A stretch of 64,000 nucleotides of DNA. Origin: Echinicola soli. Its GTDB lineage: Bacteria > Bacteroidota > Bacteroidia > Cytophagales > Cyclobacteriaceae. Location: the NCBI RefSeq assembly GCF_006575665.1, contig NZ_CP041253.1, positions 3,571,001 through 3,635,000 of the forward strand, given 5' to 3'. This document shows positions 1 to 64,000 of this stretch, in pieces (the stretch's first letter is position 1; each line of letters begins with the position of its first letter). The position numbers and the translations under genes are program-made. Below the pieces are notes generated by a model. It was given only the letters and a program-made list of their open reading frames with translations, was not told where the DNA came from and searched no databases.

Positions 1-181
1 TACTTTTATCAAATCTATTGATAATATTAGACACATTATTGTCCTTAACGGTGTTTCGGAGTAGGATTGACCGATATTTTTCCAGTATGAGATCTCCTTC
101 TTTGGATCTATTGGCATCCGCAAAAAAAGAGAACAGGCACAAAAGAGAGAGTAGGGTGAAGTGTTTCCAAGTTAAAAGCAT
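1..181 (-). CDS. secreted protein, N-terminal fragment (runs off left edge)
   Basis: Reading the minus strand from an ATG at 179-181 gives 60 codons without a stop up to the window edge. The product starts MLLTWKHF and continues with a hydrophobic stretch (LLSLLCLFSFF) ending near ADA, a typical signal peptide. The mature start reads NRSKEGDLILEKYRSILL. It lies 26 bases downstream of the SGNH-like gene on the same strand, so it may be the third gene of the O-acylation cluster. The visible 60 residues are too few to assign a family. A secreted polysaccharide-active enzyme would fit the context, but that is only a guess. Confidence 0.6.
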   Translation of the reverse strand, partial: MLLTWKHFTLLSLLCLFSFFADANRSKEGDLILEKYRSILLRNTVKDNNVSNIINRFDKS

Positions 182-207
182 AGTTAATATGTGAAATTCA
201 TGCAAAC

Positions 208-1146
208 CTATTTAGTACTACTAAGATAGTTTGTTTGTGACTTGATTTTACTGGCTATTTCCGCTGAGAAGGCAATGGCTCCCCTTCGATTTAGGTGATT
301 AGGATCATTATAGTAGTCCTTGTTTTCTGTAAATTCATCAACATTCAAGTAATCTAGGAAGACAATGTCATCCCTACTTTTGATATATGTTATCGATTTA
401 GATGCAATAACCTTTTCTTTATAGTTAGGAGAAGCGACAATATAAACTTGGGTTCCTTTTTTCTTCAGTGAAGTGATAAGTTCGTCAAGAAGCTTGACGT
501 ATTCAGGGTTTAGTTCTTGGGTTTCGCTAATAATCCGTTGATTATAGTTCTGGGGTCCTAATTTACCATTTTTAGGTTTCCAGCCGTTTTCTTCAACTTT
601 TCCATCCACACCTTTTATAGCATAAGGCCTGAGTAGGTAGTAATATGATGAGTTGTAGGCATAGAGATTAGAGTAATTTAGGTATTGTTCTGCATAAGAT
701 TTATTATCTACCACACTTCTTATGGCTGGGTGCTCCGTGTAAAATGGTCGTAATAAACCTGCAGCTCTGTCAAAGAACGGGACTTGGTCCTCTCTATTTT
801 CCAAAAACAGGCCTTCTATATTAATGATGGCTATCTTAGGAGCATGTCTTTGGGTAATGGCCTTGTTCATGGCGTACATAAATGGCAGGCTCTGCCCTCC
901 TCTTCCTGCGTTCCAGCAGGTAAGGCCTAGAGAATCTTCAAAAACCTGTGGACAATAGTTGCTTTCTCCTCTGGAGCTCCCATAAATGATAATATCTTCA
1001 TTACATTCGTTAAGCGTATAATCAATTTTATAGAATCTTCCATCTGGACTGTTTTTTAAAGTAGCATCCAAAATCATCCCTGCTAAAACGTCTACAATGA
1101 GGAAGCTTGCTATAATGATGGCCATGTTTTTAATTAATTTTTTCAT
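208..1146 (-). CDS. SGNH/DltD-like membrane-anchored protein partnered with MBOAT acyltransferase
   Basis: 312 residues from the ATG at 1144-1146 (MKKLIKNMAIIIAS). The longer open frame would start at 1197 inside the MBOAT gene, while this start leaves a 10-base gap. One N-terminal hydrophobic segment (about residues 5-25) suggests a signal anchor with a periplasmic domain. The stretch IIYGSSRGESNY resembles block I of SGNH hydrolases (GxSxG/GDS-like), and DPNHLNRRGA near the C-terminus resembles the block V DxxH triad motif. Proteins of this size beside an MBOAT gene usually help move acyl groups onto exported polysaccharide or cell-wall polymer (AlgJ/AlgX or DltD type). The function is inferred from motif plus neighbour. 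Confidence 0.7.
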   Translation of the reverse strand: MKKLIKNMAIIIASFLIVDVLAGMILDATLKNSPDGRFYKIDYTLNECNEDIIIYGSSRGESNYCPQVFEDSLGLTCWNAGRGGQSLPFMYAMNKAITQRHAPKIAIINIEGLFLENREDQVPFFDRAAGLLRPFYTEHPAIRSVVDNKSYAEQYLNYSNLYAYNSSYYYLLRPYAIKGVDGKVEENGWKPKNGKLGPQNYNQRIISETQELNPEYVKLLDELITSLKKKGTQVYIVASPNYKEKVIASKSITYIKSRDDIVFLDYLNVDEFTENKDYYNDPNHLNRRGAIAFSAEIASKIKSQTNYLSSTK

Positions 1147-1156
1147 CGCACCAATT

Positions 1157-2557
1157 TTAAAATTGAAAGTAGATAAACTGACTATTGTCAAATACACCGA
1201 AGGTGGTGATAAACATCATTAGAACCACTATGGTCGCATACCGGACGATAGGGCTTCGATGGTAAAGAAATTGGTAATCGGGTTTGAATTCCATGACATA
1301 ATCATGAAGCATTAGAAGGGAGAGTCCCATGAGTCCAAATATGAAAATTCCTTTGTCTCCAAAATAAAGTCCTGATCCTTGAAAGGTGATGATCCTTTCA
1401 AGTACGGTCATGGCATCAGTGACTGAAGGTGCCCTGAAAAACACCCATGCCAGACATGTAAGTGAAAAGACAACTATCCAATTGACCGCTTTTGGAAGCT
1501 TAAACTTAAGTACGTATTTTTCCATTATCTGATAAAAACCGTGGAGTGCTCCCCAAATGATATAGGTCCAGTTGGCACCATGCCAAAAGCCACTGATGAT
1601 AAAGGTAGCCATGAGATTTAATCCTGAATGAAAACGGCCTTTCCGGTTCCCTCCCAATGGAATGTAAACATAGTCCCTGAACCAAGTAGAAAGGGAAATG
1701 TGCCACCTGCTCCAAAAAGACTTAAAGGATGTCGCAAAGTAGGGGCGTTGGAAGTTGTCCATCAAGTGGAAGTCAAATAGTTTGGCACAACCAATGGCTA
1801 TCAGGGAATATCCTGCAAAATCGCAGTAAATCTGGAATGCAAAGAATGCGTGGGCAGTGAAAAGCGTCAACCAGGAGTGCTGGTCTAACAGAACATAAAC
1901 ATCGTCCACGTAGATCGCCAGACGGTCCGCAACAACTACTTTCATAAATAGTCCCCAAAGCATTAGCTTACCACCTTGTGATACCATGTCATAGGAGAAA
2001 TTCCGCTTTCTTGAAAATTGGGGCAGCAAGTGACTCGCCCTTTCTATCGGACCTGCGACAAGCTGGGGAAAGAAGCTGACAAAGGTAAAAAAGGCCACAA
2101 TGTCCTTTGTGGGTTCTAATTTCCTCTTGTAAATGTCTATGGTGTAACTTAGGGTCTGAAAGGTATAAAAACTGATTCCTACCGGCAATATGATGTTAAG
2201 CCTGCTGGATTCCAATGGTTTCCCTAAAAGGGTAAAGGCTTCATTTAAACTATCAAGGAAGAAATTGAAGTATTTGAAATAGCATAGAAAGCCGATGTTG
2301 ATTAAAATGCTTAGAAAGAGAAGCGCTTTTCGCCTAGATTCATTTTGACTTTTATGTAGGTTTAACCCAATGGTATAATCTACAATTGAGCTGAAGAAAA
2401 TCAAAGACAAAAACCTCCAATCCCACCACCCATAGAAAAAGTAGCTGGCCAGAAGTAACCAGATGTTTTGGCCTTTTACTGTGTTTTTAAGAACTAGCCA
2501 GTAAATGAAAAACACAATTGGCAGGAAGAATGCAAATTCAATGGAGTTAAAAAGCAT
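1157..2557 (-). CDS. MBOAT family membrane-bound O-acyltransferase (AlgI/DltB-like)
   Basis: 466 residues with about ten membrane segments starting at residue 8. The family-typical N-terminus (LFNSIEFAFFLPIVFFIYW) and the YFFYGWWDWRFL motif are present. The conserved central block RPYFATSFKSFWSRWHISLS is followed by the catalytic-histidine region FWHGANWTYIIWGALHG. The length matches AlgI-type proteins (about 460-520). The family transfers acyl groups, usually acetyl, across the inner membrane to extracellular polysaccharide or teichoic acid. Here the SGNH-like gene follows at once on the same strand, the usual two-gene acylation module. A -7-type box, TATATTTG, lies 40-47 bases upstream of the start on the minus strand. 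The substrate cannot be read from the sequence. Confidence 0.9.
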   Translation of the reverse strand: MLFNSIEFAFFLPIVFFIYWLVLKNTVKGQNIWLLLASYFFYGWWDWRFLSLIFFSSIVDYTIGLNLHKSQNESRRKALLFLSILINIGFLCYFKYFNFFLDSLNEAFTLLGKPLESSRLNIILPVGISFYTFQTLSYTIDIYKRKLEPTKDIVAFFTFVSFFPQLVAGPIERASHLLPQFSRKRNFSYDMVSQGGKLMLWGLFMKVVVADRLAIYVDDVYVLLDQHSWLTLFTAHAFFAFQIYCDFAGYSLIAIGCAKLFDFHLMDNFQRPYFATSFKSFWSRWHISLSTWFRDYVYIPLGGNRKGRFHSGLNLMATFIISGFWHGANWTYIIWGALHGFYQIMEKYVLKFKLPKAVNWIVVFSLTCLAWVFFRAPSVTDAMTVLERIITFQGSGLYFGDKGIFIFGLMGLSLLMLHDYVMEFKPDYQFLYHRSPIVRYATIVVLMMFITTFGVFDNSQFIYFQF

Positions 2558-2596
2558 TTTGTTGATGGCTTTAAACGGAGAACAAATATGTTACAA

Positions 2597-2604
2597 CAAA
2601 TATA
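2597..2604 (-). promoter_or_regulatory. candidate -7 box of the MBOAT promoter
   Basis: On the minus strand this reads TATATTTG, an exact match to the Bacteroidota -7 consensus TAnnTTTG. The start codon is 40 bases downstream. The -33 position reads TTA rather than TTG, so support is partial. One AT dyad fills the spacer between the two boxes. Confidence 0.3.
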
Positions 2605-2607
2605 TAA

Positions 2608-2643
2608 AAAATGTATTTTAAAATAAAAAAAATGTATTTTAAA
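2608..2643. repeat. tandem AT-rich dyads, possible operator
   Basis: The 15-mer AAAATGTATTTTAAA occurs at 2608-2622 and again at 2629-2643, 21 bp apart (two helical turns). Its core AAAAT-GT-ATTTT is a dyad. The first copy fills the spacer of the candidate MBOAT promoter, where a repressor would block transcription. A third copy (AAAATGTATTTTAA) lies at 22433-22446. Confidence 0.35.
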
Positions 2644-2851
2644 TAATTATAAAAGTATTAATGCTACCGCAACGGTATATTAGTGGACGTTTAAATGACG
2701 AAGGGCGTATTGCAACTTGGCCAGTACCAGAGGTTGGGAGGTTACACCTGCCTGCCTTTTCCAGATAGGTAAGCAACTACTGATTCTTGATTTGAGACAA
2801 TCAGGGGAGTCCGCAGAAATTTATTTTGGAAAAGAAAGTGGGTAATCAATT

Positions 2852-2881
2852 AAAAAAAAGACCGGGGTTTTAAGCCCGGTC
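2852..2881 (-). terminator. rho-independent terminator, probably for trpS
   Basis: Stem GACCGGG (2860-2866) pairs with CCCGGTC (2875-2881) around an 8-base loop. On the minus strand it is followed by a seven-base T tract. It is about 260 bases past the trpS stop codon, so the transcript would include the inverted-repeat element. Confidence 0.6.
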
Positions 2882-2935
2882 TAAAGACCTAATTTATAAA
2901 GTAACTCATTTGAAGTATCCATTTAACCCAGCTTT

Positions 2936-3023
2936 AATGCCGTTTAGTTAAGAGCAGACAGTAACAAAGCTGAATAGCCTGTCCCGCATGACTATCGGTG
3001 ACACACGTAATCTAAACGGCATT
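2936..3023. repeat. MITE-like element or IS remnant with 12-bp terminal inverted repeats
   Basis: AATGCCGTTTAG (2936-2947) is the exact reverse complement of CTAAACGGCATT (3012-3023). The 64 bases between have no coding potential. Long, perfect, GC-containing ends in an otherwise AT-rich gap suggest a non-autonomous mobile element or the scar of one. No flanking target duplication is obvious by eye. Confidence 0.35.
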
Positions 3024-3143
3024 GATTTCAGGTTTAAAGTTGATCATGGAGTGAATGATATTGAAAGAATAGAAAAAGCTAATCCCACACAGGCTATGGC
3101 TACGACTAAGCTTCAGGATAGGCATAGGCTTTAATGTCACTTC

Positions 3144-4118
3144 TTACTTGTACCCCAGTTTTTCCCTGACCCGGTTTAGTGTATTTTGCGCTATTTCCCG
3201 GGCTTTGGCTTCTCCTTCTGCCAGCTTGGCATCTAGTTCATCGAGGTTGTTCATATAGTAATCGAAGATTTCGCGCTCCTGCTTATATTTCTCCATGATC
3301 AATTCCAGAAACTCTTTTTTTGCATGTCCATAACCAAAGTTTCCGCCGAGGTACTTTTGACGAAGAGCCTTGGTCTGTTCTGCTGTTGCGACCAAACTGT
3401 AGAGCCTGAAGACATTACAGGTGTCAGGGTCTTTGGGTTCTTCGAGGGGAGTGCTGTCTGTAACGATACTGTTGACATTTTTCTTTAGCTGTTTGGCCGG
3501 TAAAAAGATGTCGATATAATTATTATAGGATTTGCTCATCTTTTGGCCATCTGTCCCTGGGATGATCATGACATTTTCATTTACCCTGGATTCTGGCAAG
3601 GCTAAGATTTCCTCTTCCATCCTGTGATTAAATGCGCTGGCAATATCCCGCGTCATTTCCAGGTGTTGGAGTTGGTCTTTGCCGACAGGCACAATGTCTG
3701 CATCAAAGATCAAAATATCCGAAGCCATCAGCACAGGATAGGTGAAAAGACCTGCATTTATATCAGAGAGCTTGTCGGACTTATCCTTAAAACTATGGGC
3801 ATTTGCCAGCATGGGAAAAGGAGTAAAGCAGCTCAGGTACCAGGTCAATTCGGCTATTTCCGGAATCCTGGACTGACGGTAAAAGGTGGTCTTACCAATG
3901 TCCAGCCCAAAAGCTAGCCAGGCAGCAGCCACCGCATGGATATTTTCTTTTCGTTTTACACCATCCTTAATGGTGGTAAGCGAGTGAAAGTCTGCAATAA
4001 AAATAAATGAATCGTTATCGTCCCTTTTCGTAAGTTCAATCGCCGGAATGATCGCACCTAGGATGTTTCCCAAATGAGGTCTTCCAGAGCTTTGAATTCC
4101 AGTTAATACTCTTGCCAT
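3144..4118 (-). CDS. trpS: tryptophanyl-tRNA synthetase
   Basis: 324 residues, the usual length for the bacterial enzyme. It charges tRNA-Trp with tryptophan in the cytoplasm. The class I signature appears as TGIQSSGRPHLGN near the N-terminus (HIGH-equivalent PHLGN). The second signature KMSKS sits in GTDGQKMSKSYNN at about residue 190. The GKDQLQHLEMTRDIA segment for tryptophan and adenylate binding is intact. It is transcribed away from the DUF1573 gene, with 71 bases between the two starts. The terminator at 2852-2881 probably ends its message. Confidence 0.97.
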   Translation of the reverse strand: MARVLTGIQSSGRPHLGNILGAIIPAIELTKRDDNDSFIFIADFHSLTTIKDGVKRKENIHAVAAAWLAFGLDIGKTTFYRQSRIPEIAELTWYLSCFTPFPMLANAHSFKDKSDKLSDINAGLFTYPVLMASDILIFDADIVPVGKDQLQHLEMTRDIASAFNHRMEEEILALPESRVNENVMIIPGTDGQKMSKSYNNYIDIFLPAKQLKKNVNSIVTDSTPLEEPKDPDTCNVFRLYSLVATAEQTKALRQKYLGGNFGYGHAKKEFLELIMEKYKQEREIFDYYMNNLDELDAKLAEGEAKAREIAQNTLNRVREKLGYK

Positions 4119-4189
4119 CGATTAATTTTTTGTTGCAAATTAAAGAAAATAGGACACAATTCGCCTGAATTTTACCGTTATTTGTGTGT

Positions 4190-5287
4190 ATGAAAAATAT
4201 CCTGTTCATACCCATTTATTTACTTATTTCTGTTGGTTTCTCCTTACCTGTTCATGCTCAGTCGGTTGTGGACTCTCCGCTGATATGGGAAAGACAAAAA
4301 GCCTCACTAGGTTCTGTCATGGAAGAATATGGAAAAGTTACCACCGAGTTTTTTGTGGTCAATGACGGGACATCACCAGTGATCATTGAGGGAGTGGAGA
4401 CGGATTGTGGCTGCACCACCGTGGATTTTATCACCGATACATTGCTGCATAACCAAATTGGAGCCATCAAAGTTGATTATCAGCCTACTGGTTTTGGTGG
4501 AGCCTTCGAGAAAAAGGTGGTAGTGAAAACCAACATCAATCCTGCAGGTGATACCCTCCATCTGGAAGGGTTCAATATACCTTACCCAGAGAATGTGGCG
4601 TCCTATTACGATTATAAAGTGGGAAATCTTGGCTTTAGGTTTAGTTCTATCAATATGGGAAACGTCTTTACCGATGCGCCAAAGGTGAAATATGTGGACT
4701 TTTATAACTTTAAAGACCTTCCAATTACCTTGGATGAAGCCCATAGTGGGTTACCCTCACATGTGAAAATCAATATGATCCCTGCCATCGTTCCTGCAAA
4801 ATCACGAGGCTTGCTGGCCATTCAGTATGATGGGACAGAGAAAAATGACCTTGGATTCTTTGATGAAGAGGTTGCTTTTCAGATAGAATCCAGCGGTAAT
4901 GAGGGAGTTGCGCTGAGACTGCTGACAACAGTACAGGAGTACTTTGCGCCGGTCGCAAAAAGTGAGGTTAATCAGGTACCGCGGCTTGGTGTCTCAGAAG
5001 TGGAGGTAGACCTGGGGAAAATTTCCAGTAAAGAGCTGGTCCACCATGAAATTACACTTAGCAACATGAGCCCAGAGCCAGTTAATATCCGTAAGGTCGT
5101 GACCAATTGTGAATGTATGCAGTTCGACTTGCCCACCTATGACTTGGCACCAAGAGAAAAGACCACTTTGAAGTTGACTTTTGATCCGTCAGACAGGCTT
5201 GGTATAGACCATAAAATGGTGACGATATTTAGCAACGATCCCTTGAATCCCACCCGGACCATAGTAGTGAAAAGTAGGATTGACTAG
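4190..5287 (+). CDS. DUF1573 domain protein, secreted, two repeats
   Basis: 365 residues from the ATG at 4190; a GTG six bases upstream is also open. A signal peptide (MKNILFIPIYLLISVGF...VHAQ) precedes two immunoglobulin-like DUF1573 modules. Each carries the family's cysteine motif: DCGCTT in the first (about residue 70) and NCECM in the second (about residue 305). DUF1573 domains are related to the ASH/MSP fold and are common in exported proteins of Bacteroidota; their function is not established. The gene is convergent with the dehydrogenase gene, with a gap of only 5 bases and no separate terminator visible. Confidence 0.88.
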   Translation: MKNILFIPIYLLISVGFSLPVHAQSVVDSPLIWERQKASLGSVMEEYGKVTTEFFVVNDGTSPVIIEGVETDCGCTTVDFITDTLLHNQIGAIKVDYQPTGFGGAFEKKVVVKTNINPAGDTLHLEGFNIPYPENVASYYDYKVGNLGFRFSSINMGNVFTDAPKVKYVDFYNFKDLPITLDEAHSGLPSHVKINMIPAIVPAKSRGLLAIQYDGTEKNDLGFFDEEVAFQIESSGNEGVALRLLTTVQEYFAPVAKSEVNQVPRLGVSEVEVDLGKISSKELVHHEITLSNMSPEPVNIRKVVTNCECMQFDLPTYDLAPREKTTLKLTFDPSDRLGIDHKMVTIFSNDPLNPTRTIVVKSRID

Positions 5288-5292
5288 CCCTT

Positions 5293-6501
5293 TTACTTAA
5301 AAGCCGGGATTCCTGTAATCTCATTTCCCAATATCAATAAGTGAATGTCGTGCGTGCCCTCATAGGTAATAACCGATTCCAGGTTCATCATGTGACGCAT
5401 GATGGGATATTCTCCGGTGATTCCCATTCCTCCATGGATCTGCCGCGCCTCACGAGCGATGTTCAGGGCCATGTCCACATTATTTCGTTTGGCCATGGAG
5501 ATTTGTGCGGAAGTGGCTTTGCCTAGTGTCTTTAATGTGCCTAATCGCCATACCAACAGCTGGGCCTTAGTGATTTCAGTAAGCATTTCGGCCAGTTTTT
5601 TCTGAACTAACTGAAAAGAAGCAATCGGCTTGTCAAACTGAATACGTTCTAAGGAATATCGCTTAGCAGATTCATAGCAGTCCATAGCTGCTCCAATGGC
5701 CCCCCAGGCGATTCCATACCTGGCAGAGTCCAGGCACATCAGTGGTGCACTGAGTCCTGATTTTCCCGGCAAGAGATTTTCCTTTGGGATTTTTACATTG
5801 TCGAAAACCAGTTCACCGGTACAGCTAGCACGAAGCGACCATTTGTGGTGGGTTTCGGGAGTGGAGAAACCTTCCATACCCCTTTCTACGATAAGTCCAT
5901 GGATCCGATCATTTACATCTTTGGCCCAAACTACAGCGATATCTGCATCAGGCGCATTTGAAATCCACATTTTGGCGCCATTCAGCAAATAGTGATCGCC
6001 ATTGTCTTTAAAGTGTGTTTGCATGCCGCCGGGATTGGAGCCGTGGTCTGGTTCGGTAAGGCCAAAACACCCTAGCCATTCGCCGGAAGCCAATTTAGGT
6101 AAATATTTCTTGCGCTGTTCTTCACTTCCCATGGCATAGATAGGGTACATGACCAGAGAGCCTTGAACCGAAGCAGTGGAACGCATACCTGAATCGCCAC
6201 GTTCGATTTCTTGCATGATCAGTCCGTAGGATATATAGTCCAAGCCTCCGCCTCCATATTCGACAGGGATTTGTGGTCCAAAAGCACCAACATCACCAAA
6301 TTTTGGTACAATTTCGGAAGGGAAATGGGCGTTTTGGGACCAATCTTCGATGTAAGGGGATATTTCTTTTTTGACAAAGTCCCTTATGGATTGCCGGATC
6401 AGTAAGTGTTCCTCTGTCAGCAGTTCATCGATGCCGTAAAAGTCCACACCTTCAAAGAGATCTTGTTTTGCAGAAGTGTTTTGATCTTGAAATGACGACA
6501 T
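5293..6501 (-). CDS. gcdH: acyl-CoA dehydrogenase, glutaryl-CoA dehydrogenase type
   Basis: 402 residues, about the length of mature glutaryl-CoA dehydrogenase. The FAD/substrate signatures are intact: FGLTEPDHGSNPGGMQT (about residues 149-165) and QIHGGMGITGEYPIMRHMMN in the C-terminal domain. TYEGTHDIH carries the glutamate expected as catalytic base. The enzyme would oxidatively decarboxylate glutaryl-CoA to crotonyl-CoA in lysine and tryptophan breakdown. It stands head-to-head with a tryptophan 2,3-dioxygenase homologue, which fits that pathway, although the intermediate kynurenine genes are not in the window. Assignment within the family is by resemblance and context. Confidence 0.85.
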   Translation of the reverse strand: MSSFQDQNTSAKQDLFEGVDFYGIDELLTEEHLLIRQSIRDFVKKEISPYIEDWSQNAHFPSEIVPKFGDVGAFGPQIPVEYGGGGLDYISYGLIMQEIERGDSGMRSTASVQGSLVMYPIYAMGSEEQRKKYLPKLASGEWLGCFGLTEPDHGSNPGGMQTHFKDNGDHYLLNGAKMWISNAPDADIAVVWAKDVNDRIHGLIVERGMEGFSTPETHHKWSLRASCTGELVFDNVKIPKENLLPGKSGLSAPLMCLDSARYGIAWGAIGAAMDCYESAKRYSLERIQFDKPIASFQLVQKKLAEMLTEITKAQLLVWRLGTLKTLGKATSAQISMAKRNNVDMALNIAREARQIHGGMGITGEYPIMRHMMNLESVITYEGTHDIHLLILGNEITGIPAFK

Positions 6502-6630
6502 ATAATTTTGGTTTATTGGGTTTTTAGATGGAATTTTGCACTTTATACTTTGGTAATTATTTCTCTAAAGCTTCTAAAAGATAGCCAAGAAGTTTGAAAA
6601 AAAGACAGCGAAGCTGTAAAAAATAAATCC

Positions 6631-7602
6631 ATGAACAAGGAGCAACCATCTAAAGAGATCATCGAGAAAATCCAGTTGTTACATGAAAAGTATAAGGCTT
6701 CTGGTCAAGACATGCTTTCTTACTTAGAGGGGTTATTGTATGCAGATTACCTTACTTACTGGGACTATATCAATCTCGACACACTACTGACCTTACAGCA
6801 GCCAAGAACCTCCTTTAAGGACGAAAAAATCTTTATCATTTACCATCAGATTACGGAGCTTTACTTTAACCTGATCATATGGGAGCTTGAGCAAATATGT
6901 GAAAAAGATGATATGAATGCTGCCTTATTGAAACAGCGTTTGGAGCGGATTATCATGTATTTTGACCAGTTGATCTCTTCTTTTTCGGTCATGTGGAAGG
7001 GGATGGAAAAGGATCAGTTCCTTAAATTCAGGATGTCACTATTGCCATCCAGTGGGTTTCAGAGTGCCCAATATCGTATAATTGAAATCATGTCTACCGA
7101 GATACAGTATCTGGTGAACCTCCAGGAAAGAGAAGATTACAGCGATATTAACCTCACTAATGTAGACAGTCTTTTTGATATCCTATATTGGCAGTTTGGT
7201 GCCAAGGAGCTTGCAACTGGTGAGAAAACCCTTACCTTGAAGACATTTGAAGAAAAATATGGAAAGCAGCTAAAGGAACTGATCCTAAAGTATAGAAAGA
7301 AAAACTTGTGGAAGATCTATCAGCACTGTCCTGAAATTGATGATGAGCTGACCGACCTGATGAGGATGTTAGACCTGAAGGCAAATGTCTATTGGCCTTT
7401 GGCACATTATAAATCGGCTGTACGTTATCTTCATCGGGCACCTGCTGACATTGCTGCCACTGGAGGGACCAATTGGCAGAAGTACCTTCCCCCACGTTTC
7501 CAAAAAGTGGTATTCTATCCTGAGCTTTGGACCGAGAAGGAAATTGAGGAGTGGGGAAAAGGATGGGTGGTCAAAGAAATCTTTGGTCAGGAAGAAGCAT
7601 GA
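6631..7602 (+). CDS. kynA: tryptophan 2,3-dioxygenase family haem protein
   Basis: 323 residues, somewhat longer than most bacterial enzymes (about 280-300). The family opens tryptophan to N-formylkynurenine using haem. Compared from memory with the Xanthomonas campestris enzyme, Phe51 and His55 correspond to F68 and H72 (FIIYHQITELYF), Arg117 to R134, haem ligand His240 to H259 (AHYKSAV) and Thr254 to T277 (ATGGTNW). Tyr113 is replaced by F130 (QFLKFR), and the segment between haem ligand and TGG is four residues longer. The SSGFQSAQYR core is intact. It is divergent from the glutaryl-CoA dehydrogenase gene with 129 bases between. Substrate could be tryptophan or a related indole. Confidence 0.85.
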   Translation: MNKEQPSKEIIEKIQLLHEKYKASGQDMLSYLEGLLYADYLTYWDYINLDTLLTLQQPRTSFKDEKIFIIYHQITELYFNLIIWELEQICEKDDMNAALLKQRLERIIMYFDQLISSFSVMWKGMEKDQFLKFRMSLLPSSGFQSAQYRIIEIMSTEIQYLVNLQEREDYSDINLTNVDSLFDILYWQFGAKELATGEKTLTLKTFEEKYGKQLKELILKYRKKNLWKIYQHCPEIDDELTDLMRMLDLKANVYWPLAHYKSAVRYLHRAPADIAATGGTNWQKYLPPRFQKVVFYPELWTEKEIEEWGKGWVVKEIFGQEEA

Positions 7603-7690
7603 TGATTTGCCTGGGTGGTTTATCTCTGGCCGGACTGCCCAGCAGGTTAATAGTAGCTAGAACAAAATTCAAGGATAATAACCTTACACG

Positions 7691-9274
7691 ATGAGAAAAG
7701 AAATACAGCTCAGGCTAAGCCCTGAAGAGGCCTTTGACGAGCGGCGGTTTGAAGCGGCAGTGTGTGAATTTGCGGGTTTGGATGCTGTGAATGATGATGT
7801 AAAAATAAGGGCGATAAAGCGTTCGATAGATGCCAGGGGACGAAAGGTAAAGGTCAATGTAACAGCCGAAATTTTCGTAGACGAAACCCCTCCATCCAGG
7901 ATTACCGCCACTACTGATTATCCCAGTGTAAGTAAAGGAGCTTCTGTGATCATCGTGGGAGCGGGACCAGCGGGGCTTTTTGCAGCGCTTCGCATAATTG
8001 AGCTAGGAGGAAAGCCCATTGTGCTGGAGCGAGGGAAGGATGTGAGGGCACGTCGCCGGGACTTGGCGGCCATCAACAAGGAGCATTATGTCAACCCTGA
8101 ATCCAATTACTGTTTCGGTGAGGGCGGTGCAGGGACTTATTCTGATGGAAAACTCTATACCCGATCAAAAAAGAGAGGTGATGTCAGAAGAATTCTGGAA
8201 ATCATGGTGGCCCATGGGGCACGCGAAGATATTTTGGTGGATGCCCATCCCCACATTGGTACAAACAAACTTCCGCTACTGGTAAGTAAGCTTCGTGAGA
8301 GTATATTACAGGCCGGGGGAGAGATACTCTTTGATACCAAGGTCACGGACTTTATACTGGAAAACGGGGAAATGACCGGAGTGGTAACGGCCGATGGGGA
8401 GCGCATCCTTGGTATCGGAGTGATTTTGGCCACTGGACATTCTGCGAGGGATATTTTTCATTTGCTTCACCAGAAGTCAATTCTTGTGGAGGCAAAACCA
8501 TTTGCATTGGGGGTAAGGGTAGAGCATGACCAGCAGTTGATCGATCAGATACAGTATCATTGCTCCACAGAAAGAGGGGCATACTTACCCGCCTCTTCCT
8601 ATGCCTTGGTGCAGCAAACTGAGTATGAGGGAAAGCAGCGTGGTGTTTTTTCTTTTTGCATGTGTCCTGGCGGATTTATAGTGCCGGCGGCCACATCTCC
8701 AGGTGAGTTGGTGGTGAATGGCATGAGCCCTAGCAGAAGGGACAGTAAATATGCCAACTCAGGTATTGTGGTGGCCGTGGAGCTGGAAGATATTCCCTCG
8801 CAATATCAGATACATGGACCATTGTCAGCGATGATGTTTCAGGCCGATGTAGAAAAAGCTGCGTGGAAATCAGCAGGCAGCACCCAGGTAGCGCCTGCTC
8901 AGCGTCTGACGGATTTTGTAAATGGCAAGGTGAGCCAATCCCTTCTTGATACTTCTTATCAACCGGGACTGGCAGCTGTTAATCTGGCCGAAGAAGTGTT
9001 GCCACCGTTTATTTCAGCGCGATTGAGGCAGGCATTTAAGGGATTTGAGCGGAAAATGAAAGGGTATTTGACCAGTAAAGCCCAAATCGTAGGAGTGGAG
9101 AGCAGGACATCCTCGCCAGTCCGGGTCCCCAGGGACAGACAAAGCTTCGAGCATACGGAGGTAAGTCGGCTTTATCCCTGCGGCGAAGGTGCTGGATATG
9201 CAGGTGGCATTGTTTCTGCTGCCATGGATGGGGAACGTTGTGCAGAAAAACTAATGGAAAAGTATGGCAAATGA
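7691..9274 (+). CDS. FAD-dependent dehydrogenase of the COG2509 family
   Basis: 527 residues. An N-terminal domain of about 90 residues precedes a Rossmann FAD motif, VGAGPAGLFAALRIIELGG. It is followed by the family-specific NYCFGEGGAGTYSDGKL stretch and, near the C-terminus, PCGEGAGYAGGIVSAAMDG, which also contacts FAD. Members are widespread cytoplasmic flavoproteins annotated only as uncharacterised dehydrogenases, so no substrate can be named. The gene starts 88 bases after the tryptophan dioxygenase homologue and overlaps the next gene by 11 bases, so the last two are almost certainly cotranscribed. Confidence 0.9.
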   Translation: MRKEIQLRLSPEEAFDERRFEAAVCEFAGLDAVNDDVKIRAIKRSIDARGRKVKVNVTAEIFVDETPPSRITATTDYPSVSKGASVIIVGAGPAGLFAALRIIELGGKPIVLERGKDVRARRRDLAAINKEHYVNPESNYCFGEGGAGTYSDGKLYTRSKKRGDVRRILEIMVAHGAREDILVDAHPHIGTNKLPLLVSKLRESILQAGGEILFDTKVTDFILENGEMTGVVTADGERILGIGVILATGHSARDIFHLLHQKSILVEAKPFALGVRVEHDQQLIDQIQYHCSTERGAYLPASSYALVQQTEYEGKQRGVFSFCMCPGGFIVPAATSPGELVVNGMSPSRRDSKYANSGIVVAVELEDIPSQYQIHGPLSAMMFQADVEKAAWKSAGSTQVAPAQRLTDFVNGKVSQSLLDTSYQPGLAAVNLAEEVLPPFISARLRQAFKGFERKMKGYLTSKAQIVGVESRTSSPVRVPRDRQSFEHTEVSRLYPCGEGAGYAGGIVSAAMDGERCAEKLMEKYGK

Positions 9275-9644
9275 TGCAAATAAGAAAACCGTAATAATTG
9301 GGGCGACAGGAAACCCTCAGAAATATGCTTTTTTAGCAGCGAAGATGCTCAAGGAGCATGGGCATCGTTATGTCCCATTGAGCATTCATGGTGGAGAAGT
9401 CCTGGGGGAAGATATTCTAGACCTCAAGGAGCAGCCGGCGGTACCTGATGTGCATACGGTGACCATGTATATCAATCCAAGTCATCAACCGGAGTGGGAA
9501 AAGTATATCTTTTCGTTGAAGCCAACGCGTGTGATATTTAATCCTGGCACTGAATATCAGGCATTTAAAGTCCGTTTGGAGCAGGAAGGAATTGAGGCTG
9601 TAGAGGCTTGTACTTTGGTGATGTTAAGGACCGGACAATTTTAG
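9264..9644 (+). CDS. CoA-binding (YccU-type) Rossmann protein
   Basis: 126 residues, the size of single-domain CoA-binding proteins (COG1832). The glycine-rich start KTVIIGATGNPQKYAF and the segment RVIFNPGTEYQAF near residue 90 are typical. Such proteins bind CoA or a nucleotide cofactor; a physiological role is not established. It begins inside the end of the flavoprotein gene (11-base overlap), which suggests translational coupling and a shared process. Confidence 0.85.
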   Translation: MANDANKKTVIIGATGNPQKYAFLAAKMLKEHGHRYVPLSIHGGEVLGEDILDLKEQPAVPDVHTVTMYINPSHQPEWEKYIFSLKPTRVIFNPGTEYQAFKVRLEQEGIEAVEACTLVMLRTGQF

Positions 9645-9742
9645 CGGTTCCAGTCAATTATGAGTGTTGATTTTTTGGGGTTTTATCGCTGTTTTGTGGC
9701 AAAAATGTCGTATTATTAAAGGCTGAAACTGAAATTGAAGAG

Positions 9743-11740
<1,998 letters not shown>

Positions 11741-11769
11741 TTTTAAAGGTTAATATAAATTTAATTTTC

Positions 11770-11790
11770 AGGGGCTATATGCCCCTTTTT
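11770..11790 (+). terminator. rho-independent terminator after gyrB
   Basis: AGGGGC (11770-11775) pairs with GCCCCT (11781-11786) around TATAT, followed by TTTT. It lies 30 bases past the gyrB stop codon. Confidence 0.7.
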
Positions 11791-11917
11791 ACTTATATTA
11801 TTTTCGCATTTTTATCAGTATTTTTCCAGTGCCACATAGATGTAAGATGACAACACTAAAGCGGGAAGTTTTAGGAAGCTTGCGTTACGGGGCATTGGTC
11901 ATTAAAGAGAAAAAATT

Positions 11918-14053
11918 ATGGAGCAGCATACAATGGAGACGTCTGAGAGAGATAAAATTGATATCAAAATCCAAAGTAGTGATTTGATCAGCAGGGATCT
12001 TAGCTGGATCAAATTTAACTACAGGGTGCTCGACCAGTCTCAGAAATTATCGAGGACCATTTTCGAGAAGTTGAAATTTTTGGCGATCACTGCTTCTAAT
12101 CTTGATGAGTTTTTTATGATTAGGGTAGGGTCACTGTACAACTACTTGGATTATGACAAAGAGCGAATTGATTATTCAGGTTTGAGAGAAGATCCTTTTA
12201 AGGCCAAATTAATGGATGATGCCCAAGGGTTTCACTTTGCGCAGCATGATCATTTTCTGCATGAAATATTGCCAAAAACAAAAGAATCGGGATTTGAGCT
12301 CAGCAATGTTCAAAATCTCAACGGTGATGAGCAGGAAATCATCAAGGAGTATTTCTACAAGGCGGTTTATCCTATGTTGACACCAATGGTGTTTGACGGA
12401 TATCATACGTTTCCTATTTTGATGAACAAGCTGTTGATCTTTGGAGTGGTGACCATCAATCCGGGTGATAAAAAAGACAATAGAAAACTCTCTTTCGTAC
12501 AGATTCCTTCTAACATTCCGCGATTCTACGAGATCGAACGTGAGGACGAAATGGTGTATATTCCCATCGAAGAAGTTATCCGCGAGCACATCGTTTCCTT
12601 GTTCAGAAATGTGATTATTGAAAGCATAAACCTCTTTAGAATCATTAGAAACGGGGATTTTACCCTGGAGGAGACAGAGGATATGGATTCCAATTTCCTG
12701 GAGGAAGTAAAGCGAAAGCTCAACGAGCGAAAAACTGGACGTGTGGTAAGGGTAGAGGTGGAAGAAGGCTATAGCAGATGGATGATGAACTTACTGAAAG
12801 ACCGGTGGAATCTCCAAAATGACTCTGTCTTTAAGATCAAAAAAGAGAGCATGCTTGATTTTACTTGTTTTTGGCAGATTATCGGTGACAAGCGCTTTAA
12901 AGACCGTATTCCCCAGCCACCAATGCAAGTGCCGCCATTGAGTTATCCGCTTACTGGGAGCCAGGATATATTCCAGGTGCTAAAGCAAAAAGATGTGCTG
13001 CTGCATCATCCCTATAACAGCATGGAACCCATCATGGACTTGCTGCACAAGGCTGCTGAAGACCCTAGTGTAATGGCGATCAAGATGACCATTTATAGGC
13101 TGGCCAAGAATTCCGGGATCACACAGGCATTGCTTAGGGCAGTAGAAAACGGCAAACACGTGTCGGTACTGTTTGAGGTGAAGGCGCGGTTTGACGAGGA
13201 AAATAACATGCAGGAAGCCAAGCGACTGCAGAAGGCAGGTTGTTTCGTGATCTATGGTGTGAGTAATTTTAAAACCCATACCAAGCTGTTGCTTATTGTA
13301 AAGAAGGATGAAAACAAGGTAACAAGATTCGTACACCTTGGCTCTGGAAATTACAATGAAGATACCTCGAAACTTTATACGGATTTGGGCTTGTTGACGA
13401 CCAACGAAGTGCTGGCCAATGATGTGTCTGAGTTTTTTAATGTAATTACAGGTCATTCAATGCCTTCCAATTATAAAAACCTGATTACAGCACCCCAGGG
13501 AATGCGGAGGCAGCTGATCGAGTTTGTGGAGCATGAAGCAGAGAATGCCAAAAGGGGACTGCCATGTGGAATTGTCATCAAGGTAAACAGCTTGGAAGAC
13601 AGTGAGATTATTTATGCACTTTATCGTGCCAGTCAGAGTGGCGTACCTGTCAAGTTGATTATTCGTGGGATTTGCTGCTTGAGACCGGGAAGAAAAGGGT
13701 TAAGCGAGAACATTGAGGTTTACTCCATCGTCGGGGATTTCTTGGAGCACAGTAGGATATACCATTTCCATAATAACGGCGATTCCAGGACGTATGTGGG
13801 AAGTGCAGATATGATGGTAAGAAGTTTCGAGAAGAGACTGGAGTCACTATTCCGTGTGCAAGATCCATTCCTTGAAAAACAGCTGATGAACATTTTGGCG
13901 TATAACCTAAAGGATAATGTCAATGCCTATATTATGCAAGAGGACGGTTCATATCTGGCCAAATCACCAGAAGAAGGTGAGTCTGAGTTTAATATCCATA
14001 AGGAGTTTTACCGAGTGACACAGGATATTGTCGAAAATGTATCGTTAGTATAA
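11918..14053 (+). CDS. ppk1: polyphosphate kinase 1
   Basis: 711 residues, normal for PPK1. It reversibly moves the terminal phosphate of ATP onto polyphosphate. N-domain signatures RDLSWIKFNYRVLDQ and TASNLDEFFMIRVGS are intact. The two phospholipase-D-like C-domains contain KTHTKLLLIVKK, whose histidine lines up with the autophosphorylated His435 of the E. coli enzyme, plus FVHLGSGNYNEDTSKLYTD and IIRGICCLRPG. ATG codons occur at 11918 and 11933; the first gives the full family N-terminus. It converges on ppx, and the shared terminator overlaps both stop codons, giving a compact synthesis/breakdown pair. Confidence 0.96.
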   Translation: MEQHTMETSERDKIDIKIQSSDLISRDLSWIKFNYRVLDQSQKLSRTIFEKLKFLAITASNLDEFFMIRVGSLYNYLDYDKERIDYSGLREDPFKAKLMDDAQGFHFAQHDHFLHEILPKTKESGFELSNVQNLNGDEQEIIKEYFYKAVYPMLTPMVFDGYHTFPILMNKLLIFGVVTINPGDKKDNRKLSFVQIPSNIPRFYEIEREDEMVYIPIEEVIREHIVSLFRNVIIESINLFRIIRNGDFTLEETEDMDSNFLEEVKRKLNERKTGRVVRVEVEEGYSRWMMNLLKDRWNLQNDSVFKIKKESMLDFTCFWQIIGDKRFKDRIPQPPMQVPPLSYPLTGSQDIFQVLKQKDVLLHHPYNSMEPIMDLLHKAAEDPSVMAIKMTIYRLAKNSGITQALLRAVENGKHVSVLFEVKARFDEENNMQEAKRLQKAGCFVIYGVSNFKTHTKLLLIVKKDENKVTRFVHLGSGNYNEDTSKLYTDLGLLTTNEVLANDVSEFFNVITGHSMPSNYKNLITAPQGMRRQLIEFVEHEAENAKRGLPCGIVIKVNSLEDSEIIYALYRASQSGVPVKLIIRGICCLRPGRKGLSENIEVYSIVGDFLEHSRIYHFHNNGDSRTYVGSADMMVRSFEKRLESLFRVQDPFLEKQLMNILAYNLKDNVNAYIMQEDGSYLAKSPEEGESEFNIHKEFYRVTQDIVENVSLV

Positions 14054-14089
14054 AACAAAAGCCGGAAACTTCCGGCTTTTGTTTTATAC
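14048..14089. terminator. perfect bidirectional terminator shared by ppk1 and ppx
   Basis: Arms of 20 bp (14048-14067 and 14070-14089) are exact reverse complements around a 2-base centre. A GC core (GCCGGAA/TTCCGGC) is flanked by A-rich and T-rich tails, so it acts as a terminator in both directions. It contains the stop codons of both convergent genes. Confidence 0.85.
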
Positions 14090-14965
14090 TTTATTCTTAT
14101 TTCGCTCATAGAGTACATTCATGACACCATCTTTTAGTCCTACATCAGGAACGATCATTCTTCTCGAATGGGCGGCCTCCATTGCGGTAAGGTAAATGGT
14201 AGTCGCGGGGATGACCACATCAGCGCGGTCAGGATTTAGGTTAAGAACATTTATACGTTCTTCAAAAGTAAAAGAAGCCAAGTAAGCCTGAACCTCTTTG
14301 ATTTTATCGAAATCCAGGTAGCGCTTGTTTTTCCTCGGTTTTGATAGTTCAAATACCTTGTTGATATTGCCACCTGTACCGATACAGGTAATGGCATGTT
14401 TTTTATCGATGTTTTCTTGGATAAAGGTCTTCATGGCTTTCCAAACCTTGGGAGATTCTTTATGGTCTAAGGACCTTACAGAGCCAATTTTAAATGATCT
14501 GGAAGCTGTCTTTTGGCGGTTTCGATAAATGTTTAGTTCTGTGCTTCCCCCGCCAACATCGATGTGTAAATATGGTTTTTGGTCGATATAGTTCCAGAGC
14601 GCGATGTTGATCAGGTCTGCTTCTCTGTTACCATCGATGATTTGGATTTTTAGCCCGATATCTTTCTTTACTTCTTGGGCGATCGTTCGACCATTTTCTG
14701 ATTCCCTCATTGCCGATGTGGCGCATACCATGTAATCGTCCACTTCATACAGGTCAATGAGCAATTTGTAAGCTTTCATCAGTTTGATGAATTTCTCCCT
14801 ACTTTCCTCGCTAATCTTTTTGGTATGAAATACATCCTTACCCAGACGAAGGGGAAAACGGACATATTCCAATTTTTTGAAATTAATCTGCTCTTGGTGG
14901 TGGGTGACATGGGTGATTTGGAGCCTAATGGCATTAGACCCAATATCTACTGCTGCTAACTTCAA
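14084..14965 (-). CDS. ppx: Ppx/GppA family exopolyphosphatase
   Basis: 293 residues from a TTG at 14963-14965, giving MKLAAVDIGSNAIRLQ, the usual start of the family. The frame is open to a TTG at 15004, which would add 13 unconserved residues; no ATG is available before residue 60. The actin-like phosphate loops DIGSNAIRLQ and HIDVGGGSTELNIY are present, as is the TCIGTGGNINKVFEL segment. It would shorten polyphosphate or hydrolyse pppGpp. At about 300 residues it is the short, two-domain form. A -7-like box (TAATTTTG) is at 15019-15026. It converges with ppk1. Confidence 0.9.
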   Translation of the reverse strand: MKLAAVDIGSNAIRLQITHVTHHQEQINFKKLEYVRFPLRLGKDVFHTKKISEESREKFIKLMKAYKLLIDLYEVDDYMVCATSAMRESENGRTIAQEVKKDIGLKIQIIDGNREADLINIALWNYIDQKPYLHIDVGGGSTELNIYRNRQKTASRSFKIGSVRSLDHKESPKVWKAMKTFIQENIDKKHAITCIGTGGNINKVFELSKPRKNKRYLDFDKIKEVQAYLASFTFEERINVLNLNPDRADVVIPATTIYLTAMEAAHSRRMIVPDVGLKDGVMNVLYERNKNKV

Positions 14966-15068
14966 ATTTTTCTGGATTAGTGGTTTTGTTAAAGTTAAAA
15001 TCAATAAAATTTCTATCCCAAAATTAGAAATTTTAAAGGAATTACGTTAATGAATTTTTGATTTGAAG

Positions 15069-15278
15069 TTATTTTTTACGAGATATTGCCAATAATATAA
15101 TACCTCCCGCGATAGCGATGCCTCCTGCATAGGGCGGCCAGCCAATGTTGTTTTCTTCGGTTTTGTTTAATTTTAAAGGCCCTGCGTCAATGACGGTTTC
15201 TTCCGTTTTGAATGAAAATCCAGTAAAAATAAACATGGCAATGCCAATGATGATGAGAATTATTCCTGTTAATTTCAT
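15069..15278 (-). CDS. small two-helix membrane protein, unknown function
   Basis: 69 residues from the ATG at 15276-15278; a TTG nine bases upstream is also open. The two hydrophobic segments are LTGIILIIIGIAMFIFTGF (residues 3-21) and AGGIAIAGGIILLAIS near the C-terminus, ending in RKK. Between them lies a polar linker of about 30 residues. No recognised domain. It stands alone between ppx and terC on the same strand. Similar tiny proteins are common in Bacteroidota; the open frame, membrane pattern and basic tail make it likely real. Confidence 0.65.
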   Translation of the reverse strand: MKLTGIILIIIGIAMFIFTGFSFKTEETVIDAGPLKLNKTEENNIGWPPYAGGIAIAGGIILLAISRKK

Positions 15279-15341
15279 GACAAACAATTTGAATACACGC
15301 TTACCATAACAAAAAACTTACCAAACCAACTTATCATGTCA

Positions 15342-16334
15342 TTAATTACTGGGTGATGAGGATTGTTTTTTGACCCTGTACCTGTAAAGCGAAAGGATGA
15401 TGCAAAAAGCTAAAATTAGTCCTACTACCATTAGAGATAGAACACTAGGAAAATGATAAATGGGGGCAATGACCATTTTGATGCCAATAAAAACCAGTAT
15501 AAAGGCCAGCCCGTGTTTCAGGTAATGGAACATGTCAAATGCTCCCGCCAGTAGAAAGTACAAAGCCCTTAAGCCAAGAATGGCAAAAATATTAGAGGTA
15601 TAGAGAATAACAGGATCTTTGGACACGGCAAAGATCGCAGGGATGCTGTCCACTGCAAATAACAGGTCTGTAAATTCAATGACTGCCACTACCACAAGCA
15701 ATTGCGTTGCATAGCGCTTTCCATTGATCCGGGTAAAGAATCGGTCACCGTGAAAATTAGGATCCACCTTGAATAGCTTATGGATAAGCTGTGTGCCTAT
15801 AGAATTGGAATAGTCATCAGATTCTTCTTTCTCCGGTTGCCAGGATTTCCAGCCTGCATAGATGAGGAAACCTCCAAAAAGGGTCATGACCACGTTAATT
15901 TCTACAGTTTGGCCGGCCAATTGAATAGGAGGAAGGTAGCTGAGCTCAATAAGCGTGACCCCGAAGAAAATGAAAATAGCCCGCATGAAAATAGCACCCA
16001 ATATACCGTAAAATAGGACTTTGTGCTGGTAAGCATCCGGGACTTTGAAAAACCTGAACACCATGATAAAGACAAAAAGATTGTCGACACTCAGTGCTTT
16101 CTCGATGAGGAAGGCCGTATAATATTGGGAGGCTTTTTCCATCCCCATATCGAAATAGATATACCCTCCAAAAAGTACTCCCAGGCCAATCCACATCACC
16201 GACCATTTGAGAGCTTCTTTGATGGTGACCTTATGTGATTTTTTATTGAATATAAAGAGGTCTACCAGTAGCAGTCCAATGATCAGAATGCCAAAAATGA
16301 TTAAAGTAGTGCTTTCTTGTTGGATGTATTTCAC
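15342..16334 (-). CDS. TerC family integral membrane protein (Alx type)
   Basis: 330 residues from the GTG at 16332-16334 (MKYIQQESTTLIIFG). The frame extends to a TTG at 16385, but that TTG is the -33 element of a good promoter whose -7 box is also inside the extension, so the extension should not be transcribed. About nine membrane helices. The hallmark acidic motifs are present: FLIEKALSVDNLFVF (about residue 92) and FTDLLFAVDSIPAIFAVS (about residue 210). TerC/Alx proteins are linked to tellurite resistance and, more recently, to manganese export and pH response. The metal role here is inferred from family only. Confidence 0.92.
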   Translation of the reverse strand: MKYIQQESTTLIIFGILIIGLLLVDLFIFNKKSHKVTIKEALKWSVMWIGLGVLFGGYIYFDMGMEKASQYYTAFLIEKALSVDNLFVFIMVFRFFKVPDAYQHKVLFYGILGAIFMRAIFIFFGVTLIELSYLPPIQLAGQTVEINVVMTLFGGFLIYAGWKSWQPEKEESDDYSNSIGTQLIHKLFKVDPNFHGDRFFTRINGKRYATQLLVVVAVIEFTDLLFAVDSIPAIFAVSKDPVILYTSNIFAILGLRALYFLLAGAFDMFHYLKHGLAFILVFIGIKMVIAPIYHFPSVLSLMVVGLILAFCIILSLYRYRVKKQSSSPSN

Positions 16335-16356
16335 AAGTTTATAGGGATTTGAACTG

Positions 16357-16385
16357 CAAAAATAGCTGATTTTCCCGTATGTCAA
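16357..16385 (-). promoter_or_regulatory. Bacteroidota-type promoter of terC
   Basis: On the minus strand TTG (16383-16385), an 18-base spacer and TATTTTTG (16357-16364) match TTG/TAnnTTTG. Transcription would begin near 16352, about 18 bases before the GTG start. Confidence 0.55.
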
Positions 16386-16396
16386 TATACTTTTCC

Positions 16397-18184
16397 TTAC
16401 TTATCAAAAGGAAAAAATATTGGAATGCAAAATGTTGCAATAATCCAGAATAGGATGTTTAGCGGTGTTCCTACCTTCAAATAATCAGTGAACTTGTAAT
16501 TGCCCGGCGTATAGATCATAGTGTTGGTCTGATAGCCCATTGGGGTCATAAAACTCAATGAAGCGGCGAAGGTCACCGCCATCAGGAAAGGACGGTCACT
16601 GACGTCCAGTGCTGAGGCAATACTGATAGCAATAGGAGCCAATAAGGCAGCGGTGGCGTTATTTGACATGATATTGGTCGAAAGAAAAGTCACCAAGAAA
16701 ACCACGCTCATGATAGTTCTAGGGCCAAAATTCCCTAATTGTTCCACTAGAGTAGTGGCGAGGAGATTGGCAGCTCCTGTTTTTTCCAATGCTGTTCCCA
16801 TGGATAAAATACCAGCCAGCATAAAGAGCACTTTCCAGTCCACAGAGCGGTATGCGTCCTCAGCACTGATTGATTTAAACAAGATGAGCAAAACCACCCC
16901 GAAAATCGCCGCAATCGGAATGGGCAACAGCTTAAATGCCGCTACCGTAATGACTGCTGCTACAATGAAAATTGTAAAGGCGATTTTTTTCCAGACCATT
17001 CGGGGCGAGGTATCCTCAGAAATAATCAACAGACTGTCATTTCCTTTGAGCTGATCGACCATTTCTTCATCTCCGCGGACGAGTAAGACGTCACCCGCAG
17101 ATATTTTGGTGTTTTTTAGCTTTGTGTGCAGGATGTCATTACGGTGCCTGATGGCCAAAACAGTGAGACCTGGGTACGTCCTTCTAAAATCAATGGATTT
17201 CACCGTATTGTTGATCAGGCTGGAATTGGGAGGGACCACCATTTCGTAAAGTTTATGGCCTTGCGAACGGAAATCCTCATCCTTTAGCTTAAGGTCTATT
17301 TTAAGTTCGATTCCCTGGATATTTCTGATTTGGGTGAGCGTGTCTTTATCACATCGAACCCGGATGGTGTCCTCCTCCCGGATCACGGTATATTTATAAG
17401 CATTGATTACTTCACCGGTCTTCCGGATGACTTGGATAGGATCCATATTGTAGTCAGTGAATAACCTTGACATTTTGATGGATTTGCCTGTATCTTCAAA
17501 TTTTTTGGTGACAAATATCTCGGTGATATAATCTCCCATGTCAAATGTCTCAGAAATATTGCGTGAGGGCTGCCTTTTTGGGATTAGCCATTGGCCTATG
17601 ATCATCATATAGGCAATCCCTGTGGCCAGAAAGATGAGGCCCATTCCACTCATTTCGAAAATCCCGAAAGGTTTGGCGCCATGGCTTTGTGCAATGCCGC
17701 TTACAAGGATATTCGTACTTGTCCCCAGCAGGGTGCAGACGCCTCCCATTAGTGCTCCAAAAGAAAGTGGCATTAGGAGTTTGGAGGGAGCGATTCCGGT
17801 ATCTTTAGCGATTTTTAGCACAGTAGGCATCAGAAGGGCAACGACAGCAGTGTCATTTATGAAAGCTGATAAAACCCCCGAAAAGACCATTAGCGTAAAC
17901 ATAAATGCGTATTCATTCTTTCTTCCCATCCGGAGAAATAGAATATTGATGGTGTTCAGGGAGCCTGTCCTGAATACCGCTGCGCTGATCACAAACATGG
18001 CACCAACAGTAATGGTGGCCGGATTACTAAATCCCGCCACTCCTTCTTCAAAAGTAAGGATACCGGTGACCATAAAAGCCAACATGACCATGATCGAAAC
18101 CGTGTCAATAGACCATTTTTCAGAAAGAAACAAGACCATTGCGACACCAATGATCGAGAGTACTGTTATGATTTCGGGTGTCAT
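16397..18184 (-). CDS. SLC13/DASS-type permease with two RCK_C domains
   Basis: 595 residues. Two membrane halves flank a cytoplasmic insert. The first half carries AFINDTAVVALLMPTVL and GALMGGVCTLLGTSTNILV. The second has LSTNIMSNNATAALLAPIA and FMTPMGYQTNTMIYTPGNY. These paired SNT/NNT-type motifs are typical of the divalent anion:sodium symporter superfamily. The middle (about residues 215-390) holds two TrkA-C-like domains, as in YfbS-type proteins. The likely substrate is sulfate or a dicarboxylate, not decided by sequence. The DUF202 gene ends only 3 bases before it, so the two form an operon. Confidence 0.88.
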   Translation of the reverse strand: MTPEIITVLSIIGVAMVLFLSEKWSIDTVSIMVMLAFMVTGILTFEEGVAGFSNPATITVGAMFVISAAVFRTGSLNTINILFLRMGRKNEYAFMFTLMVFSGVLSAFINDTAVVALLMPTVLKIAKDTGIAPSKLLMPLSFGALMGGVCTLLGTSTNILVSGIAQSHGAKPFGIFEMSGMGLIFLATGIAYMMIIGQWLIPKRQPSRNISETFDMGDYITEIFVTKKFEDTGKSIKMSRLFTDYNMDPIQVIRKTGEVINAYKYTVIREEDTIRVRCDKDTLTQIRNIQGIELKIDLKLKDEDFRSQGHKLYEMVVPPNSSLINNTVKSIDFRRTYPGLTVLAIRHRNDILHTKLKNTKISAGDVLLVRGDEEMVDQLKGNDSLLIISEDTSPRMVWKKIAFTIFIVAAVITVAAFKLLPIPIAAIFGVVLLILFKSISAEDAYRSVDWKVLFMLAGILSMGTALEKTGAANLLATTLVEQLGNFGPRTIMSVVFLVTFLSTNIMSNNATAALLAPIAISIASALDVSDRPFLMAVTFAASLSFMTPMGYQTNTMIYTPGNYKFTDYLKVGTPLNILFWIIATFCIPIFFPFDK

Positions 18185-18187
18185 AAA

Positions 18188-18463
18188 TTACATTTTAGCA
18201 TAATGGCCCCTTTTAATTTTTCTTCTGATTGTGAAAAAATTAATGAACCCAACAATTAAAAATACGACACTAATTCCAAATGAAATATAACCAAGGCCTT
18301 TTATATTTTGTAGGTCCTCGACCTTGACCAAGGCTGTGCCACTGACCAAAAAATACAAGCTGGTTCGAATATAGGAAAGAAGTGTTCGGTTATTTGCCAA
18401 TTTAGTTCGCTGGCGCGCCAGATAATCTCTTACTATTAATTCATTTTCAGATTCTTTTTCCAT
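18188..18463 (-). CDS. DUF202 (YidH-like) small membrane protein
   Basis: 91 residues with a soluble N-terminus and two membrane segments. The family motif RDYLARQRTKLANNRTLLSY followed by IRTSLYFLVSGTAL is clear. Function unknown in any organism. It is the first gene of a two-gene unit with the SLC13-type permease (3-base gap) and is divergent from the DUF3078 gene, with 48 bases between the two starts. Confidence 0.88.
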   Translation of the reverse strand: MEKESENELIVRDYLARQRTKLANNRTLLSYIRTSLYFLVSGTALVKVEDLQNIKGLGYISFGISVVFLIVGFINFFTIRRKIKRGHYAKM

Positions 18464-18511
18464 AATTTTGGAGCGTATATTTATATTAATATCATAATAA
18501 ATCTATCAAAA

Positions 18512-19426
18512 ATGTTTTTTTCGAAGAAGAAATTTATTGCTGTTTTGTCCTTCTCTGCCTTACTATCCATAGGAACGTACGCACAGGGTGTATCTGACAG
18601 TGTTTCCCAGGTGGCTACAGATACCACTTATTGGACAAAAGAATTTTCGGCCGGACTTAATTTTAATCAGGGTGCTTTCAGCAGCAACTGGTCTGCCGGT
18701 GGTGTAAACTCCGTAGCGCTGGGTGCCATACTCAAAGGTAAGGCAAATTACCTCAAAGGAAAGTGGAGCTGGGATAACCAAATGGAAATGCTTTATGGTA
18801 TGGTGAAGAATGAAGGTGAAGATGGGAGAAAGTCCAATGATAGAATATTTTTGGATTCTAAAGTCGGATATAGTTTATCGGAACATTGGGGGGCTTATTT
18901 TTCCGCAAACTTCCTTTCGCAGTTTGCCAATGGCTACAATTACGATGAAGATCCCAGGACGTTGATCTCTGGATTTATGTCTCCGGGGTACCTGACCACC
19001 TCGTTGGGTTTCGAATATAAGCCTAATGAGGAATTTGTGTTAAGGATCGGCCCATTTTCTCCCAGATGGACATTTGTGACGGATTTATCCATTGCAGATA
19101 ACATAGAAGAAAATTATGGAGTGCCTGTAGGTGAGAAAGTAAGAACGGAATGGCTGGCACTACAGCTCTATGCCGAGTGGGACAAGGATATCAACGAAAA
19201 CTTCAATATCCTATCAAGGTATCAAATGTACGCCAACTACGAAACATTGTCTTTTAAGAAGATCGATCATCGGTTGGATGTAACCCTTACAGCAAAAATA
19301 ACAGAGATCATTAGCGTGACATTTACAAGCATTAACCTATATGATTATGATCAGGATCCAGGTATTCAATATAGTCAGGGATTGGCACTTGGGTTACTGT
19401 ACAAGGTGAGTAACAAAAAAGAGTAG
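18512..19426 (+). CDS. DUF3078 protein, probable outer-membrane beta-barrel
   Basis: 304 residues. A signal peptide (MFFSKKKFIAVLSFSALLSIGTYAQ) is followed by alternating aromatic-polar strands typical of a small barrel. The family start WTKEFSAGLNFNQGAFSSNW and the C-terminal strand ending LALGLLYKVSNKK fit DUF3078. The biochemical role of this family is unknown; its location is probably the outer membrane. The stop codon is followed after about 100 bases by a strong terminator. Confidence 0.85.
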   Translation: MFFSKKKFIAVLSFSALLSIGTYAQGVSDSVSQVATDTTYWTKEFSAGLNFNQGAFSSNWSAGGVNSVALGAILKGKANYLKGKWSWDNQMEMLYGMVKNEGEDGRKSNDRIFLDSKVGYSLSEHWGAYFSANFLSQFANGYNYDEDPRTLISGFMSPGYLTTSLGFEYKPNEEFVLRIGPFSPRWTFVTDLSIADNIEENYGVPVGEKVRTEWLALQLYAEWDKDINENFNILSRYQMYANYETLSFKKIDHRLDVTLTAKITEIISVTFTSINLYDYDQDPGIQYSQGLALGLLYKVSNKKE

Positions 19427-19452
19427 ACAACATTCCTTTTTAGATAAATATT

Positions 19453-19481
19453 TTGTTTGTTCACGGAATTTATTATTTTTG
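19453..19481 (+). promoter_or_regulatory. candidate promoter in the intergenic region
   Basis: TTG (19453-19455), an 18-base spacer and TATTTTTG (19474-19481) match the Bacteroidota consensus. No plus-strand protein gene follows; the next feature is a terminator about 50 bases on. Confidence 0.4.
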
Positions 19482-19484
19482 TTT

Positions 19485-19556
19485 AACTGTGGTAGTTAAA
19501 TAATAGTTGGTTTAGTTTTCAAAGTAAAGAGCAGGGAATTTTTCCCTGCTTTTTTC
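19485..19556 (+). ncRNA. candidate small RNA of about 70 nt
   Basis: Expected transcript between the promoter at 19453-19481 and the terminator at 19530-19560. A short hairpin (TTTAACT at 19482-19488 with AGTTAAA at 19494-19500) sits at the 5' end and the terminator hairpin at the 3' end, joined by an unpaired A/T-rich linker. It has no open frame of note. It may also be only the 3' end of the DUF3078 message with a chance promoter. Confidence 0.3.
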
Positions 19557-19560
19557 TTTT
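19530..19560 (+). terminator. strong rho-independent terminator
   Basis: AGCAGGGAA (19530-19538) pairs with TTCCCTGCT (19542-19550) around TTT, followed by a T-rich tract. It ends either the DUF3078 message or a small RNA. Confidence 0.8.
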
Positions 19561-19743
19561 TTATTGATTACCGATGGTGATATTTACTATAGGCAAAGGT
19601 CAAATAGTGATTTTTGATTGGAGGAAGGAGGAGTAGGTTAAAGGTTTTTTATCAATCCTAAGAAATTTAAAGTCTATTGATAAACAATAGGAATGACCTA
19701 ATACTGAAACATTTTCGTGCGTTAGGTATTTGCTTGTGGAAAT

Positions 19744-20664
19744 TTAGACTTTTCCATTTTCGGTTTGTTCAAGGCATTTGCAGATAGGGGAGGTCTGTTT
19801 GGCAAAATCATACCCCTCCTGCCACCATCTGCGCATTTGATTGGGGTCAAAGATCAGTGAGTTTTCAGTGAGTTCTTTTGGGGGATAGTAAAAGTTCAAT
19901 TTGACTTTTTTCTGGGAACCTTGGAGCTTACCAATGGTGATATCGTCATTGGAGATTTGATTGAGCATAAAGTCAAAAGTCCTCGTGGTGAGCTCCAGGG
20001 CGTTTTTGACAGGATTTTGGGGCGAAGTGGGTTTGTTTGTTTTGAGGACAATTATGTCTATTTCAGTAGCTCCTCTTCGGATGGATTCTGAAATAGGTAC
20101 CAGATCGGCCATTCCTCCATCAGCATACTCCATATTGTTCTTTTCGACCAGGCTCATAAACGGGACCATATTGGCAGATGCCCAGATCCAGTCACAAAAA
20201 TCGGTGTAATTACATTCTTTAAGAGATTTGTATTCCACCTGGTTAGTGCTGAGGTTGGATACCGTAATGACCACATCGGCACTGTTTGCCTGCATTTTTT
20301 TATAATCCTCTTTACGGATGCTTCTTCCGATGAGTTTGCGCAGGCTGCTGGTGTCACCAAAGGTTTTCTTTTGCTGGATAAACATTTTCATGATCCCCAA
20401 GTGGTTAATGCGGCTCCTGAAAGTCCCGTTCTCTTTTGTGATGATAAAGGGGCAAATGGTGAAAATATCCTTTTGTTTTACGGTGGTATAGACATTTTTG
20501 ATTTTTTCGACATTGTCGATAGATAGATGGGGGATAAGCAGGCTTCCTGTAGAGGTACCCATAAACAAGTCATACTCAAGTTTGCATTCCCTTATTAAAA
20601 ACTCTGCTATACCTCCAGCGTAAGCACCCTTGCTTCCACCACCTGATATTACCAATGCCCTCAT
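19744..20664 (-). CDS. patatin-like phospholipase
   Basis: 306 residues from the ATG at 20662-20664 (MRALVISGGGSKGAYAGG), which places the oxyanion-hole glycine motif GGGSKG at residue 8 as in the family. The open frame runs 24 codons further upstream without conservation. The nucleophile elbow is GTSTG (about residue 38) and the catalytic aspartate is in YADGGMADLVP (about residue 180), so the Ser-Asp dyad is complete. The enzyme should hydrolyse acyl esters of lipids. No signal peptide, so it is probably cytoplasmic or membrane-associated. Neighbours give no pathway clue. Confidence 0.92.
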   Translation of the reverse strand: MRALVISGGGSKGAYAGGIAEFLIRECKLEYDLFMGTSTGSLLIPHLSIDNVEKIKNVYTTVKQKDIFTICPFIITKENGTFRSRINHLGIMKMFIQQKKTFGDTSSLRKLIGRSIRKEDYKKMQANSADVVITVSNLSTNQVEYKSLKECNYTDFCDWIWASANMVPFMSLVEKNNMEYADGGMADLVPISESIRRGATEIDIIVLKTNKPTSPQNPVKNALELTTRTFDFMLNQISNDDITIGKLQGSQKKVKLNFYYPPKELTENSLIFDPNQMRRWWQEGYDFAKQTSPICKCLEQTENGKV

Positions 20665-20783
20665 AGATTCACTATTCCATAAAATTATAAACCGAAATAA
20701 CTTACGCGGGCCATTGGCTATCTGCCAATTTCCCACGCTAGTATAGTTTATAAATTTACTGTTTTGTGGCTAAAAGCCAAATA

Positions 20784-22304
20784 TCAAGATTGATGTTGCT
20801 CCCTGAGGAGGTCATTGATGGTCTTAACAGGATTAAAAGTGCCCAATGGAACCTCAACAAATATGGAGTTCCAGTCAGCCATTGACCCATTCCACAGTCC
20901 TGGGAGCTCTTGCGCTTTTAGGTCTTTCCCGTTTTTGGATTTTTGTGTGATAAATCCCGTTTCTGGATCGCGGTACTTGAGCAGGTCGAATTTATCTCCT
21001 TTATAATCTTTTACACCACATACCAGATCAGTTGGGTTAAAGTGAGAGGAGCTTCTAAAGATCTTTGCCACTTTATTATCGTTCAGGTCAAGTTGTGCTG
21101 TTTCACCAATCTGTAAGGAGAATGATCCATCTTTGTCTTTTACCCAGAAAGGTCCGCCCCCTGGTTCTCCTGTATTTTCCACCATGCCACATACACGCAG
21201 CGGTCTATTGAGTTTGCCCTTAAGGAAGACTGTTTTTTCACTGTCAGATAGGCTGTTGAATTGGGATGAAAGTCTTAATCCCAGCTTGTTTTCCAAAAGT
21301 TCAGCTGCTGTACTGATGGTCTTCTTGCTTGGATTGTCGTCCAATTTTTCAAGCAAGTCAAAAAGCTCCGTTTGGGTTTCCAAAAGGATGGAAGCAATAA
21401 CGATTTTATATTTTTTAGTGGCTTCTTTAAGCCGGTCAGGGACTACATTATCGATGTTTTTAATAAAAATAAGGTCTGCATCGATTTCATTTAAATTTTC
21501 CAACAGTGCACCATGCCCGGCAGGTCTAAATAGGATTTCTCCATTTTCTTCCAAAAATGGTGTGTTATCCATATTGACCGCAATGGTGTCTGTAGAAGGC
21601 TTTTGTTGGGAAAAAGTTACTTCAAAATTCACCTTGAACTGATTATTCAATTTTTCCTTGAGCTGGTTTACATGTTCTTCAAAACGTGCTTGATGTTCTG
21701 GTGATACGGTGAAATGTAGTCTTACGGTGTTGTCTTTACCAAGCCCATACTGCAGGCCTTCAATAAAATGCTCATGGACAGGGGTACGGTTTAGATCATT
21801 ATAAGTGTGAAATTTCAGTAGTCCTTTTGGCAATTTTCCATATCCAAGTCCTTCGTCATTTAGCAGGTAAGAAACAATGGTGGGAAATTCTTCCCTTTCC
21901 AGCAGCTCTTTGATATCCAATCCGTTTTCAGAGAGCATTTCCTCTAGGTCTTTGTAAAAAGCAAATGATTTTAGGTTGGAAATAAAGGTCCTTACGAAAG
22001 GGTTGGCGTCTAAACTCTGATCCTCAGCTTCTAAATATGCGAAGAGGTTTTTGAACATTCGCGTGGCAGCACCACTGGCCGGTACAAATTTCACGATTTC
22101 TTTATTCAAAGTCACGGAGCCATAGTTTTTCTCAAATGCGGAAATCTGCGCATCGGTGATTTCTTCTATCCCATTACCAATGGTTGCTGGCTCATCTATG
22201 GCTAAAAAGGGAAAGCCATTTTTGAAATTGGAAATCTGTTTTTCAATCTTTTTTGGATCCCTCCCTTGTAAGGTGATTTTTTCTTTTACTACTTCCTCAA
22301 TCAT
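20784..22304 (-). CDS. DUF4301 protein with nucleotidyltransferase-like motifs
   Basis: 506 residues, matching in length and start the DUF4301 family of Bacteroidota. Function not established. I see motifs resembling UDP-sugar pyrophosphorylases: PASGAATRMFKNL (residues 75-87) in place of the glycine-rich nucleotide loop, YGKLPKGLLKFH (about 155-166), RPAGHGALLENL (260-271) and IFIKNIDNVVPD (279-290), the last two like the GHG and NxDN elements of UDP-glucose and UDP-GlcNAc pyrophosphorylases. A sugar or sugar-like nucleotidyl transfer is therefore a reasonable inference. No operon partner. An AT dyad (22433-22446) lies about 130 bases upstream. Confidence 0.8.
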   Translation of the reverse strand: MIEEVVKEKITLQGRDPKKIEKQISNFKNGFPFLAIDEPATIGNGIEEITDAQISAFEKNYGSVTLNKEIVKFVPASGAATRMFKNLFAYLEAEDQSLDANPFVRTFISNLKSFAFYKDLEEMLSENGLDIKELLEREEFPTIVSYLLNDEGLGYGKLPKGLLKFHTYNDLNRTPVHEHFIEGLQYGLGKDNTVRLHFTVSPEHQARFEEHVNQLKEKLNNQFKVNFEVTFSQQKPSTDTIAVNMDNTPFLEENGEILFRPAGHGALLENLNEIDADLIFIKNIDNVVPDRLKEATKKYKIVIASILLETQTELFDLLEKLDDNPSKKTISTAAELLENKLGLRLSSQFNSLSDSEKTVFLKGKLNRPLRVCGMVENTGEPGGGPFWVKDKDGSFSLQIGETAQLDLNDNKVAKIFRSSSHFNPTDLVCGVKDYKGDKFDLLKYRDPETGFITQKSKNGKDLKAQELPGLWNGSMADWNSIFVEVPLGTFNPVKTINDLLREQHQS

Positions 22305-22432
22305 GTCTCTATTACTTATAATTAAAAACTATAACTAAAATGGTAATTGTGTCCTAATAATTGGGTTTACGTACTACTATAAAAGCACTTGTTAAATCTC
22401 TTAAACAATTTACTGTGTCAATTTTATATAAA

Positions 22433-22446
22433 AAAATGTATTTTAA
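22433..22446. repeat. third copy of the AT-rich dyad
   Basis: AAAATGTATTTTAA matches the two copies at 2608-2643. It lies about 130 bases upstream of the DUF4301 start on the minus strand. It may be coincidence in AT-rich DNA. Confidence 0.25.
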
Positions 22447-22512
22447 CTAATTTTTTATGCTTTTTGTGATCAAACAGCCTTAAAGTAGATGGGGTAGTTC
22501 CAGGTGGTAATT

Positions 22513-23376
22513 TTAATATTGGTGAAAGGCTTGTGTAACATACTGCAATACTAAAGGTAAAGATTTTCTCCAATAAGTCCAAGTATGTCCTCCATCTCTT
22601 ATTCTGAATTCATGGGGGATTTCATGCTTTCTCATGGCAATATGGACCAAACTATTTCCTTCATAAAGAAAGTCATCATCACCACAGTCAATATACCATC
22701 TGATGGCTTTCTTATCCTCTTCTGGGATTTGTGCAATTAGGGAGAGCGCATTATGATTTTCATAATACGCTTGGAGTTGCTGGTCTGTATAGTTCTTCGT
22801 ATCCATTCTCCTTTTCATTTCATCTAAGGATAATGGGCCTACATAGGCACTTAACGGAGCTGCAGATGAAAATAATTCAGGATGATGTAAAGCGTAAATC
22901 ATGCTTCCTCCGCCTCCCATCGATAGGCCTGCGACGGCGCGATACTGCTTTTCACCCTTAATACGGTATTTCCCTTCTACATGTGGAATAAACTCCTCAA
23001 AAAAGAAGTCTTCATAATTCCAGTCACCATCGATCTGGTTAAAATATCCTCGTCTGCCCGTATCGGCATCAGGCATCACAATGATCATAGGAGTAGCTTT
23101 TCCTTCATGGATGGCTCGGTCGGCAATATGAAGTACTTCTCCAAACTGCACCCATCCAGTCTGATCATCTCCTGCTCCGTGAAGCAGGTATAGCACTGGA
23201 TAGCTTCGTTCAGATGTTTCATAATCAGGAGGGAGGTAGATCGCATATTTTCTTTCACTTCCCAAAATCTCACTTTGCAGCGTGAGCTCATCATATACTT
23301 TTCCGGTTTGGGCATAAGAAAGGGAAGAGGCAAGCAGCGATACCAATCCAATGAATAGACTTAGCATAATTTTCAT
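22513..23376 (-). CDS. secreted esterase D-like alpha/beta hydrolase
   Basis: 287 residues. A signal peptide (MKIMLSLFIGLVSLLASSLSYAQ) precedes an esterase-D fold (PF00756). The nucleophile serine is in AGLSMGGGGS (about residue 171), and the catalytic histidine is in RDGGHTWTYW (about residue 263). The acidic member is probably in the DCGDDDFLY segment. LYLLHGAGDDQTGW near residue 60 forms the oxyanion region. Relatives include feruloyl and acetyl-xylan esterases and S-formylglutathione hydrolases; export suggests a polysaccharide ester. A promoter-like pair lies at 23399-23427. Confidence 0.88.
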   Translation of the reverse strand: MKIMLSLFIGLVSLLASSLSYAQTGKVYDELTLQSEILGSERKYAIYLPPDYETSERSYPVLYLLHGAGDDQTGWVQFGEVLHIADRAIHEGKATPMIIVMPDADTGRRGYFNQIDGDWNYEDFFFEEFIPHVEGKYRIKGEKQYRAVAGLSMGGGGSMIYALHHPELFSSAAPLSAYVGPLSLDEMKRRMDTKNYTDQQLQAYYENHNALSLIAQIPEEDKKAIRWYIDCGDDDFLYEGNSLVHIAMRKHEIPHEFRIRDGGHTWTYWRKSLPLVLQYVTQAFHQY

Positions 23377-23398
23377 GATGGGGTAAATTGGGTTTGGT

Positions 23399-23427
23399 TA
23401 AATATAAGGTTTATCCCGTTTTATCAA
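23399..23427 (-). promoter_or_regulatory. candidate promoter of the secreted esterase
   Basis: On the minus strand TTG (23425-23427), an 18-base spacer and TATATTTA (23399-23406), one base off the -7 consensus. The start codon is 23 bases downstream. Confidence 0.35.
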
Positions 23428-23470
23428 GCGGTTTGGAGGCGAAATTGTTTTAGCTGATCATCTATTGTTT

Positions 23471-24331
23471 TCACAAAAGTGATTTGATGACATCTTTCGC
23501 TTTGTCGAGCTGTCCCCTGAAAACCACCTTTCCTTCTGTATTAAGCACCACGACTGTTGGGTAGACGTACACCCCAAAATCATCCATGACTTTTTGGGTT
23601 CCTTGTAGGACATTGAAATCATAGCCTTTTTTACGGATGGACTCAAAAGCCTGGCCGGGATGGTCACTGTTCATAGGGCGATTAACAGCATAAATAGCGA
23701 TTTCCGGTTGATCACGGTATTGCTCGTGGAGTTGCTGTAGGTCGGGAAATTTCTTCCAGCAGGGGGCACAGCCTATAAACCAAAAATCCAATAGGACAAT
23801 TTTACCTTTAAGGTGTTCATTAATGATTTCTCGTCCCGCTTCATCAGTCACCTTAAATGTAACCGAGGTTTCTTCTGCCACCTGCCCTGAAGTATTGCCA
23901 AATTCTATATAATGAACCCATGTATCGTATATCTTAAGGTTTAACATAAAAGGGAAAAGAAACAGTAAGAAGGTGTAGTGGTAGCGTTTATTGATGTTAC
24001 CCGCAGTGAAAATAGCAGCGGCCAATACTCCCAATACCAAACAGAGAATCGTGGGAAATACTTTCATGGCAAACTTTAAGCTAGGAAGACTGATAAAAGC
24101 AAAAAGAATGACGGCAAAGAGAGAAGCGGAAATCACCCACTTCGAAGGAAAAAGTTTCGAGAGCTTTTGGATGCAAAGTGCGTCAATCAAAAAAATCAAC
24201 GTAAAGCCAAGCAGGGCACCAAATCCCCACAGGGTATAGTCCCTTGACAAGGATAAAATGTGAGCGCTAATAAAAAAAGTGACGATGAATAGGATGACTG
24301 ACAGAAAAATCCTGATAATGGTTGTTTTCAT
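23471..24331 (-). CDS. membrane-anchored thioredoxin-like (TlpA family) protein
   Basis: 286 residues. The first 150 contain about five hydrophobic segments, an unusual multi-helix anchor. The C-terminal 130 residues form a TlpA-type thioredoxin domain with the redox motif FIGCAPCWKKFP (CAPC) and the cis-proline region VYPTVVVLN. It would face the periplasm and reduce or isomerise disulfides, or receive electrons from the membrane part. It follows pxpC on the same strand after 60 bases but has no obvious link to 5-oxoproline use. Confidence 0.85.
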   Translation of the reverse strand: MKTTIIRIFLSVILFIVTFFISAHILSLSRDYTLWGFGALLGFTLIFLIDALCIQKLSKLFPSKWVISASLFAVILFAFISLPSLKFAMKVFPTILCLVLGVLAAAIFTAGNINKRYHYTFLLFLFPFMLNLKIYDTWVHYIEFGNTSGQVAEETSVTFKVTDEAGREIINEHLKGKIVLLDFWFIGCAPCWKKFPDLQQLHEQYRDQPEIAIYAVNRPMNSDHPGQAFESIRKKGYDFNVLQGTQKVMDDFGVYVYPTVVVLNTEGKVVFRGQLDKAKDVIKSLL

Positions 24332-24391
24332 GAATATATAAGGAATAGATGGTTAATGTTATAGAACGTTAGTTGGTTGAGCTAGGTTTAA

Positions 24392-25264
24392 TCACCATTC
24401 GTCGATAAGTTTAAAACTGACTTTATCACCTTGTTTTTTTTGCGATAGGCAAGAGATTGCCTGAGGGGAAAGCTGAAGGACACGAGGATAGCCGCCTGTC
24501 ACTTGGGCATCTCGCATGAGGATCATTAATTGCCCCCCAGGGGTCAATTGGACAGTCCCGGGATAGACGGGTGAGGTAAGGATTTCGCTGAGATTGTTGT
24601 CAACTTTTTCTTCCAGCTGTATGCCCATTCTGTTCTGTTTGGCAGAAAGGTGAAAATCCCTTGTCAAGAGCTGCTCGAAAAGTGCTTCATCCATCTCAGC
24701 TGCTTCAGCCCCTGGGTATACTTCTAACACCTCATCTTCAAACAGCGCATCATCCATGGCTACTTTGGCATGCGCAGCTGGTCGTTCATTTGTAGCGGCT
24801 TGATAGGAGAGCCGCATGCCTTTTTCCAGTTTGTTACTTTTGGTAATTCCCGCATACCAGCTTTTACTGCCCAGGACTTCTTCGGTTTGGAAACCGCCAT
24901 CGATGCCTAGGTAAATCCTACAGCCTTTTTTTGCTGGAGAGAGTTTGAGAAAGTCGTCTGCTGCGATGTCGATGACGTGGTTGATGGGATAGGTGTGGCC
25001 GTTTACCTGAATTTTTATAGGGGCACCGGTGACTATGATGGTTGTGGGATGGAGAAAGCGAAATTCCCCACCGATCATGGTGAGTTCCAAACAAGCATCA
25101 TTTGGAGCGTTTTTGAGTAAGTGATTGGCCAGTAGGAAGGACTGCTCGTCCATGGCTCCAGCCGCAGGAATTCCCCAATGCGCATATCCAAATCTGCCAT
25201 GATCTTGAATGGATCCATAAAATCCCGGTTTGATGACTTCCAAAATTCCCTCAGATTTTTTCAT
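24392..25264 (-). CDS. pxpC: 5-oxoprolinase subunit C (biotin-dependent carboxyltransferase-like)
   Basis: 290 residues, usual for PxpC/KipA. The N-terminal signature VIKPGFYGSIQDHGRFGYAH and the MDEQSFLLANHLL stretch are clear, as is TSPVYPGTVQLTPGGQLMIL further on. With PxpB and PxpA it forms the ATP-dependent prokaryotic 5-oxoprolinase, which converts pyroglutamate to glutamate. The start overlaps the end of pxpB by 14 bases, so translation is coupled. Last of the pxp genes in the operon. Confidence 0.95.
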   Translation of the reverse strand: MKKSEGILEVIKPGFYGSIQDHGRFGYAHWGIPAAGAMDEQSFLLANHLLKNAPNDACLELTMIGGEFRFLHPTTIIVTGAPIKIQVNGHTYPINHVIDIAADDFLKLSPAKKGCRIYLGIDGGFQTEEVLGSKSWYAGITKSNKLEKGMRLSYQAATNERPAAHAKVAMDDALFEDEVLEVYPGAEAAEMDEALFEQLLTRDFHLSAKQNRMGIQLEEKVDNNLSEILTSPVYPGTVQLTPGGQLMILMRDAQVTGGYPRVLQLSPQAISCLSQKKQGDKVSFKLIDEW

Positions 25265-25967
25265 GTTGCAGTTGGTAGTTTCCTTCTTTTATTTCCGAAA
25301 TAATATCTTGATAACTTTCCTCCGTGACTGCCTCAAATTTGATTTTATCACCGGGTTGAGGTTTTAGCGGAGGATCCGATTTGACGTCAAATAATTGAAC
25401 AGGAGTTCTTCCAATCACATTCCATCCTCCAGGGCTGTTCATGGGGTAAATACCCGTTTGTTTTCCGCCGATAGCCACTGCTCCCTTTTCGATCAATGGA
25501 TCAGGCTGCTTTTTTCTGGGTACAAAGAGCTGGTTATCCAGACCACCCAGATACATAAACCCAGGCATAAACCCATAAAAATGTAAGAGATAATTAGGTG
25601 TTTGATGAAGTGTAATGATCTTGTCGGGAGCCATGCCGGTGTGTTTGGCTACTTTCTCTAGATCTTTTCCTGAGTACCAAACGGGGATCATCCATTTTTT
25701 CCTGGTGAAATCTACAGGCGAACCGCCATTTTTTTCAGCAATGTGCTCCAGTTCATTAAGGACATCATTGAGCCGAAAAGGTGATTTAAAGTGAAGACTT
25801 AAGCAATGATATCCCATGCTGACTTCCAGCAACTCATCCTGCCAAATCTTCTGGATATGTGTTTTCATGGACATCATTTCCATCAGCGTGGACTCATCGA
25901 TTGAAGCAGGCCAATACAGTTCCAGTATCATTGGGGAGATATGCTTGTATTTGAATTGATGTGACAT
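25251..25967 (-). CDS. pxpB: 5-oxoprolinase subunit B (KipI-like)
   Basis: 238 residues, the KipI/PxpB length. The cyclophilin-like family pattern is seen in LLHFYGFMPGFMYLGGLD and in KGAVAIGGKQTGIYPMNSPG followed by GWNVIGRTPVQLFD. It is the partner of PxpC in ATP-dependent 5-oxoproline hydrolysis. KipI homologues in Bacillus inhibit a sporulation kinase, but the complete pxpABC set here points to the metabolic role. 40 bases separate it from pxpA, and it overlaps pxpC. Confidence 0.95.
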   Translation of the reverse strand: MSHQFKYKHISPMILELYWPASIDESTLMEMMSMKTHIQKIWQDELLEVSMGYHCLSLHFKSPFRLNDVLNELEHIAEKNGGSPVDFTRKKWMIPVWYSGKDLEKVAKHTGMAPDKIITLHQTPNYLLHFYGFMPGFMYLGGLDNQLFVPRKKQPDPLIEKGAVAIGGKQTGIYPMNSPGGWNVIGRTPVQLFDVKSDPPLKPQPGDKIKFEAVTEESYQDIISEIKEGNYQLQHEKI

Positions 25968-26007
25968 GGATTGGTTCGCTTTAATAGTGGTCGGAATAAT
26001 GTCGTTT

Positions 26008-26718
26008 TTAATTTTTCAAGGCCTTATGAATGGCCTTGGTCAGCGCTAAAGCTCCGGGATTATCTCCATGGACACATACGGTATCAGCTACGATTTGGAG
26101 CGTTTTTCCTGATATGGTCTGCACCTTTCCTGTAACCATTTTTTTTAAGTGCTTGATGGCATCTTCAGGGGCGTGGAGCAGTGCATTGGGTTTGTTTCTG
26201 GAAACAAGGCTCAAGTCATCATTATAGTTTCTGTCTGCAAATACTTCATACCAGACTTCCAGTCCATTTTCTTTGGCTACTTTAGCCATGAAAGATCCGT
26301 AAGGGGCGTAAACGATGGCTTCAGGATAGTGGGTTTTAATAAGAGCGACGAGTAAACTGGCTGTATCCAAATCCTTAGCGGCCAAGTTATACAGGGCACC
26401 ATGGGGCTTGATATGGTGCAGTGTGGCGTCAGTTTGAGAAAGGGCCTCTTGAAAATCCCTTAGCTGTGAAAGAATAGTCTCCAGCAATTGTTCGGCTGGA
26501 ATATCCATGGTTTTTCGTCCAAAATGTTCACGATCTGGAAAGGAGGGATGAGCACCGATTTTTACATGGTGCTTTTGTGCCAATTTGATAGTGTTGGCCA
26601 TCGTTTTTTGATCTCCGGCATGTCCACCACAGGCGATATTGCAACTGGTAATGTAGGGCATCACATCAGCATCGGATGACATTCCTTCCCCGAGATCGCA
26701 ATTGATATCTATCGTCAT
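26008..26718 (-). CDS. pxpA: 5-oxoprolinase subunit A (LamB/YcsF family)
   Basis: 236 residues. Family signatures are intact: DINCDLGEGMSSDADVMPY at the start, SCNIACGGHAGDQKTMANTI, GAHPSFPDREHFGRK and VCVHGDNPGALAL at the end. The family has a deacetylase-like barrel and supplies the hydrolytic part of 5-oxoprolinase. Its ATG overlaps the stop codon of the Nramp-like gene by 4 bases, so all four genes are read as one unit. Confidence 0.95.
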   Translation of the reverse strand: MTIDINCDLGEGMSSDADVMPYITSCNIACGGHAGDQKTMANTIKLAQKHHVKIGAHPSFPDREHFGRKTMDIPAEQLLETILSQLRDFQEALSQTDATLHHIKPHGALYNLAAKDLDTASLLVALIKTHYPEAIVYAPYGSFMAKVAKENGLEVWYEVFADRNYNDDLSLVSRNKPNALLHAPEDAIKHLKKMVTGKVQTISGKTLQIVADTVCVHGDNPGALALTKAIHKALKN

Positions 26719-27944
26719 AAGCTCCAGTTTTGTATCACACTTAAAATACTTTTACATCCCAATATCAAGGTGATGGCCCAAATGGCAAAGCCTAAAATAT
26801 TGGCCAAAAGATTATTTTTGTAGGCGCCCATTATCTTGGGCTTATTGACCATCCATAGAATAAAGGTACTTAAAACAGGTAATAAAATCCCGTTTGCAAG
26901 TTGGGCCATTGCAATCAACTCGATTGGTTTGATTCCCAGAGAAGCAAAAATCACACCGAGTAGAAGAATGGCACTGAAGGTCCAGCGCATGGGCTTTGCC
27001 GAGAGGTTATTATTCCATCCGAAGCAGCTGCAGATCACAAGCCCACCTGCCAACGGTGCAGTGATGGATGATGTTATACCAGCCGAGAACAGACCAATGC
27101 CCAAAAAATATGGGGCAAAGGATCCTAACAGAGGGACAAGGCTTTCACTCAAATCAGTGATGACTTCCACTTGTTTGGCATTTCCCATAGTGCCGGTCAC
27201 CAAAATGGCCATGGATACCAATCCCCCTAAAATAACAGCGATAAAAATGTCAACTCTTACGTAGCAAAGTGCTATTGGATTTTTCCATTTTCGTGAAACT
27301 AATGATGAATGGAGAAAGAGGTTATATGGAACCACTGTTGTTCCGATCAAAGCGACGATGGTGATAATATTATCTCTACGCACACTGGGGACAAAACCCG
27401 CCAGTAGTGTAGTTAAATGGGGCTTTCCCGCCACCGCTGTAACCAGAAACACCATACTCATCATCAATACCACCCCAATCATAAACCTCTCGATTTGTCT
27501 ATAATTTCCGCACATCAAGAGTCCCCAAGCCACCAATCCCGTAAGCATGGGCATTGGCCGAAAATACCCTCCAAAAGTTGAGGTTGCCTTATTGGGTAGA
27601 AATACTTCCAAGCCCATCACTGCCCCACTAAGATTCCCTGCTTCATAGGCTGCATTTCCCATCACAATAGCTGTGATGACCAATCCCAAAGCGATTGTTC
27701 TAACAGCCTTGGTCGGAATTTCGGCTCTCATGACTTCAGGCAATCCCTTCTGGGTGATCAGACCGATTCTTGCGGCCATTTCTTGCAGGACGATAGTAGC
27801 GATCACTGACAATAACAGGGCCCATAACAGCTCATAACCGAAATTTACCCCAGCCATACTACATACCGCTACGGTTCCTGGCCCTATAAAGGCAGCCGCG
27901 ACCAATGGTCCTGGCCCCAAGTATTTAGTCCAGTTTTTAATCAT
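26715..27944 (-). CDS. Nramp-fold transporter lacking the canonical metal site, first gene of the pxp operon
   Basis: 409 residues and about eleven membrane helices. The overall Nramp pattern is clear (FGYELLWALLLSVIATIVLQ and NLFLHSSLVSRKW). In canonical Nramp proteins the metal is held by Asp and Asn of DPGN in helix 1 and Met of the MPH motif in helix 6. Here the aligned positions read GPGT (residues 21-24) and VPY (205-207), so all of these ligands are missing. The gene overlaps pxpA by 4 bases. Transport of 5-oxoproline or a related amino acid, coupled to its hydrolysis by PxpABC, is a reasonable inference; metal transport is unlikely. Confidence 0.88.
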   Translation of the reverse strand: MIKNWTKYLGPGPLVAAAFIGPGTVAVCSMAGVNFGYELLWALLLSVIATIVLQEMAARIGLITQKGLPEVMRAEIPTKAVRTIALGLVITAIVMGNAAYEAGNLSGAVMGLEVFLPNKATSTFGGYFRPMPMLTGLVAWGLLMCGNYRQIERFMIGVVLMMSMVFLVTAVAGKPHLTTLLAGFVPSVRRDNIITIVALIGTTVVPYNLFLHSSLVSRKWKNPIALCYVRVDIFIAVILGGLVSMAILVTGTMGNAKQVEVITDLSESLVPLLGSFAPYFLGIGLFSAGITSSITAPLAGGLVICSCFGWNNNLSAKPMRWTFSAILLLGVIFASLGIKPIELIAMAQLANGILLPVLSTFILWMVNKPKIMGAYKNNLLANILGFAIWAITLILGCKSILSVIQNWSL

Positions 27945-28140
27945 CCGTCATTTTCACTTACTGGAATTTGCATGATAGCAATCTAATAAAATCTGTGAAT
28001 TTAAACCTAAAATACTTTTGTTGCGGAGGTTCCGATGCTGTTGTGTGTTATGTTTTGAGACGGAAATTGTCTCAGTATTGTGATGGCGTTTTAGTTTTAA
28101 TCCCGAGTGTCCGTTAATTTGCATTAAAAAATAGCATGAC

Positions 28141-29385
28141 ATGGAATTGATCGTAGTAGGGCTTATTGCAGTGAACGTGTTACTTAGCAGTTGGATATTG
28201 GTGAAGCATGGAGGCAATAGGTCGAATAGTAAAGCGATAGATGAGAAATTTGGGGCAATTAAGCAGGATTTAAATGCACAAATGGCAGAAAACCGCAAGG
28301 AAATGGCCTTACAAATGAATCAGCAATTTAAGTTGATAATGGACATGGTACGTGAATCCGGAAAGGATCAGAACGAAACACTCAGGGATTTCGGTAAGCT
28401 TTTCAGGGAAAATGTCCGTGACTTCAATGAATTGCAACGAGAGAAATTTTCTGATTTAGAGCGGCGCCAAGAGAAGATGTTGATTTCCACCGAAGCCCGC
28501 CTTGAAAAAATGCGTGAAACGGTGGATGAAAAACTTCAAAAAACTTTGGAAACACGTCTGGGACAATCCTTTGAAGCAGTCAGTAAACAGCTACAAGCTG
28601 TGCAAAAAGGATTGGGCGAAATGCAACACCTGGCCACTGGAGTGGGGGACCTGAAACGTGTACTTACCAATGTGAAAAGCCGCGGGATTTTGGGCGAATA
28701 TCAGCTTCAGAGCATTTTGGAAAATATCCTTTCTCCCGATCAATACATTGCAAATGCGGTGATGAAAAAGGGAAGTTCCGAGCGGGTGGAGTTTGCCGTC
28801 AAGCTGCCTGGCAATAAAGAGGAGCCTGTCTATCTTCCTGTGGATGCTAAGTTTCCGCAAGAAGCATATCACCGACTATTGGAAGCTTATGAGGTGGGGG
28901 ATAAAAGTGTTATGGAAGCTGCCAAGACAGCGCTTTACAGGGCGGTAAGGAAATCTGCCCAGGATATCAGCCAAAAGTACATCCATCCGCCCTATACCAC
29001 TGATTTTGCGGTGATGTTTTTGCCTATGGAAAGTCTTTATGCCGAGGTTATTCGTGACGGGGGATTGGCACAGCAGCTCCAACAGGAGTTTAAAGTGGTT
29101 GTGGCAGGTCCTACCACCTTTGCAGCGATGCTAAACAGCCTGCAGATGGGCTTCAAAACCCTGGCGATCCAAAAGCGGAGCAGCGAAGTGTGGAAAGTTC
29201 TTGGAGCGGTAAAATCAGAGTTTGGCAAGTTCGGTGATTTGATCGAGAAGGCACAGAAAAAGCTCAATGAGGCCAATAATGAACTTGATACATTAGTGGG
29301 TACGCGGACCCGTGTGATTCAGAGAAGATTAAGGGATGTGGAAGCATTGCCAGAGGATGAAAAAGATAAGTTCTTGGATAGCTGA
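28141..29385 (+). CDS. rmuC: RmuC family DNA recombination protein
   Basis: 414 residues. One N-terminal membrane segment (LIVVGLIAVNVLLSSWILV) is followed by a long coiled coil to about residue 170. The RmuC nuclease-like core has GILGEYQLQSILENILSPDQ, LPVDAKFPQEAYHRLLEAYE and FLPMESLYAEV. RmuC limits inversion of short inverted repeats in E. coli; its catalytic activity is not proven. Upstream at about 28056-28075 is a small hairpin (TGAGAC/GTCTCA). It is divergent from the pxp operon. Confidence 0.93.
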   Translation: MELIVVGLIAVNVLLSSWILVKHGGNRSNSKAIDEKFGAIKQDLNAQMAENRKEMALQMNQQFKLIMDMVRESGKDQNETLRDFGKLFRENVRDFNELQREKFSDLERRQEKMLISTEARLEKMRETVDEKLQKTLETRLGQSFEAVSKQLQAVQKGLGEMQHLATGVGDLKRVLTNVKSRGILGEYQLQSILENILSPDQYIANAVMKKGSSERVEFAVKLPGNKEEPVYLPVDAKFPQEAYHRLLEAYEVGDKSVMEAAKTALYRAVRKSAQDISQKYIHPPYTTDFAVMFLPMESLYAEVIRDGGLAQQLQQEFKVVVAGPTTFAAMLNSLQMGFKTLAIQKRSSEVWKVLGAVKSEFGKFGDLIEKAQKKLNEANNELDTLVGTRTRVIQRRLRDVEALPEDEKDKFLDS

Positions 29386-29469
29386 TCCTGGACCGCTGAT
29401 GAAATTTTCATATTTCTCCATGCAACTTTGTCGTTTAGCACTCGTTTTTTCTAGTAAAAGGAAGAAACT

Positions 29470-30048
29470 ATGAAATGGAAAATGGTAATGGGTCTGTTGG
29501 CAATGGTTTTGGTGACTGCTGCCTGTAATCCAGTAAAAGTTTACTTAGAGAAAGAAGAGGTCAAAGCCGAGCGGAGCTACAGGACCTTCGCCATCATCAA
29601 CCAGTATCAGGGAAAGGAGGCATGGAACTCGCCGACGTTGGACAAGAATTTAAGGGATGGATTAATCAAAGGAATGCAAGAGCGCGGTTATGAAGAGAAT
29701 ATCCAGCAACCAGACCTTATCCTTAGGTATAATACATTGCTTAGCGAAGGAGAGAAGGAAGTGAGGGACAATGATTATTATGGTATGTCGCCTTATGGTC
29801 CGTATGGAATGTACAATCCCTACATGTACCGCTATCCCTACGGGATGCCTTATTGGCCTAGCAGAACAGAAATAGAGAAGTATAATTTGGGGGAAGTGGT
29901 GATTGATTTTATAGACCCCAAAGCCGATGAGGTGATATTACGAATCAGTGCAGTAGGTGAAGTTAATAATGTGAAGCAAAAGTATAAGAATATTGACATA
30001 TCTGTGAGCAAGATTTTGAGTGAATTCTCAAGGAATATATCCTCTTAA
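29470..30048 (+). CDS. DUF4136 lipoprotein with a Tyr/Pro/Gly/Met-rich insert
   Basis: 192 residues. The signal peptide ends in a lipobox (LVTAAC), predicting lipidation at Cys19. The DUF4136 pattern (YRTFAIINQ, LIKGMQERGYEE, PDLILRYNTLL) leads into an insert at about residues 103-132 rich in Tyr, Pro, Gly and Met, with repeated PYG/YNPY units. The domain then resumes with LGEVVIDFIDPKADEVILR. Periplasmic or outer-membrane location; function of the family unknown. Confidence 0.85.
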   Translation: MKWKMVMGLLAMVLVTAACNPVKVYLEKEEVKAERSYRTFAIINQYQGKEAWNSPTLDKNLRDGLIKGMQERGYEENIQQPDLILRYNTLLSEGEKEVRDNDYYGMSPYGPYGMYNPYMYRYPYGMPYWPSRTEIEKYNLGEVVIDFIDPKADEVILRISAVGEVNNVKQKYKNIDISVSKILSEFSRNISS

Positions 30049-30203
30049 AATGCTAGTATTTCCTGAAATATGCTATTAAAGTAGATGGTTGCTGTTTTTT
30101 TGCTTATTTTTTCTATCCCAGTATTTTATGTAGGGGTGTTTGGCCTTTAAACAATTCAACATTTCTATATTGTGGGGAATTATCCAACATAGCAAGTTTA
30201 TTT

Positions 30204-30539
30204 ATGAATTATAACAACAAATCTTTTAAAACTGTAAGTAATAGCGATAATGGCGAAGTTTCAGGAGAAACCATCTTTGATTATAAACAGGAAGGGAATG
30301 TGCTATCGGGATATTATTCAGGAGGAGGAGTGACGAAAGGGAATTTGATCGGAACCGTAGATGAAAAAGGTACCATAAAAATGAGGTATTGTCATATCAA
30401 TACCAAAGGGGAGATCAAGACCGGCAAATGTATATCGAAACCGAGTCAGGCAGCAAATGGAAAAATCAGGCTTCACGAGCTGTGGCAGTGGACTTCTGGT
30501 GATTTTTCCAAAGGAGAGTCGATTATTGAGGAGGTTTAG
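30204..30539 (+). CDS. small conserved protein of unknown function
   Basis: 111 residues from the ATG at 30204. Beta-rich pattern with glycine turns (NVLSGYYSGGGVTKGNLIG) and a C-terminal LHELWQWTSGDFSKGESIIEE. Homologues in databases are often labelled N-acetylglutamate synthase, but no acetyltransferase motif is visible and I would not use that name. No signal peptide. It stands alone between the DUF4136 and trkA genes. Confidence 0.7.
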   Translation: MNYNNKSFKTVSNSDNGEVSGETIFDYKQEGNVLSGYYSGGGVTKGNLIGTVDEKGTIKMRYCHINTKGEIKTGKCISKPSQAANGKIRLHELWQWTSGDFSKGESIIEEV

Positions 30540-30692
30540 GGAAATACTGCTTGGGATAAAAAAGTTATATCGAAATTTACTATGATATAAGCAAAATAGG
30601 GCTACTTTTAGCAGGTACATCCTATGGGATGTGCCAGAAAAATTGATTTACAATTTTGTCATTGAGGTTTAAAACAACTTATCTTTACGCCC

Positions 30693-32039
30693 ATGGCTAT
30701 GAATATCGTTATTGCGGGGGCTGGTGATATGGGATTTCATCTTGCAGAATCACTCAGCTATGAGAACAAGGACATTACGTTAATTGATACAGACAAGGAT
30801 ATTTTGGAGCATGTGGCTTCCAGATTGGATGTGCTGACTGTGATAGGGGACTCGGCGTCCATCGATGTCCTGAAAAATGCAAACGTGAAGGATGCCAATA
30901 TGGTCATGGCGGTCACTACCTCTGAGAAAACCAACATCGTGACGGCGATGCTGGCGAAACAGTTAGGTGCCAAGCGGGTGATTGCCCGAGTGAGAAATCA
31001 CGATTATTTATTGGAAGACAATGTAGCTTACTTTCATAACTTAGGTATCGATGATATCATTTCTCCTACCATGCTTTGTTCTGGCGAGATACACCGTATG
31101 GTCAAAAATTCCACTTTTTCGGATATTTTTGAATTTGAAGAGGGTAAAATCAATGTGATGGGAGTGATCTTGGACCAGTACTCTTCATTGGTCAATAAAA
31201 GACTTGCGGATACCCGTACCATGTCCATTTTTGAGGATGTTCGGATCATTGCTATAGTGAGAGACCAAATGACCATTATTCCAGGAGGAAATACCATGCT
31301 CCGAAATAATGACCATGTTTATTTTGTGTCCAACAAAAAAGCTAGTGAATCCATCGCTCAGCTGACCGCCCAACGTGAAATAGATATTAAGAATGTGATG
31401 ATCATCGGTGGTGATGATTTGGCTTTTACATCGGCGTTAAAGCTGGAACCGGAATATAAGGTAACCCTCATCCATAATAATAAGGAACGGTGCAAGTGGT
31501 TATCAGAACGTCTGAACTCTACTCTGGTCATTAATGGAGATTATAAAAATATCGAACTGTTGATCGAAGAGGGTTTGGAAGAAATGCAAGCTTTTTTGGC
31601 ATTGACAGAAAGCTCCGAGACCAATATTATCACCAGTCTGAGTGCGAAGAATCATGGCGTATACAAAACAATCGCCCATGTGGATACGAGAGAATATATT
31701 CATATTTCCCATAGTATCGGGGTGGATTCATTGATCAACAAGAAATTAGTAGCTGCCAATCAAATTGCACGGCACCTGAGAAAGGGCAAAGTAGAAGCGA
31801 TTTCAGGCATTTATGGAGTGGATGCAGAATTTATCCAATACGTCATTTCAAAAAACAACCGGCTTACCAAAAAACAATTAAGGGATCTGCATTTTCCTGA
31901 GACAGCCATTGTGGCGGGAGTGATTCGTGGAGAAGAGGTTTTTATTCCCGATGGGGATTTTAAATTGCAGCTGAACGATAAGGCCATCGTATTGGCTCTT
32001 CCATCTGCTAAGTCCAGTTTGGAGAAATTATTTAATTAG
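30693..32039 (+). CDS. trkA: Trk potassium uptake regulatory subunit
   Basis: 448 residues. It has two RCK modules, each with a Rossmann half and a TrkA-C half. The first begins MNIVIAGAGDMGFHLAESL with an intact GxGxxG-type nucleotide site. The second begins VMIIGGDDLAFTSALKL, which lacks the GxGxxG motif. It binds NAD(H) or nucleotide on the cytoplasmic face and gates TrkH, whose gene follows after 3 bases. ATG codons lie at 30693 and 30699. A box TATCTTTA at 30680-30687 with TTG 21 bases upstream would start the message almost at the start codon. Confidence 0.95.
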   Translation: MAMNIVIAGAGDMGFHLAESLSYENKDITLIDTDKDILEHVASRLDVLTVIGDSASIDVLKNANVKDANMVMAVTTSEKTNIVTAMLAKQLGAKRVIARVRNHDYLLEDNVAYFHNLGIDDIISPTMLCSGEIHRMVKNSTFSDIFEFEEGKINVMGVILDQYSSLVNKRLADTRTMSIFEDVRIIAIVRDQMTIIPGGNTMLRNNDHVYFVSNKKASESIAQLTAQREIDIKNVMIIGGDDLAFTSALKLEPEYKVTLIHNNKERCKWLSERLNSTLVINGDYKNIELLIEEGLEEMQAFLALTESSETNIITSLSAKNHGVYKTIAHVDTREYIHISHSIGVDSLINKKLVAANQIARHLRKGKVEAISGIYGVDAEFIQYVISKNNRLTKKQLRDLHFPETAIVAGVIRGEEVFIPDGDFKLQLNDKAIVLALPSAKSSLEKLFN

Positions 32040-32042
32040 CAT

Positions 32043-33494
32043 ATGATCCATTATAAGGCGATTGCAAAAGTCATGGGGGGCTTACTGATGCTATTGGGGT
32101 TATTAATGCTCCCTGGGATCGGTTTTAGTTTCTACTATAAAAGTGGTGACCAAATGCCATTGATTTATTCGGCCTTTGTGTCCATGGCAATAGGTGGACT
32201 GCTGTTCTTTTCCTTTTCCAAAGAAGATCAAAATATCCGAAAGCGAGAAGGGTACCTGATTGTGGCATTAAGCTGGATTTTCATGTCCATATTTGGAATG
32301 CTGCCTTATTTGGTGAGTGGTACGCTTACCAATTTATCCGATGCCATTTTTGAGACCGTGTCAGGATTGACCACTACGGGAGCTTCTGTTTTAAATGATA
32401 TAGAGGCATTGCCTAAGGGAATTCTGTTTTGGAGAAGCATGACCCAGTGGATCGGCGGTTTGGGGATTATTGTACTGACTGTGGCCATTTTTCCACTTTT
32501 GGGAATAGGCGGGATTGAATTGTTTGTGGCTGAATCCCCAGGGCCTACCTCAGATAAACTGCACCCCAGAATTAGGGAAACGGCCAAGCGATTATGGTAT
32601 GTATATGTGGGGCTGACGGTACTTTGCACCGGTTTATATTATATAGGGGGAATGGATTTTTATGATGCTATAAACCATGCGCTTACTACATTGGCTACGG
32701 GTGGGTTTTCGACAAAGAATGCAAGTATGGCTTTTTTCGATGTTCCTTTTATCCAGTATGTCGCTATTATCTTTATGTTTTTGGCAGGTACCAACTTTAC
32801 GGTGATCTATTTTGGGATCATGGGTAAGTTTGACCGGGTATGGAAAAGTGATGAGTTTAAGGCATATGTTCTGGTGGTCGGTTTGATCATTATTGGTTTG
32901 ACTATTCCGGTGTTCTTTATCGGTGGACTGGAGTTCGAAAAAGCATTTAGGGATACGGCCTTCCAAGTGGTGTCACTGATTACGACAACAGGATATGTGA
33001 CGGCTGATTACACTAGCTTTGGTCATGGCCTTACCATTTTATTCTTTCTTTTGCTCTTTGTAGGGGGATGTGCAGGCTCTACGGCCGGAGGGATCAAGTT
33101 TATCCGCCACCTCACGTTCTTTAAAAACACCCTTTTGGAGTTTAAGCGAATAGTCCACCCTAGAGCGATCGTGACGCTGAAAATTAACAGTGATCGCGTA
33201 TCGGGTAAAATCATTACCCATATCATGATATTTTTACTGATTTATTTGATGGTGTTTGTCATCGGAAGCGTGATGCTGTCCATTTTAGGGTATGATATGC
33301 TGACCAGCTTTGGGGCTGTGGCAACTTGTCTCGGAAATGTAGGACCCGCTATCGGCAATGTAGGGCCACTGGATAATTTTTCCTTTTTCGATCCTTTCAC
33401 GAAAGTTCTTCTGTCTGCTATTATGCTGTTGGGCCGTTTGGAGCTGTTTACCATTTTGGTTTTATTTACCCCTTATTTTTGGAGAGCAAATTAA
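32043..33494 (+). CDS. trkH: TrkH family potassium channel/transporter subunit
   Basis: 483 residues, about ten membrane helices in four pore-loop repeats. The selectivity-filter segments are seen in order: GLTTTGASVL, TTLATGGFSTKN, LITTTGYVTADY and CLGNVGPAIGNVGP, each with the required glycine. GGCAGSTAGGIKFIRH lies in the loop implicated in gating. It takes up potassium together with TrkA, encoded 3 bases upstream in the same operon. Confidence 0.96.
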   Translation: MIHYKAIAKVMGGLLMLLGLLMLPGIGFSFYYKSGDQMPLIYSAFVSMAIGGLLFFSFSKEDQNIRKREGYLIVALSWIFMSIFGMLPYLVSGTLTNLSDAIFETVSGLTTTGASVLNDIEALPKGILFWRSMTQWIGGLGIIVLTVAIFPLLGIGGIELFVAESPGPTSDKLHPRIRETAKRLWYVYVGLTVLCTGLYYIGGMDFYDAINHALTTLATGGFSTKNASMAFFDVPFIQYVAIIFMFLAGTNFTVIYFGIMGKFDRVWKSDEFKAYVLVVGLIIIGLTIPVFFIGGLEFEKAFRDTAFQVVSLITTTGYVTADYTSFGHGLTILFFLLLFVGGCAGSTAGGIKFIRHLTFFKNTLLEFKRIVHPRAIVTLKINSDRVSGKIITHIMIFLLIYLMVFVIGSVMLSILGYDMLTSFGAVATCLGNVGPAIGNVGPLDNFSFFDPFTKVLLSAIMLLGRLELFTILVLFTPYFWRAN

Positions 33495-33968
33495 TGGTGA
33501 ATTGAACTTGTTATTGCTAAAATTGCTTTTACTAGAAATGACTATCGGTAATTTTACACGTAGTGGTACCATTACAAAATGTGATTTGGAAAGTTAAGGA
33601 AGTCCCTTGGTGAGAACGGTTTAAGAAAAATGAGCAGGCCGTTAAGAAAATGAATTAGCTCGCGTCGTGGAACAGCGAGATCCATTCATTTTCAGGCCGG
33701 AGCAGTTTTCATAAATTAAATTGGGTAACGTATTTTCCTCACTGGAAAACTTGTTTTTCCCGTTTTAAAGGGCTCACCACCGGACTGGATTTTCCGTCCT
33801 TTTCATCAATGGAAATGCGTAGCATTCATGAAGACCTATTGAAAGCAATTTTACACCTGAATAAAAGGATGGAAACACAATTTATTCAATTATGCTTGGC
33901 TACGTGTATGATTGCGGAGACTCATATTACTGGAAACACTATTATTTAACAAAATTATTTTTCAACAT
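33495..33968. other. gene-free stretch between trkH and the PhzF gene
   Basis: 474 bases with no credible coding frame. It contains a hairpin at 33647-33692 flanked by near-identical CAGGCCG words, and no convincing promoter by eye. The rest holds nothing I recognise. Confidence 0.5.
33647..33692. other. two-stage hairpin, possible structured RNA element
   Basis: AAAATGAAT (33647-33655) pairs with ATTCATTTT (33684-33692). Inside it CTCGC (33659-33663) pairs with GCGAG (33675-33679). The words GCAGGCCG (from 33634) and TCAGGCCG (from 33692) flank it. There is no T tract suited to termination. It lies 277 bases before the PhzF start. Confidence 0.35.
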
Positions 33969-34772
33969 ATGGAAATAGATTATCAAATCATTTCAGTTTT
34001 TACCGACCAAAATCGGGGATTTACCGGAAACCCTGCTGCCGTGATCCTTTTGGACAAACTTCCCGCTGAAAAGGACATGCAAAATATTGCCAAGGAACTC
34101 AATCAACCTGCCACTACCTTTTTGGTCGAGGAGCCGGGTGATGACCGATTTGCAATTAGGTGGTTTGCACCGGATGCCGAGATTGGACTATGTGGACACG
34201 GTACAGCAGCAGCCACTGCTTTCTTGGGACAAAAAAAGAGTGGTGAGAGGACATTTACATTCATTTATCCAGAAGGGAAACTAGAAGGGAAATTGCATGC
34301 AGATCAAACCATTTCGATCATTACTCAGTCGATTGAAGTTTTGGATGAAGTAAAGGAAATTCCTGAGCAAATTGTAGAGGGGCTGGGGATCCCTTTATTG
34401 GCGATGTATCGAACCGAGAATAAATATATCATTCTGGCCAAAGACGGGGAGGACATTAAGAAAATGAACCCTGACTTTGAGCGCTTATCCCAATGTGAAG
34501 TCTTTGGCTATGCGGTCACCGCCCAAGGAGCGGATGTGGATTTTATAAGTCGGACTTTGGTTCCCCATACTTTGCAAAAGGAAGATTATGCGACGGGGTC
34601 TTCGCATGCGATGTTGGTGCCATTTTGGGCAAAACGATTTGAGAAGAACCATCTACAGTCATTGCAGCTTAGCAAAAGGGGAGGGGCATTCTCATGTGAG
34701 TTGGACGATAATGGCTTAGTCACACTTTCGGGAGCATTCTTGATGGAAAGAGCAGGTAGAATATCCTTGTAA
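33969..34772 (+). CDS. PhzF family isomerase-like protein
   Basis: 267 residues from the ATG at 33969 (MEIDYQIISVFTDQ), the normal family start. The open frame extends 19 codons further upstream without similarity. Family motifs are GFTGNPAAVILLD with the asparagine-proline turn, the glutamate in NQPATTFLVE, RWFAPDAEIGLCGHGTAAAT and the second half-domain DYATGSSHAML. PhzF proteins isomerise or epimerise carbonyl-adjacent carbons. Only some act in phenazine synthesis and no phenazine genes are here, so the substrate is unknown. Confidence 0.92.
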   Translation: MEIDYQIISVFTDQNRGFTGNPAAVILLDKLPAEKDMQNIAKELNQPATTFLVEEPGDDRFAIRWFAPDAEIGLCGHGTAAATAFLGQKKSGERTFTFIYPEGKLEGKLHADQTISIITQSIEVLDEVKEIPEQIVEGLGIPLLAMYRTENKYIILAKDGEDIKKMNPDFERLSQCEVFGYAVTAQGADVDFISRTLVPHTLQKEDYATGSSHAMLVPFWAKRFEKNHLQSLQLSKRGGAFSCELDDNGLVTLSGAFLMERAGRISL

Positions 34773-34807
34773 ATCGCAGGTTCCAAGCAATGTTGATGGT
34801 CAAGAAC

Positions 34808-34843
34808 AAAAAGAGAGCTATAATGAGATATAGCTCTCTTTTT
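34808..34843. terminator. bidirectional terminator between the PhzF and sugar dehydrogenase genes
   Basis: Arms 34808-34822 and 34829-34843 are perfect 15-bp reverse complements (core AGAGAGCTATA) with A5 and T5 outer ends around a 6-base loop. The genes on each side converge on it. Confidence 0.8.
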
Positions 34844-34895
34844 GGAAGAAGGGAAATTTAATCCTTCAAATATCATGAAAGATGCGAAGAGAAAA

Positions 34896-36059
34896 TTAAG
34901 GTGTGGGGATGATTTTGACGATGCCCGTTCCTTGAATGGCCACATAGATATGGTTATCAGGACCAATTTTGACATTTCTCATTCTTCCGGCCCCATCCAT
35001 CAATTTGGTTCTTTTGGTCACCTGCTTGCCTTCCAGGCTGAGCATTTCCAAGTATTGGAATTTTAATGAGCCTACAAGCATATTTCCTCCCCAATCAGGA
35101 TAAGTTTCTTCTGGCACCAGCGCAAATCCACATGGTGCAATGGAAGGCACCCAATAATAAAGTGGCTGTTCCATACCTTCCCGGCTGGTTTCATCTGTCA
35201 ACTTGGAATCGTCATAATTGATCCCATAGGATACTTCTGGCCATCCGAAATTGGCGCCTTTTTTTACAATATTGATTTCATCGCCTCCTTGGGGGCCATG
35301 CTCATTGACCCATATTTCATTATAAAGTGGGTGGAAGATCATTCCTTGCGGATTTCTATGGCCATAGGAATAGATAGCTTTTTTAGCATTTTCATCGTTG
35401 TAAAATGGATTGTCCTCAGGAATTGATCCATCGTCATTTAGACGATAGACTTTACCACCATCACGGGAGATGTCCTGAGGATTTACATCCCTTTCTCCCC
35501 TTTCACCTATTGAAAAATAGAGATAGCCCTCTTCATCAAATGCCATTCTTGAGCCAAAGTGCTGACCCTTTTCGGTATTAGGAGTCGCCTTATAAAGGAC
35601 CTCTTGGTCAGTAAGGCCATTACCGTTAAATTTCGCCCTCATGACAGCTGTATGTGCCCCTTCACCTTCTCCTTCTCCTGAAGAATAGGTGAGATAAATC
35701 CATCCATTGGTATTATAATCAGGGTGTAGGATGATGTCCAATAATCCACCTTGTCCTTTGGACACGACATCTGGTGTGCCGGGGATAATTCTCTTATTGC
35801 CATCTTTGGCGTATATCAGTTCACCATCTTTTTCGGTAACCAATATCCCCCCGTCCGGGAGAAATGCCATACCCCAAGGATTATTGATGTCTTCTACAAC
35901 CGTTTCAGTGGTGTAATTTTTTGGGTCGTCTTCTATCGGGGGAGTGTTTTCCATGACCCCCGGACGTTTGTCTTGTGCGCATGAAACGCTGCCCACTAAT
36001 ATCAGGGCAGAAATGACGAGCGGCTGGAGTAAGGAAAAGCTTGTAATTGGATTTTTCAT
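34896..36059 (-). CDS. PQQ-dependent sugar dehydrogenase-like lipoprotein
   Basis: 387 residues from the ATG at 36057-36059, which gives a lipoprotein signal ending LVGSVSC (Cys about 27). The longer frame adds 23 unlikely residues. The six-bladed propeller of the glucose/sorbosone dehydrogenase family is seen in NPWGMAFLPDGGILVTEKDG, GGLLDIILHPDY, SYGHRNPQGMIFHPL and EHGPQGGDEINIVKKGANFG. The family (soluble GDH, YliI) oxidises sugars using PQQ. No PQQ synthesis genes are visible here, so cofactor supply is unknown. It lies on the cell envelope side. Confidence 0.88.
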   Translation of the reverse strand: MKNPITSFSLLQPLVISALILVGSVSCAQDKRPGVMENTPPIEDDPKNYTTETVVEDINNPWGMAFLPDGGILVTEKDGELIYAKDGNKRIIPGTPDVVSKGQGGLLDIILHPDYNTNGWIYLTYSSGEGEGEGAHTAVMRAKFNGNGLTDQEVLYKATPNTEKGQHFGSRMAFDEEGYLYFSIGERGERDVNPQDISRDGGKVYRLNDDGSIPEDNPFYNDENAKKAIYSYGHRNPQGMIFHPLYNEIWVNEHGPQGGDEINIVKKGANFGWPEVSYGINYDDSKLTDETSREGMEQPLYYWVPSIAPCGFALVPEETYPDWGGNMLVGSLKFQYLEMLSLEGKQVTKRTKLMDGAGRMRNVKIGPDNHIYVAIQGTGIVKIIPTP

Positions 36060-36485
36060 TTCAATAGGTTTGTTTATAGGTTTTCTATATTTCATAAATA
36101 TAATTACTGGCATCCGACTAAATTTCAAATATGATTAAAGACTGTCTTTAAACAGAAATTTGAGGGTTTTTATTCCAACCCCTAAAATGACACCTATCCC
36201 CTAAAGGGGAGTTCTAGAAAGTCCTCTTTAGGGGATTTAGGGGTGTAAACAGTTGATTTTTCAATTTGACGATTGTTTTCTCGGACGCCAGTAAATATAA
36301 TCAATATTATGAGGAAAAGTTTTTAGAAAATAAAGATGATGCTGTAAAATACATAAGTGGTGCGATCAGGTTGGAAAAGCGTTTGTCGTATACGTTAAAA
36401 AATCGCAGCCCACTCGTCATCCATAACTCCATAAACTGTATCTTTAACCCAGATTGGTGCGATTACATTAAGAAACTGACTATAT
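36060..36485. other. gene-free stretch with a palindromic repeat
   Basis: 426 bases between divergent genes. The palindromic repeat at 36178-36244 is the main content. A 101-codon open frame at 36266-36571 overlaps the next gene out of frame and shows no protein-like features. Confidence 0.5.
36178..36244. repeat. REP-like nested palindrome
   Basis: Outer arms ACCCCTAAA (36178-36186) and TTTAGGGGT (36236-36244) enclose inner arms TCCCCTAAAG (36197-36206) and CTTTAGGGGA (36226-36235). The repeated CCCCTAAA word and nested symmetry resemble dispersed palindromic repeats that I recall as common in intergenic DNA of Bacteroidota. Only one copy is in this window. Confidence 0.55.
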
Positions 36486-36944
36486 ATGAAAAGGAAACTA
36501 GGCGTATTGATATTGGTTATTTTCTCTTTTTCATCCTGCAAAGATTTGACGGATTCGCTTTACGAGGATAATATTCTAACCTACGATCTTCATACGGTCA
36601 GTACAGAATATGGATACACTGGTGAAGCTATTTTTAAGGAGTTTTCCAATGGTACAGGCATTGAAGTGACCATTCAGCTTTATGGTGATGCCTCAGAAGA
36701 TGAGTATTATTTCCCGGCTCATTTGCACTATGGAGCTTATGAAGCTGGCGCTCATGCAGGCATGGCTGATATGCTGAATAATGTCGATATCAGGCCCTTG
36801 CGCAGTGTGACTGTTCTGGAGGGACATAGTCTTGCTGATCTAATGGAAGATGATTACCATATCAAAGTACATTTGGCAGCCTCAGGGCCAGAATATGACG
36901 TGATTTTGGTAGCCGGAAACGTAGGTCGGGCTGCAGGACAATGA
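36486..36944 (+). CDS. hypothetical lipoprotein
   Basis: 152 residues. The signal peptide ends in a lipobox (FSFSSC, Cys18). The mature part is acidic and probably beta-rich, with YYFPAHLHYG near residue 78 and several other histidines (AGAHAGMADM, EGHSLADLM). The HLH motif and size are reminiscent of CHRD or Cu/Zn-superoxide-dismutase-like folds, but I cannot confirm the fold or metal ligands. It converges with the lipoprotein gene of the TonB receptor unit. Confidence 0.65.
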   Translation: MKRKLGVLILVIFSFSSCKDLTDSLYEDNILTYDLHTVSTEYGYTGEAIFKEFSNGTGIEVTIQLYGDASEDEYYFPAHLHYGAYEAGAHAGMADMLNNVDIRPLRSVTVLEGHSLADLMEDDYHIKVHLAASGPEYDVILVAGNVGRAAGQ

Positions 36945-36961
36945 CCCTGGTCGAATCCATG

Positions 36962-36998
36962 AAAAAAGCCCTGGATTCCAAGTAGAAAACAGGGCTTT
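36962..36998 (-). terminator. terminator for the TonB receptor/lipoprotein unit
   Basis: AAAGCCCTG (36965-36973) pairs with CAGGGCTTT (36990-36998). On the minus strand a run of T follows the stem, 22 bases past the lipoprotein stop codon. It may also serve the plus-strand gene weakly. Confidence 0.65.
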
Positions 36999-37019
36999 GA
37001 AATGCTTGTTTAAGGCGGT

Positions 37020-37622
37020 TTAGAAGATTACATCAAAGTCAATATCCAGATCGCTTTCTCCGCCTGCCTGTACAAAATTCTCCCAACTTGGATTATCGGC
37101 GCCTTCAAAATTCTTGTCTAAATCATGGCGTAATACCAAGTTGAATACACTTGTGCCGTTGCCCGTATTTTCATTAACGGTAACAAAGCCACGAAGCCCT
37201 ATTGGGTTTCTATCTTCGTCTTCATCATCATAGGCATATTCCAGTATGGTGCTTTCTCCTGTGAAAGCACTACCTAGAAAAAAGAACTGGTGTTCGTCTC
37301 CTTCTTCTTTGATTTCCTCTGTGATGTCCTCGTTGGCAATTCCATTATAGGCAGTAATCTCCACTAGGTACCTTTTGCCAGGTTCCAGACCATCGATATC
37401 GTCTATAATAACATTTCCTCCTAATCCTATACCTTCGTCAGAGGAGGCATTATACTCCATGGCAGTTCCAATGATGTCATCATTTCCATCCACCTCTGTA
37501 AAGGTAAGGGTGACGTCAGTAATCACTTCTTGATCCAGCTCGGGAACAGGATCATCTTTACCACAGGACAGCAAAGCTACTGATAAGATGGTCATTACGG
37601 CCAAGGCTGATAGTTTTTTCAT
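37020..37622 (-). CDS. acidic lipoprotein partner of a TonB-dependent receptor
   Basis: 200 residues from the ATG at 37620-37622 (MKKLSALAVMTILSVALLSC), giving a lipobox with Cys20. The mature protein is strongly acidic, with clusters such as EDITEEIKEEGDEHQ and YAYDDEDEDRN. Its beta-strand pattern is regular and the C-terminus reads LDIDFDVIF. It starts 20 bases after the receptor stop codon, so the two are cotranscribed and probably act together at the outer membrane. Such acidic surface could bind cations, but that is inference. The family is known in Bacteroidota without a proven function. Confidence 0.78.
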   Translation of the reverse strand: MKKLSALAVMTILSVALLSCGKDDPVPELDQEVITDVTLTFTEVDGNDDIIGTAMEYNASSDEGIGLGGNVIIDDIDGLEPGKRYLVEITAYNGIANEDITEEIKEEGDEHQFFFLGSAFTGESTILEYAYDDEDEDRNPIGLRGFVTVNENTGNGTSVFNLVLRHDLDKNFEGADNPSWENFVQAGGESDLDIDFDVIF

Positions 37623-37641
37623 ATTGATCATAGTCTTTTGG

Positions 37642-39942
37642 TTAAAATTCATATTTGAGTCTTAGGGTGATATTTCGACCCATTTCATGGGTAAAATACC
37701 GGAATCGGTTCATATAATCTTTGTATTCGGTATTGAATATATTGTTTACAGTGAGGCTTCCTTTTAGATTGGACTTTTCTTTCTCCAATAGTGTTCTGTT
37801 GATACTGGCACTCCACAGGTTGTAGCCTACAGGTGCAGGAGCCAGGTCAAAGTCCGGTTCCCTTCTTTGTTTGAATACAGAAAGGTTACTAAGTTCCAGT
37901 TTTCCGATTTTATCTGTTTGGTAAACCAAGCCTGTTTCCAGTCTGTCGGCAGGGATAAATGGAAGATAAGTTTGCTCCGTAAGATTTTTAGCCCTGATCA
38001 TACTGCCTTTAATGAACCATGATAGCGAGGGCAGTAGCCTGTAATCTGTACTCAAATCTATCCCCCAGAAAGAGGCATCTGTCTGGAGGTATTCATAGAC
38101 ATTGAAGGTGCCTCTGAGCGATACATATTCCTCACCCGTTGGGTTGAGATATATATAATTATTGATTTTATGGTAGTAACCCGATAGTTCTGCATTTACC
38201 TTATCATTGCTGAAATTCACCGTGTTTACCCATTTTATGGCCTGTTCACTGACAAGATTAGGATCTCCTATTTCAACTGCCGCAGCACCATGGTGTAGAC
38301 CTTGGCTAAACTGCTCATTTATATTTGGTGGCCTCCAGGCAGAGCCCAAGTTGGTGGTAAGGAGCAAGTTTTTATCCAGGCTGTATCCAGCGCCTAGAAA
38401 TGCGGTGAAGTTTCTGAAAGTGAAATCCTGCTCGTTCAACTCTCCCTGATTATAGCGGGCTGCATCCACATAGCGATAATCGTAGCGTGCGCCCCCCTCG
38501 AGTTCTAGTGGCCCATTGGTATATTTCTCGATCAAGAATGCTCCCAGGTTAACCATATCATAGTTTGGGATGAGCGGTGTCACCCCTGTGCCCGGGATAT
38601 TGTTATTGGCTTGCTGGAGTGCACTGACGCCGATGGACCCATTCCAGTTTTTGCTTGAGGGATGTTCATAGCTCAAGTCAAGCGTATTGGTAAATAGCTC
38701 CAAATCCAGCGCAGCGCGGTCATTTAACGCACCTCTTCGGACATCGTATTCTTGGCGGTTATTTTGTTGGAAAGCATATTTGATGTTAATGACACCATCG
38801 TTGTTAAGATGGTAGTGACCTTTGGCTTTTAGGAGTTGGTGGACTACTTCCTGCCTGGGGTTTTCGATGGTATAAGTGAAGTCCGGGTTTGAAAAGGGCC
38901 TGCCGTTGGCAATCAATTCTGCCAAGTCGGAGGAGTTACCCGTATGACTATCGCTCAAAATCCCAATGGTCGTGGCAAATCGGCTATAGAAGAGTTCCAT
39001 TCCCAATTCCTTGGTGTTATAGCCTATTGCTCCAGAGAAATTTAGTTCCCGCATGCCGGTATTATCCTGATAATATTCCGGCGTTTTGATATTTCCCCCG
39101 TTCCTTGAGGATGCCTGGACACGGTAGCCAAACCCGTGAAGGTTTTTTAAACCGCTTTCAAGGCTAAAAGCAGCCGCTCCATTCCACCCATTTGTGCCTC
39201 CTACCAACGTAGCAGATCCAGTGGTGCCTGCAGACACGGGAAGTTTAGGAGGGCTAACCAAAATGACACCACCCATGGCCTCTGGCCCAAAGCGTACTGT
39301 CTCGGCTCCCTTAACCACGGAAATATCCTCTGCCAAAAAAGGATCCACTTCCGGGGCATGTTCGCCTCCCCATTGCTGGCCCTCTTGCCTCACTTCATTG
39401 TTAAGAATCATGATGCGATTACTGTGCATGCCGTGGATGACAGGCTTACTGATATTGGCACCTGTGGTGAATGTGGTTACCCCGGGAAGTTCCTTGAGCG
39501 TTTCACCAAGGTTTTTGCCGCGGTTTTCATCCAATATATCTTTGCCCAAGTGGGTGATGCCGTTCAGGGTATTGACCGCGTTTTTATGCCCGATAATTTC
39601 CACTCCATCGATCAAATACTCCTTGGAAACCAGACGAATGGTCATGTTGACATGATCGTGCACATTAAGTTGGAGAAGTTGACTGGAATACCCTAAAAAT
39701 TCAACGCTTATGCCATAGTGTCCTTCACAGACATCCTCTAGATGGAAGTTGCCATTTTGATTGGTAATGGCGCCCTTTTCCAGTTCCTTTATCCAGATAT
39801 ATGCGCCTTCAATAGGTTCTTGACTTTCTCGGTCTACTACTTTTCCTTTTACATCGAATGCACACTTATCTTGCGAAAAAGCAGGGTGGCAGATTGCTAA
39901 GAAGAATAAGATGAAAGCTTGTAGCTGTAGCATTTTGATCAT
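37642..39942 (-). CDS. TonB-dependent receptor with carboxypeptidase-regulatory N-domain
   Basis: 766 residues from the ATG at 39940-39942 (MIKMLQLQAFILFF..., signal ending HPAFSQ). The frame extends to a TTG at 39981, but that TTG is the -33 element of a good promoter, so the extension is rejected. Order: signal, CarboxypepD-reg domain (VKGKVVDRESQEPIEGAYI), plug (LGETLKELPGVTTFTTGANI, VVKGAETVRFGPEAMGG), then a 22-strand barrel ending in NITLRLKYEF with terminal Phe. The plug start EHAPEVDPFLAED resembles ZnuD-like receptors. It imports a scarce ligand across the outer membrane using TonB; metal or metal complex is only a guess. Confidence 0.9.
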   Translation of the reverse strand: MIKMLQLQAFILFFLAICHPAFSQDKCAFDVKGKVVDRESQEPIEGAYIWIKELEKGAITNQNGNFHLEDVCEGHYGISVEFLGYSSQLLQLNVHDHVNMTIRLVSKEYLIDGVEIIGHKNAVNTLNGITHLGKDILDENRGKNLGETLKELPGVTTFTTGANISKPVIHGMHSNRIMILNNEVRQEGQQWGGEHAPEVDPFLAEDISVVKGAETVRFGPEAMGGVILVSPPKLPVSAGTTGSATLVGGTNGWNGAAAFSLESGLKNLHGFGYRVQASSRNGGNIKTPEYYQDNTGMRELNFSGAIGYNTKELGMELFYSRFATTIGILSDSHTGNSSDLAELIANGRPFSNPDFTYTIENPRQEVVHQLLKAKGHYHLNNDGVINIKYAFQQNNRQEYDVRRGALNDRAALDLELFTNTLDLSYEHPSSKNWNGSIGVSALQQANNNIPGTGVTPLIPNYDMVNLGAFLIEKYTNGPLELEGGARYDYRYVDAARYNQGELNEQDFTFRNFTAFLGAGYSLDKNLLLTTNLGSAWRPPNINEQFSQGLHHGAAAVEIGDPNLVSEQAIKWVNTVNFSNDKVNAELSGYYHKINNYIYLNPTGEEYVSLRGTFNVYEYLQTDASFWGIDLSTDYRLLPSLSWFIKGSMIRAKNLTEQTYLPFIPADRLETGLVYQTDKIGKLELSNLSVFKQRREPDFDLAPAPVGYNLWSASINRTLLEKEKSNLKGSLTVNNIFNTEYKDYMNRFRYFTHEMGRNITLRLKYEF

Positions 39943-39949
39943 GAGAGCA

Positions 39950-39981
39950 CAAATATAGTGCAATAACGTTGCTAAATGCAA
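39950..39981 (-). promoter_or_regulatory. promoter of the TonB receptor/lipoprotein unit
   Basis: On the minus strand TTG (39979-39981), a 21-base spacer and TATATTTG (39950-39957), an exact -7 match. Transcription would start about at the ATG at 39942, so the message may be leaderless. Confidence 0.5.
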
Positions 39982-40221
39982 TTAGGTTTCATGAAAAGTA
40001 TTAATTGCTCTCTTGGATCTTAAATAAAGAATTCTTTTAGTTTGGAGAGAACAGCAGTTAATAGCTATAAACTCTTGCGCTAGTTTCCAAACTTGCTCAA
40101 ATTAAGCTTATTACGGTATTAATTATTGTTTTTTGTTGTTGGCTCTTTATTTTTTTGAAAGGAGAAATGGAAATTTATCGGCCTTCATGAACTCGCTGCA
40201 TTTCGTTAGTGGGAAAAAGAC

Positions 40222-40292
40222 CCCGCCATTACGTTACACTTGTATTGACAGCAGATTGAAATTACTTCTATGCTGCAGTGCGTAATGACGGG
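40222..40292. repeat. imperfect palindromic repeat
   Basis: CCCGCCATTACG (40222-40233) pairs with CGTAATGACGGG (40281-40292) with one mismatch. An inner stem CAGCA (40249-40253)/TGCTG (40271-40275) is nested. The CGTCATTACG-type ends resemble dispersed palindromic repeats seen in many bacteria. Confidence 0.4.
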
Positions 40293-40329
40293 AATCTATG
40301 TGATAGCCTTTTGGCTTAGTTAAATGCTA

Positions 40330-43098
40330 TTAATTCTCATAAACTGGCTTATCTCCTCCAAAAGCCCTCAAATTATAGGTAAGGGTGAGCATAAAGAACT
40401 GTCTGAGGACATCGGTTCTTTCTGTCTCGATATAAACGTCTGTAACACTCCTGTTGATACTGGTGTTTTGGTTTAGCAGGTCGAATACGGTCATTTTAAG
40501 TTCAAGGTTCTGGGTAGGAGGAAAACGATACCCAAAGTCAGCGTTCATTAGCCAAACTGACTGGTCATAGGCTTCTCCCAAGCCGACATAGAATTGGTTG
40601 TTTACATTGGAGCTGATGAAGAACCCTTTCCAAAAATTCCAGTATAGATCCAATCGGGTTTCATGGGAGTAATACTCCGTATTTCTGTTTTCCTGGATAG
40701 AGCTCTTTACTAGGTTATAGTTTCCTGATGTGCTGATATTAAAGTCAAGATCTTCCCCTACATTACTGCTGATGCCTACCCCTTGGCCAAGTCCAAGGTT
40801 ATGGTTGTTATTGAGTTGGTCATTGATTAGCCCTGGAGTATTGGAGTAACTGATCCGTGTGTCCAAGTTTAGATTGCTTTTCATGAAACTCAAGGGAAAG
40901 CCAAACGAGATGCTGGTATTTGCGTTCCAGGCCCTGCTCAGATTGACCGGCATGCTGAGCTGCCCGCCTTGCCTCAGGAGTACATCATCTTGGATCAGGG
41001 TATCCCGTGAGGCGATGTAGGTGCTGGTTCCCATGAAGTTGTTGCGCAACCCTGCGGAGAACCACATAAAGAAAGATTTGGAGTTTTCAAGGTTGATTTT
41101 CCGAATCCTGGAAAAGATTCTGTGCTCATATTCCTGCTCCAGTTCTGGGTTACCCATGGAAATCTGCAGTGGGTTACTGTTGTTGATCACATCCTGTAAC
41201 TGCCTTACGGAAGGCGCTTCAGTATCTGTCCTGTAGCCAACTCGCACACTCAGGGATTTGTTGGGCTCGTAGTCTACAAATAACCGGGGTACAAAGTTCT
41301 TGAAAGTCCTTTTCGTGTTTTCATATCCGGGAAATAGGCGATCACTATTGAGTTTGGAGACTTCGTAATTCATGGATGAAAATATTCTCCAGATTTCACC
41401 AGAATAGCGGTAGCCCAAACTGATTTCATGTCTCTGGTAATTGTTTTCAAATTTATTACTCAAAGTACTGTCTTTTTCAAAGGTAGTAGATTCCATTTCC
41501 CGTTGGGACACGTCTTGTATGTTGTCGCTTTTGTCATTCCCTATTTCATATTCCACTCTTAATTGGGAATTTTCACCAATGGGTTCGGTGTATTCAATTT
41601 CTGCTTCATACTCGAAAGACCCGTTTTCATTGTTGGTCCTTTGAATTAAGCTGTCCAAGTTACCACTTTGATAATTTTGGTTGACAGAAATCAGCATTGA
41701 TTCACTCTTATTATCCCTGTAGCCTGTCTCTATACTCGTGGAGATGGTTCTTCCAGGTTTGTTGAATTTGTAACGATAAGTGAAGTCATTATCAAACCTC
41801 AATCCTTCATTAGTGCTTTCTGTGGCGTTTACGGTCTCACTTATGGGAGTCGACTGATCAAAGAGGTTAACAGCAGCAAGTCTATTGGTGGAATTTCCTT
41901 TTTCATAGGAAAGACGTGGCCTCCAAATGATGGCGTGTTTTTCCGTAATATCATATTCTAACTTCATATTTATACGATGTAGTTGGCTGTTGCTTTCCTC
42001 ATGCCTTTCTTCATCATAAAACTGCAAACTGTCACTTGGAAGAATATATTCCCTGGTAGACATTCTACTTAGCGTGTTTTGACTGTCATTAAAGAAGTAA
42101 TTTCCCGAAAAACGCGCCTTGCCATCGTCAAATTTGTCTGTAAAGTTGGTGCCCAGGGCATTGGTTTTGGTAATGCCGGGTTGTTCGCGGACGGTAATGT
42201 CATCACTGTCCCTTCGTCCCCATCCACGGCTGTTCCCAGACCCAAAGGCCCCGGTAAGGTCGTCTGCAGAGAAGTTTTGTTGGTTGATGTTATTGCTGAG
42301 GCCAAGCAAGGAAAGGCGCTGGGCACCTTCAAAAAAGTGGACCGCACCACCTGCGAGGTAATTGTCATCCGTCCCATAGCCGGCAAATAGCTGCCCAAAT
42401 TTCCCGCCACGGGTTTCTTTTTTGGTGATGATATTAATGGTCTTAATGGTCTCTCCATCGTCAAATCCTGTCAAACGAGCCTGATCACTCTTTTGATCAA
42501 GAAATTCAATCTTATCGATAACGGCCACTGGTAGGTTTTGCATGGCCATTGCAGGGTCATCCCCAAAAAACGGTTCTCCATCCACCAACACCCTGCCGAC
42601 GGTTTCTCCCTGAACCTCAATGGTTCCACCGTTCATTCTGACACCGGGCATTTTTCTGACCAGTTCACCTGCACTGGCCTGAGAGCGTGTTTTGTAGGCG
42701 TTGGCATTAAAGGATACTGTGTCTCCCTTTACCTCTCCAGTCATTGCCTGTCCCTGGATTTCTACTTCCTGTAGCTGGTTGGCATCTTCCTCTAGGGTTA
42801 TTGTCCCAAAATTGCTTATACTATTACCTTCAATACTTCTTCGCAGGGTCTTGTAGCCGATGAAACTGACTTCCAAAACGAACGTGCTTGCCTTAGGTTT
42901 AGTGATCTTAAATTCACCGTTCTCGTCTGTGTAGGTATTGGCCAGGTTATTATTCTCAGCATCCTTCAAAAAAATGTAAGCTCCAGGGAGCGTTTCCTTG
43001 GATTCCTTGTCCACTACCTTCCCTCGGAGCATATTTTGCCCTATGAGGTCTCCACATAGTAACAAGCAGAAAAAAAGTAGGAGGTAAATCTTACGCAT
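40330..43098 (-). CDS. TonB-dependent receptor-like outer-membrane protein (beta-barrel family 3)
   Basis: 922 residues. A signal peptide (MRKIYLLLFFCLLLCGDLIGQ) is followed by a carboxypeptidase-regulatory domain (RGKVVDKESKETLPGAYIFL, about 24-110), a plug (ELVRKMPGVRMNGGTIEVQG, about 143-240) and a large C-terminal barrel. The plug lacks the usual GGVIN element and the barrel is of the OMP_b-brl_3 type, common in Bacteroidota. The substrate is unknown; no SusD-like partner or surface lipoprotein lies next to it. The start is separated from the S8 peptidase gene by 499 bases. Confidence 0.88.
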   Translation of the reverse strand: MRKIYLLLFFCLLLCGDLIGQNMLRGKVVDKESKETLPGAYIFLKDAENNNLANTYTDENGEFKITKPKASTFVLEVSFIGYKTLRRSIEGNSISNFGTITLEEDANQLQEVEIQGQAMTGEVKGDTVSFNANAYKTRSQASAGELVRKMPGVRMNGGTIEVQGETVGRVLVDGEPFFGDDPAMAMQNLPVAVIDKIEFLDQKSDQARLTGFDDGETIKTINIITKKETRGGKFGQLFAGYGTDDNYLAGGAVHFFEGAQRLSLLGLSNNINQQNFSADDLTGAFGSGNSRGWGRRDSDDITVREQPGITKTNALGTNFTDKFDDGKARFSGNYFFNDSQNTLSRMSTREYILPSDSLQFYDEERHEESNSQLHRINMKLEYDITEKHAIIWRPRLSYEKGNSTNRLAAVNLFDQSTPISETVNATESTNEGLRFDNDFTYRYKFNKPGRTISTSIETGYRDNKSESMLISVNQNYQSGNLDSLIQRTNNENGSFEYEAEIEYTEPIGENSQLRVEYEIGNDKSDNIQDVSQREMESTTFEKDSTLSNKFENNYQRHEISLGYRYSGEIWRIFSSMNYEVSKLNSDRLFPGYENTKRTFKNFVPRLFVDYEPNKSLSVRVGYRTDTEAPSVRQLQDVINNSNPLQISMGNPELEQEYEHRIFSRIRKINLENSKSFFMWFSAGLRNNFMGTSTYIASRDTLIQDDVLLRQGGQLSMPVNLSRAWNANTSISFGFPLSFMKSNLNLDTRISYSNTPGLINDQLNNNHNLGLGQGVGISSNVGEDLDFNISTSGNYNLVKSSIQENRNTEYYSHETRLDLYWNFWKGFFISSNVNNQFYVGLGEAYDQSVWLMNADFGYRFPPTQNLELKMTVFDLLNQNTSINRSVTDVYIETERTDVLRQFFMLTLTYNLRAFGGDKPVYEN

Positions 43099-43597
43099 AA
43101 TGTTGTTTTTGAGTTAGTTGTGTTTGTTTTTTACTGGTGATCGTTACTTTATTAGACTCCTAAATTACGTAAAGGTTTACCTTAGGATTGCTTTATTGTA
43201 TGAGTGGAGTGTATTTAAGGTGAGTGGGGTAAATAGATGGTGGGAATTTGGGCGGGGCAGCCTAAAAAAAACATCAAATGCGGCTTCCTTAGGTGCTAAG
43301 AAAGTCGGGATCATTGATCCTTAAATTATTTAAGTGGTTTTGATCCCCTATACAAGAGACCAACTACTCGTTTTCAGGGCGATGAGAGCTCGAAAAAAAG
43401 GGGCTGTGTTTACCAAAATAGACTGGTTTTGAAATGGTTTGTATAATATTGATATATGGTGTGTTTTTATGGTTGATATTGTGTTGTTCGTTTATATTTT
43501 TGGCTTTTTTGTTGATTTAATTTTGCGTATTTATTATTGAATTAATTTTTATTTATATGTTTGTTTATGATTTATAAGAAAAAAACAGGGGTCTGAA
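43099..43597. other. AT-rich gene-free stretch upstream of the S8 peptidase
   Basis: 499 bases between divergent genes. From about 43440 the DNA is very AT-rich and contains a promoter-like pair (43473-43502). A 68-codon frame at 43118-43324 looks non-coding. Confidence 0.5.
43473..43502 (+). promoter_or_regulatory. promoter of the S8 peptidase gene
   Basis: TTG (43473-43475), a 19-base spacer and TATTTTTG (43495-43502) match the Bacteroidota consensus exactly. It would give a leader of about 90 bases. Confidence 0.5.
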
Positions 43598-44830
43598 ATG
43601 CGATTATTTATATTTAAACGTTTGGTTGCGTTTTGTCTATTGTTTGTGGTGATATGGGCTTGTCATTCGGATTTGCCAATTCCCGCTGACAGTTCCCATA
43701 TGGGACATAATGGAGAGGTTTTGCAAATTCTTGAAAACCGGTATATCATTATTTTGAAGGAAGAAAATGCAGGGCTGTTGTTGACACAGGACAGAGAATC
43801 GATTAAGCAGCAAATAACTGACTTTGCAGATGATATGTTGAATGGGCTGTCCATACAAAAAGATCGGATAGACCATGTTTATAGTGGCGGGATTTATGGG
43901 TTTTCAGCTTATTTGAACGAGCAGGAATATAAGAAATTGAGCAGGATGCCTGATGTGGCGATGATAGAAAAAGACCGTGAAATTAGTTTTAAGGATATTG
44001 GCCCTGAAATAAGCCAGGATTTTTACGGGGGGGCAGCTGGAAGGGTGTCAGGAGACTTGGTGCCCTATGGTGTAGAGCGGGTGGGAGGCCCCAAAGCCTA
44101 TACAGGCAATAATGTGGTGTATATAGTGGACAGTGGCATTGATCTGAATAACGATGAACTGAACGTAAATGAATCCCGAGGATTTAATGCCATATATACC
44201 GGGGAAGAAAGTAGGACCTTCCAGGATTTTAATGGGCATGGAACACATGTGGCAGGGATCGTAGGGGCAAAAATGGACGGTAAAGGCATTGCAGGGGTCG
44301 CTGCAGGTGCCCAGGTAGTTCCTGTTAAAATTGTCGATCAAGATGGACGTGGTACCTATTCTGGAATTTTAGCGGCTTTAGATCATATAATGGAAGATGG
44401 CTGTAAGGGTGATGTGGTCAATGTCAGTTTGACCGGTCCTATCACGCCTACACTGGAAACGTCAATACTTAAAGCGACTGAAAAGGGAATATATTTTGTT
44501 TTTGCTGCTGGAAATGATAGTGATGATGCTAACAACTATTCCCCTGGAAGGCTAAATGGTAAATATTTCTCTACTGTGTCGGCGATGGATGAAAATGATG
44601 TGTTTGCCGAGTTTTCCAATTATGGCAATCCACCTATCGATTGGTGTGCTCCCGGGGTTGGGATTCTTTCCACATGGATAGATGGGCAATTTAATTTTAG
44701 AAGTGGTACATCCTATGCCGCCCCACATGTGGCAGCCTTGATTTTATTGGGCGGTCCGGCAAAGGGAGGTCTGGTAAAAAATGATCCCGATGGCATTTGC
44801 GATCCTATTGCAGTATGGAAGTGTCCTTGA
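43598..44830 (+). CDS. subtilisin-like serine protease, lipoprotein
   Basis: 410 residues. The signal ends with a lipobox (VVIWAC, Cys22). An I9-type propeptide (YIIILKEEN to MIEKDREISF, about 45-130) precedes the S8 catalytic domain. The triad is complete: Asp in VVYIVDSGID, His in NGHGTHVAGIVG and Ser in GTSYAAPHVAAL, with the oxyanion asparagine in AAGNDSDD. It should be exported, lipid-anchored and autoprocessed. The C-terminus is short (ICDPIAVWKCP) with two cysteines that may form a disulfide. No sorting domain is present. Confidence 0.93.
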   Translation: MRLFIFKRLVAFCLLFVVIWACHSDLPIPADSSHMGHNGEVLQILENRYIIILKEENAGLLLTQDRESIKQQITDFADDMLNGLSIQKDRIDHVYSGGIYGFSAYLNEQEYKKLSRMPDVAMIEKDREISFKDIGPEISQDFYGGAAGRVSGDLVPYGVERVGGPKAYTGNNVVYIVDSGIDLNNDELNVNESRGFNAIYTGEESRTFQDFNGHGTHVAGIVGAKMDGKGIAGVAAGAQVVPVKIVDQDGRGTYSGILAALDHIMEDGCKGDVVNVSLTGPITPTLETSILKATEKGIYFVFAAGNDSDDANNYSPGRLNGKYFSTVSAMDENDVFAEFSNYGNPPIDWCAPGVGILSTWIDGQFNFRSGTSYAAPHVAALILLGGPAKGGLVKNDPDGICDPIAVWKCP

Positions 44831-44873
44831 TGTAGGGGCCGAGGATTGGCAGTGGAGAATTCGATCGCTACTT

Positions 44874-45092
44874 TTACTTTATCCTCTTTTTAAGCTCAAC
44901 AAGTAAGTATTCCAGTCCATTGACCCTAATTTCATACATGGTGTGAAGCCACATGCCGAGTTTGCCTTCTGGAAATCCTTTCCCATGCATCCAAACGAGA
45001 TAATGTTCAGGAATATCACAGATCAATTTGCCCTTGTATTTCCCAAATGGCATCTTTTTAGTAACTAGATCTACAAGTATTTCTTTTTGCAT
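44874..45092 (-). CDS. DUF3820 family small protein
   Basis: 72 residues. The family motif MPFGKYKGKLICDIPEHYLVW is split by no gap and leads to FPEGKLGMWLHTMYEI. The same fold occurs in a Pseudomonas protein described as a quorum-regulated virulence factor, and FGKYKG segments are found in nucleic-acid-linked proteins. Function unknown. It is divergent from the serine hydrolase gene. Confidence 0.85.
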   Translation of the reverse strand: MQKEILVDLVTKKMPFGKYKGKLICDIPEHYLVWMHGKGFPEGKLGMWLHTMYEIRVNGLEYLLVELKKRIK

Positions 45093-45192
45093 ACGCGAAG
45101 ATATTCTAAATTCCTTTTAACTTTAAAAAGAAATGGAAATACTCCTTCCATTTTCACCAGCGGCAATGTGTAAGGAGTCTGATTTTGGTTAT

Positions 45193-46596
45193 ATGCGATT
45201 ATTTAGATCAATAGGTTTTTTAATTCTCCTATTCATGGTGATGGGTAAATCTCCCGTAAAGGCCCAAAGTAAAGCGGAGGGAGATTGGAAGGGTGTTTTG
45301 GAAGTAATGGGGCAAAAGTTGCCATTGGTCTTTCATTTGAATAAGACGGATGAAAAGTGGGAGGGTACCATGGACAGTCCAAAACAAGGGGCCACAGGCA
45401 TTTCCTTGAATGAGGTTTCAGTTGACTCTTCGAACGTTTCCTTGGGTATCAGTAGACTAAATATCAGCTATAATGGTAAGGTGGAACAGGATACCATTCG
45501 GGGTACGTTTTCCCAGGGTGGCATGGAGTTTCCCCTTGTGCTGGCGAGGTTACCAGAGGGGGATCAGGGCATGGGGAAAAGGCCACAGGAACCGAAAGGG
45601 CCTTTTGATTATGAAGAAATCGAGACTTCCTTTACGAATGTTGCAGCAGGGATAACCCTTAAAGGTACCATCACAAAGCCTAAAGGCATGGGGCCGTTTC
45701 CTGCAGTAATATTGGTCAGTGGCTCTGGGCCTCAGGATCGAAACGAAGAAATGTTTGGCCATAAGCCGTTTTTGGTTTTAGCAGATTATTTTACACAAAA
45801 TGGGATTGCCGTGCTACGATATGATGAGCGTGGAGTAGGGGGATCTGAAGGGGATTTTGATGGTGCATCTACTTTTGATTTTGCCGATGATGCAGAAGCT
45901 GCCATGACACATCTCAGGAAGTTCCCTTTTGTCAATCAGCTCAAAGTGGGGGTGATAGGTCACAGTGAAGGAGGCATGATCGCTTGGATGATGGCAGCCA
46001 AGCACAACGGGCTATGTTTTGCGGTTACTATTGCCGGGCTCACGGTTCCCGTGCCCCAATTGATGAAACAGCAAGTCAGGGACCTTTTAGCGTCAGTAGA
46101 AGCTCCGGAGGAACAGAAGAAAAGAGAGGAAGAAGTTATCGGTATTTTTTATGAAGTATTGGCCCAAACCAACGATTATGATAGTCTGGAGATAGTGCTT
46201 CCTGCCAGGTTGGAGGAGTATCTTGTGGGGGCAGGGGAGCATTATACTGAGGATGAACTTGAGGATTTTGTGTCGAAATATGCCAATATTCTAAATCCGT
46301 GGTTCTTTGCATTTGCTAAAATAAATCCTCAGGAATATATCCGGAAAACTGAAATTCCCGTATTAGCGCTTTTTGGCGATAAAGACATCCAGGTAAATGG
46401 CAGCATTAATTATGAGGTTTTGGAAGTGATGAAAGAAGAAAATGGAAAAGGGAATTTCACGATAAAATTGTATCCTGATCTCAATCACCTTTTTCAACAT
46501 AGCAGTACCGGGTCAATGGCTGAATATGGTGCCATTGAAGAGACCTTTAGCGATGAAGTGATGGAAGATATTGCCCAGTGGGTATTAAGTCAATAA
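45193..46596 (+). CDS. secreted alpha/beta hydrolase with an N-terminal lipocalin-like domain
   Basis: 467 residues from the ATG at 45193 (MRLFRSIGFLILLFMVMG...VKAQ), which gives a normal signal peptide; the frame extends 20 codons upstream. Residues about 30-130 form a beta-rich domain (GDWKGVLEVMGQKLPLVFHL) often fused to such hydrolases. The hydrolase domain has VILVSGSGPQDRNEE, RYDERGVGGS, the nucleophile in GVIGHSEGGMIA, the acid in LALFGDKDIQV and the histidine in YPDLNHLFQ. Probably a periplasmic esterase or peptidase-like hydrolase of unknown substrate. Confidence 0.88.
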   Translation: MRLFRSIGFLILLFMVMGKSPVKAQSKAEGDWKGVLEVMGQKLPLVFHLNKTDEKWEGTMDSPKQGATGISLNEVSVDSSNVSLGISRLNISYNGKVEQDTIRGTFSQGGMEFPLVLARLPEGDQGMGKRPQEPKGPFDYEEIETSFTNVAAGITLKGTITKPKGMGPFPAVILVSGSGPQDRNEEMFGHKPFLVLADYFTQNGIAVLRYDERGVGGSEGDFDGASTFDFADDAEAAMTHLRKFPFVNQLKVGVIGHSEGGMIAWMMAAKHNGLCFAVTIAGLTVPVPQLMKQQVRDLLASVEAPEEQKKREEEVIGIFYEVLAQTNDYDSLEIVLPARLEEYLVGAGEHYTEDELEDFVSKYANILNPWFFAFAKINPQEYIRKTEIPVLALFGDKDIQVNGSINYEVLEVMKEENGKGNFTIKLYPDLNHLFQHSSTGSMAEYGAIEETFSDEVMEDIAQWVLSQ

Positions 46597-47929
<1,333 letters not shown>

Positions 47930-47954
47930 TTACTGACCTAACCATATAAAAAGG

Positions 47955-47986
47955 ACCCGACAGGATGTTTTCTGTCGGGTTTTTTT
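47955..47986 (+). terminator. rho-independent terminator of gapA
   Basis: ACCCGACAG (47955-47963) pairs with CTGTCGGGT (47972-47980) around an 8-base loop, followed by T6. Confidence 0.85.
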
Positions 47987-48037
47987 GTGTAATGGTTGAT
48001 GGTCCGGAGAGGTGGTTTTTTGCAGGGTCTTCCTACC

Positions 48038-48802
48038 TTAATCCCAAATGCCATTTGATCTGGTAAGGATCTCTGGAGTGCTATCTGTTATCAAAATGGT
48101 ATGTTCATGTTGGGTCACAAAACCGCCTTTGTTTCCCACAAGTGTCCAACCATCGTCCAGGGTATCGGCGTAAGTGGATTTAGTGGCAATGAACGTTTCC
48201 ACCGCCACAGTGGTATTTTTCTTAAACCGTTCACGATTGCTTTTTACCCTGTAGTTTAAGATGTCCTCTGGTTGTTCATGTAGACTTTTGCCCACCCCAT
48301 GTCCTGCAAGGTTTTTGATCACTTTATAGCCTCTTTTCTTGGCTTCACTTTCTATCAAAAAGCCGATATCTGCAATTTTGATACCGCCCTTAATACTTGA
48401 AATAGCTTTTTTAAGAATTTCCTTGGATGCGTTGACAAGGGGCTGGTGATGATGAATGTCTTTGCCGAGGACAAATGATCCACCATTATCCGACCAAAAA
48501 CCGTCCAATTCAGCGGATACATCTATATTGATCAAATCCCCTTCTTTTAGCACCCTGGCATTTTTAGGAATCCCATGGGCTACTTCCTTATTTACGCTGA
48601 TGCAGGTATATCCCGGAAATCCATACGTTTCATAAGGTGCTGATTTGGCACCATATTCTTTCAAAATAGCACCGCCATACTCGTCGAGTTCTTTTGTAGT
48701 CATCCCAGGTTGGGCGTATTGGCTCATTAATTTAAGCGTTTGTCCTACGGCTTCACTGACGCGCTGCATTCCAAGTAATTCTGATTCTTGTGTGATCGAC
48801 AT
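48038..48802 (-). CDS. map: methionine aminopeptidase, type I
   Basis: 254 residues from the ATG at 48800-48802 (MSITQESELLGMQRVSEAVG). The frame runs to a TTG at 48841, but a TAAATTTG promoter box covers that TTG. It removes N-terminal methionine. Metal ligands are present: Asp in NIDVSAELDGFWSDN (two), His in LAGHGVGKSLHE, Glu in VAVETFIAT and Glu in VTQHEHTILI. The substrate histidine is in EVAHGIP. It is the short form without a zinc-finger extension. Confidence 0.94.
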   Translation of the reverse strand: MSITQESELLGMQRVSEAVGQTLKLMSQYAQPGMTTKELDEYGGAILKEYGAKSAPYETYGFPGYTCISVNKEVAHGIPKNARVLKEGDLINIDVSAELDGFWSDNGGSFVLGKDIHHHQPLVNASKEILKKAISSIKGGIKIADIGFLIESEAKKRGYKVIKNLAGHGVGKSLHEQPEDILNYRVKSNRERFKKNTTVAVETFIATKSTYADTLDDGWTLVGNKGGFVTQHEHTILITDSTPEILTRSNGIWD

Positions 48803-48838
48803 GGTTTGATTTTTTTGCTGGCTTTGAGTAAAGAAAAC

Positions 48839-48868
48839 CAAATTTAACTAAAAGGAGTGCATTTCCAT
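48839..48868 (-). promoter_or_regulatory. candidate promoter of map
   Basis: TAAATTTG at 48839-48846 on the minus strand is an exact -7 match. After a 19-base spacer the -33 triplet reads ATG instead of TTG. The leader would be about 32 bases. Confidence 0.35.
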
Positions 48869-48997
48869 GCCTTTTACCATTGCATTCAGGGCACATTAAA
48901 ACACTAAATTTTCTTCATGTATCCCTAAGCGAAAAAGAGGTTGCACCATTGGTTTTTGGATGCAACCTCTTAGGAAGGTGAAATAATTCCTGACTAC

Positions 48998-50536
48998 TTA
49001 ATCCATGACGATTTTATAGCTCGGATCATTGTCGGCATAGTTGACATTGATGATTTTTTCAGCCTTCTCCAGTAAGGTTTTTGAGCTGGTGCTCAGGTGA
49101 CGGATATAGACGGTCTTTCCGGCCTTGTAATACCTTTCGGTAACTTTGTGCACTGCATCTATTCCAGAGTGATCTACAATCCTACTTTCTGCAAAATCAA
49201 TAATAATTTCTTCGGGATCATTAATAGGATCAAATTTTTCACTAAAGGCCAGCGCAGAGGCAAAGAACAGCGGGCCATAGATTTCATAGTGCTTCACACC
49301 GTTTTCATCTACGCGCTTTCTTGCACGGATCATTTTGGAGTTTTCCCAAGCAAATACCAATGCGGCGATCACCACCCCAATAAGCACGGCCAAAGCCAGG
49401 TTATGAAGGAATACGGTAATCAGGGTTACGACGACCATTAGGATGACATCAGAAGTAGGTACTTTTTTGAAGATTTTAAGGGAAGCCCATTCAAATGTAC
49501 CAATGGCTACCATGAACATCAGCCCAACCAATGCAGCCATGGGAATCATTTCGATATAGTTGGATAAGAAGAGAATAAAGGTCAACAAACCGAGCGAGGC
49601 TACTATTCCAGAGATTCTGTTCCTACCTCCGGCATTCACGTTGATTAGGCTTTGTCCAAGCATGGCGCAACCGCCCATTCCTCCAAAGAAACCGGTAGTT
49701 GTATTGGCAATTCCCTGCGCAATGCATTCTTTGTTACCATTGCCGCGGGTTTCGGTGATTTCATCTACCAACGTAAGGGTCAGAAGGCTTTCAATCAATC
49801 CCACACCAGCCATAATCACGGAATAAGGAAGGATAATCATAAAAGTTTCCCAGTTTAAGGTAACCATTGGCAGATGGAATTCTGGTAGGCCTCCTGATAT
49901 GGATGCCATATCCCCGACTGTTTTGGTGTCTACATTGCCAAAAATCACAATCCCGGAGATCACCAGTATTGCGGCCAAGGCAGAAGGGATCACTTTGGTG
50001 AGTTTTGGAAGGAATTTGATGATGACCATGGTCAGGATTACCAGGGCAAGCATAATCCAAAGAGGAGGGCCGGTGATCCACTCTTTTACGCCCGGGCTTG
50101 TTTCGATCTTAAACTGCTCGAACTGGGAAGTGAAGATAATAACTGCAAGTCCGTTTACAAATCCATATATGACAGGATGAGGCACTAGCCTGATGAGTTT
50201 TCCGAGTTTCAAAACCCCTATCAGTACCTGGATTATACCCATTAATACAACTGCGGCGAAAAGAAATTCTATGCCATGGGATTGGACCAAAGCCACGACG
50301 ACAACTGCAATGGCTCCAGTAGCTCCTGAGATCATGCCCGGTCGTCCTCCGAAAATAGAGGTGATCAGAGAAATAATGAATGCCGAATAGAGTCCTACCA
50401 ATGGCGATACCTGTGCTATGAGAGCAAAGGCCACTGCTTCAGGCACCAAGGCCAAGGCTACAGTAAAGCCAGAAAGTACTTCATCCTTTAAGCTGGATTG
50501 CTTGGGACGAAATAGATTAAAGAACATTTGTGTCAT
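48998..50536 (-). CDS. SulP family anion transporter with STAS domain
   Basis: 512 residues with about ten to twelve membrane segments followed by a cytoplasmic STAS domain (from about residue 410). Family motifs: SGFTVALALVPEAVAFALIA, VGLYSAFIISLITSIFGGRP and SGATGAIAVVVVALV. The STAS part has IIDFAESRIVDHSGIDAVH, where the serine aligns with the phosphorylatable site of anti-sigma antagonists. SulP proteins carry sulfate, bicarbonate or dicarboxylates; no carbonic anhydrase gene adjoins it, so the anion is open. ATG at 50527 is an alternative start. Confidence 0.92.
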   Translation of the reverse strand: MTQMFFNLFRPKQSSLKDEVLSGFTVALALVPEAVAFALIAQVSPLVGLYSAFIISLITSIFGGRPGMISGATGAIAVVVVALVQSHGIEFLFAAVVLMGIIQVLIGVLKLGKLIRLVPHPVIYGFVNGLAVIIFTSQFEQFKIETSPGVKEWITGPPLWIMLALVILTMVIIKFLPKLTKVIPSALAAILVISGIVIFGNVDTKTVGDMASISGGLPEFHLPMVTLNWETFMIILPYSVIMAGVGLIESLLTLTLVDEITETRGNGNKECIAQGIANTTTGFFGGMGGCAMLGQSLINVNAGGRNRISGIVASLGLLTFILFLSNYIEMIPMAALVGLMFMVAIGTFEWASLKIFKKVPTSDVILMVVVTLITVFLHNLALAVLIGVVIAALVFAWENSKMIRARKRVDENGVKHYEIYGPLFFASALAFSEKFDPINDPEEIIIDFAESRIVDHSGIDAVHKVTERYYKAGKTVYIRHLSTSSKTLLEKAEKIINVNYADNDPSYKIVMD

Positions 50537-51057
50537 GTCTTTTGCTATTTATAGATAGTATGAAATGTGATTGTACAAGAAATCTGGACAGCCAATCGGT
50601 TTGGCTACCATGACATAAATGGTGTCAAAAAAAAATCTACTCAGGGTGGAGTAGGGGTGGACTTTATGATAATATTGTTTTCCATCAGAATCGTAAAGGT
50701 AACGTTTTTTGCAGGATACCAAATAATCTTTTAGGTTTTAACTAAGTTGGTTCAACTTAGTGATTATTTGGAAAAGCCCTATTGCTACCAGAAATTTCTA
50801 AATTGTTTATTTTGAAACAAAATTAGCGTTTTGTTATGGATAATTCAAATTTAGTGTGGCTTATTAATTGTTGGATAAATAAGATTTACTTTATTTATTC
50901 ATTCGTAAACCTCTATGGGTAAGTGAGTTTTGGTATTGTAAATAATACTAATTACAGGTATTTATAATTTCGTAACATTTTAATAAATTAAGGTAATGTT
51001 GGTCTAAAATTAGAATGACAACAGTTTTTTGAATTTAGCAACCTAAATGACACACTA
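50537..51057. other. gene-free stretch between sulP-type and cfa genes
   Basis: 521 bases between divergent genes. Its most marked feature is the compound hairpin at 50719-50771. The flanks are AT-rich. No promoter matching both consensus boxes was found. Confidence 0.5.
50719..50771. other. compound hairpin, possible RNA or protein-binding element
   Basis: Outer arms CCAAATAATC (50719-50728) and GATTATTTGG (50762-50771) and inner arms ACTAAGTTG (50741-50749) and CAACTTAGT (50753-50761) are all perfect. The loop is GTT. The right side is continuous while the left has a 12-base bulge. No T tract follows, so it is not a simple terminator. Confidence 0.45.
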
Positions 51058-52197
51058 ATGGACTCCTACAAAAAGACCATAGCTGAGTTGTTGGAATTTG
51101 CGGGTATTCAGCTGAATGGGTCGGCTCCCTATGACCCTAGGATACACCATGATCAATTTTACAGACGCGTGATGAGAGAGGGCTCGCTAGGCCTTGGAGA
51201 AGCCTATATGGAAGGATGGTGGGATTGTGAGCGGCTTGATGAATTTTTTTACAGGATTCTACGTGCAAATCTCGATCAGAAAGTAAAGGGAAACCTAAAG
51301 TTGCTCTGGCAGGGTGTGAAAGCACGGTTGTTCAACCTACAGACCAAGGGCCATTCCAAAGACATCATTGTCCAGCACTATAATGTAGGAAATGACCTCT
51401 ATGAAAAGATGTTGGATGAATACATGATGTATAGTTGTGGCTATTGGCAAGGTGCTGATAACCTGGGTGAGGCGCAAGAGAATAAGCTGGAGTTGATATG
51501 CCAGAAATTGAAACTTAAACCTGGTTTACGTGTACTTGACATTGGCTGTGGCTGGGGTGGTTTTGCGGAGTATGCAGCAAAAAATTACCATGTGGAAGTC
51601 GTGGGGATCACCTTGTCAGTAGAACAGGCCAAGCTCGCTAAAGAGCGATGTAAAGGACTTAATGTGGAAATAAGGATCCAAGACTACCGGGATGTGGACG
51701 AACCCTTTGATCGCATTTTGTCCATCGGGATGATGGAACACGTAGGTGCTAAAAACCACCGGGAATACATGAAGGTGGTAAGCCATAACCTAAAGGACAA
51801 CGGTATTACCTTGGTCCATACTATCGGCAATAATGCATCTTATCAATATACAGATCCATGGATAGATAAATATATTTTCCCAAACAGTCTGATCCCTTCG
51901 GCAGCTCAATTGACCAATGCCATGGAGGGCTATCTTTTGTTGGAGGATTGGCATAATTTCGGATTGCATTACGACTATACTTTGATGGCCTGGCTGGAGC
52001 GTTTTCGCATGGCCTGGAGTGGTTTAAAAAAAGAATATGATAATACTTTTTGCCGGATGTGGGAATATTATCTTACCTGCTGTGCAGGCTCTTTCAGGGC
52101 ACGTAAAAACCAACTTTGGCAGCTGGTGATGGTAAAAGATACTTTTAAGGGAGATTATAAAGCTGTCCGCTCTGTCAATCAAACCCATTCGGTTTAA
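51058..52197 (+). CDS. cfa: cyclopropane-fatty-acyl-phospholipid synthase
   Basis: 379 residues, matching CFA synthase. It adds a methylene group from S-adenosylmethionine to unsaturated acyl chains of membrane lipids. The N-terminal lipid-binding domain (RIHHDQFYRRVMREGSLG, GEAYMEGWWDC) precedes the methyltransferase domain. Its SAM motif is LDIGCGWGGFAEYAA (about residue 162). MEHVGAKNHREYM carries the bicarbonate-site glutamate and histidine, and GNDLYEKMLDEYMMYSCGYW is typical. It is monocistronic by spacing. Confidence 0.95.
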   Translation: MDSYKKTIAELLEFAGIQLNGSAPYDPRIHHDQFYRRVMREGSLGLGEAYMEGWWDCERLDEFFYRILRANLDQKVKGNLKLLWQGVKARLFNLQTKGHSKDIIVQHYNVGNDLYEKMLDEYMMYSCGYWQGADNLGEAQENKLELICQKLKLKPGLRVLDIGCGWGGFAEYAAKNYHVEVVGITLSVEQAKLAKERCKGLNVEIRIQDYRDVDEPFDRILSIGMMEHVGAKNHREYMKVVSHNLKDNGITLVHTIGNNASYQYTDPWIDKYIFPNSLIPSAAQLTNAMEGYLLLEDWHNFGLHYDYTLMAWLERFRMAWSGLKKEYDNTFCRMWEYYLTCCAGSFRARKNQLWQLVMVKDTFKGDYKAVRSVNQTHSV

Positions 52198-52309
52198 TTA
52201 TAGGACTGTTTTGTTCAAGTTACCTGACATTCCACAATGATTTCATGTAGGTTTATGTAAGTTTGTGAAGATCAATTTAGATGCGTTATTCATCATTAAC
52301 CAACTGCTT

Positions 52310-52513
52310 ATGCCTGACGGAAGAAATAGAAAGGATATTCAAATAGGAGACTTGGTAGAAGTGGTCCAAAAACATCACCAACGTACCGGAGAACTTACGG
52401 AAGGATTGGTGAAGAGGATATTGACCAAATCACCCCAGCATCCCCATGGAATAAAAGTGCAACTCGATACCGGTGAAGTAGGAAGAGTGAAAAATATCAT
52501 GGAGGAAGAATAA
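52310..52513 (+). CDS. ywbE: YwbE family small protein
   Basis: 67 residues from the ATG at 52310 (MPDGRNRKDIQIGDLVEVV). This matches the usual 60-70-residue YwbE start; the frame runs to a GTG 15 codons upstream. The signature HQRTGELTEGLVKRILT and HPHGIKVQLDTGEVGRV is clear. Probably a small SH3-like or OB-like barrel, function unknown. A bidirectional terminator overlaps its stop codon region. Confidence 0.88.
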   Translation: MPDGRNRKDIQIGDLVEVVQKHHQRTGELTEGLVKRILTKSPQHPHGIKVQLDTGEVGRVKNIMEEE

Positions 52514-52541
52514 AAAAAGGAGCGTTTAACGCTCCTTTTTT
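52512..52541. terminator. bidirectional terminator between ywbE and the membrane protein gene
   Basis: GGAGCGTT (52519-52526) pairs with AACGCTCC (52528-52535), with A7 on one side and T6 on the other. The genes on each side converge. Confidence 0.85.
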
Positions 52542-52547
52542 AAATAT

Positions 52548-52979
52548 TTACATCCAAGCACTCCAAGGAATTCTTGAAAGGATCAAAAGCAAAGCAATTC
52601 CATAAAACATATACAGGCTTCTGAATCTGGCCCTGTCTTGCGTCAATTTTTTGGCACGGCTATAACCTACAGTTACCAAGACCACCGCAATAATATTCAT
52701 GAGTGGATGCTCAAGGGCGTACAATCTACTTACAGCATCCCCCATGGCATTTCCGCTGGATAGATTGCTGAATCCCAAGGGGCTAATAAAATAGATGATG
52801 ATGCCTACCAATAACTGAATGTGGAGCGGAATAAGGCCTATAAGCCCAAATTTACGGTCCTTATCAGTAAAGTTCCTGTTGCCCAAAGCACCGATCAGCG
52901 CATAAATAAAAACGGCTATCAAACCGGCCAGGACCAAATAGGCCATTCCGGAGTGAAGATGTTGAATTCCTGTTTGCAT
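52548..52979 (-). CDS. four-helix membrane protein, cytochrome b-like histidines, unknown function
   Basis: 143 residues with four hydrophobic segments: about 13-32, 44-65, 90-110 and 122-138. Histidines lie near the membrane surface in each half (HLHSGMAYL, IPLHIQLLVG, ALEHPLMNII), a pattern seen in small haem b membrane proteins, but haem binding is only inferred. The YSRAKKLTQDRARFRSL loop is basic and so probably cytoplasmic. I recognise it as a type common in Bacteroidota but cannot give a name. It converges with ywbE. Confidence 0.72.
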   Translation of the reverse strand: MQTGIQHLHSGMAYLVLAGLIAVFIYALIGALGNRNFTDKDRKFGLIGLIPLHIQLLVGIIIYFISPLGFSNLSSGNAMGDAVSRLYALEHPLMNIIAVVLVTVGYSRAKKLTQDRARFRSLYMFYGIALLLILSRIPWSAWM

Positions 52980-53087
52980 GTTGTCTCTTATTTTTGATAC
53001 TCAAATTAACGCAAAACTTAGGAGATTTAAACGGATTTTAATCACTTTGTGTTGAGCGGACAGGGGGATTTATTGCTATGGGTTGGT

Positions 53088-53771
53088 TTATTTTATGGTA
53101 TCTGCTTGAAGATTATCGGCATAACTGCTGCCGATTGGAACTGTGTGTTTGTTTACGGTGACTTGATGTCGTTCTATTTTGTCAATTTTTGACTTGTTGA
53201 CAATGAACGAACGATGAATGCGGCAAAAGTAGCTTGGCAACAACTTTTCAGCTTCTGAAAAGGTCATTCTTGTTAAAATCTTGCTTTCGTTTGTCTGGAA
53301 GGTGACATAATTTCCCGATGCCTCCAAGAAGAGAATGTCTTCCAGCTGGACCTTTACCTGTTCATAGCCGGTTTTGAGAAAAATGGAGGTGTTTTCGGGA
53401 TGTTGTTGGTTTTTTAGCATCCAGAGCTCGTTTGCTTTGGTGCAGGCCTTGATGAAGCGGGGGAGGGAAAAGGGCTTAAGGAGGTAATCGACTGCATCGA
53501 GCTCAAAGCTCTTGACGGCATGTTCCGAGTATGCTGTGCTGAATATGATCATCGGGTTATGCTGGGGAAGCTCAGCAAATTCTATCCCTGAAATGTCAGG
53601 CATTTTGATATCCAAAAAGATCAGGTCCACAGGATTTTCCTGTAAGTAGTCCAGTGCCTTGAAGGCATTGGTAAAGGTGTCCTTCAGGTCCACAAAGGAG
53701 ACCTTGGAAGTATGGCTTTTGATTACTTCCAAGGCCATAGGTTCATCATCGATGGCAATTGCGTTGAGCAT
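53088..53771 (-). CDS. LytTR family response regulator
   Basis: 227 residues. The receiver domain (1-120) has acidic residues in AIDDEP, the phosphoacceptor Asp in DLIFLDIKMPDISG (about 54), Thr/Ser in IIFSTAYSEHA and Lys in DYLLKPFSLP. The LytTR DNA-binding domain (about 130-227) has ILFLEASGNYVTFQT, RMTFSEAEKLLPS and FCRIHRSFIVN. It is cotranscribed with the sensor kinase gene, which ends 3 bases before it. Target genes are unknown; LytTR regulators usually bind direct repeats near the promoters they control. Confidence 0.94.
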   Translation of the reverse strand: MLNAIAIDDEPMALEVIKSHTSKVSFVDLKDTFTNAFKALDYLQENPVDLIFLDIKMPDISGIEFAELPQHNPMIIFSTAYSEHAVKSFELDAVDYLLKPFSLPRFIKACTKANELWMLKNQQHPENTSIFLKTGYEQVKVQLEDILFLEASGNYVTFQTNESKILTRMTFSEAEKLLPSYFCRIHRSFIVNKSKIDKIERHQVTVNKHTVPIGSSYADNLQADTIK

Positions 53772-53774
53772 GGA

Positions 53775-55202
53775 TCAGGATTTGTTCATTTGTATGGATA
53801 AATGTACAAAATATTCCATATCATTTTCCCGGATCACCAGTTCGTGGCGCTCTGGGTAGAGCAGCTGGAGCCGTTGCCTGACATTGGGAAGGCCGATACC
53901 AGAGTGCTTTTCTGGGTCATCGTCATTTTTAAGATGGATGCTATTGTGGATGTCCATGTGCAGCGAGCCTTCCAGGCACCTGAGGTTGATCCGTACCCAG
54001 GATTTTTTCTGGAGGCTGATGCCATGTTTAAATGCATTTTCGATAAAAGGGATCAGCAGCATTGGGGCGATGTTGCCCTTGCAGTGCTCATCTTTTCTGC
54101 TGAATTCAATGCTGATATTTTCCTGTGCTTCGATCCGTAGCTGTTGAAGGTCCACATAATTGATCAGGTAGTCAATCTCCCTGTTCAGCGGAATGGTTTC
54201 TTGGGTGTTTTCGTGGAGCATGAACCGCATCATATCGCCCAGCTTTTGGATGCTTTCTGCCGTTTTTTCCGCATTTTCCTGAAGCGAAATCCCATAAATG
54301 GTATTGAGCGCATTGAAGAGGAAATGGGGATTGATCTGGTTGCGGAGTTGTTTGAGGTCTGTGGTTTTTTCCACTAGCTGCACATTGAGTTCATCCATTT
54401 TTTCGATATATCCCTGGTATTTGTGGAACAGTGCATTGGAGATGGGATTGATTACCAAAACCAATAATGCGATGGCTACCAAACCGACCAGGATGGCTTC
54501 TTCATCTCCGGAACCAGCAGCGATTGTTAAAAATAACGCAGCCATAAATCCGATCAACAGCCAATAATAGATTTTTGAAGCCTTGTTTTGGCCTGTTTGC
54601 TTTTTACGATAGACCAAGAAGTAATTATAAATGAAAATGACAATAAGTGAAGGGACTACAAAAGCATAGATAATCAGGATCAGTTCGTGGAAAAAGCGAT
54701 GAAATTTGAACAAAAATGTCAATAGAAATACATACAGCACTACCAACCTGGAAATATTGTATCCCAGATAGTTTGGTGTTGTTTGTGCTATAGTGGCCTT
54801 TTTTAAAAAAGATACCACAAACATGTACCCCACATAGAGCGCCACTGCGGCAAAGTAAAAGGGGATGAACATGTCTTTACCCCATTCTGCCCCCATATAA
54901 AAAGCACCTGTAGCCAGCCATGAAAGGATGAAAATTAACAGGCTAAAAAGAATGAGTTTCCATGTTTTGCCGTCAGTTTGATAAATAGGGACTACTTTCA
55001 TGTGCATAAAATAAAAGGCAGCGAAAAGGATGGCGGGAATGAAAATGGTAGAAAAATACCGTGCCATTTGATCGGGATTTTCCCCTCCGATATAACCTAT
55101 ACTGATTTTACCACCCAGGATATTGGTCAGGATGATCAGGAAGAATACACCTGATACCATCCACCACTCTGTTTGTTTAAATTGTAAAGCTCTTTCTTTC
55201 AT
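53775..55202 (-). CDS. LytS/YehU-type sensor histidine kinase
   Basis: 475 residues from the ATG at 55200-55202 (MKERALQFKQTEWWMV); the frame extends 24 codons further. Eight or so membrane segments to about residue 270 replace a periplasmic sensor domain. A coiled coil then leads to the His_kinase motif LRNQINPHFLFNALNTIYG with the phosphoacceptor His. The HATPase domain follows, with IPFIENAFKHG and GIGLPNVRQRLQLLYP. The ligand is unknown, probably a membrane or surface signal. It forms a two-component pair with the LytTR regulator, 3 bases apart. Confidence 0.93.
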   Translation of the reverse strand: MKERALQFKQTEWWMVSGVFFLIILTNILGGKISIGYIGGENPDQMARYFSTIFIPAILFAAFYFMHMKVVPIYQTDGKTWKLILFSLLIFILSWLATGAFYMGAEWGKDMFIPFYFAAVALYVGYMFVVSFLKKATIAQTTPNYLGYNISRLVVLYVFLLTFLFKFHRFFHELILIIYAFVVPSLIVIFIYNYFLVYRKKQTGQNKASKIYYWLLIGFMAALFLTIAAGSGDEEAILVGLVAIALLVLVINPISNALFHKYQGYIEKMDELNVQLVEKTTDLKQLRNQINPHFLFNALNTIYGISLQENAEKTAESIQKLGDMMRFMLHENTQETIPLNREIDYLINYVDLQQLRIEAQENISIEFSRKDEHCKGNIAPMLLIPFIENAFKHGISLQKKSWVRINLRCLEGSLHMDIHNSIHLKNDDDPEKHSGIGLPNVRQRLQLLYPERHELVIRENDMEYFVHLSIQMNKS

Positions 55203-55398
55203 GTTCAAATTTGGTAAATAATGATGAAGCAATGATAGTCTTTGCCCAAACGGTTCCCAAAAAAATGTGACCAATGACGGGGTTTATGGGATGAAGCGGC
55301 AATTTAGAGAAAAGTATCAAGTAGCAAGACGCAAGTATCAAGATGGAACAAAGGATCAAGCGGAAAAGTTGGGGGGATTAGGGTTGGTTTCGATAGCA

Positions 55399-55434
55399 CG
55401 CAGATGATGCGGATTAATAAGATTTACGCTGATT
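55399..55434. repeat. possible dispersed repeat
   Basis: The segment contains variants of one word, CGCAGAT, GCGGATT and CGCTGAT, separated by AATAAGATTTA. I recall similar CGCAGATTnACGCTGAT segments in intergenic DNA of other Bacteroidota. Only one copy is in this window. Confidence 0.25.
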
Positions 55435-55599
55435 TTTTTATACAGGAGCAGGCCATTCCTATTGCTAAATTAAAGGGAAATATGCTTACCAAAATCACCT
55501 GGAAATCGCTCATCCCCCAGAAATATTGCTGGGTCCGTTATATGCCCAGTTGATTTCCGATTGCTCCCCAAACCTTCCAACCTCATAACCTTGTATAGC

Positions 55600-55626
55600 A
55601 AAAAAAAAGGTGACACGAGGGCCACC
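55600..55626 (-). terminator. minus-strand terminator without an obvious gene
   Basis: On the minus strand GGTGGC pairs with GTCACC (one G-U pair) around a 6-base loop, followed by nine T. No minus-strand gene lies upstream for over 2 kb, so it may end an unrecognised short transcript. Confidence 0.45.
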
Positions 55627-55717
55627 AGTTTAGGGTTTTATAGGTATTGATAGGATGTTTTATTTTTGATTGTTTAAAGTAGTTTAAAATATCATTCCGC
55701 TCCAAACACAAAGTTTC

Positions 55718-55733
55718 CGCAAACGGTTGTGCA
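55718..55733. promoter_or_regulatory. candidate LacI-family operator
   Basis: CGCAAACGGTTGTGCA has the central CG and imperfect dyad of LacI-family sites (GCAAACG against GCACAAC). It lies 120 bases upstream of the lacI-type start, which suggests autoregulation. Confidence 0.4.
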
Positions 55734-55853
55734 ATCAATTTCGGAACGATAATTTATATGATTTCTAAATAATAGCATTAAAATATTGGGCATGTGATGG
55801 GGTTTATGTAGGTTCATGTTCTTAATTTTGGAATGGATAAGTAAGTACAGAAA

Positions 55854-56876
55854 ATGTCCGAAAAGCATCAATTAACATTAAAAGACATTGCCAAAGAATT
55901 GGGCTTGGCGGTCTCCACCGTTTCCAGAGCACTGAAGTCACATCCTGACATCAGCGAGGAGACGATCAAGCTGGTGAAAGACTATGCCGAAAAGCATCAT
56001 TATGTGCCCAATTTGCTTGCGGTGAATTTCAGAAAGAGCAAAACGTTTAATATAGGGCTGATCATCCCGGAGCTGGTCCACCAGTTTTTTTCGTCCATCA
56101 TTAGCGGGGTGCTCAGCGAATCCAATGCATATGGCTATAATGTCATGATCTGCCAATCCAATGAGCATGTAGAGGATGAAAAGAAAGTAGCCAAGGCACT
56201 GCTAAACAGTAGGGTGGATGGTGTGATCATTTCACTTTCCAATGAAACGACAGAAGTGGCCCATTTGGAGGAGTTTTTAGCAGCAGAGATTCCTGTGGTG
56301 CAAGTGGATAAGATCATTGAGACATTTGATACACCCAAGGTTATCGTCAATGATTACAGCGGAGCGCATCAGGCGGTGACCGAATTGATCAAAAAAGGTT
56401 ATCAAAAAATCGCCCATATCCGGGGAAGGCTAAACGTCCATCATTCCAATGAGCGTTTTAGAGGGTATGCGGAAGCATTGGCCGAAAATGGGGTGAAGTA
56501 TCCTAATGATTATATTAAGGTATGTGAGCACCTTACCCAAGAGGAAGGATATGAGTTTGCCAAATCTCTGATGGAAACCGAAAATCCTCCTGATGCCATT
56601 TTTTGCGTGACAGATCTGGTGGCATTGGGTGTAATGCAGTACCTTAAGCAGCATAACATCCACGTGCCCGATCAAGTGGGAGTGATCGGATTTAGCAACT
56701 GGCAGCTAGGGGAAATTATCAGCCCAACACTAAGTACTGTACACCAGCCAGGCTTTGAATTGGGGGAAAAAGCAACAGCCCTGTTAATCGATAAAATCAC
56801 AAATGGACTGGAAAGCCCCAATGAACAAGTCGTGCTGGATGCTGACCTGATCGTAAGAGAATCGGTTAGATCATGA
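55854..56876 (+). CDS. LacI family transcriptional regulator
   Basis: 340 residues. The N-terminal helix-turn-helix reads TLKDIAKELGLAVSTVSRAL with the hinge helix YVPNLLAVNFRKSKT. The periplasmic-binding-like effector domain follows (NIGLIIPELVHQFFSSIISG, VDGVIISLSNET, PPDAIFCVTDLVALGVMQ, VGVIGFSNWQLGEIISP). It should repress sugar-use genes until a sugar or derivative binds. No carbohydrate operon is next to it, so its targets lie elsewhere or include itself. A -7 box TAATTTTG lies at 55823-55830. Confidence 0.95.
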   Translation: MSEKHQLTLKDIAKELGLAVSTVSRALKSHPDISEETIKLVKDYAEKHHYVPNLLAVNFRKSKTFNIGLIIPELVHQFFSSIISGVLSESNAYGYNVMICQSNEHVEDEKKVAKALLNSRVDGVIISLSNETTEVAHLEEFLAAEIPVVQVDKIIETFDTPKVIVNDYSGAHQAVTELIKKGYQKIAHIRGRLNVHHSNERFRGYAEALAENGVKYPNDYIKVCEHLTQEEGYEFAKSLMETENPPDAIFCVTDLVALGVMQYLKQHNIHVPDQVGVIGFSNWQLGEIISPTLSTVHQPGFELGEKATALLIDKITNGLESPNEQVVLDADLIVRESVRS

Positions 56877-56991
56877 GTTTTCTAGGTTTGTTAACAATTT
56901 GGATATCCTAGGGTAATATAGCGTTAATTTTTAGGGAAAAATGTAGGCAGTTGCTTAAAAGAAAATTAACTTTGATCAAATTACACATGCG

Positions 56992-57204
56992 ATGGAGACT
57001 GGCCTTACCTTCTTGATGTTTACACTTGCCTATGGCTTGTGTTTTCTATCATTTTACCCCGAAAGATATTTGAAAAAATTCAGCTATAAGTATTCCCATA
57101 AAAACATACCGGAATACAAGAAATTTAGGTTAGCTGAACCAATGTTTTTTAGTTTTTTGGCAGGTTACGTAGTGGCCTTCGCCGTCTTGTTCCTGATGCC
57201 TTGA
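56992..57204 (+). CDS. small two-helix membrane protein
   Basis: 70 residues from the ATG at 56992. Hydrophobic segments at about 3-20 (GLTFLMFTLAYGLCFLSFY) and 50-69 (MFFSFLAGYVVAFAVLFLMP) flank a basic loop with several Lys and Tyr. No known domain. TAACTTTG at 56967-56974 is an exact -7 match 18 bases upstream, though no -33 TTG is at the right distance. It follows the LacI-type gene after 115 bases on the same strand. Confidence 0.55.
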   Translation: METGLTFLMFTLAYGLCFLSFYPERYLKKFSYKYSHKNIPEYKKFRLAEPMFFSFLAGYVVAFAVLFLMP

Positions 57205-57628
57205 ATTTTTCGAGCTACCTGTATAAGTGGGAAGTTTTCAGTGAAATGTGCGGTTCGAACAAGCCATATTTCTGGGGGAATGTTTTTAGGTCAACCAAAT
57301 AGAAACAATAGGACTATACTTCCCCGATCGCCTTAGCTGCACAGCCTATGCTTTAGGTGATGACCATTTGAATTGTAATTTACCCCAAATTTATTTGCAT
57401 GCCATCCAACAAAAGGTAGTGGCTTCGTCAAGCCTCCTTTATTATAAAAAATCAGCGGATATATTTTCTATAGGCGTCATCAGCGAGCCATCAAAATGGT
57501 TCCTCAGCCCCACCTTTTCCGCTTTATCCGTTCCGAATACCTCACAATCACTTAATACCCCAATAATGATTAGCCACCAAGGCTCAAAGGTACAATTTTC
57601 CTTTTAAGCAGTGGACAGTCGATCAATA
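57205..57628. other. gene-free stretch between the small membrane protein and M23 genes
   Basis: 424 bases between convergent genes. A 79-codon frame (57368-57607) has no protein-like features. I see no clear repeat or terminator. Confidence 0.4.
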
Positions 57629-58606
57629 TCAAGAAAGTGATTGATTTTCCTTGGATGCAAGTTCGAGTATTTTATCAAACTCACTAGGCTCTAGATCTTT
57701 GAAGAAGTAATGGACAGGATTAATGGTGCGTCCGTCCTTGATGACTTCGTAGTGTATGTGAGGAGCCGTGGACGAACCCGTGTTCCCGACTGTTCCGATT
57801 TGGTCACCTCTTTTTATTCTTTGGCCCCTTCGCACATTGAATTCATTCATGTGCCCATACCTGGTCTCAAAACCAAAACCATGGTCTATGGTTACGGATT
57901 TTCCATAACCGCCAAATTCAGTTTTGACTTCTACCACCTTGCCATCTCCAGTCGCATAAATTGGCGTGCCTTTTGGAGCGGAGAAATCAATTCCCGTATG
58001 CATTTTTCGGACTTTCAGGATAGGGTGGATCCGCATGCCATAACCGGAAGCCAATCTTTTGAGGTCTTCGTTATGAATGGGTTGTATGGCGGGAATAGAG
58101 GCCCAGTATTCTTCTTTATTGAGGGCTTTGTCCGCTAATTCATCGTAGGAAAGTGATTGGATGTACATTTGCTTTTTGAGCTTGCCCACTTTGCTCATGA
58201 CATCCATGATCAGGTCTTCTTGTTGGAGCCCTTTTTCTTTTAGCTCCCTAAAGCGATCAGATCCGCCATAGCCTGCATCTCTAATGGAGGAGGGGATGGG
58301 CTCGGATTCGAAGATGACACGATAAAGGTTGTCATCGCGATCCTTTAGGTCGGTCATCATCTCGTTAAGATGAGAGACTTCTTTTTCCATCATCTCGTAA
58401 TATAGCTTTAGCTCTTCGTTTTCTTGTTTTAGCATCAGCTCCTTTGGGCTGTCGAAGTAATAGCTAAAGATCATAAGGATCCCCACTGCAAAAATCGAAG
58501 ATAAGGACAGGAAGCCAAGGACCCCTAATAAAATGTCCCATTTGCTCTTTGTGTATCGTTCGTATTTACAGGTTTTGGGATCGTAGTAATATTTTATTCT
58601 ACTCAT
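57629..58606 (-). CDS. M23 family (LytM-type) metallopeptidase
   Basis: 325 residues. One N-terminal membrane segment (about 27-50) is followed by a coiled coil (about 68-150) and a C-terminal peptidase domain. The zinc motifs are complete: first His and Asp in MHTGIDFSAPKGTP (HxxxD), and the HxH in APHIHYEV. GYGMRIHPILKVRK precedes the active site. It should cleave peptide cross-links of peptidoglycan or activate amidases. It is divergent from alaS, 133 bases between the starts. The same gene layout, M23 next to alaS, recurs in this phylum as far as I recall. Confidence 0.94.
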   Translation of the reverse strand: MSRIKYYYDPKTCKYERYTKSKWDILLGVLGFLSLSSIFAVGILMIFSYYFDSPKELMLKQENEELKLYYEMMEKEVSHLNEMMTDLKDRDDNLYRVIFESEPIPSSIRDAGYGGSDRFRELKEKGLQQEDLIMDVMSKVGKLKKQMYIQSLSYDELADKALNKEEYWASIPAIQPIHNEDLKRLASGYGMRIHPILKVRKMHTGIDFSAPKGTPIYATGDGKVVEVKTEFGGYGKSVTIDHGFGFETRYGHMNEFNVRRGQRIKRGDQIGTVGNTGSSTAPHIHYEVIKDGRTINPVHYFFKDLEPSEFDKILELASKENQSLS

Positions 58607-58680
58607 TATTAATTAAATGGTATTTCTCCTATTTTTGTACCCCTATGAATGGGTTTCTCGTGGAATGTCTCGCTTGAAAC

Positions 58681-58696
58681 ATGCCAATATAGGCAT
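58681..58696. promoter_or_regulatory. dyad in the alaS/M23 intergenic region
   Basis: ATGCC (58681-58685) and GGCAT (58692-58696) flank AATATA. It lies 44-59 bases before the alaS start and could be an operator or a leader hairpin. An exact -7 box (TATTTTTG) for the plus strand is at 58630-58637. Confidence 0.3.
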
Positions 58697-58739
58697 ATCA
58701 GTTGTATAATCCGAATAATTTAAGCATATAACATCTTAC

Positions 58740-61370
58740 ATGGACGCTAAAAGAATCAGAAGTACTTTTATCGAGTATTTCCAATCCAAGCAACATCAAT
58801 TTGTACCTTCTGCACCTATCGTGGTCAAAAATGACCCGACACTTATGTTTACTAATGCAGGAATGAACCAGTTTAAGGACTATTTCCTTGGAAATGAGAC
58901 TCCTGCGAGCACTCGTGCCACTAACAGCCAAAAGTGCCTAAGAGTTTCCGGCAAGCATAATGACCTGGAAGAAGTAGGCGTAGACACCTATCACCATACA
59001 ATGTTTGAGATGCTGGGGAATTGGTCTTTTGGTGATTACTTTAAGAAAGAAGCCATTGCCTGGTCTTGGGAGTTATTGACCGAAATTTATAAGCTGCCCG
59101 TGGACAGACTTTATGTGACCGTCTTCGAAGGTAATGAAGGAGATGGCCTGGAGCGGGACATGGAAGCATTCGACATGTGGACCGAGCATGTGGACAAGGA
59201 AAAGATCCTGTTTGGGAACAAAACGGATAACTTTTGGGAAATGGGAGATGTAGGGCCTTGTGGCCCATGTTCGGAAATTCACATTGACCTGCGGTCTGAA
59301 GAAGAAATCAAGGCAAAGCCAGGCAAAGAGCTGGTCAATGCAGACCATCCACAGGTAATAGAAGTCTGGAACCTGGTATTTATTCAGTTTAACAGACAGG
59401 CCAATGGCAGTCTTTCAGAGCTTCCAGCTAAGCATATCGATACAGGAATGGGTTTTGAAAGGCTGGTACGTGCCATCCAGAACAAGACTTCCAATTATGA
59501 CACAGATGTCTTTACACCTTTTATCGCTGCTGTGGAGAAGAAATCGGGAAAGAAATATGGCGAAGACGAGACGATCGACATTGCTATCCGTGTGATCGTC
59601 GACCACATCCGTGCCATTTCCTTTACCATCGCAGATGGACAGTTGCCTTCCAACAACAAAGCTGGCTATGTCATCAGGAGGATTTTGAGAAGAGCGGTAA
59701 GGTATGGTTATACCTTCCTTGGCTTTCATGAACCTTTTCTGCATGAACTTTTGCCGCTATTGTCAGCCCATTTTGGAGAGATGTTTCCGGAAATTGCCTC
59801 ACAGCAAGATTTTATTGCCAAAGTCATTTATGAAGAAGAGGCTGCTTTCTTGCGTACCTTGGACAATGGCCTGAAGCGGCTCGACCAGATCAAGACAGAT
59901 TTGGCAGGAAAGGGGGAGCGTGTGATTTCCGGTAAGGTGGCCTTTGAACTATACGATACCTTTGGTTTTCCGCTGGACCTGACTTCCTTGATCGCAAGGG
60001 AAAATGGTATTTCTGTGGATGAAAAAGGCTTTGATGCAGAAATGGCCAAGCAGAAAAAGCGCTCAAGAGCTGCGGCAGAACAGGAAACCGGTGACTGGGT
60101 GCCGGTCAGTGAGGAGGCAGGTGTGCAATTTGTAGGATATGACCGCCTGGAGACGACCAGTAATATTATCAAATACAGGGAAATAAAAGAGAAAAAAGGC
60201 ACCAAGTACCAATTGGTGCTTGAAGAAACACCGTTCTATGCCGAAAGTGGTGGACAGGTAGGCGATAAGGGTGTGTTGATAGGGAAGGATGAAACCATCA
60301 TGGTCCTGGACACCAAAAAGGAAAATGACCTTATTGTGCACTTTGTGGAAAAACTTCCTCAAGACCCTGAGGCTACTTTTACGGCGAAAGTGGATGGAGC
60401 AAAGAGGGCGCTGACCATGAATAACCATACGGCTACGCACTTACTTCATGCGGCACTTAAGGAAGTGTTGGGAGACCATGTGCAGCAGAAGGGGTCACTG
60501 GTAAATGAGCAATTATTGCGCTTTGATTTTTCTCACTTCAGCAAATTGAGTGATGAGGAAATTGCGCAGGTGGAGCGTATCGTCAATCAAAAGGTGCGTG
60601 AGAACATCCCATTGCTCGAGCAAAGAAATGTGCCTATAGAAGAGGCGAAGAAAATGGGCGCCACAGCACTGTTTGGCGAAAAATACGGGGAGTTTGTCCG
60701 TGTAATCACCTTTGGTAAAGACTATTCGGTCGAGCTTTGTGGAGGAACCCATGTCCCGTACACGGGCCAAATCGGTTTATTCAAGATCGTTTCGGAAGGA
60801 TCGATTTCCTCCGGCGTGAGAAGAATAGAAGCAATTACAGCAGATGCTGCCGAGCAATATGTCCATGAGCAGGTTGATGTGGTAAAGTCACTTCAGGAAT
60901 TGCTGAAAAGTCCTAAGGATATCACCAAGGCCGTGGAAGCATTGGTACAAGAGCGAAATGAGTTGAAAAAGGAAATTGAGTCCTTTCACTTGAAGCAGGC
61001 CGGAACCTTAAAGAATGAGCTTATCCAGGCTGTTCAACAGGTCAGCGGAACCAATCAAATCATCTCCAAGGTAACCCTTCCTTCCGCAGATGCCCTCAAA
61101 AAACTGGCATTTGAATTGAAGAACGAGGTGGATCAAGTTATTGCTGTCATTGCAGCCGATATCGGTGGCAAGCCGCAGATTGCCGTGGTCATCGCTGATG
61201 AATTGGTAAAGGAAAAATCCCTTAATGCCGGCAATGCCGTCCGCGAACTGGCCAAGGAAATCCAAGGTGGAGGAGGTGGACAGCCATTCTTTGCTACAGC
61301 GGGAGGACAGAAGGTAGAAGGGCTGGATCAGGTGGTCATAAAGGCCAAGGAGATGTTTTCTGCCATCTAA
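58740..61370 (+). CDS. alaS: alanyl-tRNA synthetase
   Basis: 876 residues, normal for AlaRS. It charges tRNA-Ala. The catalytic core has FVPSAPIVVKNDPTLMFTNA, GKHNDLEEVGVDTYHHTMFE and DTGMGFERLV. The editing domain has the metal ligands in HTATHLLHAALKEVLG and CGGTHVPYTGQIGLF. The C-Ala (DHHA1) domain ends with GGGGGQPFFATAGG. All parts are present in order, so the enzyme should be functional. Promoter-like TATTTTTG at 58630-58637 would give a leader of about 100 bases. Confidence 0.98.
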   Translation: MDAKRIRSTFIEYFQSKQHQFVPSAPIVVKNDPTLMFTNAGMNQFKDYFLGNETPASTRATNSQKCLRVSGKHNDLEEVGVDTYHHTMFEMLGNWSFGDYFKKEAIAWSWELLTEIYKLPVDRLYVTVFEGNEGDGLERDMEAFDMWTEHVDKEKILFGNKTDNFWEMGDVGPCGPCSEIHIDLRSEEEIKAKPGKELVNADHPQVIEVWNLVFIQFNRQANGSLSELPAKHIDTGMGFERLVRAIQNKTSNYDTDVFTPFIAAVEKKSGKKYGEDETIDIAIRVIVDHIRAISFTIADGQLPSNNKAGYVIRRILRRAVRYGYTFLGFHEPFLHELLPLLSAHFGEMFPEIASQQDFIAKVIYEEEAAFLRTLDNGLKRLDQIKTDLAGKGERVISGKVAFELYDTFGFPLDLTSLIARENGISVDEKGFDAEMAKQKKRSRAAAEQETGDWVPVSEEAGVQFVGYDRLETTSNIIKYREIKEKKGTKYQLVLEETPFYAESGGQVGDKGVLIGKDETIMVLDTKKENDLIVHFVEKLPQDPEATFTAKVDGAKRALTMNNHTATHLLHAALKEVLGDHVQQKGSLVNEQLLRFDFSHFSKLSDEEIAQVERIVNQKVRENIPLLEQRNVPIEEAKKMGATALFGEKYGEFVRVITFGKDYSVELCGGTHVPYTGQIGLFKIVSEGSISSGVRRIEAITADAAEQYVHEQVDVVKSLQELLKSPKDITKAVEALVQERNELKKEIESFHLKQAGTLKNELIQAVQQVSGTNQIISKVTLPSADALKKLAFELKNEVDQVIAVIAADIGGKPQIAVVIADELVKEKSLNAGNAVRELAKEIQGGGGGQPFFATAGGQKVEGLDQVVIKAKEMFSAI

Positions 61371-61462
61371 TCATGTAATAGCCAGTTATGAATTTGGTTT
61401 TGGGGTAAAACTCTGCCATTTTTGGTTAATTTAACTATAGAACACACTATTCATTAAGTAAA

Positions 61463-62926
61463 ATGCCTTCACAGGAGATAAAAGATAAATACGAGTTGGT
61501 AGTTGGACTGGAAGTCCACGTTCAGTTGCTGACCAAAAGTAAAATGTACGCTTCGGATTCCACAGAATTCGGAAACTTGCCAAATTCTAATATTTCAGTC
61601 ATCACACTTGGCCATCCAGGTACACTTCCAAAAGTGAACAAACGGGCGGTGGAATTTGCGATGAAACTTGGTTTGGCCTGTAAAAGTGAAATCACACGGA
61701 ACAATATTTTTGCCCGTAAGAACTATTTCTATCCGGACCTTCCAAAAGGGTATCAGTTGACCCAGGATAAAAATCCTGTTTGTGTAGGAGGTACTGTGGC
61801 CATTACACTAGAAAAGTCAGGAGTCACGCGTGATATCGAGCTTACCCGAATTCACATGGAGGAAGATGCTGGTAAATCCATGCACCTTGCCGGCGAAGTG
61901 GACACCCTGGTGGATTATAACCGGGCAGGAGTGCCTTTATTGGAGATTGTGACGGAGCCATGTATCAGGGCATCTGAAGAAGCGTATCAGTTTATGTCAG
62001 AAATCAGGAAGCTGGTACGTTATTTGGATATCTGTGATGGAAATATGGAAGAAGGATCCATGCGGTGTGATGCCAATATCTCCATCCGGTTGAAAGGGGA
62101 GACCGAATTGGGTAAGAAGGTGGAAGTGAAAAACATGAACTCCTTCCGAAATGTCGCCAGGGCCATTGAGCATGAGTTTGATCGTCAGATTGACATGATG
62201 GAAAAAGGGGAGACGATCATCAGCGAAACGAGAACCTTTGATGCCACCACTGGACTTACAGCAGGTATGCGGACCAAGGAGGACCTCAATGACTACAGGT
62301 ATTTTCCAGAGCCGGACCTTAGTCCTGTGGTGATTTCAGAAGATTGGCTGGAAAGCATCAAGGCGTCCATGCCTTCATTGCCTCGTGAACTGCATGAACG
62401 ATTCGTGACGGTTTTTGGTCTACCGGAGTATGATGCCAATGTGTTGACCGACAGCAAGGAAATCGCTTTGTATTTTGAAGAACTATGTAGTGAAACCAAT
62501 AACTACAAAGCTGCATCCAACTGGATGATGGGGCCTGTGAAATCTTATTTGAATGAGCTGACCCTTCATATTGAGGATTTTCCTGTCCGGCCAAAACAAT
62601 TGGCCAGTTTGATAGCGTTAATTGATGAAGGAAAAGTGAATTTCTCTGTGGCTTCCCAGAAGGTATATCCTGAGATGATCAAGAACCCTTCGCAGACACC
62701 ACTGGAGATCGCGCAGAAGCTCAATCTGATCCAGGAAAGCGATGAAGGTTCGCTAAAGCCAATCGTAGAAAGCGTGCTGGCTGAAAACGAAGCAAAGGTA
62801 GCAGAATATAAGTCCGGTAAGAAAGGACTACTCGGGATGTTTATGGGACAAGTAATGAAAAAGTCCAAAGGAAAGGCCGACCCTAAAGTGGCCAATAAAA
62901 TTTTAACAGAACTCTTAGAAAACTAA
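61463..62926 (+). CDS. gatB: Asp/Glu-tRNA amidotransferase subunit B
   Basis: 487 residues, the usual size. It activates Glu-tRNA-Gln and Asp-tRNA-Asn for amidation in the GatCAB complex. The N-terminus has YELVVGLEVHVQLLTKSKM; the family signature YPDLPKGYQLTQ and the stretch DYNRAGVPLLEIVTEP follow. The C-terminal YqeY-like tRNA-binding domain runs from about residue 340, ending LGMFMGQVMKKSKGKADP. gatA and gatC are not in the window. It precedes the thioredoxin-like lipoprotein gene by 4 bases. Confidence 0.97.
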   Translation: MPSQEIKDKYELVVGLEVHVQLLTKSKMYASDSTEFGNLPNSNISVITLGHPGTLPKVNKRAVEFAMKLGLACKSEITRNNIFARKNYFYPDLPKGYQLTQDKNPVCVGGTVAITLEKSGVTRDIELTRIHMEEDAGKSMHLAGEVDTLVDYNRAGVPLLEIVTEPCIRASEEAYQFMSEIRKLVRYLDICDGNMEEGSMRCDANISIRLKGETELGKKVEVKNMNSFRNVARAIEHEFDRQIDMMEKGETIISETRTFDATTGLTAGMRTKEDLNDYRYFPEPDLSPVVISEDWLESIKASMPSLPRELHERFVTVFGLPEYDANVLTDSKEIALYFEELCSETNNYKAASNWMMGPVKSYLNELTLHIEDFPVRPKQLASLIALIDEGKVNFSVASQKVYPEMIKNPSQTPLEIAQKLNLIQESDEGSLKPIVESVLAENEAKVAEYKSGKKGLLGMFMGQVMKKSKGKADPKVANKILTELLEN

Positions 62927-62930
62927 TTTC

Positions 62931-64000
62931 ATGACTAAGTTTAATTATATGTTTTTGCTTGCTGCCTTATTAATGGTGGCAGCCTGTTCCAATGAAGTGA
63001 AAGAAGAGGCTTTCGATGGTGAAGTAGTTATCAGTGGGAAGTTGGAAAACACTCCGGAGGGCGTATTGATTCTTTCCAGATATACCGATAACAGCGTCGA
63101 GCCCATCGATACGCTGACCTTAAAAGATAATGGCAAATTTGAATATAATCTCAGCCTGGAAGGGCCGACATTTTATGAGCTTGATCTTTATGGTGTAAAG
63201 CAGATTAGACTGGCACTTTTCAATGAAGACGTGGCGGTAAATTATGATTTTGATAATGAAGAAAGCCTTGCTGTATCCGGTTCATTTGACACCGAACAGG
63301 TAGGGAAAGTGGATCAATTGGCGGATGATTATCAAGAGCAGATCAACCAATTAAACAATGATTATTACGAAGCACTTTCTGCAAAAGACGAAGCGGCCGT
63401 AAAAAGCATTCAGGAAAAAGCACTGACATTGGAATCTGATCATTCGACCAAAGTTAAAAATACCATAGATGGCATGAAGGGAAGTTTCGCGGCATTGGCA
63501 GCAGTGGGAATGCTTAATCCCCGAAACGATTTCTCTTATATCGATAGCCTGGTGGTGGAGCTGGACAAGAAATATCCTGAAACCAAAATGATTGTGGCAC
63601 TCAAGCAGCAACTTGATGAAATGCGGGCACTGAGCATCGGTCAGCCGGCTCCCGAGATAGCACTCCCTAATCCAGAAGGAGAGGAAGTGAAGCTTTCCGA
63701 TTTTAAAGGAAAATATGTGTTGATAGACTTTTGGGCTGCTTGGTGTAAGCCTTGTAGGGAAGAAAACCCCAATGTGGTCAGATTGTACAATGAATACAAC
63801 GAGAAAGGATTTGAAGTATTCGGAGTGTCTTTGGATAGGAGTAGAGATGCATGGTTAAAGGCCATAGAAGAGGATAACTTAACCTGGACGCACGTTTCCG
63901 ATTTAAAATACTTTAATTCTGAAGCTGCAGCTACTTATAAAATAAATGCTATTCCTGCGACATACATGGTTGATCCTGAGGGTAAAATCATAGCAAAGGA
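62931..64000 (+). CDS. DUF4369/TlpA-type thioredoxin lipoprotein (runs off right edge)
   Basis: An ATG at 62931 opens a frame of 356 codons that continues past the window edge. The signal peptide ends in a lipobox (MVAACS, Cys19). Residues about 25-130 are the DUF4369-like beta domain (VVISGKLENTPEGVLILSRY), then a helical linker. The AhpC/TlpA thioredoxin domain follows, with the redox motif WAAWCKPCREENP (WCKPC, about residue 268) and IPATYMVDPEG with the cis-proline. It should act in the periplasm as a disulfide reductant. It is cotranscribed with gatB (4-base gap). Confidence 0.9.
   Translation, partial: MTKFNYMFLLAALLMVAACSNEVKEEAFDGEVVISGKLENTPEGVLILSRYTDNSVEPIDTLTLKDNGKFEYNLSLEGPTFYELDLYGVKQIRLALFNEDVAVNYDFDNEESLAVSGSFDTEQVGKVDQLADDYQEQINQLNNDYYEALSAKDEAAVKSIQEKALTLESDHSTKVKNTIDGMKGSFAALAAVGMLNPRNDFSYIDSLVVELDKKYPETKMIVALKQQLDEMRALSIGQPAPEIALPNPEGEEVKLSDFKGKYVLIDFWAAWCKPCREENPNVVRLYNEYNEKGFEVFGVSLDRSRDAWLKAIEEDNLTWTHVSDLKYFNSEAAATYKINAIPATYMVDPEGKIIAK

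Follow-up and report, generated by a model that had tools for sequence, protein, structure and literature searches.

Members of the Nramp family have been connected with 5-oxoproline (5-OP, pyroglutamate) in some reports and with manganese in others. A C. glutamicum strain without pxpT fails to grow on 5-OP, a defect that is complemented. PxpT belongs to the Nramp family and is 50% identical to YcsG; metal transport by PxpT is left possible by the authors, and the available text of their report contains no motif analysis of the protein (PMC13274462). YcsG itself was renamed MntG and called a Mn2+ importer, the earlier 5-OP result being described as possibly polar (PMC10448178), and MumT of A. 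baumannii, encoded in an operon with urea carboxylase, was likewise called a Mn importer (PMC5050338). An 'orphan' PF01566 group serves as the Slc11 outgroup in an in-silico reference study, Cellier 2023, and is characterized there by the exchanges D to G and N to T on helix 1 and A to T, M to V and H to Y on helix 6, by a Tyr and an Asn four positions apart on helix 3 and by A..NG on helix 10; no function, operon or substrate is assigned to this group in the available part of the article (PMC10606218). Nramp-related proteins that lack DPGN and MPH have furthermore been described as paraphyletic to the canonical ones (PMC12873925, preprint). In the open-licence literature, no paper was found that connects the orphan group with 5-OP or with HyuA/HyuB-type enzymes.

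The preliminary description of the locus presented here had regarded a pyroglutamate carrier with an Nramp fold as a notable change of substrate. The novelty of this idea is reduced by the published 5-OP role of PxpT/YcsG (PMC13274462) and by the motif loss already reported for the orphan outgroup (PMC10606218), so that motif loss and, for a distant cousin only, the 5-OP substrate idea are already known. The new observations are that the orphan-outgroup subfamily is linked, in bacteria and haloarchaea, to oxoprolinase-type enzymes of two non-homologous kinds, and that it has pocket-helix residues in common with its YcsG-type cousin.

The carrier gene and its operon

The window, i.e. the whole stretch of 64,000 nucleotides from Echinicola soli that was analysed (contig NZ_CP041253.1, positions 3,571,001 to 3,635,000), contains the following features.

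24392..25264, minus strand: pxpC, 5-oxoprolinase subunit C, 290 aa (PF02626, 233.6 bits)
25251..25967, minus strand: pxpB, 5-oxoprolinase subunit B, 238 aa (PF02682; TIGR00370, 147.4 over a cut-off of 145.55)
26008..26718, minus strand: pxpA, 5-oxoprolinase subunit A (LamB/YcsF), 236 aa (PF03746, 295.8 bits; NF003814, 265.5 over a cut-off of 226)
26715..26718, minus strand: ATGA, in which the stop of the carrier gene and the start of pxpA overlap by 4 bases (sequence)
26715..27944, minus strand: Nramp-fold carrier of the GPGT/VPY ('orphan outgroup') type, 409 aa, predicted 5-oxoproline carrier (ORF, Pfam, fold)
26889..26906, minus strand: TM10 motif A347-Q-L-A-N351-G352, its N-G common to the YcsG/PxpT subfamily
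27324..27332, minus strand: TM6 motif VPY, residues 205-207, replacing MPH (sequence and alignment)
27633..27647, minus strand: TM3 motif Y100-E-A-G-N104 (HMMER alignment)
27873..27884, minus strand: TM1 motif GPGT, residues 21-24, replacing DPGN (sequence and alignment)

As the preliminary description had stated, the carrier gene overlaps pxpA by four bases and stands at the head of pxpABC. The overlap reads ATGA, and pxpA, pxpB and pxpC follow on the same strand; pxpC additionally overlaps pxpB by 14 bases. All three Pfam domains of PxpABC, which was reportedly identified in a 2017 paper, are present, the score of PxpC in its equivalog model being 156.2 versus a cut-off of 500. A promoter/terminator scan gave results near chance (16 vs 13.0 and 8 vs 6.2). 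On the 3′ side of pxpC, genes for a thioredoxin-like-domain protein (23471-24331) and an esterase (22513-23376) lie on the same minus strand.

The carrier is a PF01566 Nramp (268.4 bits, meeting the Pfam gathering score) that passes the broader Nramp_1 model NF037982 (74.6 vs a cut-off of 50) and does not reach the MntH model NF001923 (162.3 vs 430) or TIGR01197 (92.8 vs 272.5). Its closest named relative among the matches listed is a protein of Echinicola rosea (86%). Scans of viral contigs with P0001 and with A1 confirmed no relative and, consequently, no phage link was found. The replacement of DPGN by GPGT and of MPH by VPY, the starting point of the preliminary description, is borne out by the sequence and the alignment, and both motifs of canonical Nramp/MntH proteins such as DraNramp and BfraNramp are thus absent. 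The Nramp-related Mg2+ transporter EleNRMT (PDB 7qia) also differs from the window protein, with NDAGG instead of GPGT on TM1 and APW instead of VPY on TM6. Good agreement exists with the orphan outgroup of PMC10606218, whose states on helices 1, 6, 3 and 10 are matched by G21 and T24, T202, V205 and Y207, Y100 and N104, and A347, N351 and G352, respectively, although the register of helix 3 seems to differ between that study and the HMMER alignment. A LeuT-like Na2 site on TM8 (A288, T291, S292) was considered and dropped, as canonical Nramps align with similar residues.

The predicted model of the window carrier has a full-length LeuT-type Nramp fold with breaks in TM1 and TM6, and residues around these breaks are conserved. 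Genes as tightly linked as these can encode partners of one complex, and the protein might accordingly control PxpABC as a sensor or partner in the membrane rather than act as a transporter. We consider this highly improbable, because the model predicts a complete carrier fold with both helix breaks and conserved residues around them, and because the related gene pxpT cannot be deleted without loss of growth on 5-OP supplied from outside (PMC13274462).

Gene neighbourhood in Bacteroidota

An even sample of 118 Bacteroidota genomes with a completeness of at least 90%, including that of the window (set A), contains matches over the cut-off to PF01566 in 75, to pxpA (PF03746) in 24 and to HyuB (PF02538) in 18 genomes. 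The 126 Nramps over the Pfam cut-off were kept, a protein that recurred in overlapping loci being counted once, and the neighbour counts exclude Nramp ORFs shorter than 350 aa and PF01566 matches below the Pfam cut-off. The GPGT type is represented by 29 proteins in 29 of the 118 genomes, the window's included. In 16 of the 29 cases pxpABC adjoins the carrier gene on the same strand, at a distance to pxpA of at most 7 nt in 15 loci (with ORF starts as called) and of 1216 nt in one, and in seven the carrier is adjoined by HyuA and HyuB. Six carriers are without pxp or hyu genes within ca. 5 kb; their genomes encode pxpA elsewhere in five cases and HyuB in the sixth. By comparison, none of the 38 canonical DPGN Nramps adjoins pxp or hyu, a count that also rests on genome coordinates as many of these loci are flanked by only 1.5 kb. 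Among the 59 Nramps of other classes two are pxp-linked, both of the GPGF type, and none of the 13 NRMT-like (DNDA) proteins adjoins a pxp or hyu gene. The preliminary description had made its reading dependent on an association of GPGT-type proteins with pxp genes in other genomes, and the adjacency in 16/29 against 0/38 for canonical proteins establishes this association.

The relationship extends to gene content. All 29 GPGT genomes encode pxpA (21) or HyuB (8) versus 13 of the 89 others (hand tally; Fisher p 8e-18, a statistic that ignores relatedness). Conversely, the 24 pxpA genomes comprise 21 with a GPGT and two with a GPGF-type protein and one (G047) with neither; an Nramp is not adjacent in six of the 24 pxpA loci. 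Among close relatives of the window carrier (set B; 79 unique loci from the best 80 of 592 relatives, a choice that biases the set to close kin), pxpA is found on the same strand in 70 loci, at a distance of no more than 277 nt in all but one, and is missing in nine. A GPGS row and a row with a gapped TM1, both with pxpA, are counted among the 79 despite standing outside the strict GPGT label.

Two further groups of Nramp-related proteins were noted in Bacteroidota. The GVSH class (L129-L131, L133-L135, L137-L152) consists of 22 proteins, most of which read GVSH in TM1 and GWMPxPxD in TM6, and has no pxp or hyu neighbour. A small class (L116, L122, L125, L126) carries GTGS on TM1 and GTTM on TM6; its member L125 lies ca. 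10 kb from a pxp locus in genome G089.

HyuA/HyuB partners in bacteria and haloarchaea

The HyuA/HyuB family contains the ATP-dependent 5-oxoprolinase, and its relatives include N-methylhydantoinase, caprolactamase and acetophenone carboxylase. PxpABC and HyuA/HyuB have no Pfam family in common. The tested neighbours of GPGT carriers match PF05378/PF01968/PF19278 and PF02538, as separate proteins in L118 and L119 and as a fusion in L112; HyuA or HyuB was Pfam-checked in three of the seven hyu-linked Bacteroidota loci, the rest being found by profile. Among solved structures, the two proteins tested come closest to 7hk5, an N-methylhydantoinase, and to the chains of 6yra, which are named 5-oxoprolinase and hydantoinase; no curated NCBIfam model is reached by the HyuA/HyuB neighbours. 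Given the varied relatives and the lack of a curated match, HyuAB may act on a substrate other than 5-OP. In L119, a gene for a TRAP-transporter DctM protein (6086-7405, minus strand) lies directly upstream of the HyuA/HyuB-linked carrier gene, and two carriers may serve one enzyme there.

In Pseudomonadota, GPGT-type proteins were detected in five of 199 genomes at E 1e-60, one of the five being the centre genome, which was chosen for having one. The carrier is adjoined by pxpABC in one case (G193), by a fused HyuAB in another (G205) and by neither in three, while each of the five genomes encodes pxpA (4/5), HyuB (2/5) or both. The two linked proteobacterial proteins, L250 with fused HyuAB and L253 with pxpABC, are sisters (SH-aLRT 100) and have different partner enzymes, and at least two partner changes among the linked GPGT rows are required by the tree. 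An 823-aa ORF in L120 was considered as a gene fusion, but its first ca. 400 residues look like a reading frame that is open by chance in sequence of high GC content.

A tblastn search of plasmids returned 588 records, of which 12 regions, ten haloarchaeal and two proteobacterial, were opened. The two proteobacterial regions hold lone GPGT-type genes. All ten haloarchaeal carriers combine GPGT on TM1 with VGY on TM6, and in eight of these loci an annotated HyuA gene begins at the base after the carrier stop codon and is followed by an annotated HyuB gene. In the ninth a HyuA ORF follows the carrier where the record breaks off, and in the Natrononativus locus neither HyuA nor HyuB stands beside it. 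In six of the eight carrier-HyuAB units a gene of the Asp/Glu racemase or maleate isomerase family comes next. Just upstream of the carrier, nine of the ten loci (L234, L236, L242-L247, L249) have a same-strand gene for a ribbon-helix-helix protein of ca. 181-184 aa, possibly a local regulator. Its identification as the metal-responsive regulator NikR was rejected since, in the two of nine proteins tested against Pfam, only the ribbon-helix-helix domain and no NikR C-terminal domain is present. Among 601 plasmid records with pxpA, six loci were opened, few in number, with an adjacent Nramp in one and a TRAP transporter instead in another.

These neighbours raise the question of whether the true substrate is another cyclic amide or small organic acid, for example hydantoin, a lactam or a carboxylate such as glutamate or one related to it, with 5-OP carried through its resemblance or not carried. 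The HyuA/HyuB partners with their N-methylhydantoinase and 5-oxoprolinase/hydantoinase relatives and the racemase or isomerase-family gene in most haloarchaeal units are in line with this alternative. However, the 5-oxoprolinase genes pxpABC are the commoner partner in Bacteroidota (16/29), and 5-OP is, to our knowledge, the one substrate common to the PxpABC and HyuA/HyuB families; we therefore consider a different substrate unlikely.

Relation to the YcsG-type subfamily

The tree comprises all 45 GPGT rows outside set B, four GPGT rows from set B, ten GPGF rows and, from the other classes, 22/38 DPGN, 8/15 DDDP, 8/13 NRMT-like, 8/22 GVSH, 4/4 GTGS and 3/3 miscellaneous rows. It is a quick tree with long branches (L136, L123, L127 and L115 among them), which makes its deep joins unsure. 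The pxp-linked and hyu-linked GPGT members form one clade (SH-aLRT 98), and the notion that they represent different families is thus unsupported. NRMT-like rows form a clade apart. The GPGF (YcsG-type) proteins constitute a clade separate from the GPGT type (SH-aLRT 100, stem 3.96), and a joint GPGT and GPGF clade is compatible with the data (p-AU 0.499).

YcsG was placed by fold comparison with the deposited entry 9a52, titled 'YCSG-FABL', which we take to be the B. subtilis protein. The model 9a52_A is 54% identical to the model of the GPGF-type protein P0166 and 19% to that of the window carrier; YcsG-type proteins and the window carrier are 19-21% identical in a multiple alignment (three rows) and 25% in a BLASTP pair. 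Separate clades and 19% identity led us to reject YcsG as a direct orthologue of the window carrier. PxpT was placed with YcsG by the published 50% identity. The YcsG-type proteins are distinguished by GPGF on TM1 and GGY on TM6, but the clade that holds YcsG resembles the window carrier in the Nramp fold, in the pxp operon and in the GPG, GN, Y and NG sites. The TM3, TM6 and TM10 patterns of the GPGT type recur in 10/10, 10/10 and 9/10 GPGF rows, respectively, versus 0/92 DPGN, DDDP, NRMT-like, GVSH and GTGS proteins; they are also seen in one of four miscellaneous rows, taken to be the one with the gapped TM1.

In two Bacteroidota genomes a GPGF/GGY Nramp gene (L036 in G033, L132 in G072) overlaps pxpA, with ORFs as called, and pxpC and pxpB lie beyond; both genomes have a separate canonical Nramp elsewhere. 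Among GPGF-type plasmid matches (168 records), pxpA stands beside the Nramp in four of the five loci opened (L255 and four others). MumT resembles the window carrier as an Nramp-family protein whose gene heads an operon with carboxyltransferase-domain genes (PMC5050338), and differs in being of the GPGF type, as judged from a locus of A. baumannii in which the genes are arranged as in mum. At this locus (NZ_CP064203.1, L261:4643-12103) a LysR gene is followed by genes for a GPGF-type Nramp, PxpA, a D-glutamate-cyclase family protein, a PxpBC fusion and a biotin carboxylase. Five genes in the published mumTLUHC order, PxpA and PxpBC included, lead us to think of the mum operon as a pxp/5-oxoprolinase operon.

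Metal transport as an alternative

The carrier might still import a divalent metal (Mn2+) needed by PxpABC or by the cell, the operon coupling cofactor supply to the enzyme. Overexpression of YcsG/MntG raised cellular Mn in B. subtilis, where its promoter is bound and repressed by MntR (PMC10448178), and deletion of mumT lowered cellular Mn in A. baumannii with complementation (PMC5050338). The genome of the window, one contig of 5.55 Mb, encodes the window carrier as its single Nramp over the cut-off, besides two ZIP genes and one FeoB gene, and a canonical Nramp accompanies the GPGT type in just two of its 29 genomes, whereas 36 of the 89 genomes without that type have one (Fisher p 5e-4, ignoring relatedness), as if one could replace the other; phylogeny alone may account for this scarcity.

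Several findings argue against metal as the substrate. YcsG and MumT belong, as far as tested, to the other (GPGF) subfamily, and the available text of PMC10448178 contains neither 'liposome' nor 'purified YcsG'. The window type lacks, in the HMMER alignment, the equivalents of D56, N59, M230, H232 and E134. N104 is aligned to what we take to be Glu134 in DraNramp numbering. At a threshold of 97%, no acidic column is conserved in 124 GPGT rows (the window protein counted twice), nor in the 29-row Bacteroidota sample, in comparison to five in each of four random 29-row draws of DPGN proteins; the pxp-linked (n = 16) and hyu-linked (n = 17) subsets keep four and one, respectively, and the missing acidic column is a property of the whole class and not of its parts. 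Together with the lack of any pxp or hyu neighbour of canonical Nramps, these data make metal transport an improbable function of the window carrier, and the public label 'Nramp family divalent metal transporter' is probably wrong for GPGT-type proteins of many genomes.

Proposed function

The preferred reading is that the window carrier brings in 5-OP or a very close cyclic amide, which we regard as probable. Linkage of one carrier type to the pxp genes and to a non-homologous oxoprolinase/hydantoinase makes 5-OP the most economical substrate, and this linkage (pxp in 16/29, HyuAB in 7/29) lends partial support to the pyroglutamate carrier idea of the preliminary description, the substrate itself being deduced. 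As YcsG stands outside the subfamily of the window carrier, the published 5-OP phenotype is not simply transferable, and 5-OP transport by the GPGT type is a prediction from gene context and sequence. Genes unlinked to pxp or hyu count against it (6/29 in Bacteroidota, 9/79 among the close relatives and 3/5 in proteobacteria), as do the pxpA loci that lack an adjacent Nramp (6/24 in Bacteroidota, 5/6 on plasmids), the Mn2+ phenotypes published for the YcsG-type subfamily, the scarcity of canonical Nramps in GPGT genomes and the variety of HyuA/HyuB relatives.

We propose the following scenario. The protein would act as a secondary carrier of the Nramp (LeuT/APC) fold, the central site of which would bind 5-OP or a very close cyclic amide and move it into the cell. 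Side chains, together with backbone partners where TM1 and TM6 are unwound, set the pocket in APC carriers (PMC5809530). By analogy with other amino-acid carriers of this superfamily, the GPG motif, rich in glycine and located where helix TM1 is broken, might offer backbone contacts to the carboxylate. PxpABC, whose genes overlap or closely follow one another behind that of the carrier and are presumably co-transcribed with it, would then open the 5-OP ring with ATP to form glutamate.

A wider reading, which we put forward tentatively and hold to be possible rather than probable, unites the orphan Slc11 outgroup and the YcsG/PxpT/MumT clade in one old class of pyroglutamate carriers that serve PxpABC and HyuAB-type enzymes in bacteria and archaea. 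The marks of such a class would be GPG on TM1, GN on TM3, xxY on TM6 and NG on TM10. If it exists, the metal-transporting Nramps would have branched off from carriers of organic substrates, and the metal phenotypes of YcsG/MntG and MumT would be indirect effects of pyroglutamate carriers. The analysis bears on the contradiction in print as to whether YcsG is a 5-OP carrier or a Mn2+ importer, provides a testable substrate for the group that serves as the 'orphan' outgroup in the study of Nramp evolution and touches on the origin of a metal carrier family inside a superfamily of amino-acid carriers.
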